Shown: positions 1 through 41,278 of the stretch, piece by piece | Position numbering within the stretch: the stretch's first letter is position 1 | Layout: every line of letters begins with the position of its first letter | DNA from: Clostridiales bacterium 38_11 | Lineage (GTDB): Bacteria; Bacillota; Clostridia; Tissierellales; Dethiosulfatibacteraceae | Assembly (NCBI GenBank): GCA_001509345.1 | Contig: LGGM01000004.1 | Span: forward strand, 1 to 41,278 | Reading direction: 5' to 3' | Length of the DNA stretch: 41,278 nucleotides | Program-made: the position numbers and the translations under genes | The notes under the pieces: generated by a model | Told to the model about the DNA's origin: nothing | What the model saw: only the letters and a program-made list of their open reading frames with translations | The model's database searches: none

Positions 1-1472
1 TTATCCACTTCATTGACGATTCTATTGGACACTTTTTCCAAAACTTCATAGGGTATTCTAGCCCAATCCGAGGTCATGCCGTCAGTGCTGGTGACAGCCC
101 TTAGTGCAACTGTATGTGAGTAGGTTCTCTCATCTCCCATAACACCTACGCTTCTAATATTTGGTAGGCATGCAAAGTACTGCCAGATTTGATTCTGAAG
201 TCCGGCTTTCTTGACCTCGTCCCTGAAAATATAATCTGCCTCTCGGACAAGATGAAGCTTATCTTCTGTGATTTCTCCGAGTACCCTGATAGCCAAGCCG
301 GGACCCGGGAAGGGCTGTCTTTCAACTAGTTCATTGGAAATGCCAAGCTCTCTTCCGACCTGTCTCACTTCATCCTTGAAGAGTTGTCTGAGGGGCTCCA
401 AAAGCTCAAAATCAACATCCTCAGGAAGTCCGCCAACATTATGGTGACTCTTGATGATTGCTGCTGTATTGGTGCCGCTTTCAATCACATCTGGATAGAT
501 AGTTCCCTGCACCAGATAATCAATATGCCCGAATACATCTTTCAATTTGTTTTTTTCTTCCTCGAAAACTCTGATAAATTCCTCTCCAATTATTTTTCTT
601 TTTTGTTCAGGATCAGAGATTCCTTTAAGCTTTCCGAGAAATCTCTCTTGGGCATTCACACGAATCAGATTCATATTGAATTCTTCCTTGAAAACCCGCT
701 CAACCTGATCCCCTTCATCCTTTCTTAGCAACCCATGGTCGACGAAAACACAAATCAGATTTTTACCAATTGCACGATGAACCAAAACAGCCGCAACAGA
801 TGAATCCACACCACCGGATAAAGCGCATAGGGCTTTTCTATCACCAACAATCTCTTTAATGTTAAGAATTGTTTCCTCTGCATAGTTTCCCATGTCCCAG
901 GTTGGTTCTTCTTGACAAATCTTGAAAATAAAATTGCGAATCACCTGTCTACCATTATCTGTGTGCTCCACTTCAGGATGAAATTGGACAGCATAAATCT
1001 GCTTTTGATCATCCTCAAAGGCCGCTACAGGGCAAGAATCTGAGCTGGCAGTCACTTTGAATGCCTCAGGTAGTCTTTCTATGTAATCCGTATGACTCAT
1101 CCAGCATTTATTGCTTTCTTCAAAGCCTTTAAAAAGCATGCTTTGCTGATTGATGTCCAGCAGTATCCTGCCAAACTCTCTAGATGACGCTCTGGCAACT
1201 TTACCGCCAAAGTTCTGTGCTATTAGCTGTCCGCCGTAGCAAATCCCAAGGATAGGTATTCCCAAATCATAAATACCTCTATCCGTTATAGGTGCCAAAT
1301 TCTCATATACACTGGCAGGCCCCCCTGACAGGATTATCCCACTGGGTTGTTTTTCTTTTATCTTTTCCAAAGAAATATCATAGGGCACGATTTCGCAATA
1401 GACCTTTGCCTCCCTGACACGCCTTGCTATAAGCTGACTGTATTGTGCTCCAAAATCCACTATCAATATCAT
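1..1472 (-). CDS. guaA: GMP synthase (glutamine-hydrolysing), 3' end cut by window edge
   Basis: Converts XMP to GMP with glutamine and ATP in the cytosol, the last step of guanylate synthesis. Translated from the ATG at 1472 it begins [15 protein letters not shown]. The class I glutamine amidotransferase domain shows the nucleophile Cys78 in GICYGGQ and the HPE of [11 protein letters not shown]. It is followed by the ATP pyrophosphatase P-loop SGGVDSSV and the C-terminal GMP synthase dimerisation domain. About 490 residues are visible of the usual 510 or so; the frame is open to base 1 (ending ..NEVD), so roughly 20 residues are missing. It lies 15 bp downstream of guaB and is probably co-transcribed with it. 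The identification is firm. Confidence 0.97.
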
Positions 1473-1487
1473 ATCAATCTCCTACAC

Positions 1488-2963
<1,476 letters not shown>

Positions 2964-2996
2964 CTAAATGATTATCACAATTAATTTAATTAATAT

Positions 2997-3025
2997 AAAT
3001 TATCAAAAATACCGGGTCATGTCAA
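2997..3025 (-). promoter_or_regulatory. Sigma-A promoter of guaB-guaA
   Basis: On the minus strand TTGACA (3020-3025) is followed by a 17-bp spacer and TAATTT (2997-3002), about 50 bp before the guaB start. The -35 matches consensus perfectly. With the promoter of the plus-strand DegV gene it accounts for the 303-bp gap 2946-3248, which is otherwise AT-rich with no gene. Confidence 0.7.
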
Positions 3026-3057
3026 TCTACTACTTTATTTGATCCGGTCATAATCAA
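3011..3057. repeat. Inverted repeat overlapping the guaB -35 box
   Basis: ACCGGGTCA (from 3011) and TGATCCGGT (ending near 3057) form 9-bp arms with one G-T wobble, flanking and touching the TTGACA box of the guaB promoter. GC-rich arms stand out in this AT-rich gap. It could be an operator or a leader structure; the sequence alone does not decide. Confidence 0.4.
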
Positions 3058-3187
3058 TAAAAATATTTCAATAATTATAACACTTATGGACCATCTTTAA
3101 AAGGTTAATTCAGATACTAATAGCAATATAAATCTAGAGACGTCAAACATATGTGACACGGACCTGTTGAATATTCAAAAATATTAA

Positions 3188-3216
3188 TTACTTTTTCTAC
3201 AAAAAACTGATATAAT
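3188..3216 (+). promoter_or_regulatory. Promoter of the DegV-family gene
   Basis: A perfect TATAAT (3211-3216) lies 17 bp after a moderate TTACTT (3188-3193), about 33 bp before the ATG at 3249, which is preceded by GAAAGGAAC. Confidence 0.55.
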
Positions 3217-3248
3217 TAGTTAATAAATCATGAAAGGAACAAAAAATA

Positions 3249-4094
3249 ATGGGAAAAACTTCAGATTTTGAAAATGGGATTATTGTTGACAGTTGCACAG
3301 ATATCAATGAACAGATTAAAAACAATTTTGATACTATTCCTTTAAGAATTCTTATTGATGATGATGAAATCGTTGATGATAATCTAAATACCCAATTTTT
3401 ATTAGATATGATCAAAAAAAGCAAACATTCATTGAAAACCGCATGCCCATCTCCCGGTGAATACTACGAGGCATTCAAAAAATATAAAAATAGCTTTGTC
3501 GTAACGTTATCAGATAAGCTCAGTGGATCATATGGTAGCGCAATGGCAGCCTGCGCAATGATGAAGGAAAACTTCCCTGATTCATTTGTTCATATTTTTA
3601 ATTCCAAATCTGCATCCGCTGCCCAATCAATGATTAGCATAAAGATTAAGGAACTCTTGGACGCCAGTTACACAAAGGAAGAAATCGTCGAACAAACCAC
3701 AGCCTATATAGAGAAGTTGAAAACTATTTTTATTCTAGAATCTTACGAGCATTTGGCCAAAGCTGGAAGACTCAGCCGTGTCAAAGCATCTTTTGCAACT
3801 TTTATGCACATATCTCCAATCATGGGTGCAACTGATGAAGGTGAGATTGATGTTCTGGATAAGGTCAGAGGCAAGAAAAAAGCATTCAACAGACTTATTC
3901 AATTGATTGGTGAACATGAAGTAGATTACGAGAACACGATTTTGGGTATATCACATGTCGATGCACTTGAAAAAGCACAAGCATTGAAAAAAGACATTCT
4001 TGAAAAATATCCCTTTAAAGACATTATGATATTTGAAGCCAGAGGCATAAGTACCGTATACGCTGATGACAATGGTATTGTTATTGCTTTCTAA
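3249..4094 (+). CDS. DegV family fatty-acid-binding protein
   Basis: DegV proteins bind a fatty acid and, in Firmicutes, act as FakB subunits that present exogenous fatty acids to the kinase FakA. The 281-residue length fits. Family features are the N-terminal IIVDSCTDI strand-loop, the ligand-loop SDKLSGSYGSA near residue 95 and the AKAGRLSRVKA segment near residue 175. The ATG at 3249 is chosen for its ribosome binding site. It is monocistronic, with its own promoter and a downstream hairpin terminator. No fakA is visible in the window, so the partner is unknown. Confidence 0.9.
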   Translation: MGKTSDFENGIIVDSCTDINEQIKNNFDTIPLRILIDDDEIVDDNLNTQFLLDMIKKSKHSLKTACPSPGEYYEAFKKYKNSFVVTLSDKLSGSYGSAMAACAMMKENFPDSFVHIFNSKSASAAQSMISIKIKELLDASYTKEEIVEQTTAYIEKLKTIFILESYEHLAKAGRLSRVKASFATFMHISPIMGATDEGEIDVLDKVRGKKKAFNRLIQLIGEHEVDYENTILGISHVDALEKAQALKKDILEKYPFKDIMIFEARGISTVYADDNGIVIAF

Positions 4095-4103
4095 TAAATC
4101 ATT

Positions 4104-4133
4104 AAAAAAAGTTCTCTTTGAGAACTTTTTTTG
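4104..4133 (+). terminator. Rho-independent terminator after degV
   Basis: GTTCTC TTT GAGAAC (4111-4125) is flanked by A7 on the left and T7 on the right. The hairpin is symmetric and could also end the ferredoxin/ricT transcript arriving on the minus strand. Confidence 0.85.
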
Positions 4134-4143
4134 ATTTGAACAA

Positions 4144-4335
<192 letters not shown>

Positions 4336-4390
4336 CTAAATAAACTCTACAGCATTTTAATCGCTTAGTCAATCGTTTTAACGAGCTTTA

Positions 4391-5203
4391 TCATTTTTTT
4401 GAAATATCCTTTTCTTCAAATACCAGAATCTCAGATATGTCCTCATCTTTTTTCTTTAGTTTGACCTTCAGTTTGCAAATCAATGGATTGATATGCACCA
4501 CCTCACCTATGCCATTTGGGGTCACTACTTTTTCACCAATACTTGGAAGCCTGTCCAAATTTTCTTCGTACAACTCTTTTTCATAATTCAAGCAACACAT
4601 CAGTCTGGAACAAATACCGGATATTTTGGTTGGATTTAATGAAAGATTCTGTTCTTTCGCCATCTTGATTGAAACAGGAGCAAAATCACCCAGAAAAGTG
4701 GCGCAACATAGGGCTCTTCCACAAGGACCCATTCCACCTATCATCTTAGCCTCATCTCTGACACCTATCTGTCTCAGTTCAATCCTTGTTTTAAATACTG
4801 CCGCAAGGTCCTTGACCAGGTCTCTGAAATCCACACGTCCATCTGCTGTAAAGTAAAAGATAACCTTATTGTTATCAAAGGTATACTCTACATCTATAAG
4901 CTTCATATCCAGATTATGCTCGGAAATTTTTTCCATGCATGTGGTGAAAGCCCTTTTTTCATCCTCTTGGTTTTTATTATTTTTTTGTATATCATCTAAA
5001 GTAGCTACTCTTAAAACTTTCTTCAAGGGCTGAACAATTTCATCTTCTCTAACCAATTTTGGACCGACAACCACATTGCCAAATTCTACACCTCTTGCAG
5101 TTTCAACAATTACATAGTCGTCTTCTTTTATCAATTTTCTGTCTGGATCAAAATAGTATATCTTACCTGCCTTTTTGAACCTAACCCCTACAACTTTAAC
5201 CAT
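4391..5203 (-). CDS. ricT: RicT/YaaT, PSP1-domain protein
   Basis: RicT is a subunit of the RicA-RicF-RicT iron-sulfur complex that stimulates RNase Y-dependent mRNA processing in Bacillus. The protein has the PSP1 fold and the conserved cysteine cluster GPCGRALCCATFLGDF plus CSRLMCCLNYE. An upstream in-frame start would give 277 residues, but AGGAGG sits directly before the ATG at 5203, giving 270. The start overlaps the holB stop by 8 bp, so translation is probably coupled. The same order holB-yaaT is found in B. subtilis. Confidence 0.93.
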   Translation of the reverse strand: MVKVVGVRFKKAGKIYYFDPDRKLIKEDDYVIVETARGVEFGNVVVGPKLVREDEIVQPLKKVLRVATLDDIQKNNKNQEDEKRAFTTCMEKISEHNLDMKLIDVEYTFDNNKVIFYFTADGRVDFRDLVKDLAAVFKTRIELRQIGVRDEAKMIGGMGPCGRALCCATFLGDFAPVSIKMAKEQNLSLNPTKISGICSRLMCCLNYEKELYEENLDRLPSIGEKVVTPNGIGEVVHINPLICKLKVKLKKKDEDISEILVFEEKDISKK

Positions 5204-6185
5204 GCCTAACCTCCTGAATTTCAAAAAGCAAATGGTCTATTGCATATTTGTAATTCGAATTATTATTTATATCTTCATATGTCATCTGCAAATGTCCGTA
5301 AAGCTCCGCACATTTGATTCTATTCACTCTTTTGCTGTGTTTTGATATCCATTCAAGCTTATCTATGTTGATTATCTTTTCTTTGATATCTGTTTTGTAA
5401 AACAAAATATCTCTAAACCAAATCATCATTATTTCAATGATTTCTTCAATCTGATGCTTGTTTTGATCGAAGTATTTTTCAAACCTGAAAGCGGTGAATC
5501 TTCCACCGTCCATCAATTCATCAATTATTGTTAACACTTGATCTCTCAATGTCAATAAATCAAGTCTCTTATTCTTTATATGGATTGCCCTTTGTAGTAT
5601 CCCTTTTGAGTATCCGGCAAGCAATCTTGCCTCGGTTTCAGTTGCTTTATAATCTCTAATTAGAATCTTTTCAATTGTTTGAAAACTGGTTTCCTCAAAT
5701 CTAAAATACTGGCATCTGGATACTATAGTCGGAAGCAAAAAATTGATATTTGTTGTTGTCAAAATAATTGTAGTATCTTCCGGTGGTTCCTCCAATGTTT
5801 TCAAAAATGCATTGGCTGCCTGGACTGTCATCTTTTGAGATTCATTAATGATGAAAACTTTTTTATCACTTTCATAAGGTTTGATATATATTTTGTTAAG
5901 TATTCTATCGATATCCTGCCTTTTTATTGAATCTTCCAATAAATCGAGATATTGGATATCCGGATGATTGCCACTATTGGCTTTTATACAGGATGGGCAT
6001 ATCTCACATGGCACAGAACCCCGACTTTTACATAATATTGACTGGGCAAATATCTTTGCCATATCAAATTTACCGGTACCCTTCGGTCCCTCGAAGATAT
6101 AACCATGAGAAATCTGATTGCTTTCCACAATCTGCTTCAAGTGTTTTTTTATGCTATCCTGACCTATTATCAAACTATACTGCAT
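5196..6185 (-). CDS. holB: DNA polymerase III delta' subunit
   Basis: Clamp-loader delta' subunit, the stator of the complex that opens the DnaN ring. The 329-residue protein has a P-loop GPKGTGK near residues 34-40 and a zinc-binding cysteine group (Cys52, then CEICPSC). It also has the LKTLEEPP segment and the SRC motif of clamp-loader AAA+ proteins (VSRCQYFRF). The first ATG at 6185 lies just downstream of darA. Its partner DnaX is encoded 9 kb away on the same strand. Confidence 0.95.
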   Translation of the reverse strand: MQYSLIIGQDSIKKHLKQIVESNQISHGYIFEGPKGTGKFDMAKIFAQSILCKSRGSVPCEICPSCIKANSGNHPDIQYLDLLEDSIKRQDIDRILNKIYIKPYESDKKVFIINESQKMTVQAANAFLKTLEEPPEDTTIILTTTNINFLLPTIVSRCQYFRFEETSFQTIEKILIRDYKATETEARLLAGYSKGILQRAIHIKNKRLDLLTLRDQVLTIIDELMDGGRFTAFRFEKYFDQNKHQIEEIIEIMMIWFRDILFYKTDIKEKIINIDKLEWISKHSKRVNRIKCAELYGHLQMTYEDINNNSNYKYAIDHLLFEIQEVRHG

Positions 6186-6199
6186 GTCTTTTCCCTAGT

Positions 6200-6532
6200 C
6201 TACATTTTTTCAAATTTATCCACATCTACAACAAAAATCGTTGCACCACCAACTAAAACCTCTATTGTCCTAGGAATATATCCACTAGCTGCAGTATAGG
6301 TACTAGGTATGGAATCAGTTGTTATCTTTTTTCTGATTTTACAATTTTCTTTAATAATCTCCAATGCGTAATCCACCCTATCTTTTTCCACACCTATCAG
6401 AAGAGTGGTATTCCCTGAGCTTAAAAATCCACCTGTCGATGCAAGCTTGGTCAATCCAAAATTATTGTTTCTTAAATCATTTGACACCCTGTTGGCGTCT
6501 TCATCCTGAATGACTGCAATAATAAGTTTCAC
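6200..6532 (-). CDS. darA: Cyclic di-AMP receptor DarA/PstA (YaaQ)
   Basis: PII-like trimeric protein that binds c-di-AMP; its downstream target is still unclear in most species. The 110 residues match the family from MKLIIAVIQDEDA to the C-terminus, including the glycine loop STGGFLSSGNTTLLIG that contacts the ligand. The start is GTG at 6532, overlapping the tmk stop as GTGA and preceded by GGGGAGG inside the end of tmk, so translation is coupled. It sits in the conserved tmk-darA-holB order. Confidence 0.95.
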   Translation of the reverse strand: MKLIIAVIQDEDANRVSNDLRNNNFGLTKLASTGGFLSSGNTTLLIGVEKDRVDYALEIIKENCKIRKKITTDSIPSTYTAASGYIPRTIEVLVGGATIFVVDVDKFEKM

Positions 6533-7164
6533 TGAAATTCCTCCCCTAATAATATTCTTTCAAGCTGTTCAATAACACTTTCAAATACTTCTTCTTTAGA
6601 TTTGGATGCATTGATCACCTTGATTTCAGGTGATATCTTGATGATTTCCTTATAGCCATTGTATACATCCATATGAAACGAAACATGCTCCTGTTCCAAT
6701 CTATCCCCACCATCGATACGCTTTTTCCTAAGCAACGCATCTGTCGGGTCAATATCCAGAAACAGGACTAGATCAGGGTACGTTCCTTCTATTGCGAATT
6801 CATTGATACTCCGTACTTCTTCAACCCCCAATTTTCTTCCGATTCCCTGGTAAACAAGGCTTGAATGGTAGAATCTTTCACATATGAGTGTTTTGCCTGA
6901 CATCAGAATCGGTCTAATTTTCTCGGAGACATGCTGAGCTCTGGAAGCGGCATATAACAAAGCCTCAGTTGTTGCTGCCATCTCGGTGTTGTCGTTATCC
7001 AATATGATGGCTCTTATTTTTTCTCCTATAGGTGTCCCACCAGGTTCCCTTGTAAATTCTATTTCATGCCCTTTACGTTGCAGATATTGTGCTATCATCT
7101 CCGATACAGTGCTTTTACCGGCGCCATCCGGTCCTTCCAATACTATAAACAAACCCTTCTTCAT
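6529..7164 (-). CDS. tmk: Thymidylate kinase
   Basis: Phosphorylates dTMP to dTDP. The 211-residue protein has the P-loop EGPDGAGKST at residues 9-18, the DR-type segment REPGGTPIGEKIR and the substrate motif ERFYHSSLVYQG. The LID region contains RKKRIDGGDRLEQE, lacking the arginine-rich LID of the enterobacterial type. The ATG at 7164 follows AGGAGAAGCTG. It is part of the decarboxylase-tmk-darA-holB-ricT operon. Confidence 0.97.
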   Translation of the reverse strand: MKKGLFIVLEGPDGAGKSTVSEMIAQYLQRKGHEIEFTREPGGTPIGEKIRAIILDNDNTEMAATTEALLYAASRAQHVSEKIRPILMSGKTLICERFYHSSLVYQGIGRKLGVEEVRSINEFAIEGTYPDLVLFLDIDPTDALLRKKRIDGGDRLEQEHVSFHMDVYNGYKEIIKISPEIKVINASKSKEEVFESVIEQLERILLGEEFQ

Positions 7165-7173
7165 CAGCTTCTC

Positions 7174-8592
7174 CTATTGATTGTCTTTGATTACTTTAAT
7201 GTTGCCATTCTCCAAGCCTAGTATTTCTATTCCTTTCTGATTCAACGTATTGATCAAATCTATCCATTTTTCTGATATTCTTTCACCAGGACATATCAAC
7301 GGAATCCCTGGCGGATAAGGAATGATGTAAACCCCTGCAATCTGTTGATTAGCAGAATTCAAAGGCAACACAGTTTTTTTTGCATAAAATGCGCTTCTTA
7401 TATTCATGCTGACTTCAGGAGTAAGAGTCATATTAGCATAGGTATCTGCTTCTATGATGGTATCACTGCTCTCACTTCTGATTATATCATCAACTGATTG
7501 AAATAGAAATCGCAAATCCTCCAAATCATCACTGACAGTCATAAAGCCATTGATATATTCAGTGTCAGCCATCTCCATCTCAATATTATATCGGTTTCTT
7601 AAAAGCTTTTTACCATATAATGCAACAATACCAGCTTCAGCTAATCGGAACAAAAGCTTCGATGAATCAAATTCATATACACCGTGTTCTAAAAAATAAT
7701 CCCTGCCCTTAAAAATCTTGCCCGCTCTCGTGTATTCTTTTGCCAGTTTTTCGACAGTATGAAGATTCTCTTCAAGACGGATTTTCCCATTATCTGACAT
7801 AAATCTGACTGATTTTTCCAATGATAACATCAACAGATAGGAAGGGCTTGTTGTCATCAGAATAGATAAATAGCTTTCAATTCTTGATGTATCCAAGTTT
7901 GAATTGATATGAAGCATCGAGGTTTGGGTCAGTGCCGGTAGTGTTTTATGGGCACTTTGTATGATGACATCAGCGCCCGCTTCTTCCGCAGATATCGGTA
8001 GTAAACCGCTAAACTTCAAGTGGCCGCCATGAGCCTCGTCAACAATTATTATTTTTTTGTATTTGTGGACTACCCTCACTATCTCTTCTATATTGCAGCA
8101 AATTCCAAAATAAGAGGGATATGTGATAACCACAACCTTGGCATCTGTATGCTTTATAGTTGTTTCAAACTCCTCTAAATTGCCTGAATAAATTAGTCCA
8201 GTATTCTTGTTGCGTGATACAGGTAAATATATTGGGTTTAGATCTCCCAAAATCATAGCGTTATAGACTGCCTTATGGCAATCTCTAGAAATAATGATTT
8301 CGTCCTTTGGGTTGGTCAGTCCAAGTATAGCTGCATGCAAAGAAGTAGTGCTGCCATTGGTTGACATGAATGACCTTCTGACACCATAAGTGTTGGCAAT
8401 ACTGTCCAACATGTCTTTTATAACTCCTTTTGGGTCATGTAGATTATCCAATCCATCAATTTCAGTTATATCATTCCCATATAGGAGGATTTCTTCATTT
8501 GGAGAAAAAATGTTTTTCCCCTTATGACCGGGCATATGAAATCGATAGGGGGTATTATAATTGTACTTTTTTAATTGGTCTTCCATGTCCAT
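7174..8592 (-). CDS. Orn/Lys/Arg decarboxylase-like PLP enzyme (YaaO/SpeA family)
   Basis: Fold-type I PLP-dependent decarboxylase of the arginine/lysine/ornithine class. At 472 residues it is the short Gram-positive form without the wing domain. It opens with TPYRFHMPGHKG, a family hallmark. It also has the DEAHGGHLKFSG aspartate-histidine region and the PLP-lysine motif SAHKTLPALTQT. The C-terminal domain has PYPPGIPLICPGE. The exact substrate cannot be read from sequence. Two in-frame ATGs (8592 and 8586) are possible; AGGAAG favours 8592. The start lies inside the preceding membrane-protein gene by about 38 bp. Confidence 0.9.
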   Translation of the reverse strand: MDMEDQLKKYNYNTPYRFHMPGHKGKNIFSPNEEILLYGNDITEIDGLDNLHDPKGVIKDMLDSIANTYGVRRSFMSTNGSTTSLHAAILGLTNPKDEIIISRDCHKAVYNAMILGDLNPIYLPVSRNKNTGLIYSGNLEEFETTIKHTDAKVVVITYPSYFGICCNIEEIVRVVHKYKKIIIVDEAHGGHLKFSGLLPISAEEAGADVIIQSAHKTLPALTQTSMLHINSNLDTSRIESYLSILMTTSPSYLLMLSLEKSVRFMSDNGKIRLEENLHTVEKLAKEYTRAGKIFKGRDYFLEHGVYEFDSSKLLFRLAEAGIVALYGKKLLRNRYNIEMEMADTEYINGFMTVSDDLEDLRFLFQSVDDIIRSESSDTIIEADTYANMTLTPEVSMNIRSAFYAKKTVLPLNSANQQIAGVYIIPYPPGIPLICPGERISEKWIDLINTLNQKGIEILGLENGNIKVIKDNQ

Positions 8593-9085
8593 GATAATCC
8601 AACTTCCTATCCAATATTCTTAATATCCTTTCACTCGGCGAAAAGACAAATCTGTAGAGCTTGTTTTCATGCTTGAATTCACAGACTTTGCACTCGTCCT
8701 CCATATCCCTATAGATGAAGTAATAGGTCTCTCTGACTTCTGAATTAGGTTCTACAGCCTTGAAATCTTTCATGTTGATGACTTCATCGAGATTGACAGT
8801 CAAAATGTCATGCTCTCTGTTTCCTGTTTTTTTTGCAAAAATGATTGTGTCCTTTCCGATTTTGTAGACATAAACGGATAGGTATCTCTCCATCAAGAGA
8901 AAAATCATGATTCCAAACACTATAATCAGACCGATGCTCACTAAATTTCTATTGCTTGCAAGCTTATTGGTTAATGTTATCAAATTGTTCAAGACTATAA
9001 TTGATAGAAATCCGGTAACTATAAAAAATGCAGTTGATTTCCGTTTCTTTTTCAGAACTTCTCTGGCATAAAACTCTTCAGACAT
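8555..9085 (-). CDS. Membrane protein of unknown function, two N-terminal TM segments
   Basis: A 176-residue protein I do not recognise. After a basic stretch (KKKRKS) two hydrophobic segments, about residues 19-38 and 50-68, form a hairpin. A soluble C-terminal domain of about 105 residues follows with alternating beta-like segments, resembling small membrane-anchored PH-like (YcxB/DUF) proteins only in layout. It overlaps the decarboxylase start by about 38 bp and shares one base (TGATG) with the gene before it, so the three are translationally linked. Confidence 0.75.
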   Translation of the reverse strand: MSEEFYAREVLKKKRKSTAFFIVTGFLSIIVLNNLITLTNKLASNRNLVSIGLIIVFGIMIFLLMERYLSVYVYKIGKDTIIFAKKTGNREHDILTVNLDEVINMKDFKAVEPNSEVRETYYFIYRDMEDECKVCEFKHENKLYRFVFSPSERILRILDRKLDYHGHGRPIKKVQL

Positions 9086-9300
9086 CAGAACCTCCTGTTA
9101 TACTTGTCAAAATAATCATCAGGATAAGGATTATTCCTCTTGACTATCTGTTTTGACTGGCTATTCTTTGAAGGCTGCTTCTTTCTTCTCTTTTCGGCAT
9201 CAGCAGCCGATGATATGGTTTCCATAATCAGTACAGCCATGAAAATTACCATCATAAAAACAAAAATACCTAAAACTATCTTACTCAGCATATCATACAC
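9085..9300 (-). CDS. Small single-pass membrane protein
   Basis: A 71-residue protein with one hydrophobic helix at about residues 7-27, then a basic, polar tail (EKRRKKQPSKNSQSKQ) and a C-terminus rich in Tyr, Asp and Arg. No family is recognised. The TGA stop overlaps the ATG of the next gene, and its last codons supply that gene's AGGAGG. It is the first gene of the operon leading into tmk-darA-holB-ricT. Confidence 0.65.
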   Translation of the reverse strand: MYDMLSKIVLGIFVFMMVIFMAVLIMETISSAADAEKRRKKQPSKNSQSKQIVKRNNPYPDDYFDKYNRRF

Positions 9301-9328
9301 CTTCGTATCAGATTGCTATCAACAGCCT

Positions 9329-9357
9329 ATTATACATTGATTACCCTCTTTTATAAA
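9329..9357 (-). promoter_or_regulatory. Candidate promoter of the tmk-holB operon
   Basis: A perfect minus-strand TATAAT (9329-9334) lies about 30 bp upstream of the first small membrane gene; the -35 (TTTATA) is weak. The position fits the start of the leftward operon. Confidence 0.45.
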
Positions 9358-9364
9358 GTACATA

Positions 9365-10273
9365 TTATCTGACACTTGCCTTTACACTCTTCAATCTAAC
9401 CTCGTTTCTTTTTTCAATCAAAGCAATATAGATGACCGATAAAATTATAATGCCTGTACCCAAAAAAATTCTACTATGAAATGTTTCCCTAAATATGATT
9501 ACACCAACCATTATACTGGTAAGTGGTTCAAATGAGCTCAAAATCGCAGCGGACCAGGATGATATATAGTTCAAACCTGTCTTAAATGCAGACATGGCAA
9601 CAATTGAAAACAATGCCAGTAAAATAACATCAAGGTAGGCTATGATTGTTACATCCAGTGTCAGGGTATTTGTCAATAAGGCAGTAAGCAGAAAATAGAA
9701 AAAATTGTGCATGGAGATATGAAAGACCAGTACATAGGAATTCATGGCTTTCAGATTGCTATAGGATACCTTGAGTATATAATAGGCATAAAAAACACCT
9801 GAAATAAACGCTAATAGGAAGCCCACAAGACTAATGGATATCCTACCTGATTCAGCTGATAGCAGGTATATTCCTGTAAATGACGCAATCACTATAACGA
9901 TTTTCTCGATTGTCAGCTTCTCTTTATAAAACATGACTGATCCAATCAGAACAACTGTGGGGTACACGAAATGAATGGTGGTGGCAATACCTGTGGGAAG
10001 ATAATTGTAGGATGAGAACATCGTCAACAGCATCAGTCCGTAACCAAAAAAACTAACCAACACAAGGTCTTTGAGCAATGTTTTATCAACTGTTCTATCG
10101 ACGCCTTTCTTTTTCATGTAGAGATACAGAAAGATAGAAGCGAACAAGCTTCTAAACATAATAATGGATATGGAGTTGAGACCGTTACTTGTTCCTATTC
10201 TGGCAAACAATGGCATCAATCCAAAAATGCTGGACGCCATCATAATCAACAAAATACCCTTTGTTTTACTCAT
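9365..10273 (-). CDS. EamA/DMT-family transporter
   Basis: Integral membrane protein of 302 residues with about ten hydrophobic segments arranged as two EamA repeats. The first starts at MMASSIFGLMPLFAR, the second near residue 145 at LVGFLLAFISGVFYA; the tail is basic. The drug/metabolite transporter superfamily exports amino acids, nucleotides or metabolites, and the substrate cannot be deduced here. The start overlaps the nadE stop as ATGA, so it is coupled to NAD synthase. Confidence 0.88.
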   Translation of the reverse strand: MSKTKGILLIMMASSIFGLMPLFARIGTSNGLNSISIIMFRSLFASIFLYLYMKKKGVDRTVDKTLLKDLVLVSFFGYGLMLLTMFSSYNYLPTGIATTIHFVYPTVVLIGSVMFYKEKLTIEKIVIVIASFTGIYLLSAESGRISISLVGFLLAFISGVFYAYYILKVSYSNLKAMNSYVLVFHISMHNFFYFLLTALLTNTLTLDVTIIAYLDVILLALFSIVAMSAFKTGLNYISSWSAAILSSFEPLTSIMVGVIIFRETFHSRIFLGTGIIILSVIYIALIEKRNEVRLKSVKASVR

Positions 10274-11127
10274 TTTATTCCTCTATTCAAACATGTCAGA
10301 TTTTTTATTTCTCTGTATTTAACATTTTCCAAAATAGCTTTAACCGCATTGACGTTTTTTTTGTCTTCCACAGACAAATCCAACTTATTATAGATTTTTA
10401 TCAATATTCTGTCTATGGTGTTGTAGTCCATACCCAACAAATACTCATCGGTAACTCCAGGAGCGATATCCGGACTAGGCGCTTTATTAAGTATTCGCGT
10501 AGGTATATCCAGTTCTCTGGCAAGATCAAACACTTCCGTTTTATACAAATGGAGAATAGGCTCAATATCTGATGACTCATCGCCCCACTTAACGTATAAG
10601 CCTAAGTCGTACTCTGTTTTGTTGGTTGTTCCAATGACAGCATACCTTCTCTTCTCTGCCTCAAAATAGAGATTGATCATTCTCATCCTGTTTTTTGCTC
10701 GATAGTAGGCTTGATTTTTTCGGTTTTCCATATCCCCGATGGATTTCAAATCAGCGATGTAAGGATTTTCCATGTTCTCCCACAATCCCTTGGTATATTT
10801 TTCTTTGTAATGTTCAGTCAATAAAAAAGTCGGTGGTTTGAGGGAATAGACTCCCATCGCTCTAAGCTGTTTAGTCAAATTTATAGTCTTATATTCTAAC
10901 CCAAGGCTCTCACAAACATAACGACTGTCTTCTGAGACTTTCTTGGAAGAATCTCTCTCAGGCATGGACAATCCAAGCACTTTTTTTTGACCTAGCGCTT
11001 CTATCAATAGCTTGGCAACTACCGTTGAATCCAACCCCCCGCTGATACCAATCACAGCACCATAAAATTCATAATCATGTAGCGTTTTTTTTATAAAATC
11101 AATTATCTTATCTTTTCTTTCAGACAT
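10270..11127 (-). CDS. nadE: NH3-dependent NAD+ synthase
   Basis: Adenylates and amidates nicotinate adenine dinucleotide to NAD+. The 285 residues lack a nitrilase/glutaminase domain, so ammonia is the expected nitrogen donor. It has the PP-loop ISGGLDSTVVAKLL at residues 28-41 and the substrate region TTNKTEYDLGLYVKWGDESSDIEPI. The ATG at 11127 follows CCGGAGG. It shares a divergent intergenic region (11128-11218) with the plus-strand YjiH-type gene and overlaps the DMT gene downstream. Confidence 0.95.
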   Translation of the reverse strand: MSERKDKIIDFIKKTLHDYEFYGAVIGISGGLDSTVVAKLLIEALGQKKVLGLSMPERDSSKKVSEDSRYVCESLGLEYKTINLTKQLRAMGVYSLKPPTFLLTEHYKEKYTKGLWENMENPYIADLKSIGDMENRKNQAYYRAKNRMRMINLYFEAEKRRYAVIGTTNKTEYDLGLYVKWGDESSDIEPILHLYKTEVFDLARELDIPTRILNKAPSPDIAPGVTDEYLLGMDYNTIDRILIKIYNKLDLSVEDKKNVNAVKAILENVKYREIKNLTCLNRGIK

Positions 11128-11161
11128 AAGCCCTCCGGTTATCTTAGACTGGATTTATTGT

Positions 11162-11190
11162 TTGATTAACTCAGCCTTATACTATATACT
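11162..11190 (+). promoter_or_regulatory. Promoter of the YjiH-type membrane gene
   Basis: TTGATT (11162-11167), a 17-bp spacer and TATACT (11185-11190) lie 28 bp upstream of the ATG at 11219. The complementary strand offers TATA-like elements for nadE in the same region. Confidence 0.65.
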
Positions 11191-11218
11191 ATTCTAAGAA
11201 TTCATTCAGGAGCAAACC

Positions 11219-12520
11219 ATGAGTAGACTTAGCGGTAAAGTAAAATTTTATATTTTTACAGGATTAGGTCTCTTTGTATTTATCATGAGACCACCTCATT
11301 CAAATGATAACATACTACTGATTATTATACACGCGGTACAGGAAATCTTCCAGAGCTATTACAGTCATATTACATTATTCTTTATGTTGTCAGTCTGTCT
11401 CCTGACATTTTATGTCAAATTATTCAAACCAAAGCATTTGGCCAAATACGAGTTTATCAAAAAAAATTTCAATGTCAAAGCATTACAGATACTATTTAGA
11501 TTTGCAGCTTTATTTTTTATTGTCAGCTATAAATTTTTTGACTTCAGCATCCTTTTAAAACTGAATGTTGCCAGTGCGGAAATCATAGAAATGACTGGTA
11601 GTATTATCATTTTTATTACCATTGCCAATTTCTTCTTACCGCTTCTTAGCGAGTATGGTTTGGCTGAGTTTCTGGAGGTCATGCTGGATAAAGTAATCAA
11701 GCCCATTTTTAGAGTGCCGGGTAACGCTATGGTAAATCTTGTCACATCTTTTTTTGTTGGATCGACCATGAGCATGTATCTGACAGGTATACAATATGAA
11801 AAGGGCATCTACTCCAAGCAAGAGGCTATGAGAATCATGACAACCCTTACGGTACCCTCTCTTTCTACAGGGCTATTATATTGGAGTGTCATAGGTGACA
11901 GTGCTTATTTCTTCAAATTTTACGGCCTGACTGTTCTTGTTTTTTTTACAATGGCCTTTATCATGGTGCGCATTCCACCCTTTGTCAACATGGATTCCAA
12001 AAAAGGTATCTCACTGGAGATTAATCATCAAGGTGATAATAAGCTTGACTATGCCATCAAAAAAGCTAGTGAGAGAGCATTTAAAACAAGGTATTCCGTC
12101 AAAAACAGCTTGCTCTCAGTCGCTAACATACTGCTGTCTTTCGTTCCATTTCTGATAACATTGGGAACATTATCAGTCCTGTTGATAGAATACACCAATA
12201 TTTTCGAAATCTTGTCTTATCCCTATGGGTTATATTTGAAGCTCTTTGGTTTTGTACAACCTTTTCTGCTATCTCAGACATTGATTCTCTACACAATAGA
12301 TCTGATCATGCCTTCGGTAATTCTTAGAAACATCTTACCTGCCAACACCCAGATCATAATGGCAGCAGTCACCATGAATCAATTGATCTACATTGCACCT
12401 ATGCTGATTATTATGTCGTTCCATGGCTTGACGACTAAAAAAGATTTTCTGATCATTTTCTTACAAAGGATAATTTTATCAGTTCCCATCACACTTTTCT
12501 GGAGCTGGATTATTCTTTAA
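11219..12520 (+). CDS. YjiH-family nucleoside-recognition (Gate domain) membrane protein
   Basis: A 433-residue polytopic protein with about ten hydrophobic segments. The Gate-type sequences are around residues 165-235 (VPGNAMVNLVTSFFVGSTMS and TTLTVPSLSTGLLYWSVIGD) and near residues 370-410 (LPANTQIIMAAVTMNQLIYI). This architecture is that of the YjiH family of putative transporters, whose substrate is unknown. The gene is monocistronic, preceded by CAGGAG and its own promoter. Downstream an imperfect palindrome (12530-12555) lacks a U-tract, so I do not call it a terminator. Confidence 0.8.
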   Translation: MSRLSGKVKFYIFTGLGLFVFIMRPPHSNDNILLIIIHAVQEIFQSYYSHITLFFMLSVCLLTFYVKLFKPKHLAKYEFIKKNFNVKALQILFRFAALFFIVSYKFFDFSILLKLNVASAEIIEMTGSIIIFITIANFFLPLLSEYGLAEFLEVMLDKVIKPIFRVPGNAMVNLVTSFFVGSTMSMYLTGIQYEKGIYSKQEAMRIMTTLTVPSLSTGLLYWSVIGDSAYFFKFYGLTVLVFFTMAFIMVRIPPFVNMDSKKGISLEINHQGDNKLDYAIKKASERAFKTRYSVKNSLLSVANILLSFVPFLITLGTLSVLLIEYTNIFEILSYPYGLYLKLFGFVQPFLLSQTLILYTIDLIMPSVILRNILPANTQIIMAAVTMNQLIYIAPMLIIMSFHGLTTKKDFLIIFLQRIILSVPITLFWSWIIL

Positions 12521-12593
12521 CAAACAAGATTCTCCAATAAAATATTATTAGAGAACCCTAAATATGAGTTGATTTTAAGCAGGATTTAGTTGA

Positions 12594-13790
12594 TTAGAAC
12601 ATAAGAAATGATAGCAATGTCTTTGATAAAATCGCTGGTATCGTCTCGAAAATCGCTTCATCCATGTCATAATTTGGATGATGGATTTCTTGCATGATAC
12701 CCTTCTCCTCATTTCTCGAGCCAATAAATATGTATGCGCCCGGCACATTTTGAAGGAAATAACTAAAATCTTCAGCTCCCATGGAAGGTTCATCAATATG
12801 AATTATTTTATCCTGTAAACCATATTCAATCAACGTATTCTCAATATTATCCACAACCTGTTCATCATTGATGGTAGGTGGATAATTTTTTATGTATTTC
12901 AATTCACATTTCGCACCGTAAACAGTCTCGACACTCTTGATGATATCAGTGAGTTTGGAAATGTAAATCGACTGGGTCTCTTTTGAAAAAGTTCTCACAC
13001 TTCCCAATAACCTTGCGGTCTGAGGAATGACATTATTGGTTTCACCTGCATTGAATGCACCAAAGCTGATAACGGAATTTTGGCTGGATGGGATGAAATA
13101 ATTCTTGATACCCTCTATTTCATTAATTATTTTGCTGCCAACAACTATGGGGTTAACCGTTTTATAAGGTATAGCACCATGTCCCCCTTTACCCTCAATG
13201 GTAATGTCAACTATGTCTGTACCTGCCATTATAGGACCTTTTCGAAGCCCTATCTTGCCGCTTTCTATAGACGGCCAGATATGACAACCCAGAATATAAT
13301 CGACATCAGGGTTTTTCAACACTCCGTCATTAATCATATTCAATGCGCCACCGGTCGTTTCCTCTGCCGGTTGAAAGATAAATTTGATGTTGCCTTTTAT
13401 GTCATTCTTGATGTCGACTAAAATATTCAGTATTCCTAAGGTGATTGTTACATGTCCGTCGTGCCCGCATGCGTGCATTTTTCCATCATGTCTTGAGGAG
13501 AAATCAAAGACATTTTCCTCATTCAAGGGAAGGGCATCCATATCCGCTCTATATGCAATCGTTTGTCCTTTATGTCCGCCATAAAGAGTTGCTACTATAC
13601 CATTTTCACCAACATTTTCATTTATCTCTACATCAAGCTTTCTGAGTTCTTTTAATATGTATTCTCGTGTTTTGGGCAAATCACTTCCCAATTCAGGGAT
13701 TTGATGCAAATCTCTTCGAATTCTGATCAAGTCTTCAACTATCCGCTCAGATGTTTTATCAATAGACTCTAAAAGTTTTTTATCAATCAT
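12594..13790 (-). CDS. M20 family metallo-amidohydrolase
   Basis: Member of the M20D group (amidohydrolase, hippuricase, N-acyl-amino-acid deacylase type), 398 residues. Metal-binding motifs are ACGHDGH near residue 107, PAEETTGGA near residue 143 and the C-terminal MGAEDFSYF. The lid domain carries GKGGHGAIPYKTVNPI. It probably releases an amino acid from an N-acyl or peptide substrate in the cytosol, with the exact substrate open. The ATG at 13790 follows AAGGAGAATCAG. It lies downstream of the recR terminator, so it likely has its own weak promoter. Confidence 0.92.
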   Translation of the reverse strand: MIDKKLLESIDKTSERIVEDLIRIRRDLHQIPELGSDLPKTREYILKELRKLDVEINENVGENGIVATLYGGHKGQTIAYRADMDALPLNEENVFDFSSRHDGKMHACGHDGHVTITLGILNILVDIKNDIKGNIKFIFQPAEETTGGALNMINDGVLKNPDVDYILGCHIWPSIESGKIGLRKGPIMAGTDIVDITIEGKGGHGAIPYKTVNPIVVGSKIINEIEGIKNYFIPSSQNSVISFGAFNAGETNNVIPQTARLLGSVRTFSKETQSIYISKLTDIIKSVETVYGAKCELKYIKNYPPTINDEQVVDNIENTLIEYGLQDKIIHIDEPSMGAEDFSYFLQNVPGAYIFIGSRNEEKGIMQEIHHPNYDMDEAIFETIPAILSKTLLSFLMF

Positions 13791-13813
13791 TCTGATTCTC
13801 CTTGAAAATTATT

Positions 13814-13837
13814 AAAGAGGGAGTATATTCCCTCTTT
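13814..13837 (-). terminator. Rho-independent terminator after recR
   Basis: AAAGAGGGA (13814-13822) and TCCCTCTTT (13829-13837) form a perfect 9-bp stem with a 6-nt loop immediately downstream of the recR stop. On the minus strand it continues into a T-rich stretch, ending the tRNA-ffs-dnaX-ybaB-recR transcript. Confidence 0.8.
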
Positions 13838-13839
13838 GA

Positions 13840-14436
13840 TTATATCTGAGTTCTACCTTCCAATGCCTTAACAAGTGTCACCTCGTCAGCATACTCTATA
13901 TCTCCACCAATAGGGATACCATGAGCCAATCGTGTGACGCGTATACCCATAGGGTTTACAAGCCTGGCAATATACATTGCTGTTGCTTCACCCTCTATGG
14001 TTGGATTGGTGGCTAGTATAACCTCTTTAACATCATTGTTCAGTCTTGTAATTAAACCTTTTATATTGATCTCATCAGGGCCTATCCCATCCATAGGTGA
14101 AATGGTGCCATGTAAAACGTGGTAATAGCCATGAAATTCTTTAATTCTTTCCATCGCTGCAACATCTCTCGAATCTTCGACAACGCAAATCACGGATTTA
14201 TCACGCTTGACATTGCCGCAAATTGCGCATGGATCTTTATCTGTCATATTGCCGCAGTTTGTACAAAATTTGATCAGTTTTTTAGCATCTACTATTGACT
14301 GAGCTAATTTGACAACCTGATCCCCTTTCATATCCAAAATGTGAAAAGCTAGCCTTTGTGCTGTTTTTCTACCGATTCCCGGTAGCTTTGACAATTCCTC
14401 AATTAAATGGTTTATAGGAGCGGCATACTGTTCCAT
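13840..14436 (-). CDS. recR: Recombination mediator RecR
   Basis: Ring-forming protein that works with RecO/RecF to load RecA at gaps. About 198 residues. The order is a helix-hairpin-helix ([17 protein letters not shown]), a four-cysteine zinc finger ([16 protein letters not shown]), a Toprim segment ([13 protein letters not shown]) and the C-terminal Walker-B-like region. A GTG at 14439 directly precedes the ATG at 14436; spacing from GGAG favours the ATG. It completes the conserved dnaX-ybaB-recR cluster. Confidence 0.97.
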
Positions 14437-14450
14437 CACATCAACTCCAT

Positions 14451-14798
14451 TTAAAACATTCCTGGAATATTCAGGCCCCCTGTAACCTTGGACATTTCTT
14501 TTTCCATCATATCCTCAGCCTTCTTGGATGCTTCCATTACAGCCGCAACAATTAGGTCTTGGAGCATTTCGACATCTTCAGGGTCAACAACTTCCGGATT
14601 GATCTGAATTCTAAGCAATTCTCTTTTTCCATTAACAACCGCAGCGACTGCACCGCCTCCAGCCGTTGCTTCAACTTCTTTCTCTTCTAGTTCTTTTTGC
14701 ACCTCAGCCATTTGCTGTTGCATCTTCTGAACCTGCTTCATCATATTGTTCATGTTTCCACCTGGCATTCCACTAGGCATTCTTTTTCCCTTTGACAT
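14451..14798 (-). CDS. YbaB/EbfC nucleoid-associated protein
   Basis: Small DNA-binding dimer, 115 residues. The N-terminus is glycine- and methionine-rich ([15 protein letters not shown]), followed by a long charged helix and the family core [23 protein letters not shown] in part. The C-terminal helix ends GGLNIPGMF. The ATG at 14798 follows TAGGAGGAAATT. It lies between dnaX and recR, as in most Firmicutes, and is co-transcribed. Confidence 0.95.
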
Positions 14799-14807
14799 AA
14801 TTTCCTC

Positions 14808-16385
14808 CTATTCGATTATTTCAACTTTGTCTTTACCAAACAGTTCAAAAGTTTTTTGATTTAATTTTTCTTTCAATTTCTGCTCGGATATCTTCGATGA
14901 TGAATCTTCATCACTAGTATCAATTACAAACTTTACAGTGCAATTTTTTTTGAGAATGCTGCTGACGATGCGTTGCAGTAGCTCTATATTTTCTTTATTG
15001 TTTGCTCTCTTAAAATGGAAACTGAATTTCCCGCCAAATCTGATAGTGACCACATCACCTTCCACATTAGAAGGTTCAGCCTCTTTCAGCACCGCATTGA
15101 AAGTTACTTTCTCTTGTTTTATAACGGCCAGAATATTTTCCCATTGATCTTTGATCAGCTTTAATTCTGAGTTTGTGAGATTATCTGGTTTTTTGACGGT
15201 GATTGGCTTGATAGTTGCTTCATTATCATTTTTTTGTTTTTTGTGAATCATTTCTGTTGGTGATTCTTGGTTTAAATATGCCTCAGTCTTCAATTTTTGA
15301 CCGCTACTCAACAGCCTGATTACCCTGGTTTCAAGAAGGATTCTGTCGTTAACCGCTTTCTTGCATAGTGACAGTGTTTCAGACAAATCCTCTATAAACA
15401 TTATATTATCTTGTATGGATAAGGTTTCACTCTGAATCTCCAATTGTCGTACAGCATCTTCGCCAAGTCTGATAAACTTTTGGCTATCTTCTACAGATTT
15501 GACAATCAGAAGGTTTCTAAGATGGGCAATCAGGTCTTCCAGAAAAGTTGAGATTTCTTTCCCTTCTGCCAATATTTCATCTAAAAGCATCAGTGTGTCC
15601 CGTATATCTCCCTGAATCAATGAATCTGTAAATTCCAATATGGTTTTATAGTTGACGGTACCAAGAAGCATTGTGACATCTTTATAAGTTATCATTTCAT
15701 TGTTATAGGTTAGGCATCTGTCCAATAAACTCTGAGCATCCCTCATGGCTCCTTCAGCGCTGTTAGCTATCATTCTGAGAGCCTCGTCTTCACTCTTCAC
15801 GCCTAAATCGTTTAAAATATCTTTAAGATTTTTGATGATGTCATCAACCCCAATCCTTCTCAGATCAAATCTCTGACACCTAGATAAGATGGTTGCCGGG
15901 ATTTTCTGAGGCTCAGTGGTTGCCAATAAGAAAATAAGATGTGCAGGTGGCTCTTCAAGTGTCTTTAATAGCGCATTGAAAGCCCCCTTAGAAAGCATGT
16001 GAACCTCATCTATTATATAGACCTTGAATTTGCTTTGAGAAGGCAGAAATTTGACTTTTTCTCTCAAATCTCTAATGTCTTCCACACCATTGTTGGAAGC
16101 AGCATCCATTTCAATAACATCCATGTTGCGCTCGGAAAGGATACTCAAACAAGTATCGCAAGTATTGCATGGATTACCATCAGTATTATTGGTGCAATTG
16201 ATGGCCCTTGCAAATATCTTTGCTGTTGAAGTCTTACCTGTACCTCTGATTCCTGAAAAAAGATAAGCGTGGGCAGTTGATTTTCTCATGATCTGATTTT
16301 TGATTGTTTCTGTAATATGTTGTTGCCCAATCACTTCATCAAATGTTTTCGGTCTGTATTGTCTGTAAATTGCCTGATGTGACAT
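14808..16385 (-). CDS. dnaX: DNA polymerase III subunit gamma/tau
   Basis: AAA+ motor of the clamp loader, 525 residues. It opens with YRQYRPKTFDEVIGQ and has the P-loop SGIRGTGKTSTAK near residue 45. The zinc cysteine set spans CTNNTDGNPCNTCDTC, followed by Walker B DEVHMLS and the sensor SRCQRFDLRR. The C-terminal part (residues 370-525) is the tau region, shorter than in E. coli. No obvious slippery-A frameshift site is needed to explain the ORF. It follows the SRP RNA and its terminator by about 85 bp. Confidence 0.97.
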   Translation of the reverse strand: MSHQAIYRQYRPKTFDEVIGQQHITETIKNQIMRKSTAHAYLFSGIRGTGKTSTAKIFARAINCTNNTDGNPCNTCDTCLSILSERNMDVIEMDAASNNGVEDIRDLREKVKFLPSQSKFKVYIIDEVHMLSKGAFNALLKTLEEPPAHLIFLLATTEPQKIPATILSRCQRFDLRRIGVDDIIKNLKDILNDLGVKSEDEALRMIANSAEGAMRDAQSLLDRCLTYNNEMITYKDVTMLLGTVNYKTILEFTDSLIQGDIRDTLMLLDEILAEGKEISTFLEDLIAHLRNLLIVKSVEDSQKFIRLGEDAVRQLEIQSETLSIQDNIMFIEDLSETLSLCKKAVNDRILLETRVIRLLSSGQKLKTEAYLNQESPTEMIHKKQKNDNEATIKPITVKKPDNLTNSELKLIKDQWENILAVIKQEKVTFNAVLKEAEPSNVEGDVVTIRFGGKFSFHFKRANNKENIELLQRIVSSILKKNCTVKFVIDTSDEDSSSKISEQKLKEKLNQKTFELFGKDKVEIIE

Positions 16386-16468
16386 AGAAACACCGCCTAG
16401 TATAGAGTCTACATCATTATATCAAACTTTCCGCTTTATTCAAATATTATCTTTACTTGCCTAAAAAG

Positions 16469-16504
16469 AAAAAACACACGTATCTTATGACACATGTGTT
16501 TTTT
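16469..16504 (-). terminator. Terminator after the SRP RNA
   Basis: On the minus strand an A6-CACATGT / ACGTGTG-T6 stem of about 13 bp directly follows the SRP RNA. Transcription into dnaX must come from read-through or a promoter in the remaining 80 bp. Confidence 0.8.
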
Positions 16505-16505
16505 C

Positions 16506-16778
16506 AAGCCGTGCACCTAAATTCGAAATTCTCTAACCGGCGTTACCCAAGTAGTTGACTCAAACCCGGATTGTCTGCGGCACATGAAAAAATCCGTTTA
16601 CCGCTGCTTCCTTCCAGACCTGACGGGGTTCACAGCATTTCATTGCGCAGGACCAAATTCTCAACATCACTTGCTCAAGACAGGCCCGACCGGAGTTATT
16701 CCTCATAAAAGGAATTCAACCCTGCTATAGCGGATTGCAGGCTACAAGGTACCGCTAGCACCCCATCTAGCACGGCTC
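16506..16778 (-). ncRNA. ffs: Signal recognition particle RNA, large Gram-positive type
   Basis: About 270 nt. The ends pair (AGCCGTGC at 16777-16770 with GCACGGCT at 16514-16507), as expected for the Alu-domain closing helix. The S domain has the diagnostic helix 8 tetraloop/bulge region GTCAGGTCTGGAAGGAAGCA, the Ffh-binding site. The length indicates the long SRP RNA of Bacillus and Clostridia, which has an Alu domain. It lies between tRNA-Ser and dnaX. End positions are inferred from pairing and may be off by a few bases. Confidence 0.93.
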
Positions 16779-16780
16779 GA

Positions 16781-16870
16781 TGGCGGAAAAGAAGGGATTC
16801 GAACCCTTGAGGCAGTTTCCCGCCCACACGCTTTCCAGGCGTGCACCTTCAACCACTCGGTCACCTTTCC
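16781..16870 (-). tRNA. tRNA-Ser (GGA anticodon)
   Basis: A 90-nt class II tRNA with acceptor GGAAAGG pairing CTTTTCC, anticodon stem CACGC/GCGTG around loop CTGGAAA (anticodon GGA), a long variable arm, a TTCGAAT T-loop and an encoded CCA. It reads UCC/UCU serine codons. Only about two bases separate its CCA from the SRP RNA. Confidence 0.96.
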
Positions 16871-16893
16871 ATCATAATTTTGATAGCTTAAAT

Positions 16894-16922
16894 ATTATAC
16901 ATAAAATGATTAAGCATGTCAA
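16894..16922 (-). promoter_or_regulatory. Perfect-consensus promoter of tRNA-Ser-ffs
   Basis: On the minus strand TTGACA (16917-16922), exactly 17 bp, then TATAAT (16894-16899), 24 bp before the tRNA. Both boxes match the sigma-A consensus fully, as expected for a strongly expressed stable RNA unit. Confidence 0.9.
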
Positions 16923-16986
16923 TTTAAACTGAGCTTTGAAATCGACCTACAGGATTGTCTTTATCGAGGCATTATTTTTTGTGTGG

Positions 16987-18009
16987 CTATTGTTTACCCG
17001 CCAGCTTACAGACATCGTTCCAGATTCCCGGGTCAACAGGAATGCCTTTCTCTATATTTTCTTTTCTTCTTTTAACTTGTCTTTCTCCTGGATAAACAAT
17101 TGGTTGATCTGGATTGATCGGAGTTGCATTGTGAATCGCAGCGATACTTCTGTTGGCAATATCTTCAACCTCTTCATGGGTTGAAAACATCTCCGGATTT
17201 ATTGCGATAAAAATCTGACTGCTTCCTGCTGAACTCATTTTGCCTTTTACCTCTTCATCTAAAGCCGGTGTATTGAGACCATTGGCCAATACCGCACCTA
17301 TTATATCCAACGCCAACGCCAAACCTGAACCTTTCCAAAAACCAATTGGAAGTGCTCTTCTGGTTTCTTCTATCTCGGCAGGGATGACTGTCAATTCTCC
17401 TTTTTTATTGTATCCACCTGGAAAGGGTAGCGTTTCTCCTGCCAGGCGTGTCGTTTGAAGTTTGCCATATGAGTATTGGGATAAGGCCATATCAAGTACG
17501 AGGGCACCCTCATCTCTGGGCACAGAAAAACAAACAGGATTCAATCCTACACAAGGTTCAATCGATCCCCATGCCGTCACGGCTGACTCAGTATTGCTCC
17601 AACACATGCCTATCATACCACGATTCGCTATTTCCCATGCGTAGGTTCCACCACGCATCCAATGAGATGTGTTTCTGACCGACACTAATCCCACACCATG
17701 AATTTTAGCTAACTCCACCGCTCTTCGAGATGCATTCATGGCATTGATGACACCTATGCCTCTATTGCCATCATAATTTTCCGCAACACCAAAACCCTTC
17801 CTCAATTCAAGCTGTCCATTTAGATTTACCCATCCATTCTTGACCGCCCTTATAAAAACAGGGATGCGATTCAAACCATGTGAGTAAATCCCGTCAAGAG
17901 CTGTTGAGCTATGAATCTGTGCCACCAGATCAGCCTGTTCCAAAGATAATCCGGCATTTAACAATGCTTGCTCAATGGTTTCTTTGAGCTCATTATGATT
18001 AATTCTCAT
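16987..18009 (-). CDS. Ldh/YiaK-family NAD(P)-dependent 2-oxoacid reductase
   Basis: Member of the malate/L-lactate/sulfolactate dehydrogenase-like (Ldh_2) family, 340 residues. It resembles E. coli YiaK/DlgD (2,3-diketo-L-gulonate reductase) most in remembered motifs: GIYSHGLNRIP with the catalytic His, NTSHWMRGGTYAW, TTRLAGETLPF and the C-terminal LPIGFWKGSGLALALDII. It should interconvert a 2-oxoacid and a 2-hydroxyacid in the cytosol. The ATG at 18009 follows AGAGGAGG. It is the last gene of the sigma-54 cluster, behind a hairpin, so it may be expressed at a lower level or separately. The substrate is unknown. Confidence 0.85.
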   Translation of the reverse strand: MRINHNELKETIEQALLNAGLSLEQADLVAQIHSSTALDGIYSHGLNRIPVFIRAVKNGWVNLNGQLELRKGFGVAENYDGNRGIGVINAMNASRRAVELAKIHGVGLVSVRNTSHWMRGGTYAWEIANRGMIGMCWSNTESAVTAWGSIEPCVGLNPVCFSVPRDEGALVLDMALSQYSYGKLQTTRLAGETLPFPGGYNKKGELTVIPAEIEETRRALPIGFWKGSGLALALDIIGAVLANGLNTPALDEEVKGKMSSAGSSQIFIAINPEMFSTHEEVEDIANRSIAAIHNATPINPDQPIVYPGERQVKRRKENIEKGIPVDPGIWNDVCKLAGKQ

Positions 18010-18062
18010 GTTTCATCCTCCTCTGTAAATAAACAATCTCATTGACAAATCAAACCGCAAGC

Positions 18063-18086
18063 AAAAACCCCCGTATACTGGGTTTT
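18063..18086 (-). terminator. Hairpin terminator between NicX-like paralogue A and the YiaK-like gene
   Basis: On the minus strand AAAACCC-(AGTATACGG)-GGGTTTTT gives a stem followed by a short T-run. It may partly end the transcript before the reductase gene. Confidence 0.55.
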
Positions 18087-18107
18087 CTGTTTATCAGAAT
18101 TTCATTA

Positions 18108-19085
18108 TCAAGGTAGCTTTATCTGGTATACACCATCTTTTATAATACATACATCATCAAAATATACTGAGACGTCTAAAAAAACAAAATCTATATGGAA
18201 TGAGCTGGCACTTTTCCCGTTCAAACTACGATTATCTCCTATAGCAATGTGTGCTGTTCCCATTCTCTTACCAACCTCTCTGGTATTGGGAACAATTCTG
18301 CAGGCTGGGTTTGTACCTAAAGCAAATTGTGATGCTGCATTATAGCCGGCATCGTCTTTGCTCATCAACAGATTTTTTAATGCTGTGGCTTGTCTACCTC
18401 CATTAATCTTCAGAATTCTTCCTTTTTTTATCTCAATTTTCAAGGGCTCCGTAATTAGACCTAATTCATCTGCAATATAGGGTGAAACCACAACCCCCTC
18501 GGTTCTTCCTTCCAAGGGTGCCAGGGTAGCTTCTCCATCAGGTAAGCCAGATAACATTCCAGGTTTTGTCACGAATCCTGTTTGTGCAATCGCACTTCTT
18601 CCTTCAGTCCACATAGTCAAATCTGTTCCTGCCGGAGTAGTTAATCTGATTATTTTAGTTTTTGTTAATAGGTCTGCCAGATATTCACTTACTTCTCTTA
18701 CTTTATTATAATCTGCATTAACACCACCATTGAACATCATATCTTCACTAAAGTTTCTCATGTTGGCTATTCTTGCACCCATTTTCATAGCCTGTCTAGT
18801 TGCGTTAGTATGTGTTATGCTTTGGGTCGATTGATTGATGACAACATCTGCTGCAGCCATAGCTGCAGCAACGGGAGCAGGTGGTTCCTCTCCGCCTATG
18901 CTCTGCGGTTCCATTATAATAACCATTACCCTGCCACCAGCTGAGACAGCACTGTAGGCAATCGCTTCTGTGATAGAGCTTGGTCTGGCTGTATCTGTCA
19001 CAATCAATACCGATTCATCTTTTTTCAATTCTAGCACTTGATTAATCAACATGTTTGCGGCAAAAGCCATCCGTGATAATTTCAT
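18108..19085 (-). CDS. NicX / M29 aminopeptidase-like metalloenzyme, paralogue A
   Basis: About 325 residues, in the family holding 2,5-dihydroxypyridine dioxygenase NicX and distantly the M29 (AmpS/AmpT) aminopeptidases. Candidate metal ligands are in GLPDGEATLAP (Glu185), GTAHIAIGDN (His279) and FHIDF (His297, Asp299). The position aligned with the second M29 glutamate is Gln253 (SQFALGTNP). An upstream in-frame TTG is rejected because AGGAGG overlaps it; the ATG at 19085 is the start. It is about 50% similar by eye to paralogue B in the same operon. The reaction is unknown; a hydrolase of an amide or ring fits an anaerobe better than a dioxygenase. Confidence 0.75.
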   Translation of the reverse strand: MKLSRMAFAANMLINQVLELKKDESVLIVTDTARPSSITEAIAYSAVSAGGRVMVIIMEPQSIGGEEPPAPVAAAMAAADVVINQSTQSITHTNATRQAMKMGARIANMRNFSEDMMFNGGVNADYNKVREVSEYLADLLTKTKIIRLTTPAGTDLTMWTEGRSAIAQTGFVTKPGMLSGLPDGEATLAPLEGRTEGVVVSPYIADELGLITEPLKIEIKKGRILKINGGRQATALKNLLMSKDDAGYNAASQFALGTNPACRIVPNTREVGKRMGTAHIAIGDNRSLNGKSASSFHIDFVFLDVSVYFDDVCIIKDGVYQIKLP

Positions 19086-19110
19086 ATTATTTTCCTCCAA
19101 CTGACCTTAA

Positions 19111-20607
19111 TTAGCTTAATTCAGCTTTGGACATTCTCAAACCTCGGACAAAAGCAAATCCTACAGAAAATACAGCAAACGCCAATAGAACTGCACTGAT
19201 AGGAGATGCTGTCGCTACTCCCCAGAAGCTTCCTTCAGATATGATTAGACCTCTACGCAAATTCGCCTCCATAAGAAAACCAAGCACAAAGCCCAAAACA
19301 ACAGCGGTATGCGGTATTTCCATTTTTCTCAACAAGACGCCCACTACTCCAAATGCTAGGGTTACACCTATGCTGAAAAGCTCTCCACTATAAGCAAAAG
19401 CGCCTGTATATACCAAAGCGATAACTGTCGCAATCAGTACGGGTTTTGAAATGCTTGTAATTTTAATAGCGAATTTTATAAACATATATCCTACAAAAAA
19501 CAAGAACACATTGGCAAAGAAAAGTGATACGAATATGCCGTACGGAATTTCAGGTGTATTGATAAAAAGCATTGGTCCCGGACTGACATTGTGAATCATT
19601 AGAGCCCCGAGCATTATGGCAGTCGAGTTGGACCCAGGAATCCCCAATGCCAGCAATGGTACCATCGCGCCTCCTGTTGCCGCATTGTTTGCTGATTCCG
19701 GCACAGCCACCCCAATTATATTTCCTTGCCCAAAGCTGCTAGAATCCTTGCTAATGCGTTTTGCTTCACTATAAGAGATAAAAGCGGCAGTTGTTGCTCC
19801 TGCACCAGGCATAACACCAATTATAGTTCCAAAAATAGAACCAAATACATTCCATTTAAACAGACCCTTAATTTCTTTCCATTTTGGAAAATGGGTATCC
19901 GGATCACCCTTTAGCTCAAAAACTTCTCCGCCCAACAATTCTTGCGCTTGCTTGAACATCTCGCTAATCGCATAAAAACCCATCATAAGCGCTACCATAT
20001 CAAAGCCCGAGTTAAGTGACATTACTCCAAAAGTAAAACGGGGAACACCTTTAATCGGGTCAAAACCGACAGTTGATAGAAAAATGCCGATGAATCCAGC
20101 CAGTATTCCTTTAAAAACATACTTTTCTCCCAATGAGCATATCATGGTTAGTCCCAGGGTTGCCAAAGCAAAATATTCAGCTGGACCAAAAGCTAAAGCA
20201 ACTTCTGCCAGGGGCATAGCAAAAAACAAAAGTGCAATGGCTCCAAAAAACCCACCAAAAACAGAAGAATTCAATGAGGTGTAAAGCGCTAACCCGGTTT
20301 TTCCCTGTTTATGTAGCTCATGACCATCAATGACCGTACAGGCTGCAGCATTAGTTCCTGGTGTACCAATCAATATGGCTGGAATAGATCCGCCATATTC
20401 ACCCCCTGCATAAACACCACACAGCATTACGATAGCATTGGTCGGACCCATACCCCATGTAAATGGTAATAGCAATGCCATAGCTATGGTAGCATTGATT
20501 CCAGGTATCATACCACCTATCGTACCCCAAGCCACTCCAAACAATATAAATAACAGGGTATTAATATGCATAATCTCTGTTATTCCTTGCATAATCAAAT
20601 CTAACAT
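19111..20607 (-). CDS. Tripartite tricarboxylate transporter, large permease TctA
   Basis: TctA family (DUF112) permease, 498 residues with about twelve hydrophobic segments. It shows the family sequence GGMIPGINATIAMALLLPFTWGM near the N-terminus (as a glycine/proline-rich loop), GGEYGGSIPAILIGTPGTNAAA and the repeat-half counterpart GVMPGAGATTAAFISY. TTT systems take up citrate-like acids by a binding protein and a proton or sodium gradient. The ATG at 20607 follows AGGAGG. It follows tctB by 56 bp and precedes NicX-like A. The substrate is unknown. Confidence 0.95.
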   Translation of the reverse strand: MLDLIMQGITEIMHINTLLFILFGVAWGTIGGMIPGINATIAMALLLPFTWGMGPTNAIVMLCGVYAGGEYGGSIPAILIGTPGTNAAACTVIDGHELHKQGKTGLALYTSLNSSVFGGFFGAIALLFFAMPLAEVALAFGPAEYFALATLGLTMICSLGEKYVFKGILAGFIGIFLSTVGFDPIKGVPRFTFGVMSLNSGFDMVALMMGFYAISEMFKQAQELLGGEVFELKGDPDTHFPKWKEIKGLFKWNVFGSIFGTIIGVMPGAGATTAAFISYSEAKRISKDSSSFGQGNIIGVAVPESANNAATGGAMVPLLALGIPGSNSTAIMLGALMIHNVSPGPMLFINTPEIPYGIFVSLFFANVFLFFVGYMFIKFAIKITSISKPVLIATVIALVYTGAFAYSGELFSIGVTLAFGVVGVLLRKMEIPHTAVVLGFVLGFLMEANLRRGLIISEGSFWGVATASPISAVLLAFAVFSVGFAFVRGLRMSKAELS

Positions 20608-20663
20608 AATTTCCTTTCCTCCTTAAAACGTAGGATGATAGATGCTTTAATTCATATACTAAT

Positions 20664-21146
20664 CTAAAAAAAAGGTTTCATGATTCCCAAAGGTAACTTG
20701 ATAGACAATCCATAGAAAAAAATTAAAAAAAGAATGATTGTTACACTGATAGAGGTAATTATTATTCCTTTAATTTTTCTTTCTTTAATGATCCATAATA
20801 TGGAACCTATCAGTAATGGTGTCATCAACAAGTAGCCAACTGTCTTCAAAGCCAAAATGTAAATAATACTGACAGCTACAATCATCAATAACGGCTTGAA
20901 CTCCCGCCATTCTTTGGCATAATCAATTTTATCTTCTGTTTTCTTTCCTCTCTTATAATCAATCCACCATCCAACCAGATGAATTACACCTATAATAATC
21001 ATCCCCCATGCTAAGATAACAGGTACATAGCCGGGACCTGCACTTTCGCTGGATTGATAATTTGCCCAAAACGATGATCTGTAAATAATAAAGGCACCAA
21101 GTAAAATACTTGCTAACCCGACACTCCAATCGTAGCGTTTAAACAT
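20664..21146 (-). CDS. Tripartite tricarboxylate transporter, small permease TctB
   Basis: A 160-residue TctB-family protein with four hydrophobic segments (about residues 12-28, 43-62, 89-108 and 120-150). It begins FKRYDWSVGLASILLGAF, the usual TctB opening. It forms the membrane part of the carrier with TctA. The ATG at 21146 follows AGGAGGAACAGTCT. It is separated from the binding-protein gene by a strong hairpin, which suggests lower expression of the permease than of TctC. Confidence 0.9.
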   Translation of the reverse strand: MFKRYDWSVGLASILLGAFIIYRSSFWANYQSSESAGPGYVPVILAWGMIIIGVIHLVGWWIDYKRGKKTEDKIDYAKEWREFKPLLMIVAVSIIYILALKTVGYLLMTPLLIGSILWIIKERKIKGIIITSISVTIILFLIFFYGLSIKLPLGIMKPFF

Positions 21147-21173
21147 AGACTGTTCCTCCTCGCCCTATTTAAT

Positions 21174-21203
21174 TTGAGAGGGTGGGATTCTCCACCCTCT
21201 CAA
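21174..21203 (-). other. Intercistronic stem-loop between tctC and tctB
   Basis: TTGAGAGGGTGG (21174-21185) and its exact complement (21192-21203) form a 12-bp perfect stem with a 6-nt loop, just after the tctC stop. No U-tract follows on the minus strand, so it looks like an mRNA-stabilising or partial-termination element, as is common after binding-protein genes. Confidence 0.7.
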
Positions 21204-21214
21204 GTCAGTTTATA

Positions 21215-22231
21215 CTATTCTAATGTGGATTTGACCTGCTCATGTTGTGCATCCATAATAGCTGTAAATTCAGCTCCTACTTTATAATTAGGTATCATAT
21301 TATTAGCCTTGATATATTGTTGAAAATCTGGATCATCAAATGCAGTTTTCATCATTTCTGCTAGCTTGTCTATTACTTCTTGTGGTGTTCCTTTTGGAGC
21401 AAGTACGCCTCTGAATTTCTCTATCTGGATTTCAGGATACCCTTCTGAAGCGAAAGTCGGAATTTCAGGTGCTTCAGGCATTGCATTCAATGAAGCGATT
21501 ATTCTGAGTTTTCCAGCTTCAACTGAGGAAGCAATCTCTGCGTATTCTCCTATGCCACCATCGACATGTCCACCAAGAACACTCACTGCGGCATCTCCCC
21601 CTCCTTCGAAAGGAACAAGAGCCATTTCAAAACCAGCAACTCTCATCAATTCAGCGCCAACGACAAATCCGAGTTCTCCGGGTGTTCCACCGGCAATTTT
21701 TAATGTTCCAGGATTAGCTTTTCCAAATTCAATAAGATCCGCCAATGTTTGGAATGGAGATTCTTCTTGGACAAAAACAACCATTGGGTCGGTAAACATC
21801 ATACAAACCGGTTCAAAATCTTTATATGTGGTTGTCATTCCACTGATTAGAGGTGCAGTTATAATTGTAGAGGAAACTCCCAACAAAGTGTATCCGTCAG
21901 GCTCTGCAGATGCCGCATATTCAAAAGCGGTAGCACCGGAAGCACCTGGCATATTGTTTACAACCCATGAAACACCAAGAGCAGGCTCAAGAGCTTTACC
22001 CATTGTTCTTAAGAAAATGTCACCACCAGATCCAGCTTTTGAGTGATATACAACCTCAATGTTATCTTCTGGGTATGCCAAACTAGTTGTTGCTTCGGGA
22101 GTAGTTTCTCCTCCGCCTGCTTGAGTGGTTGGTGCTGCTGTAGTTGGTGCCGGTGTATTGCTACCGCAACCGACCACAAGCGTCATTACCATTACTAAAG
22201 ACAATACTACCATTAAAATTTTCTTACTCAT
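21215..22231 (-). CDS. Tripartite tricarboxylate transporter substrate-binding lipoprotein TctC
   Basis: Bug/TctC-family extracytoplasmic receptor, about 338 residues. The signal peptide MSKKILMVVLSLVMV ends in the lipobox VVGC (Cys22), followed by a Thr/Pro/Ala-rich linker. The mature domain has the family pattern: VVYHSKAGSGGDIFLR, NMPGASGATAFEYAA, and APKGTPQEVIDKLAEMM near the C-terminus. An ATG 15 bases upstream is rejected because it overlaps the GGAGG used by the ATG at 22231. It captures the substrate for TctBA; the ligand is unknown but expected to be a carboxylate. Confidence 0.93.
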   Translation of the reverse strand: MSKKILMVVLSLVMVMTLVVGCGSNTPAPTTAAPTTQAGGGETTPEATTSLAYPEDNIEVVYHSKAGSGGDIFLRTMGKALEPALGVSWVVNNMPGASGATAFEYAASAEPDGYTLLGVSSTIITAPLISGMTTTYKDFEPVCMMFTDPMVVFVQEESPFQTLADLIEFGKANPGTLKIAGGTPGELGFVVGAELMRVAGFEMALVPFEGGGDAAVSVLGGHVDGGIGEYAEIASSVEAGKLRIIASLNAMPEAPEIPTFASEGYPEIQIEKFRGVLAPKGTPQEVIDKLAEMMKTAFDDPDFQQYIKANNMIPNYKVGAEFTAIMDAQHEQVKSTLE

Positions 22232-22309
22232 TATTCTTTCCTCCATTTTTTATTTAGATTTCAGCTAATGCCGAAAAATAAAATTTTTATTAGTTGATTC
22301 CCATTACAT

Positions 22310-23281
22310 TTAAAGTGCTAATACTTTTCCGTCCTTGACAATAAGTTGATCATCAATACTGATAGTAGGTTTAAGAAACGTGATGTCCATGTGCATGTAA
22401 CACTCTACATTTCCACCCAATGATTTATTGTCACCTATTGCTATGTGGGCAGTTCCAAGTTTTTTCTTGTCTTCCCGTGAACTACCGGTAATCCTGCAAG
22501 CGGGATTGGTACCGAAGGCAAACTCTGCAACATTTCGGCCGGTTACTCCCGTTTTTTCAAGAATCTCATTGAGTGCTCCAGCTTCTTGTCCCCCTTCTAC
22601 TTTGGTCACCAGACCTTTTTCAAAGCTGATGCTTATCGGGTCTTTAACAACACCGACATCCTCCATCATATATGGATTGACGATAATACCTTCGGCAGTT
22701 CCTTCGAGTGGAGCACAGGCAGCTTCCCCATCAGGTAGTCCTGAGAATGTTCCGGGTTCTGTAGCAAACCCACACAGAGCAAATCCATTTCGACCTTTTA
22801 TACTAAATTTGAGGTCAGTTCCTTCTTTGGTAGTGATGTGAACTCTCTCACCAGAATTGATTACTTGAACCAGCATGTCACTTATTCTTTTTACTTCCAA
22901 GTAATCAGCCGACACACCTCCTCTTATCATCATATCCTCACTCATGTTCCGAATATTGCATACCCTTGCGCCTTTTGCAATAGCGCTTCTCTGTGCGTTG
23001 GTAAATGTCATGGAATGGCTGGTTTGATTGATTATTACATCCGCACAGTTCATAGCTGCCGCAACAGTTTCCGGTGGCTCTATACCACTCATGCCTGTTG
23101 GTTTAGCGATTGTGATGATGACTGTTTGTGCTCGGGCTATTTCAGCCGCGACCGCAAGAACTTTTGTGATGCTATGCGGTCTTTCTGTGTCCGTTAGTAT
23201 AAGCAACTTCTCACCCGGTTTTACTTCCAACACTGCCTCCATTATCATCCTGGCAGTGTTGGCCATCCTGATTTCAATCAC
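22310..23281 (-). CDS. NicX / M29 aminopeptidase-like metalloenzyme, paralogue B
   Basis: A 323-residue paralogue of the protein at 18108-19085, collinear over its whole length. Candidate ligands are Glu186 (GLPDGEAACAP), Glu253 (AEFAFGTNP), His279 (GTAHIAIGDN), His297 and Asp299 (MHMDI). Unlike paralogue A it keeps Glu253, so all positions expected from M29 enzymes are present. The start is GTG at 23281, ten bases after GGAGG; an ATG just upstream runs into TGA in the other frame. It lies between the Cys/His-rich gene and tctC. Two copies in one operon suggest a heteromer or two related steps. Confidence 0.75.
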   Translation of the reverse strand: MIEIRMANTARMIMEAVLEVKPGEKLLILTDTERPHSITKVLAVAAEIARAQTVIITIAKPTGMSGIEPPETVAAAMNCADVIINQTSHSMTFTNAQRSAIAKGARVCNIRNMSEDMMIRGGVSADYLEVKRISDMLVQVINSGERVHITTKEGTDLKFSIKGRNGFALCGFATEPGTFSGLPDGEAACAPLEGTAEGIIVNPYMMEDVGVVKDPISISFEKGLVTKVEGGQEAGALNEILEKTGVTGRNVAEFAFGTNPACRITGSSREDKKKLGTAHIAIGDNKSLGGNVECYMHMDITFLKPTISIDDQLIVKDGKVLAL

Positions 23282-23349
23282 TTCATAAACACCTCCCTTT
23301 AATTTCTAAATCTTGTACTGAATTTGGTTCTTTCTAATGCTTGGATATA

Positions 23350-23979
23350 CTATTTATCTTTATTTACCACGTCTTGGATAATTTCAGCACATCTTACTTG
23401 GTTGAAAATACCACAGTAGCAGAAGTTACAAAGCTTGATTGCAGCTTCTTCCTCAGTCAATTTTCCTTTCTTTACCTGATCAATCATATGCTGCACGAAT
23501 TTAGGTGGTATCATATGATGCCCACACATTGTCGTTATAGACAATGTGGTATCATCAGGCAGTATTTCGGTTTTTCCCCATACACCCAAAGAGTAGTTGA
23601 TGGAGTGTGGTATTACTTCTGCCTCTTTACAAGCTGGAAGCACCTCTGAAAGGACACCTGTAACAACTACTGACATACCCAGATCCTTTTCCTTGATTTG
23701 TCTCATGAATTCTACGATTTGAGATCGCTTGGTGAAAACACCTCTCAAACGCGATTTATCCGTTATGTGATCCCTGATATAATCAACTGGATATCGGGTA
23801 ATCGGCCCTGATTTAACATCGCCCCAATTTTCTGATCCCAATGCTTCCACGACTGCGATAAATTCAAGAGCCTTCGGCTTGATGTTTACATCATTTACGC
23901 CCTTTGTCTGATACATAAACCAGTTGAAATCTTTTTTCTGTGATTCTATAGTGCCTGAACGGTGCAATGAATGAGTCAT
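23350..23979 (-). CDS. Cys/His-rich protein of unknown family
   Basis: A 209-residue soluble protein I cannot assign. It begins MTHSLHRSG. Notable residues are Cys117, a CGHH motif (Cys152, His154, His155) and a C-terminal CxxCxC with Cys184, 187, 189 and later Cys197, enough to bind zinc or an Fe-S cluster. The LGVWGKTEILPDD segment looks like a structured core. The ATG at 23979 follows AAGGAGG. It lies 19 bp after the [4Fe-4S] protein gene and next to the hydro-lyase genes, so it may be a partner of one of them. No transmembrane segment or signal peptide is seen. Confidence 0.8.
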   Translation of the reverse strand: MTHSLHRSGTIESQKKDFNWFMYQTKGVNDVNIKPKALEFIAVVEALGSENWGDVKSGPITRYPVDYIRDHITDKSRLRGVFTKRSQIVEFMRQIKEKDLGMSVVVTGVLSEVLPACKEAEVIPHSINYSLGVWGKTEILPDDTTLSITTMCGHHMIPPKFVQHMIDQVKKGKLTEEEAAIKLCNFCYCGIFNQVRCAEIIQDVVNKDK

Positions 23980-23998
23980 ACTTATCCCTCCTTATTTA

Positions 23999-24733
23999 TT
24001 ATGCCAGTGATAGCGGCTTGCCCAATCCGACGTTGACCTTTCCTCTGAAAGGCTGTGGGATTCCTAACTCATCAAGACAATTAAGTGCTTCAGTCTCCCC
24101 ATTTTCATCTGTTCTGACAATCAAACCAAGAGAAAACACAGTCTCAATTTCCTTGGCAACCTGTTGCAAACCCTCCATCACTTGTTTCAGCTCTTCTTCC
24201 TGGCACTTTCCTTCAACGATTACTGAAAGCAGATGATAGTCATGACATTCATCAACCAGCTTACCTGTTGTAATATCTGGCATCAGAGTTGCAAGAGGTG
24301 TGTGCTCCGCAGGTGCTAGTTTGACGCCAGATTTGGCACAGGCCATCGCGACCTTTTCTGCATCTCTAAGATAAACTCCTGCTCCAGGACGACCCATATC
24401 AATACATATGCCAATTTCACCCTTTTGTATTCTTCCAGTGACATCATTGGTTTTTACTTCTTCAGTGCCCCTTCCTGTGACACCAGTAACACCATGATTT
24501 TCCACCGGATCACTTATTACATGCTGAAACTGCTTATAGAAGTTTACCAACTCAACTGGTTCAATAGCTCCTTGAGGACAAATATTTTGTCTCAGACATA
24601 CATAACATTCTGTACATCGATCTTGGTCAACATGCATTTTTCTTTCTTCCTTGTTAAACACGAATGCATCTACAGTACAATATTTTTGACATATTTTACA
24701 CCCGATACATTTTTCCACATTAATGACAGTCAT
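23999..24733 (-). CDS. [4Fe-4S] protein, possibly related to the N-terminal part of 6-hydroxynicotinate reductase
   Basis: A 244-residue protein. The N-terminal ferredoxin domain has Cys9/12/15/19 (last Cys followed by Thr, not Pro) and an atypical second set Cys40/43/46/52 with a longer last gap. The remaining 180 residues include GEIGICIDMGRPGAGVYLRD and HDYHLLSVIVEGKC. From memory it resembles the front part of proteins annotated as 6-hydroxynicotinate reductase, but a flavin domain is absent and I am unsure. It probably passes electrons to a neighbouring cluster enzyme. It lies 15 bp after the small hydro-lyase subunit gene and 19 bp before the Cys/His-rich gene. Confidence 0.7.
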   Translation of the reverse strand: MTVINVEKCIGCKICQKYCTVDAFVFNKEERKMHVDQDRCTECYVCLRQNICPQGAIEPVELVNFYKQFQHVISDPVENHGVTGVTGRGTEEVKTNDVTGRIQKGEIGICIDMGRPGAGVYLRDAEKVAMACAKSGVKLAPAEHTPLATLMPDITTGKLVDECHDYHLLSVIVEGKCQEEELKQVMEGLQQVAKEIETVFSLGLIVRTDENGETEALNCLDELGIPQPFRGKVNVGLGKPLSLA

Positions 24734-24748
24734 AATTACCTTCCTTTC

Positions 24749-25288
24749 TCAAATCTTGATTTCTATACTATCCCTATCGCTTTGATTACTTTGCATTTCC
24801 AGATATGGTATTAATCCTCCCAGTCTGATATATTCCAACATAAAATCAGGGGGTTTTGCGAAATTATAATATTTGTCTTTTGTTTCATTATATATTGATC
24901 CTGCTTCCAAATTGATGGTACACATATCTTCATCATTCAATTCTGTTATAAAATTGGGACAGACTACAGCTGGTATCCCGATATTAAAGCAATTCCGGTA
25001 GAAAATCCTTGCAAATGACTTGGCAATTATTACTCGTATACCAGCGTTTTTTAGGGCTTGAGGTGCTTGTTCACGACTTGACCCATAACCAATGTTTTCA
25101 CCTGCTGCCAAAAAGTCTCCTTCCTTAACCTTTGAAGAAAACCGTGCGTCAATTCCAGACATGCAATGCTTAGCCAATTCCTGAGGCTCAATCTCAGTCA
25201 TGTATCGAGAAGGCAATATATGATCCGTACTGATATCATCGCCATATTTCAATGCTTTCCCAGAAAAGTACAAACTATCATTATTCAT
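24749..25288 (-). CDS. Aconitase-family hydro-lyase, small subunit (LeuD-like)
   Basis: A 179-residue swivel-domain subunit. It shows GDDISTDHILPSRYM near residue 17, GENIGYGSSREQAPQAL near residue 63 and the FARIFYRNCFNIGIP segment. It pairs with the LeuC-like subunit whose gene it overlaps by 8 bp. In archaeal homologues the loop after the first motif tells homoaconitase (YLRT) from isopropylmalate isomerase (YLVY/M); here it reads YMTE, so the substrate is probably neither. The long C-terminal tail after residue 160 is polar. Confidence 0.88.
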   Translation of the reverse strand: MNNDSLYFSGKALKYGDDISTDHILPSRYMTEIEPQELAKHCMSGIDARFSSKVKEGDFLAAGENIGYGSSREQAPQALKNAGIRVIIAKSFARIFYRNCFNIGIPAVVCPNFITELNDEDMCTINLEAGSIYNETKDKYYNFAKPPDFMLEYIRLGGLIPYLEMQSNQSDRDSIEIKI

Positions 25289-26549
25289 GAATGCCTCCTC
25301 CTAAAAACTCACGTGGATCTGTAATATATCCTGTAACCGCAGATGCCGCAACAGTGTACGCGCTTGCCAAATAAATTCTGCCTCCCGGACCCATTCTCCC
25401 ATCCATATTCCGAGTGGTCGTTGAAATACATACTTCTCCTGGAGCAAGACAACCTACCTCGTAGCCACCGCAGGTGCCACAAGAAGGTGAACTAATCACA
25501 GCCCCTGACTCTATCAATGTATAGGCAACACCTGTTTGCATCGCCTTTTCAATTACCTTGGAGGTATTTGGCACAATCACAAACCTAACATCAGGATTGA
25601 CTTTCCTTCCCTTTAATATTTCAGCTGCCTGTTCCAAATCATGGTAATATGCTCCCGCACAAGAGCCCAAAGTTGACTGATTGATTTTAGTTCCTTCTAC
25701 ACTTTTAATATCAGTTCCATTAGTTGGCATGCCTGGAGTGGCAACCATGGGTTCAAGAATACTGATATCAAATTGTACCCTTGAGGCATACACGGCATCT
25801 TGATCCGCAGTCACTATTTCTTCATTCATCGCTGTTGAATTCAGTTTAGATAGAAGCTTTTCATCAACAGGCATGATTGCATTCTTTACACCCATTTCCA
25901 AGCACATAATGTTTATTGCCATTCTCTCCTCTATTGTGATCGTATCAAGAAAGGATCCTTCAAATTCAATGGCCATATAGTTCAACATAGATGGACCGAA
26001 GTGCTTGAGAATTAACAATGCCACGTCTTTCGCACATACCCCATGGGATAATTGTCCATCCAGAATAACCTTGACAGTTTCCGGTACTCTCATCCATATC
26101 TTTCCTGTGGCTAATACCGCAGCCATCTCAGTTGATCCGATGCCTGTAGCTAAACAACCAAAAGTGCCCACTCCGACTGTATGTGAATCCGTACCAACAA
26201 TTATTTTGCCTGGTCGTGGAATCCCCATCTCAGCCATGACAGTATGAGAAACCCCTCTTCCAACATCAATGACTCTACAGCCATATTGCTTTGAAAACTC
26301 GCGAATATTGCGATGATGTATTGCCGCTCTGAATGTAGTGGATGGAGAATGATGATCAAGAATAAAATAAACCTTCTCAGGATTCCATACCTTCGCATTT
26401 GTCAGCTTAGCAAATTGTTGGATTGCAATAGGTGCGTTATTATCATGTATGTACGCCACATCTATGGGAACCTCTATTATTTGCCATGGTTTTACCATGG
26501 CCATTCCTGTCTTTCTAGACAGGATCTTCTCAGTTATAGTCATACCCAT
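25281..26549 (-). CDS. Aconitase-family hydro-lyase, large subunit (LeuC/HacA-like)
   Basis: A 422-residue Fe-S hydro-lyase subunit of the compact archaeal/clostridial type. The [4Fe-4S] ligands are Cys297 (LGSCAGA) and Cys357/Cys360 (SPSCGTCGG). The substrate/catalytic motifs are DHHSPS at residue 65, VGTDSHTVGVGTFG near 118 and RNMDGRMG near 380. With the small subunit it should move a hydroxyl group between adjacent carbons of a di- or tricarboxylic acid. The following dehydrogenase type suggests the product is a 2-hydroxy-3-carboxy acid. The ATG at 26549 follows GAGGCG. Confidence 0.9.
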   Translation of the reverse strand: MGMTITEKILSRKTGMAMVKPWQIIEVPIDVAYIHDNNAPIAIQQFAKLTNAKVWNPEKVYFILDHHSPSTTFRAAIHHRNIREFSKQYGCRVIDVGRGVSHTVMAEMGIPRPGKIIVGTDSHTVGVGTFGCLATGIGSTEMAAVLATGKIWMRVPETVKVILDGQLSHGVCAKDVALLILKHFGPSMLNYMAIEFEGSFLDTITIEERMAINIMCLEMGVKNAIMPVDEKLLSKLNSTAMNEEIVTADQDAVYASRVQFDISILEPMVATPGMPTNGTDIKSVEGTKINQSTLGSCAGAYYHDLEQAAEILKGRKVNPDVRFVIVPNTSKVIEKAMQTGVAYTLIESGAVISSPSCGTCGGYEVGCLAPGEVCISTTTRNMDGRMGPGGRIYLASAYTVAASAVTGYITDPREFLGGGIHE

Positions 26550-26599
26550 CTTTACGCCTCATTTCATAAAATTATCCGTTTTATAATACTCCGCTGGCT

Positions 26600-27682
26600 T
26601 TAAATGCTTTGAATAGCTTCGCAGATGGCTTTTCCCATTTCTTCAGTAGATGCTGTTCCTCCTAGATCAGGGGTCACAAATACGTTTTCATTCAGCACTT
26701 TTTCTATGCCTGTTTGAACATTTTCAGCAGCCTTTATTGCAGACGCATCATTCTTTTTATTTCCAACCCATGACAGCATCATCTGAGCAGACATTACCAT
26801 TGCATATGGATTAGCAATGTTTTTTCCCGATATATCTGGGGCTGAACCATGAGTCGCTTGAGCCATAACATAGTCAGGTCCTACGCAAAGTCCAGGTGCC
26901 ATACCGAGCCCACCTACAATACCAGCTGCTTCATCTGATAAGATATCACCAAACATGTTGGTTGTGACAACCACATCAAATTTTTGAGGGTTCATGACCA
27001 TTTGCATTGCAAAGGTATCCACAACAGCAGTATCAAACGTAATGTCCGGATACGCTTTGGAAACCCCTCTGCATGTATCTACAAACAAACCACATCCTAA
27101 TTTGAAAACAGTATTTTTGTGGACTGCAGTAACTTTTTTCTTGCCATTTCTTTGTCTGGCTAAATCCATAGCTACTCTTGAAACCATTTCAGAATTACGT
27201 TTAGTAATAACTCTTACAGACATGGCCATATCAGGCGTAGGCATGAACTCACCTTTACCTTTATGCATATTTCTATCAGGTTGAAACCCTTCGTTGTTCT
27301 CTCTGACAATCACAATATCCACATTTTGATGAATGCTTGGTACAGTAGGATACGATTTTGCTGGTCTAATATTGCTAACCAAATCAAAATCTCTTCTTAG
27401 AATAGGATGAGGATTGATTGCTTTTGGATCATTCTTTGGATAAGCCATATGTCCTATCGGTCCCAATATCCATCCATCAAGACTGTAAAGTGTTCTTAGT
27501 GTTTCCTCCGGTAGGGTTTCGCCAGTTGATAAGTACGACGGATATCCAATAGGTAGTTCGACCCAGTCTATCGTGATATCGCTATATTTTTCAACAGCTG
27601 TCTTAATCACCTGTACTGCAACTGGAACAATCTCCAACCCTATATCATCACCTTTGAGAACCCCGAAACGATAATTTGCCAT
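26600..27682 (-). CDS. Isopropylmalate/isocitrate-type beta-decarboxylating dehydrogenase
   Basis: A 360-residue member of the isocitrate/isopropylmalate dehydrogenase family. It shows substrate-carboxylate arginines in LRRDFDLVSNIRPAK (Arg96/97, Arg106), RENNEGF at 127-133, catalytic Lys189 in AVHKNTVFK, metal aspartates in GDILSDEAAG (Asp246/250) and a nucleotide loop HGSAPDISGKNIANP of the NAD type. It should oxidise and decarboxylate a 2-hydroxy-3-carboxy acid. First gene of the cluster, directly behind the sigma-54 promoter; its hydro-lyase partner genes follow. Isopropylmalate biosynthesis is unlikely, because leuA is absent and transport and regulation genes are present. Confidence 0.88.
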   Translation of the reverse strand: MANYRFGVLKGDDIGLEIVPVAVQVIKTAVEKYSDITIDWVELPIGYPSYLSTGETLPEETLRTLYSLDGWILGPIGHMAYPKNDPKAINPHPILRRDFDLVSNIRPAKSYPTVPSIHQNVDIVIVRENNEGFQPDRNMHKGKGEFMPTPDMAMSVRVITKRNSEMVSRVAMDLARQRNGKKKVTAVHKNTVFKLGCGLFVDTCRGVSKAYPDITFDTAVVDTFAMQMVMNPQKFDVVVTTNMFGDILSDEAAGIVGGLGMAPGLCVGPDYVMAQATHGSAPDISGKNIANPYAMVMSAQMMLSWVGNKKNDASAIKAAENVQTGIEKVLNENVFVTPDLGGTASTEEMGKAICEAIQSI

Positions 27683-27703
27683 AAAATGATTTCCTCCTTC
27701 AAT

Positions 27704-27717
27704 TGAAAACGTTTACT
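27704..27717. promoter_or_regulatory. cre-like CcpA site at the transcription start
   Basis: TGAAAACGTTTACT fits the cre consensus TGWAANCGNTNWCA at 13 of 14 positions. It lies between the sigma-54 -12 element and the start codon, at about +3 to +16, where bound CcpA would block initiation or elongation. This implies catabolite repression of the cluster. Confidence 0.65.
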
Positions 27718-27730
27718 TTACCAATAATGG

Positions 27731-27747
27731 TGCAAGTAACATGCCAA
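27731..27747 (-). promoter_or_regulatory. Sigma-54 (-24/-12) promoter of the carboxylate cluster
   Basis: The minus strand reads TTGGCATGTTACTTGCA, matching YTGGCACGrNNNTTGCW at nearly every position. The invariant GG (27745-27744) and GC (27733-27732) are 12 bp apart, as required. It lies about 50 bp before the dehydrogenase start and opposite a gene for a sigma-54 activator. Confidence 0.9.
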
Positions 27748-27971
27748 AAAGTGAATGTGACGAAAAATTGTTTCGAGCGTTTTTAATTGCCTTAATCAAA
27801 ACATTGATTTCTGAACGCTTATTTGTGCAATTCATTAATATTGACAATTTTTTTAATGTAATTACCTTAGATAAAACACAAAATGCACAAAAAACACCGG
27901 CGAATATGACTAATTTTTATCAATTAGGCATATTAAATCCATAATGATTCCATATAGGTTGTATTTAGGCA

Positions 27972-28010
27972 TTTTTTAGGCCATATATAGAAGATATATG
28001 GCCTAAAAAA
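27972..28010. repeat. Perfect 17-bp inverted repeat between cluster promoter and regulator gene
   Basis: TTTTTTAGGCCATATAT (27972-27988) and its exact complement (27994-28010) flank a 5-bp spacer. The T-run is on the 5' side and the A-run on the 3' side on both strands, the reverse of a rho-independent terminator. It lies about 230 bp upstream of the sigma-54 promoter, a usual distance for an enhancer site. Half-copies TTAGGCAT occur at 27924 and 27965. The rest of the 351-bp gap 27683-28033 shows no gene. Confidence 0.6.
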
Positions 28011-28033
28011 AAGATATTATAAAATGAAACACT

Positions 28034-30148
28034 CTAAAGCAGTTTTTTACTGGCGTAATTTAAAAACTCCTCACCCTTTTGACTTATTCGACTACCTTGT
28101 TTGGTTTTACCAATGTCGACGTATCCAAGCTCCGCTAGGTTTTTTAACCATTTCTTTATTTTATGATCAGCAAATCCAATATCAGAATCCTTCAGTTTCT
28201 TCATCAATGTCTGTCTTCCTATTCCATTGTTTAAAACACCAGCATTGTGTATTTCGGTGAGTATCATGATTATAGGTCTCAGTATTTCCTGTTTTTTAAA
28301 GTTCTGCATAACCTCATCAAACTTAATATACTCTGATTGTGTCTTTGATATTTCATTATTAACTTCCGGGGGTTTTTCTTCACTGCGCATCATATAAAGA
28401 GGAAGATGCCTGATCGTAACCGTATCATCTGCTTCAACCATACTACACAGATATTTGACAACATTTTCTAACTCTCTTATATTACCTGGCCATGAATAAC
28501 TCAAAAAAAAGTCTTTTAGAGGATTCTCCAATATTAGATTTCTATTGTATAATTTATGTGAAAAATAATCAGTGAGAATTAATATATCGTTCCCTCTTGA
28601 TTTTAATTCCGGTATTTTGATAGGCAAAGTACATAGTCTATAAAATAAATCTCCTCTAAACTTGCCTGATTTCATCAGTGAATCGAGATTTTGATTTGTG
28701 GCTGCAATGACTCTTACATCAACAGGCGTAAGTGTATTGCCTCCAACTCGGCGTACCTTGTGCTCTTCAAGAACTCTCAAAAGACTTTTTTGAACCTCCA
28801 GTGAAGCATCTCCAATTTCATCTAGAAAAATTGTTCCCATATGTGCTTCCTCAAACAATCCTGCTTTTCCTTCTTTCTTTGCACCAGTAAAAGCACCCCC
28901 TTCGTATCCAAATAATTCACTCTCGACTAGTGAGTCTGGAAGCGCCGCAAAATTTATCGCTACAAAAGGATTGCTGTTTTGTTCAGAGTAATTGTGTATT
29001 GCTTGTGCAAAAATCTCTTTTCCTGTTCCGCTTTCACCTTCCAGTAGAATGGCTAACTTAGTTTTAGCAAACTTTTTCGCCATATTAACTGCCTTTAGGA
29101 CTTCTGTTGATTCACCAACAATATGGCCAAAAGTATAGTTGGCTAAATTCCCTTTCGATTTCAATTCTCTTCTGACTTTAGCCTCCAGTTCCTTTACTTC
29201 TCTTACAGGTCGAAAAATAGATACAATACCGGAAATTTCATTATCCTCGTCGAGAATGGGATTGGTGCTTAAAACGAAATAATTCCCATTTATATATCTT
29301 ATCTCATTGACAATGCTTTCACCGGTTTGAAGGCAATACGAAAAATCAACCTGAGGAAGAATTTCCCTTACATCTCTATTGGTTACCTGAATATAATTGA
29401 CACCAAGCAAATCTTCTGCAACATGGTTGAAAACAACAATTTTGTTGTCTTTATCGACAGAAACAATGGCTTCATCGACAGTATTGAGAATAACCTCAAT
29501 ATTCTTTTTCAATTCTTCATTTTTGCATGCCGTCTTGTAATGTTTGAGTCCTAAATTTAGTATTTCCTCAACATAATTATGAGAAATCCCATTGATAATC
29601 TCTCTTGGCAAGTTCAAATATTCAACCAATTCAACGAAAGTAGATAGCTCCAATCCTCGTGCACCTATATCGACAATATTCTTGATGCTATTCGGGACAA
29701 CATAGTTGACCCCTGGAGATATGGCCGTATCTATATCTGTCGGTATTTCAACCCCGCAGTTTAGAAAATAGGGTATCATCTTAAAATAATCAAATCCGTA
29801 TTCTTTTAATAAATTGATGGTAGTAAGCGCTACTTCCTCCCAATATCCAACAACTATAACCTTTGAACCTTGTGGAATCTGAAATAGTCTATCAAGATTG
29901 TTTATACCCAATGCCCGTGATGCTGTTATGATTAAGCTTTTAGATGGAAGTTGGTGCTCCACAATACCAAATACAGTCTTACTACCAGCTATGTAAATGT
30001 CACATGTCGGGTAGGGTAATATTTCTTCATGCTCAAGTATCCAAACATGAACATTGATATAATCTCCTAAGAATTCTACTAATTGTGCCTCTATGTGTCT
30101 TGCTGTAACTTCACTTCTCGAAATATAGCAAACTGTTTTTTTATCCAT
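28034..30148 (-). CDS. PrpR-type sigma-54-dependent activator
   Basis: A 704-residue enhancer-binding protein. Residues 1-190 look like the PrpR_N sensor domain of propionate/organic-acid regulators, followed by a PAS domain at about 212-315. The AAA+ domain has Walker A GESGTGKE 371-378, the sigma-54 contact GAFTGA 418-423, Walker B IFLDEIGD 440-447 and SWPGNIREL 552-560. The C-terminus (620-704) has no Fis-type helix-turn-helix but looks like a winged helix, with LAELGYVDIGKTKQGSRIS. It is third in an operon with two AbrB-type genes and is the obvious activator of the sigma-54 promoter downstream. Confidence 0.93.
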   Translation of the reverse strand: MDKKTVCYISRSEVTARHIEAQLVEFLGDYINVHVWILEHEEILPYPTCDIYIAGSKTVFGIVEHQLPSKSLIITASRALGINNLDRLFQIPQGSKVIVVGYWEEVALTTINLLKEYGFDYFKMIPYFLNCGVEIPTDIDTAISPGVNYVVPNSIKNIVDIGARGLELSTFVELVEYLNLPREIINGISHNYVEEILNLGLKHYKTACKNEELKKNIEVILNTVDEAIVSVDKDNKIVVFNHVAEDLLGVNYIQVTNRDVREILPQVDFSYCLQTGESIVNEIRYINGNYFVLSTNPILDEDNEISGIVSIFRPVREVKELEAKVRRELKSKGNLANYTFGHIVGESTEVLKAVNMAKKFAKTKLAILLEGESGTGKEIFAQAIHNYSEQNSNPFVAINFAALPDSLVESELFGYEGGAFTGAKKEGKAGLFEEAHMGTIFLDEIGDASLEVQKSLLRVLEEHKVRRVGGNTLTPVDVRVIAATNQNLDSLMKSGKFRGDLFYRLCTLPIKIPELKSRGNDILILTDYFSHKLYNRNLILENPLKDFFLSYSWPGNIRELENVVKYLCSMVEADDTVTIRHLPLYMMRSEEKPPEVNNEISKTQSEYIKFDEVMQNFKKQEILRPIIMILTEIHNAGVLNNGIGRQTLMKKLKDSDIGFADHKIKKWLKNLAELGYVDIGKTKQGSRISQKGEEFLNYASKKLL

Positions 30149-30162
30149 AATAACCCTCTTCC

Positions 30163-30657
30163 CTATCCTAAGTACTGTAAAATTTTGACAATTATCGGCA
30201 TAACAACAACTATTGTGATAAGACGCATCAAATGAATTGTTGTTACCTTGATTATGTCGACGTCAAATTCGTCTGCTGTCATGCCAATTTCTGATAATCC
30301 TGCTGGAAGTGAACTCAGATAAGCTTCATGAATCTCCCAATGGCATAATTTATATAGCAAAAAGGTGATTAACAATGACATCGATATCACCCCTAGAGTG
30401 ACTATAATAACAGCCAAGCCTATGTCTCCTAGCTGCTTGACACCTGCAAGCGTAATTCCAAGCCCGATATAGCACCCCATAACCACACGTATGATACGTT
30501 TCAAATACAAGGATATCTTCAAGTCCGTCTTGGTGATCATCTGTGAAATAGCCGCACCTAAAATAGATCCCACCATAGCGCCTGCGGGAATGTTTAAAAA
30601 ATTCAAAGTCAATCCTCCAAATATAGCTGAAAAAATAATGATTAATCTATAGGACAC
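30163..30657 (-). CDS. AbrB-family membrane protein, second half-gene
   Basis: A 164-residue membrane protein with about five hydrophobic segments, matching one repeat of the AbrB_dup (PF05145-type) permease family. It has PAGAMVGSILGAAISQM and SLPAGLSEIGMTADEFDVD. The usual protein of about 350 residues holds both repeats; here they are on two genes. The start is GTG at 30657, 11 bp inside the preceding gene and after GAGGT, so translation is coupled. Some members act as carboxylate or ammonia-associated transporters, but the substrate is unknown. Confidence 0.8.
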   Translation of the reverse strand: MSYRLIIIFSAIFGGLTLNFLNIPAGAMVGSILGAAISQMITKTDLKISLYLKRIIRVVMGCYIGLGITLAGVKQLGDIGLAVIIVTLGVISMSLLITFLLYKLCHWEIHEAYLSSLPAGLSEIGMTADEFDVDIIKVTTIHLMRLITIVVVMPIIVKILQYLG

Positions 30658-31183
30658 TTTTTTTTACCTCTTTTCCCCGATATGATTGGAATCTTTTGAC
30701 AAGGGGCATCATAACCACCAACACCAATTGACTACGAACAAGCTGTAATATGATTATTTTTTCAGTGTCCGCACCTACACTATCAGATAATATTGCCATT
30801 TCCGTTTGTCCTCCGGGGGCGGTAGAAAGAATACTTGTCAGTAGATCCCATCCGGTGATATAGCTTAAAAAATATCCAATCATTATAGCGAAAAAAATCA
30901 ATGATACACAAGAAATTAAAACCGGTTTCACCATTTTCTTGAAATCAATAAGAACCTCTGCAGTAAATCTAGTGCCTAAAACCAATCCTACTGCTATTTG
31001 CATTATCAATTTCATCCAGCTGGGCTTGGCCATTATTGTTCCAAAAAATACTTGAAATACACCCACAGATATTATCGCTCCTATAAAAATCCCAGCGGGA
31101 ATTCTTAACCTGTGACCAATGAACGCTCCTAATCCTCCAACGACCATCAATAAAAAAAATTGTTGGATATAACCGATATTCAT
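30647..31183 (-). CDS. AbrB-family membrane protein, first half-gene
   Basis: A 178-residue membrane protein with the same repeat as its downstream partner: RIPAGIFIGAIISVGVFQVF near the N-terminus and STAPGGQTEMAILSDSVGADTEK near residue 125. The two repeats would normally be fused; separate products suggest a heterodimer. The ATG at 31183 follows TGGAGGAATAATTT. It opens the operon that also encodes the PrpR-type activator, so it is likely involved with the same substrate. Confidence 0.8.
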   Translation of the reverse strand: MNIGYIQQFFLLMVVGGLGAFIGHRLRIPAGIFIGAIISVGVFQVFFGTIMAKPSWMKLIMQIAVGLVLGTRFTAEVLIDFKKMVKPVLISCVSLIFFAIMIGYFLSYITGWDLLTSILSTAPGGQTEMAILSDSVGADTEKIIILQLVRSQLVLVVMMPLVKRFQSYRGKEVKKSVL

Positions 31184-31229
31184 AAATTATTCCTCCATCC
31201 ATCAATAGATATTGTAAGTGCCCTTAAGT

Positions 31230-31258
31230 ATTCTATCATGTCCAGTATCGCCTTTCAA
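31230..31258 (-). promoter_or_regulatory. Sigma-A promoter of the AbrB-regulator operon
   Basis: Minus-strand TTGAAA (31253-31258), a 17-bp spacer and TAGAAT (31230-31235), about 47 bp upstream of the first AbrB gene. The activator operon is thus likely sigma-A dependent while its target is sigma-54 dependent. Confidence 0.6.
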
Positions 31259-31315
31259 TCACAGACCGTTCTATGGGTAAATTCATTTATTATACAATCC
31301 ATTTTTCTAAATATT

Positions 31316-31344
31316 TTGACTTCTAATAACCTCTGTATTATAAT
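31316..31344 (+). promoter_or_regulatory. Promoter of the DUF1858 gene
   Basis: TTGACT (31316-31321), 17 bp and TATAAT (31339-31344), 30 bp before the ATG at 31374, which follows AAGGAGG. Confidence 0.75.
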
Positions 31345-31373
31345 ATCATAGAATACAATAAAGGAGGTAACTT

Positions 31374-31559
31374 ATGACTATTAGTAAAGATATGTATATA
31401 GGACAAGTTCTCAGAGAAAAGCCGGAATCTGCAGAGATATTGTTTCAATATGGTATGGGTTGCATTGGCTGTCCATCATCTCAAATGGAAACATTAGAAC
31501 AAGCAGCTGCTGTTCATGGATTAAATCTTGATGAATTATTAAAGAGCTTGAACGCATAG
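31374..31559 (+). CDS. DUF1858 (ScdA N-terminal-like) small protein
   Basis: A 61-residue protein with the DUF1858 pattern: MTISKDMYIGQVLRE, then FQYGMGCIGCPSSQMETLEQAA holding a CIGC pair, and LNLDELLKSLN at the end. In ScdA/YtfE this domain precedes a di-iron domain for nitrosative-stress repair; the free-standing form is common in anaerobes and its role is unknown. It has its own promoter, ribosome binding site and terminator and is convergent with the DsrE gene. Confidence 0.88.
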   Translation: MTISKDMYIGQVLREKPESAEILFQYGMGCIGCPSSQMETLEQAAAVHGLNLDELLKSLNA

Positions 31560-31583
31560 AAAACAATAAAAACCAGAATAGTG

Positions 31584-31615
31584 AATGGTCGAGGTTATTA
31601 ATAACCTCGACCATT
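31584..31615 (+). terminator. Bidirectional terminator between the DUF1858 and DsrE genes
   Basis: A perfect palindrome: AATGGTCGAGGTTATT (31584-31599) and its complement to 31615, followed by TTATT. The symmetry lets it act for both convergent genes. Confidence 0.8.
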
Positions 31616-31676
31616 TTATTATGAAACAATCCTTATCAATATTCAACTATAAAAAAGATTATTGGCCTACCTTATT

Positions 31677-32015
31677 TCAAAAGGTAAGAACTGTTACATC
31701 TTTATCCTTCAAATATTCTGTAAGAGTTTGCCCTATGTAAAACACTTCAACACCTATAGACTCAAGTTTTTCGACTGCATTCAAATTTTCGGCACATGCT
31801 TTGCACGCTTTGATATGAACACCATTGTCAATCATCTTTTTGACTGATTTTTGAATTGTTTCATCATTTGCTGTCAATTCAGTCGACGCTCCCCAAATAA
31901 TCAAGGTTACTTCATCCCACCAGCCTTTCAACTTGGAATTAAGTCCGTACATAAAAATCATGTTTTCTGCAGAAACCTTGTCTCTGTCTGTCCATAAAAT
32001 TACCAGCTTGTTCAT
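31677..32015 (-). CDS. DsrE-family protein
   Basis: A 112-residue DsrE/DsrF-like protein beginning MNKLVILWTDRDKVSAENMI in the usual strand-helix layout. The conserved CKACAENLN region near residue 70 holds two cysteines at the place of the sulfur-carrying cysteine in DsrE proteins. It probably handles sulfane sulfur or acts in redox sensing; the partner is unknown. It lies 35 bp after mce, so it may be read from the methylmalonyl-CoA operon. The ATG at 32015 follows GAGGAGG-like sequence. Confidence 0.85.
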   Translation of the reverse strand: MNKLVILWTDRDKVSAENMIFMYGLNSKLKGWWDEVTLIIWGASTELTANDETIQKSVKKMIDNGVHIKACKACAENLNAVEKLESIGVEVFYIGQTLTEYLKDKDVTVLTF

Positions 32016-32050
32016 TTTTTCCTCCTCTGGATTGAATATTTACTACTTGC

Positions 32051-32452
32051 TTAATCTCTCTGGCAGAGCTCAACCAAAACACCATTGGTGCTTTTAGGAT
32101 GGCAAAAAGCTATCTTCGCTCCGCCTGCTCCGTATCTTGATTTTTCATCAATCATCTTAACACCTCTTGACAGCATGTCAGCGATTGCTTTCTCTATATC
32201 ATCGACTCGATATGCGATGTGTTGGACACCCTCGCCTTTCATATCAATATACTTGGCGATAGGTCCCTCCGCATCCGTTGATTCGAGCAGTTCAATCTCC
32301 GTATCACCTATAGGCAAAAAAGCAACCTTTACCTTTTGTTCTTCCACAATTTCAACACCATGCAATTCCAATCCGAGGGTTTCCTGATAATATTTCAGTG
32401 ATTCCTCAAGATTTTTTACCGCAACACCTATGTGATCTATTTTCGTAACCAT
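32051..32452 (-). CDS. mce: Methylmalonyl-CoA epimerase
   Basis: Interconverts (S)- and (R)-methylmalonyl-CoA. The 133-residue vicinal-oxygen-chelate protein has two beta-alpha-beta modules with metal ligands in KIDHIGVAV (His7), GVQHIAYRV and the C-terminal glutamate in GVLVELCQ. The ATG at 32452 follows AGGAGAC. It is part of a leftward operon with meaB and the two mutase genes, which places it in propionate/succinate interconversion. Confidence 0.95.
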   Translation of the reverse strand: MVTKIDHIGVAVKNLEESLKYYQETLGLELHGVEIVEEQKVKVAFLPIGDTEIELLESTDAEGPIAKYIDMKGEGVQHIAYRVDDIEKAIADMLSRGVKMIDEKSRYGAGGAKIAFCHPKSTNGVLVELCQRD

Positions 32453-32468
32453 ATAAGTCTCCTTCTAT

Positions 32469-33401
32469 TCATTTTATTGTTGACAGCAATCTATCCCTTA
32501 GTGTAAACGGATCTGTCTCCTTATTAAAGAGAATATCTGTCATACGATCCAGTTCGCCGTTGCTTTCTGTCTCTCTTATGACCAATTTTTTGAGTTCTTC
32601 TTCAACCAACTCAAGAAGCTCTCTCTTGATGTTCTTTTTTCTTCTTTCCTCTAAAAGACCATTTTCAACCAGATACTCATAATGCCTTTGTATTTCCTGC
32701 GCCATCTGGTCAATATTCTTATTCTGATTTGCAGTGACCATCACCACAGGAGGTCTTCTGTCTGTATTTTGACTCATATCCAGCATCATATTGATTTCTG
32801 TCGCTGTTCTTTGTGCGCCAAAAAGATCGCTTTTATTCACAACAAACAAATCACCAATTTCCATAATACCTGCCTTAATGGATTGAATATCATCTCCTAG
32901 ACCTGGTACCATCACCAATACAACTGTATCAGCTGCCTTTACAATATCAACCTCAGATTGTCCGACACCTACCGTTTCTATGATGATATAGTCACACCCA
33001 TAAGCATCCAGTATTTTAACAGCATTTCTGGTAGCCTTTGCCAATCCGCCCAGATAACCTCGAGTTCCCATGCTTCTGATGAACACACCGGGATCAAGCG
33101 CCAGATCGTTCATTCTGATTCTATCTCCCAGAATTGCGCCACCGGTATATGGGCTAGTTGGATCAACGGCTATAACACCCACTATGTAATCACTTTTTCT
33201 TAAAAGCTTTGCATATTTGTCTGTCAAAGTGCTCTTGCCGGCACCGGGAGGTCCTGTTATCCCTATGATATGAGCCTTTCCTGTGTATTTATATATTTTC
33301 TTAATCAGTTTTTCTGATTCTTTTTCGTCATTCTCAACAATGGAGATAAGACGCGCACAGGCCCTCTTATCTCCTTTTAGCATCTTATTAATCAATTCCA
33401 T
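32469..33401 (-). CDS. meaB: Methylmalonyl-CoA mutase-associated GTPase MeaB
   Basis: G-protein chaperone that protects the mutase and gates adenosylcobalamin loading; ArgK family, about 310 residues. It has the P-loop GITGPPGAGKST near residue 49, ETVGVGQSEVD as the switch region and the guanine motif NKSD. The in-frame TTG just upstream is rejected in favour of the ATG at 33401. It lies 20 bp after the small mutase subunit gene. Confidence 0.95.
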   Translation of the reverse strand: MELINKMLKGDKRACARLISIVENDEKESEKLIKKIYKYTGKAHIIGITGPPGAGKSTLTDKYAKLLRKSDYIVGVIAVDPTSPYTGGAILGDRIRMNDLALDPGVFIRSMGTRGYLGGLAKATRNAVKILDAYGCDYIIIETVGVGQSEVDIVKAADTVVLVMVPGLGDDIQSIKAGIMEIGDLFVVNKSDLFGAQRTATEINMMLDMSQNTDRRPPVVMVTANQNKNIDQMAQEIQRHYEYLVENGLLEERRKKNIKRELLELVEEELKKLVIRETESNGELDRMTDILFNKETDPFTLRDRLLSTIK

Positions 33402-33421
33402 CAAATCATCCCTTAATGTGT

Positions 33422-33817
33422 TTATCGTTTAATATTGTCTCTGATGAATTGAACAATCTCAGTTGTCAATGCACCTGGTGTGAATATAGCAGCCACTCCC
33501 GCTTCCTTCAGAGCAGGTATATCGTCTTCAGGTATGACGCCGCCCGCTATCACCATTATATCCTCTGCATCCTGATCTTTCAACAATCCTATGACCTTGG
33601 GAAACAAGTGATTGTGCGCACCGGATAAAATGCTCATGCCGATAATATCGACATCCTCCTGAATTGCTGCCGCTACTATTTGTTCAGGTGTTTGTCTAAG
33701 GCCTGTATAAATCACTTCCATACCTGCATCTCTTAAGGCTCTAGCTATCATTTTGGCCCCTCTGTCATGTCCGTCAAGACCAGGTTTTGCTACCAAAACT
33801 CTAATTGGTTTGTCCAT
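33422..33817 (-). CDS. Methylmalonyl-CoA mutase, cobalamin-binding small subunit
   Basis: A stand-alone B12-binding domain of 131 residues with the base-off motif DGHDRG (His near residue 17), SILSGAH and the GGVIPEDD loop. It supplies adenosylcobalamin to the separate catalytic subunit encoded 34 bp upstream. Two-gene mutases of this form are typical of Clostridia, archaea and other anaerobes. The ATG at 33817 follows AGGAGGAAAAA. Confidence 0.95.
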
Positions 33818-33851
33818 TTTTTCCTCCTAATGACTCAATCTCAGCTTATTT

Positions 33852-35531
33852 TTAAAGCATTACGCTTTGTTCATATTCGCCAAAAACTTCTCTCATAACA
33901 TCGCATATCTCACCTAAAGTGGCATATTCTCTGACAGCTTCAACTATATATGGCATAAGATTTTCAGTGCCTTCACATGCCTTTTTGAGAGCTGTCAGTT
34001 TTTCTGTAACTGCTGGATTATCTCTTTTTGCTTTTAATTCAACCAGTTTTTTCTTCTGCATCTCTCCAACCATAGGATCAACCTTCAATAACCCTTGTGG
34101 TGCTTTTTCATCGACCTTAAACTTATTCATGCCAACCACTACAACATCGCCTTTTTCAACATCCATTTGATATTTATACGCCGCATCTGTGATTTCCTTT
34201 TGGATATAACCGGCATCTATAGCCCTTGGTGCTCCACCCAATTCATCTATTTTGGTGATATATTCCATAGCCTTGTCTTCAATTTCTTTGGTCTTGGCTT
34301 CCACATAATATGAACCTGCCAGAGGATCCACCGTATTGGTGACTCCGCTTTCATAGGCTACTATCTGCTGTGTTCTCAATGCAATTCTTACTGAGTCTTC
34401 AGTCGGTAAGGCTAAAGCCTCATCTTTAGAGTTTGTATGTAGAGACTGGGTTCCTCCCAAAACAGCTGCCAGCGTTTGAATTGCAACTCGGACAATATTG
34501 TTATCTGGTTGCTGTGCTGTCAATGTAGATCCACCAGTCTGTGTGTGAAATTTAAGCATCATGGATTGCGGTTTCTTGGCCCCAAATCTTTCTTTCATTA
34601 TTTTCGCCCAAAGTCTCCTGGCTGCCCTATATTTTGCAACTTCTTCCAATAAATCATTGTGGGCATTAAAGAAAAACGAAAGTCTCGGTGCAAAAGAATC
34701 CACATCAAGCCCGGCTTTGATTGCCGCTTCAACATACGCTATACCATCCGCCAAAGTAAATCCTACTTCCTGGGCGGCTGTAGAACCTGCTTCCCTGATA
34801 TGGTATCCGGAAATACTGATGGTATTCCATTGAGGGACGTTCTCAGAACAGTAGGCAAATATGTCTGTTATCAGTCTCATTGATTCTTCTGTAGGATAGA
34901 TGTATGTTCCCCGTGCAATGTATTCTTTTAAAATATCGTTTTGAATAGTCCCTCTCAACTTTTCAGGAGATACACCTTGCTTGTCGGCAACAGCAATATA
35001 CATCGCCAACAGAACAGATGCGGGAGAGTTAATGGTCATGGATGTGCTGACTTTCTCCAAATTTATGCCATCAAAAAGAATCTCCATGTCTGCTAATGAA
35101 TCTATAGCAACACCCACCTTGCCCACTTCACCCTCAGCCAATGGGTGATCCGAGTCATAACCAATCTGGGTAGGAAGGTCAAAAGCGACGGATAGTCCTG
35201 TAGATCCCTGATCTACCAAAAATTTGTAACGTTTATTTGATTCCTCTGCAGTTGAAAAGCCGGCATACATTCTCATGGTCCATAATCTACCTCTATACAT
35301 GGTAGGTTGATAGCCACGTGTATAAGGGTATTGACCCGGTAAACCAATTTCTTCCATATAGTCCAAATCATCAATATCTTCAGGTGTATACAATCTTTCT
35401 ATTATATCTCCTGATCCAGTTTTAAACTCTTCTTTTCTCTCTGGTGATCTGGAAAGCGATTTGTTCAGATCCTTTTCTTCCCAGTTTTTTCTAGCTTCTT
35501 TTATTTGCTCAAATTTCTCTTTTTCAAACAT
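33852..35531 (-). CDS. Methylmalonyl-CoA mutase, catalytic subunit
   Basis: Radical enzyme that rearranges succinyl-CoA and methylmalonyl-CoA; 559 residues, normal for the TIM-barrel subunit without its B12 domain. It has [15 protein letters not shown] with the tyrosine-arginine region, [15 protein letters not shown] and [20 protein letters not shown], all as in methylmalonyl rather than isobutyryl or ethylmalonyl mutases. The ATG at 35531 follows GGAGG. With the CoA-transferase upstream it can link succinate to propionate metabolism. No biotin-dependent decarboxylase is seen in the window. Confidence 0.95.
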
Positions 35532-35591
35532 TAATTATACCTCCAAACGTACATTTATCATATTAAATTTATATTAAAAGCCTTTAAAATA

Positions 35592-35632
35592 CAAGATTTA
35601 ATGCAAAAATGATTTATTTATTTTAAATCTTG
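35592..35632. repeat. 10-bp inverted repeat upstream of the mutase gene
   Basis: CAAGATTTAA (35592-35601) and TTAAATCTTG (35623-35632) lie between the mutase start and the structured repeat. It may be a mutase operator or the boundary of the neighbouring element. Confidence 0.35.
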
Positions 35633-35635
35633 CAG

Positions 35636-35760
35636 GTTGCTTATCAACAGGGTTCTTGGGTTCAGATGGTGTTTGAAACACCACCTGAACCTTAGAGACC
35701 GTTATCCAGGGACAATACAGTGCGTATCTCCCACTTATAAAAGTGGGAGTCTTAGCACTG
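35636..35760 (-). mobile_element. Structured repeat resembling an IS200/IS605-type right end (omegaRNA-like)
   Basis: Two strong stem-loops. CAGTGC (35718-35723)/GCACTG (35755-35760) encloses CTCCCACTT/AAGTGGGAG. A second stem, GGTTCAG..CTGAACC, spans 35659-35691. On the minus strand the order of hairpin, spacer, hairpin and then ACCCTGTTGATAAGCAACC looks from memory like the 3' end of IS200/IS605-type tnpB elements in Clostridia. No tnpA or tnpB is present. It begins directly at the stop codon of the CoA-transferase. An 82-residue frame across it is probably not coding. Confidence 0.45.
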
Positions 35761-37236
35761 TTAGTCATCGGAAAACTCCAGAAAAACCGTCTCAAAATCA
35801 TGGGGTGTATGAACAAATTTTGATGTTCTAATTGCCCTTTCAACATATTCCCTCAATTGATTTTTAAAATCCGGATGGACACAGTTCTCAATAATCAGGT
35901 CTGCTCTCTCGGATGGATTGAGTCCTCTTAAATCAGCCAAGCCTTGTTCTGTGACCACAACCTGAACATCATGCTCAGTATGATCCACATGCCTGACGAA
36001 TGGCACTATACTGGAAATTTTGCCATCTTTTGCTGTAGAAACGGTTGTGAATATGGAGATATACCCATTGCGTGTAAAATCACCTGAGCCTCCGATACCG
36101 TTCATCATTCTTGTACCACCAATGTTGGTGGAGTTGACATTCCCATAAATATCGAATTCTATTGCAGTATTCATGGCGATCACACCAAGCCTTCTTATCA
36201 CTTCCGGGTTGTTGCTGATTTCTTGAGGTCTTAGAATTATTTTGTCTCTATACTTACCAAAATTTCTATAAAAATCATCTAGTCTTGAGGGTGAAATAGT
36301 CAGTGATGTCGCTGAAGCGAAATCAACTTTACCAGCATCTATCAAATCAAGTACTGAATCCTGTAAAACCTCTGAATATATTGTAAGATTTTTAAAATCG
36401 CATTCACATAACCCACCAAGTATTGCGTTTGCAACACTCCCCACACCAGACTGCAACGGCAGAAGCTTTTCGGGAATTCTGCCCGCTGTCTTTTCATCGT
36501 ACAGGAATTTGATGATGTGATTGGAAATTTTTCTTGAATCATCATCTATCAGAGTAACGTCTCTTGTTTTATCAATGATATCGGTGTAGACAATCGCTTT
36601 GATCTTTTCCGGATTACAGGGAATATAGGTGGTTCCTATTCTGTCATCAGGCTTAAAAATCGGAATTGCTTTTCTATTCGGTGGATTATCCAAACTGTAG
36701 ATATCATGAATTCCTTCCAGTGTTACCGGTTGGGATGTGTTTAGTTCAACGATTACCATATCTGCCATTTCAACCAGCACATTGGAATTGCCAATAGAGG
36801 TTGAGGGTATGATTCCACCGTTTTCCGTTATACCGATGGCTTCAACGATTACTACATCGATTTTGCCAAAAAACCCGTATTTAATCCACTGTGGCACATG
36901 ACTCAAATGCATGTCCGAATACTTTATGGATCCGTTATTGATCGCATCCCTCATGGATGCATTTGTTTGATAGGGGTACCTTCTTGCAATCACTCCCGAC
37001 CTGGTCAAAGCGCCATCCAATTCGTCTCCAACAGATGCTCCGGTAATCAAGGTTATCTTAATATCTTCTCCGTCTCCAGCTCTTTGGGCCAAGGCTAACG
37101 GGACTGCTTTCGGATAACCTGCCGGTGTAAATCCACTGGCACCAACTGTCATGCCGTCCTTTATCAGTTCCGCAGCTTTTTCAGCTGTCATTATTTTTTG
37201 GTTCAGTGTCTTGCATCTGATTCTTCCATCCAACAT
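35761..37236 (-). CDS. Acetyl-CoA hydrolase/transferase family protein (succinate/propionate:acetate CoA-transferase type)
   Basis: A 491-residue class I CoA-transferase of the Cat1/AarC group. Candidate catalytic Glu289 is in YSEVLQDSVLDLID, with the oxyanion-type glycine loops GASGFTPAGYPKA and GIGGSGDFTRNGY and the tail VTEQGLADLRGLNPSERA. It likely moves CoA between succinate, propionate and acetate, which would close the cycle with the adjacent mutase module. The ATG at 37236 follows TTGGAGG. It has its own promoter and a leader with a terminator-like hairpin. Confidence 0.9.
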   Translation of the reverse strand: MLDGRIRCKTLNQKIMTAEKAAELIKDGMTVGASGFTPAGYPKAVPLALAQRAGDGEDIKITLITGASVGDELDGALTRSGVIARRYPYQTNASMRDAINNGSIKYSDMHLSHVPQWIKYGFFGKIDVVIVEAIGITENGGIIPSTSIGNSNVLVEMADMVIVELNTSQPVTLEGIHDIYSLDNPPNRKAIPIFKPDDRIGTTYIPCNPEKIKAIVYTDIIDKTRDVTLIDDDSRKISNHIIKFLYDEKTAGRIPEKLLPLQSGVGSVANAILGGLCECDFKNLTIYSEVLQDSVLDLIDAGKVDFASATSLTISPSRLDDFYRNFGKYRDKIILRPQEISNNPEVIRRLGVIAMNTAIEFDIYGNVNSTNIGGTRMMNGIGGSGDFTRNGYISIFTTVSTAKDGKISSIVPFVRHVDHTEHDVQVVVTEQGLADLRGLNPSERADLIIENCVHPDFKNQLREYVERAIRTSKFVHTPHDFETVFLEFSDD

Positions 37237-37270
37237 GGATTTGTACCTCCAAAATGTTTATTAATTAAAT

Positions 37271-37378
37271 AAAAAATGCACGAAAAACGACTTCTATTGA
37301 TGTCGCTGACCGTGCATCATTCGCTTCAAAACAAGGGGATACCTCACTACTACGAACAATAGGGCATATTAATTAACT
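37271..37378 (-). promoter_or_regulatory. Leader with possible transcription attenuator, upstream of the CoA-transferase
   Basis: From the predicted start near 37378 the leader runs to a hairpin ATGCACG (37276-37282)/CGTGCAT (37311-37317) with an inner CGAC/GTCG stem, followed on the minus strand by T6. A competing pairing exists: CTATTG near the 5' end can pair with CAATAG inside the terminator stem. TTAATTAA occurs at both leader ends and can pair with itself. No known riboswitch class is recognised. Confidence 0.5.
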
Positions 37379-37384
37379 GAAGCC

Positions 37385-37413
37385 ATGATAAAACAATATC
37401 TTGAATCTGTCAA
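37385..37413 (-). promoter_or_regulatory. Sigma-A promoter of the CoA-transferase gene
   Basis: Minus-strand TTGACA (37408-37413), exactly 17 bp, TATCAT (37385-37390). It is about 150 bp before the start codon, giving a long untranslated leader. Confidence 0.8.
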
Positions 37414-37450
37414 GAAAAATTGCCACTTATGTATCTCTAACTAGGTTTTC

Positions 37451-37801
37451 TCAACTTTCTTCTTTTGAGAAAAAAATCGAGTCAAATTTCTTTTTGCAGT
37501 TTTGAACAGCTGTTTTGACAGCTTTTTTTGCAGATCCGAAATAAGAAATGTCAATCACATTTTCTATTTCATCCATCTGATTGATATTATTTCCAACCAG
37601 CATACGCGACACAAACTTGTTTGCCAATTGTGTGGACAAAGTGCATTCCGCTTCCAGTATCTCTCCTGTTTCAGATTTAATCAGAAGTCCAACTGCAATC
37701 ACTTCATACATCTTGCTGGCAGTGATATTTGTAGGTAGTTTCGCATAGCCGGTAACAAAAATCTCTTCCGCCAAAATCTGGTTCATATCCTTATTCGTCA
37801 T
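37451..37801 (-). CDS. DUF3870 domain protein
   Basis: A 116-residue protein matching the DUF3870 pattern FVTGYAKLPTNITASKMYEVI, ECTLSTQLANKFVSRML and IENVIDISYFGSAKKAVKTA. The function is unknown; this domain often stands beside CoA-transferase and thioesterase genes in anaerobes. The ATG overlaps the thioesterase stop as ATGA, so the two are coupled. No clear terminator separates it from the promoter of the CoA-transferase gene. Confidence 0.85.
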   Translation of the reverse strand: MTNKDMNQILAEEIFVTGYAKLPTNITASKMYEVIAVGLLIKSETGEILEAECTLSTQLANKFVSRMLVGNNINQMDEIENVIDISYFGSAKKAVKTAVQNCKKKFDSIFFSKEES

Positions 37802-38175
37802 TGCTTGATAAATTCAGAAATATTAATGATAAATCTATCGTGAGTACCCTCTCCGATTGTTTTTTCATCTGTGAATGTCTTAACGCTAAAAGTCAGTTTT
37901 TTTCTGTCAATGGCTATTAGTTCACACGCTGTAAAATAAGTGCCATCTATGGCAACAGACGCACGGTGTGAAACATTGACATGTGTTCCTACTGTGCTGT
38001 ATCCTTCCGGTAAATATGGCTGAACACAAGCTGCACAAGTACCTTCCATGACACCTATCATAACAGGTGTGGCTAAAACCTCAACCAATCCACTACCAAA
38101 AGAAGCAGCTGTATCTTTATATGCTACAACTTTCTCAACACTATGCTTAAGTCCTATTTTCAAATCAAAATCCAT
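37798..38175 (-). CDS. FlK-like hotdog thioesterase
   Basis: A 125-residue hotdog-fold protein similar to fluoroacetyl-CoA thioesterase FlK. The likely catalytic residues are the glutamate in IGVMEGTC and the histidine in VGTHVNVSHRA, with a threonine in LATPVMIG. It probably hydrolyses or guards against a short acyl-CoA. It is second in the glutaredoxin-thioesterase-DUF3870 operon, two bases after the glutaredoxin gene. The ATG at 38175 follows AAGGAG. Confidence 0.85.
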   Translation of the reverse strand: MDFDLKIGLKHSVEKVVAYKDTAASFGSGLVEVLATPVMIGVMEGTCAACVQPYLPEGYSTVGTHVNVSHRASVAIDGTYFTACELIAIDRKKLTFSVKTFTDEKTIGEGTHDRFIINISEFIKQ

Positions 38176-38177
38176 AT

Positions 38178-38408
38178 TTACTCCTTAATCAATTCATCTA
38201 ATTTCGCTTTATTGAAACCTTCTATGACTTTATCATCTACCAGAATTATGGGGACGCCCATATAACCCATGCCCATTAATTCTTTTCTAGCTTCCATATC
38301 AGTTGATACATTTTTTTCGATGTATTCAATGCCCTTTGATTTCAAATAATCTTTGGCTGAAACACAATGAGGGCAAGTATTGCTTGAATATACGACTATT
38401 TTTGACAT
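38178..38408 (-). CDS. Glutaredoxin-like protein
   Basis: A 76-residue thioredoxin-fold protein with the redox motif SSNTCPHCVSAKDYL at residues 8-22, a TVP-like cis-proline in YMGVPIILV and GFNKAKLDELI at the end, typical of NrdH/glutaredoxin-like proteins. It reduces disulfides or mixed thiols in the cytosol. It opens the small operon; the ATG at 38408 follows AGGAGG. Confidence 0.9.
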   Translation of the reverse strand: MSKIVVYSSNTCPHCVSAKDYLKSKGIEYIEKNVSTDMEARKELMGMGYMGVPIILVDDKVIEGFNKAKLDELIKE

Positions 38409-38480
38409 GTTGCACCTCCTTTTTTGTTTATTTTACCATAATAGAATTAATATTTCTATAGCTTTGCCCTTTTATGAGAA

Positions 38481-38509
38481 TTTACTTTCTTCCATAATTT
38501 TGTTAATAT
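38481..38509 (+). promoter_or_regulatory. Candidate promoter of the flavoprotein gene
   Basis: TTTACT (38481-38486), 17 bp and TAATAT (38504-38509), 46 bp before the ATG at 38555. Both boxes are moderate. The divergent glutaredoxin operon starts from the same 146-bp gap. Confidence 0.45.
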
Positions 38510-38554
38510 GATTATCATAAGTTTCTTAGTACCAAAAGAATCGGAGGTGTTCAA

Positions 38555-40078
38555 ATGCTAATCAATCAAACAGGTCAATACGACGTGGTTGTCGTTGGTG
38601 GCGGTTTATCGGGAATGCATGCTGCTATTGAATCCAGTAGAAACGGTGCAAAGGTCGCTGTCATATCAAAGAAAAAGACTGGAAAATCAGGGTCTTCTGT
38701 GGTTTCAAAATCCATCCATAGATTTGCGCCAACTGATCTGTCTATGCAAAGCGTTTATCTCAAAAAGGCATTGGAAGCCGGTAGATTTATTAATGACAGG
38801 GAACTTATGAAAGTTTTAATCAATAAGGGATCTGATTCAGTTGAAAATCTATTATTATATTTACCTAGTCTATATTTTAACAGCAAATCACTTGATGAGA
38901 TGTTATATAGTAATATTTCCTATCACAATCCCAAGAAGGGCGTTTTTCTGACCTCTAAAATTAGAGAATACATAGAGAAACATACCTGTATATCTATTTT
39001 TGATGGATTTACAGCTGTGGAAATAATGACAAAAGGCAATTCTGTCTGTGGCTTGATTGTGGAAAACAACAATGAGCTCCAATATTTCTCAGCCAAATCT
39101 ATCATATTGGCAACCGGTGGATATGCTTATATATACAAAGAGACCAGCACAACAAACGATGAAACGGGAGATGGCATCGCTATGGCATTGAGAAAAGGCC
39201 TTCCTTTATCCGACATGGAGTTTGTCCAATTCTATCCCTATCGTGTTGTGTCCCCAGCTATTCATGATATCTTTCCAAATCTTTTCAGTGAAGGGGCTGT
39301 ATTCCTTAACGAGAAAAACGAAAGATTTATGGATGATTTTCCCAATAAAGAGTTAGAAAACAGAGATGTTTTAGCCAGAGAGATATTCAAGCAAAAGGAA
39401 GTTTTCTTAAATCTCGATAATTGCTCTGTCCCTTACCTTTTGAAAGAATCTCCCGAATTGCTCAAAATCCAAGAAAAGTATCCTGGTGCACCACTGAAAG
39501 TCGTGCCAAAAGCACATTTTTCAATGGGAGGAATACGAATTCAATCAGACTGTTCGACAGATTTAGGTGGCTTTTTTGCCTGTGGAGAAGTAACCGGTGG
39601 ACTGCACGGCGCAAATCGCCTAGCAGGCTATGCCTTGACGGAAACAGCTGTTTTCGGTCCTATTGCGGGCAGAAATGCAGCTTTATATGCCCAAAGCAAA
39701 AAACAAGAGGATATTACTCCAGGAGCGGCTTTCTTACCTCAAATTGGCCAAGACGACATTAAACCAATCAAGCGCCAACTTAGAGATGTCATGTGGGAGA
39801 AAGCAGGTATTGTCAAAAGCAAAAAAACGCTATTGGAGGCTCAAACCACAATTTCAGAATTGAAGTCTCTATTGGGAAAATCCCAACCCTACAAACTTAA
39901 AGATTGGGTTGAGGCCTACAATATGTTGAACTTGGCAGCTATCATGATAGAATCTTCATTGCTTAGAAAGGAAAGCCGGGGTGCCCATTTCAGATCAGAT
40001 TATCCCGATGAAAATGACGCATTTTTAGGTAATTTCATTTATCAACAGGGTTCTGATATGGATTTCAATAAGCTTTAG
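38555..40078 (+). CDS. FAD-binding protein of the fumarate reductase/L-aspartate oxidase family
   Basis: A 507-residue soluble flavoprotein. The dinucleotide motif is VVVGGGLSGMHAAIESS at residue 12, with ATGGYAYIY near 185 and the C-terminal FAD-binding HGANRLAG near 355. It covers the FAD and capping domains but has only a short helical tail. The usual QFHPT substrate histidine is replaced: the segment reads EFVQFYPYRVV. This argues against a standard fumarate reductase or aspartate oxidase. It has its own promoter and ribosome binding site (CGGAGG), and ends facing the NuoG-like gene. Confidence 0.85.
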   Translation: MLINQTGQYDVVVVGGGLSGMHAAIESSRNGAKVAVISKKKTGKSGSSVVSKSIHRFAPTDLSMQSVYLKKALEAGRFINDRELMKVLINKGSDSVENLLLYLPSLYFNSKSLDEMLYSNISYHNPKKGVFLTSKIREYIEKHTCISIFDGFTAVEIMTKGNSVCGLIVENNNELQYFSAKSIILATGGYAYIYKETSTTNDETGDGIAMALRKGLPLSDMEFVQFYPYRVVSPAIHDIFPNLFSEGAVFLNEKNERFMDDFPNKELENRDVLAREIFKQKEVFLNLDNCSVPYLLKESPELLKIQEKYPGAPLKVVPKAHFSMGGIRIQSDCSTDLGGFFACGEVTGGLHGANRLAGYALTETAVFGPIAGRNAALYAQSKKQEDITPGAAFLPQIGQDDIKPIKRQLRDVMWEKAGIVKSKKTLLEAQTTISELKSLLGKSQPYKLKDWVEAYNMLNLAAIMIESSLLRKESRGAHFRSDYPDENDAFLGNFIYQQGSDMDFNKL

Positions 40079-40087
40079 AATAAATGA

Positions 40088-40111
40088 GAGCGGGGGTCTT
40101 CACACCCGCTC
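40088..40111. terminator. Hairpin between convergent flavoprotein and NuoG-like genes
   Basis: GAGCGGGGGT and ACACCCGCTC form a 10-bp stem with one mismatch and a 4-nt loop in the 42-bp gap. The U-tracts are weak on both sides, so it may be a bidirectional terminator of moderate strength. Confidence 0.6.
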
Positions 40112-40120
40112 AATACTTAT

Positions 40121-41278
40121 TTATGCTTGTGGCACCAGATAGTTGATAAACTCATTAAACATGTCATAATTGGATTTGCCCGTTTTAGGTTTGATTGCCA
40201 TATTTGTCTTTTGTACTGTACCATCAGTCCTAGTCAGGGTTCCTGAGCTTTCAGCCAGGCTTACAAGTGGCAATACCAGATTGGCCTTTTCTGTCAGATC
40301 ATTTGGAAACATACTCATTGCTACCAGATATTCCACATCTATTTCAGATATATCCACCTCTTCCTCACCAATGACCACCAAAGCTTTAATGCTTCCACCC
40401 TTTGCCTTAGATAATATTTCATTACCTGATTTTATAAATCCCAGATCTATAGCGCCCTGAGCATTAGCTTCTTTTTTTAGAGTTAGCAATCCTCTATGCG
40501 GTTTATTAATCTTTCTGGTTGTGACAGCCATTTCTTTCAGCAGTTTCTGAATAGTCGGTGATACCGTAAGCTCATCAATCACAATAATCGGTTTATTCGC
40601 CTTCTTATAAGCATTGGCTATTTGCTCAGCTTGATTATTCCCCAATACGTTTTTGTTTTTTCCTGTCAAGTATCCAAGAACATCTGTAAACAATGTCTCC
40701 AAATTTTGTGCCTGATAAGATGCATTGGAGAAATGATCCAATCTGGTTCCATTGGTTGATACTGAAATTAACGGTCTTTTCAGGTTTTTAATTTTGACGC
40801 CCATTGGAGCGAAGCTCTCATAGACATTGCCAACTGCAAGTATCAATTCCGCGTTATTTAATTCCTCATATTTAACAGTGGATTGGGCATCACTGCCTGT
40901 AACATTGACTGAACCAATCATATTGGTCTCAAGCTGTGTGCTCAATTCTCTAACCAGTGCCAGCTCTTCATTGGTCAGACTCTGAGAAACAAGAAATCCG
41001 ATGCTATCTTTACCATGCAAATATTTAATCGACTTAAGCTTCAACACAAATTCAATTTTTACATCCTCAAAGCTTATGTCTGTGTTGACGCTTTTAATTT
41101 TTACGGATGGTCTGGTGATTCTATTTGATTTATTGATATAATCAAACTCAAACTTACCCATCTTGCATAATACACCGTCATCTTTCAGTCTGTTTGGCGT
41201 CACCTTGTAAATCAGTTGACCTTCATGCTGATAAATCACATTGCATCCAAGAGAGCAACTTGAGCATACTCCCTCGGT
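40121..41278 (-). CDS. NuoG-like molybdopterin-oxidoreductase-fold subunit, 5' end beyond window
   Basis: The frame is open to the right edge, giving 385 visible residues. The visible start contains a [4Fe-4S] motif, CSSCSLGC, followed by LIYKVTPNRLKDDGVLCKMGKFEFDY, as in the molybdopterin-type part of NADH-quinone oxidoreductase subunit G and related hydrogenase or NADH-dehydrogenase subunits. The rest is the Mo-bis-MGD-like fold, short in this form and probably without cofactor. The missing N-terminal part is expected to carry further Fe-S clusters. A GTG at 41239 lies after this motif and is not the true start. Confidence 0.8.
   Translation of the reverse strand, partial: TEGVCSSCSLGCNVIYQHEGQLIYKVTPNRLKDDGVLCKMGKFEFDYINKSNRITRPSVKIKSVNTDISFEDVKIEFVLKLKSIKYLHGKDSIGFLVSQSLTNEELALVRELSTQLETNMIGSVNVTGSDAQSTVKYEELNNAELILAVGNVYESFAPMGVKIKNLKRPLISVSTNGTRLDHFSNASYQAQNLETLFTDVLGYLTGKNKNVLGNNQAEQIANAYKKANKPIIVIDELTVSPTIQKLLKEMAVTTRKINKPHRGLLTLKKEANAQGAIDLGFIKSGNEILSKAKGGSIKALVVIGEEEVDISEIDVEYLVAMSMFPNDLTEKANLVLPLVSLAESSGTLTRTDGTVQKTNMAIKPKTGKSNYDMFNEFINYLVPQA

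Follow-up and report, generated by a model that had tools for sequence, protein, structure and literature searches.

How a CoA-transferase gene can be expressed when a transcription terminator stands between its own promoter and its start codon is the question raised by this locus, which lies on the minus strand of a 41,278-nt stretch of contig LGGM01000004.1 (the whole stretch is hereafter called the window). An earlier note on this DNA had proposed a riboswitch or attenuator; the attenuator part of that proposal stood, as the terminator and an antiterminator are conserved and covary, while the riboswitch part was not borne out, given the varied operons that follow the element and its constant protein partner.

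Promoter, leader and terminator of the CoA-transferase operon

All the features described here are on the minus strand. A sigma-70-type promoter (37385..37413) is formed by the boxes TTGACA (37413-37408) and TATCAT (37390-37385), separated by a 17-nt spacer; with 11 of 12 positions matching, it ranked first among the 23 promoter-like sites detected in a scan of positions 35000-41278, and was found as the earlier note had first described it. The leader RNA (37271..37378), counted to the last T of the T-run, has about 108 nt, its 5' end being approximate and inferred from the -10 box, and its folding was better than that of 198 out of 200 shuffled sequences (z = -2.98). The intrinsic terminator (37271..37318) has its left arm, GAUGCACGG, at 37318-37310; the left-arm sequence AUGCACGG pairs with CGUGCAU, followed by T6 (37276-37271). 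About 34-35 nt separate this T6 from the ATG at 37236, with a Shine-Dalgarno GGAGG in between (37246..37250), so that the earlier description of a leader of some 110 nt ending in a terminator-type hairpin about 35 bp before the start codon was confirmed. An interrupted stem kept this hairpin from being picked up in a simple terminator scan.

Among 60 relatives searched at the DNA level, four were found to have the leader, with the core, P2 (see below) and terminator conserved, and equivalent -35 and -10 boxes were present in relatives G001, G002, G003 and G006. The leader upstream of the CoA-transferase gene is real: promoter, leader and terminator are kept in the four relatives, the conservation on which the earlier claim depended. 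In G001 (L002 ~1645-1800, G001:C19), an insert of about 150 bp lies between the T-run and the ribosome-binding site of the CoA-transferase gene; it contains several short perfect hairpins and looks like a small mobile repeat with putative IS200/IS605-like ends.

The first gene controlled encodes a succinyl-CoA:acetate CoA-transferase (ScpC/YgfH; 35761..37236; NF053853, 724 bits, cut-off 500). The operon continues with genes identified by profile matches as the large subunit (33852..35531) and the B12-binding subunit (33422..33817) of methylmalonyl-CoA mutase and the MeaB GTPase (32469..33404), followed by an open reading frame (32051..32452) for a probable glyoxalase-like methylmalonyl-CoA epimerase, a name taken from reading the sequence and not from a model search. 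Directly 5' of the leader is a DUF3870 gene (37451..37801), proposed below to encode a trans-acting antiterminator, the product of which exceeded the gathering score of PF12986 (98.4 bits, cut-off 22; E = 2.8e-28). Its immediate 5' neighbors on the same strand (37798-38408) are genes for an FlK-type (fluoroacetyl-CoA) thioesterase-like protein and a YruB-like glutaredoxin. Elsewhere in the window (28034-30148), by open reading frames only, a sigma-54-dependent activator adjoins an aconitase/isocitrate-dehydrogenase-like operon and a tripartite tricarboxylate transporter system.

The antiterminator hairpin and its covariation

The alternative fold of the leader is a long antiterminator hairpin, composed of P0, a 1 x 3-nt internal loop, P1 and P2, whose 3' side is the left arm of the terminator. 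In P0, GCC (37363..37365) pairs with GGU (37311-37309), which overlaps the terminator region; the internal loop sets a single unpaired C (37362) opposite CAC (37314-37312); P1 joins UAUUGUUCGU (37352..37361) to GCGAAUGAUG (37315..37324), and P2 is the hairpin AGUGAGG-UAUCC-CCUUGUU (37330..37348). P0 was obtained in the minimum free energy (MFE) structure of the nascent leader and covaries in relatives, P1 is supported by MFE and covariation, and P2 by the alignment and MFE. Neither P0 nor the base of P1 can form together with the terminator. When the nascent RNA was cut at the terminator left arm, the MFE structure of the window leader and of three related ones (L035, L055 and L197) was exactly P0, the 1 x 3 loop, P1 and P2; energy folding of the full-length transcript yielded the terminator. 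In L016 and L205 the cut fell elsewhere than at the left arm, and these two leaders are left out of the comparison.

The element occurs in two subtypes. Type A, to which the window belongs, has the pattern xCC-C-UAUUGUUCGU...GCGAAUGAUG-CAC-GGx with the terminator left arm given above, and type B has xxUG-C-UUUAUUU...AAAUAAA-ACC-CAxx with the left arm AAAACCCAxx; the internal loop measures 1 x 3 nt in type B (C/ACC), as it does in the window, and is larger in some type A relatives. A covariation check on related leaders, asked for in the earlier note and carried out here with shuffled and slid alignments as controls, found P0 and P1 to covary in both subtypes. The type B arms scored 0.327, against 0.210 ± 0.016 in shuffled and at most 0.113 in slid alignments, and the full, larger type B alignment 0.312 against at most 0.126 when slid; many of these arms were picked partly for pairing, so the percentage paired in type B is biased upward. 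Type A scored 0.374 against at most 0.160 when slid, a small set (n = 7) in which 5 of 500 shuffles were equally high. Five loci (L154, L155, L189, L197 and L205) entered the set through the adjacent protein and not through the RNA. What defines an intrinsic attenuator was thus found, namely a terminator and a mutually exclusive antiterminator, both conserved and with covariation.

This pairing replaces the one suggested before. The letters of the proposed CTATTG/CAATAG switch are present, but relatives do not keep the CAATAG half, which rules the switch out as the functional alternative pairing; nor are the TTAATTAA ends conserved that were thought to close the leader. Both were dropped in favor of the conserved P0 and extended P1.

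Distribution of the leader family and its association with DUF3870

A covariance model built from five leaders (R1) matched further families of the order, upstream of genes for CoA-transferases, DUF3870 and sodium:dicarboxylate symporters, and a second model (R2) extended the family to operons for L-Ala-D/L-Glu epimerase, M20 dipeptidase, DUF819 and thiolase/CoA-transferase. A pattern scan of named genomes gave many chance matches, of which only those with a complementary terminator were kept; by gene names read from the sequence, these precede dppA/dppB-type genes in Paenibacillus, Brevibacillus and Aneurinibacillus, a peptidase gene in Sporomusa and a methylmalonyl-CoA mutase gene in a Clostridiaceae MAG. 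Overall, the first genes behind the element encode enzymes (CoA-transferases, methylmalonyl-CoA mutase, M20 peptidase, dipeptide-epimerase-type enolase, D-glutamate-cyclase-like protein, class I/II and III aminotransferases, PrpF, AMP-binding ligase, ATP-grasp CoA ligase, amidohydrolase and nitroreductase) or transporters (SCFA, SDF, SSF, EamA, DUF819 and Asp-Al exchanger family permease), and related elements also precede D-aminopeptidase genes. In L065 (JAQZBM010000143.1, 135-6882) the order is DUF3870, element, SDF symporter, class III aminotransferase, BKACE-like protein (a sequence reading), element, thiolase and CoA-transferase, a compact catabolic cluster that suggests the breakdown of a beta-amino acid.

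Scans of the window and of 28 loci detected nothing above the gathering threshold of Rfam 15 at the element, which agrees with the earlier impression that no known riboswitch class was recognizable; this is a conserved, covarying leader family absent from Rfam 15. The open-access literature, the part covered here, held no relevant description of a dpp, epimerase or DUF3870 leader, and mentioned DUF3870 only incidentally, in one paper. Orphan riboswitch candidates such as those of two papers (PMC2864571, PMC6429828) resemble the present leader in being structured leaders 5' of metabolic and transport genes in Firmicutes, but differ from it in that a constant protein partner is found here; a term search of the two papers (dipeptide, aminopeptidase and others) gave no matching motif. 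Its one hit, the TIGR03647 symporter motif in PMC6429828, is a candidate separate from the DUF3870-linked leader.

That partner was evident when all the loci were searched with the DUF3870 profile: the gene lies beside the element nearly everywhere, usually ending no more than 50 nt 5' of it, and its stop codon often touches the element directly (zero gap in Paenibacillus). PF12986 was present in all 20 of the RNA-positive genomes tested vs none of 14 control genomes, and in seven of seven further RNA-positive genomes, including the named Paenibacillus, Brevibacillus, Aneurinibacillus, Sporomusa and Anaerosalibacter; as background, 24 of 391 Clostridia carry DUF3870 (~6%). Outside the training set, 11 of the R2 matches in DUF3870 loci were on the same strand as the DUF3870 gene and no more than 47 nt behind its stop codon, with one exception in which the element is just 5' of DUF3870.

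A third model (R3) contained the antiterminator only, the terminator being left out, and its matches were judged for the terminator by eye on the sequences before the genomes were checked. Within the class sample, the eight genomes with a complementary terminator (five in the training set; G251, G218 and G348 outside it) were all DUF3870-positive, and the six without a terminator were all negative. A fresh sample of the phylum gave 13 R3 matches, eight of them with a terminator; DUF3870 was within 1.5 kb in five of these, and in the other genomes (G1002, G781 and G696) it was found elsewhere, as predicted beforehand, vs none of the three unconfirmed matches tested alongside. A distant DUF3870 gene in three genomes is what a trans-acting partner would give.

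Altogether, DUF3870 was present in 38 of 38 genomes found through an RNA with a matching terminator (20 + 7 + 3 + 8), and absent from all ten of those checked genome-wide among the 12 genomes with unconfirmed RNA matches. Eleven R3 matches without a matching terminator (G248, G428, G384, G281, G360, G470, G972, G951, G745, G917 and G1036) were rated as false positives, DUF3870 being checked in the locus only for G917 and G1036, and an R2 match in a DUF3870-negative genome (G381) was judged likewise, as it is a plain terminator with no P0 or P1. Some DUF3870 genes have no recognizable element directly 3' of them (e.g. L192 and L213), and the RNA models matched only part of the 24 DUF3870-bearing Clostridia genomes.

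These data bear on whether the leader is itself the sensor, that is, a true riboswitch whose P0-P1-P2 aptamer binds a metabolite, with DUF3870 as a co-regulated pathway protein such as a carrier or enzyme. This explanation would suit a leader that is structured and conserved, carries an expression platform and lacks an Rfam match, and also the co-transcription of DUF3870 in some operons, where its stop codon abuts the element (Paenibacillus). We nevertheless regard it as unlikely: few unpaired positions are conserved, about 4 nt in all (C with ACC or CAC) besides a variable second loop, the element is common to operons of unrelated substrates, and DUF3870 is the one constant partner, sometimes at a distant locus. 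The ligand put forward earlier, a CoA ester, succinate or propionate, found no support, since the substrates handled by the genes behind the element are unrelated (dipeptides, D-amino-acid peptides, beta-amino acids, short-chain fatty acids and propionate); a single CoA-ester ligand was judged unlikely once the dipeptide, peptidase and symporter operons had turned up. The first genes are too varied for a single metabolite to serve them all easily, whereas a family of sensor proteins can, and protein-dependent attenuation is the best reading, preferred over a CoA-ester riboswitch.

DUF3870 as the probable regulator

DUF3870 is probably the regulator working the leader, by putative binding to the RNA. 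The AlphaFold model of the window protein, built with 56 aligned sequences, had a pLDDT of 89, and its best match in the PDB comparison was borderline (VIA Z 8.8, to IscU-like), lipoate-ligase C-domain arrangements being borderline as well. No known antiterminator fold was among the structural matches listed, nor did the PDB comparison of this predicted model give a clear resemblance to a known RNA-binding fold. The window protein matched DUF3870 only, plus one chance family, and sequence searches with DUF3870 listed no other informative family.

A single change of RNA type is seen on the tree of DUF3870 proteins (support 99/95; 0 of 500 shuffles). Both types occur within family f58, and G001 holds one type A and one type B pair; the element subtype tracks the DUF3870 clade and not the species. 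This match could stem from molecular recognition or from co-inheritance of a linked cassette whose parts make no contact. One open reading frame in G001 (L177/L180, G001:C5:20-703) contains two DUF3870 domains in tandem, a hint of a dimeric functional unit.

The leader might instead be worked by some other trans-acting factor (an RNA-binding protein, a small RNA or NusA/NusG-dependent kinetics), with DUF3870 modulating it or merely linked. That direct binding by DUF3870 is putative and that its modeled fold gives no RNA-binding signature speak for such a factor, but the loci read have no second constant neighbor gene and DUF3870 was correctly predicted in three genomes that encode it away from the element, so that we hold this to be improbable. 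That the hairpin just ends the transcription unit of the upstream DUF3870 gene, readthrough being incidental, would fit its position close behind the DUF3870 stop codon but is very improbable, as the window element has its own promoter upstream, P0 and P1, the competitors of the terminator, covary, and some elements have DUF3870 downstream or elsewhere.

Starting from what is demonstrated, a conserved and covarying structure that excludes the terminator and the association of DUF3870 with the RNA, we consider it likely that the leader is an attenuator worked by DUF3870 as a substrate-sensing antiterminator, the RNA binding, the metabolite sensing and the ON sign being the inferred parts. By default, RNA polymerase would form the terminator and stop before the CoA-transferase gene. 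DUF3870, encoded just 5', would sense a substrate or intermediate of the operon pathway, and would bind and stabilize the nascent hairpin of P0, the 1 x 3 internal loop, P1 and P2; as this hairpin consumes the terminator left arm, readthrough into the propionate/succinyl-CoA operon is proposed to follow. Across Firmicutes, catabolic operons for dipeptides, amino acids and organic acids may be under the control of this cassette, in versions whose leaders have diverged and whose DUF3870 proteins are paralogues.

The arrangement recalls the BglG/LicT/SacT proteins, whose genes lie in or beside the catabolic operon controlled and whose ribonucleic antiterminator (RAT) is a hairpin with asymmetric internal loops overlapping the terminator left arm. 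Both features have their likeness here, together with a weak sequence echo (ACUGC...AAAACC) and sub-threshold matches to the Rfam bglG-cis-reg models in L016 and L032, but the present leader has longer helices (P1 of 8-10 bp plus P2) and DUF3870 as its protein. A RAT of the BglG/LicT type (RF03530) was rejected, as the scores were 26-31 bits (best 30.6) vs a gathering threshold of 80, and the families listed for 56 DUF3870 proteins included neither CAT_RBD nor PRD. HutP, PyrR and TRAP-type proteins of Bacillus are metabolite-sensing RNA-binding attenuation proteins; DUF3870, as proposed, would resemble them as a small protein exerting substrate-responsive control of a leader terminator, but the RNA site differs, and no DUF3870 sequence match to these families was among those listed at E up to 1.

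On balance, we also favor the broader view that DUF3870 is a large unrecognized family of substrate-sensing RNA-binding antiterminators, in which paralogues with different ligand pockets, each with its cognate P0-P1-P2 leader, would provide modular post-initiation control of peptide, amino-acid and organic-acid catabolism in Firmicutes. If true, this would give a function to an uncharacterized protein family, add a new leader-RNA family and allow regulons to be predicted for operons with poorly known transporters (DUF819, SDF, SCFA and SSF) and substrates. Few families are known for protein-dependent antitermination, and a modular one with numerous paralogues and targets would open direct tests of RNA-protein specificity and of the way in which operons exchange ligand sensing. 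In one genome (G036; L175, 1834-1940, minus strand), a second element lies directly 5' of the DUF3870 start, besides the one downstream, which suggests autoregulation of the DUF3870 gene.
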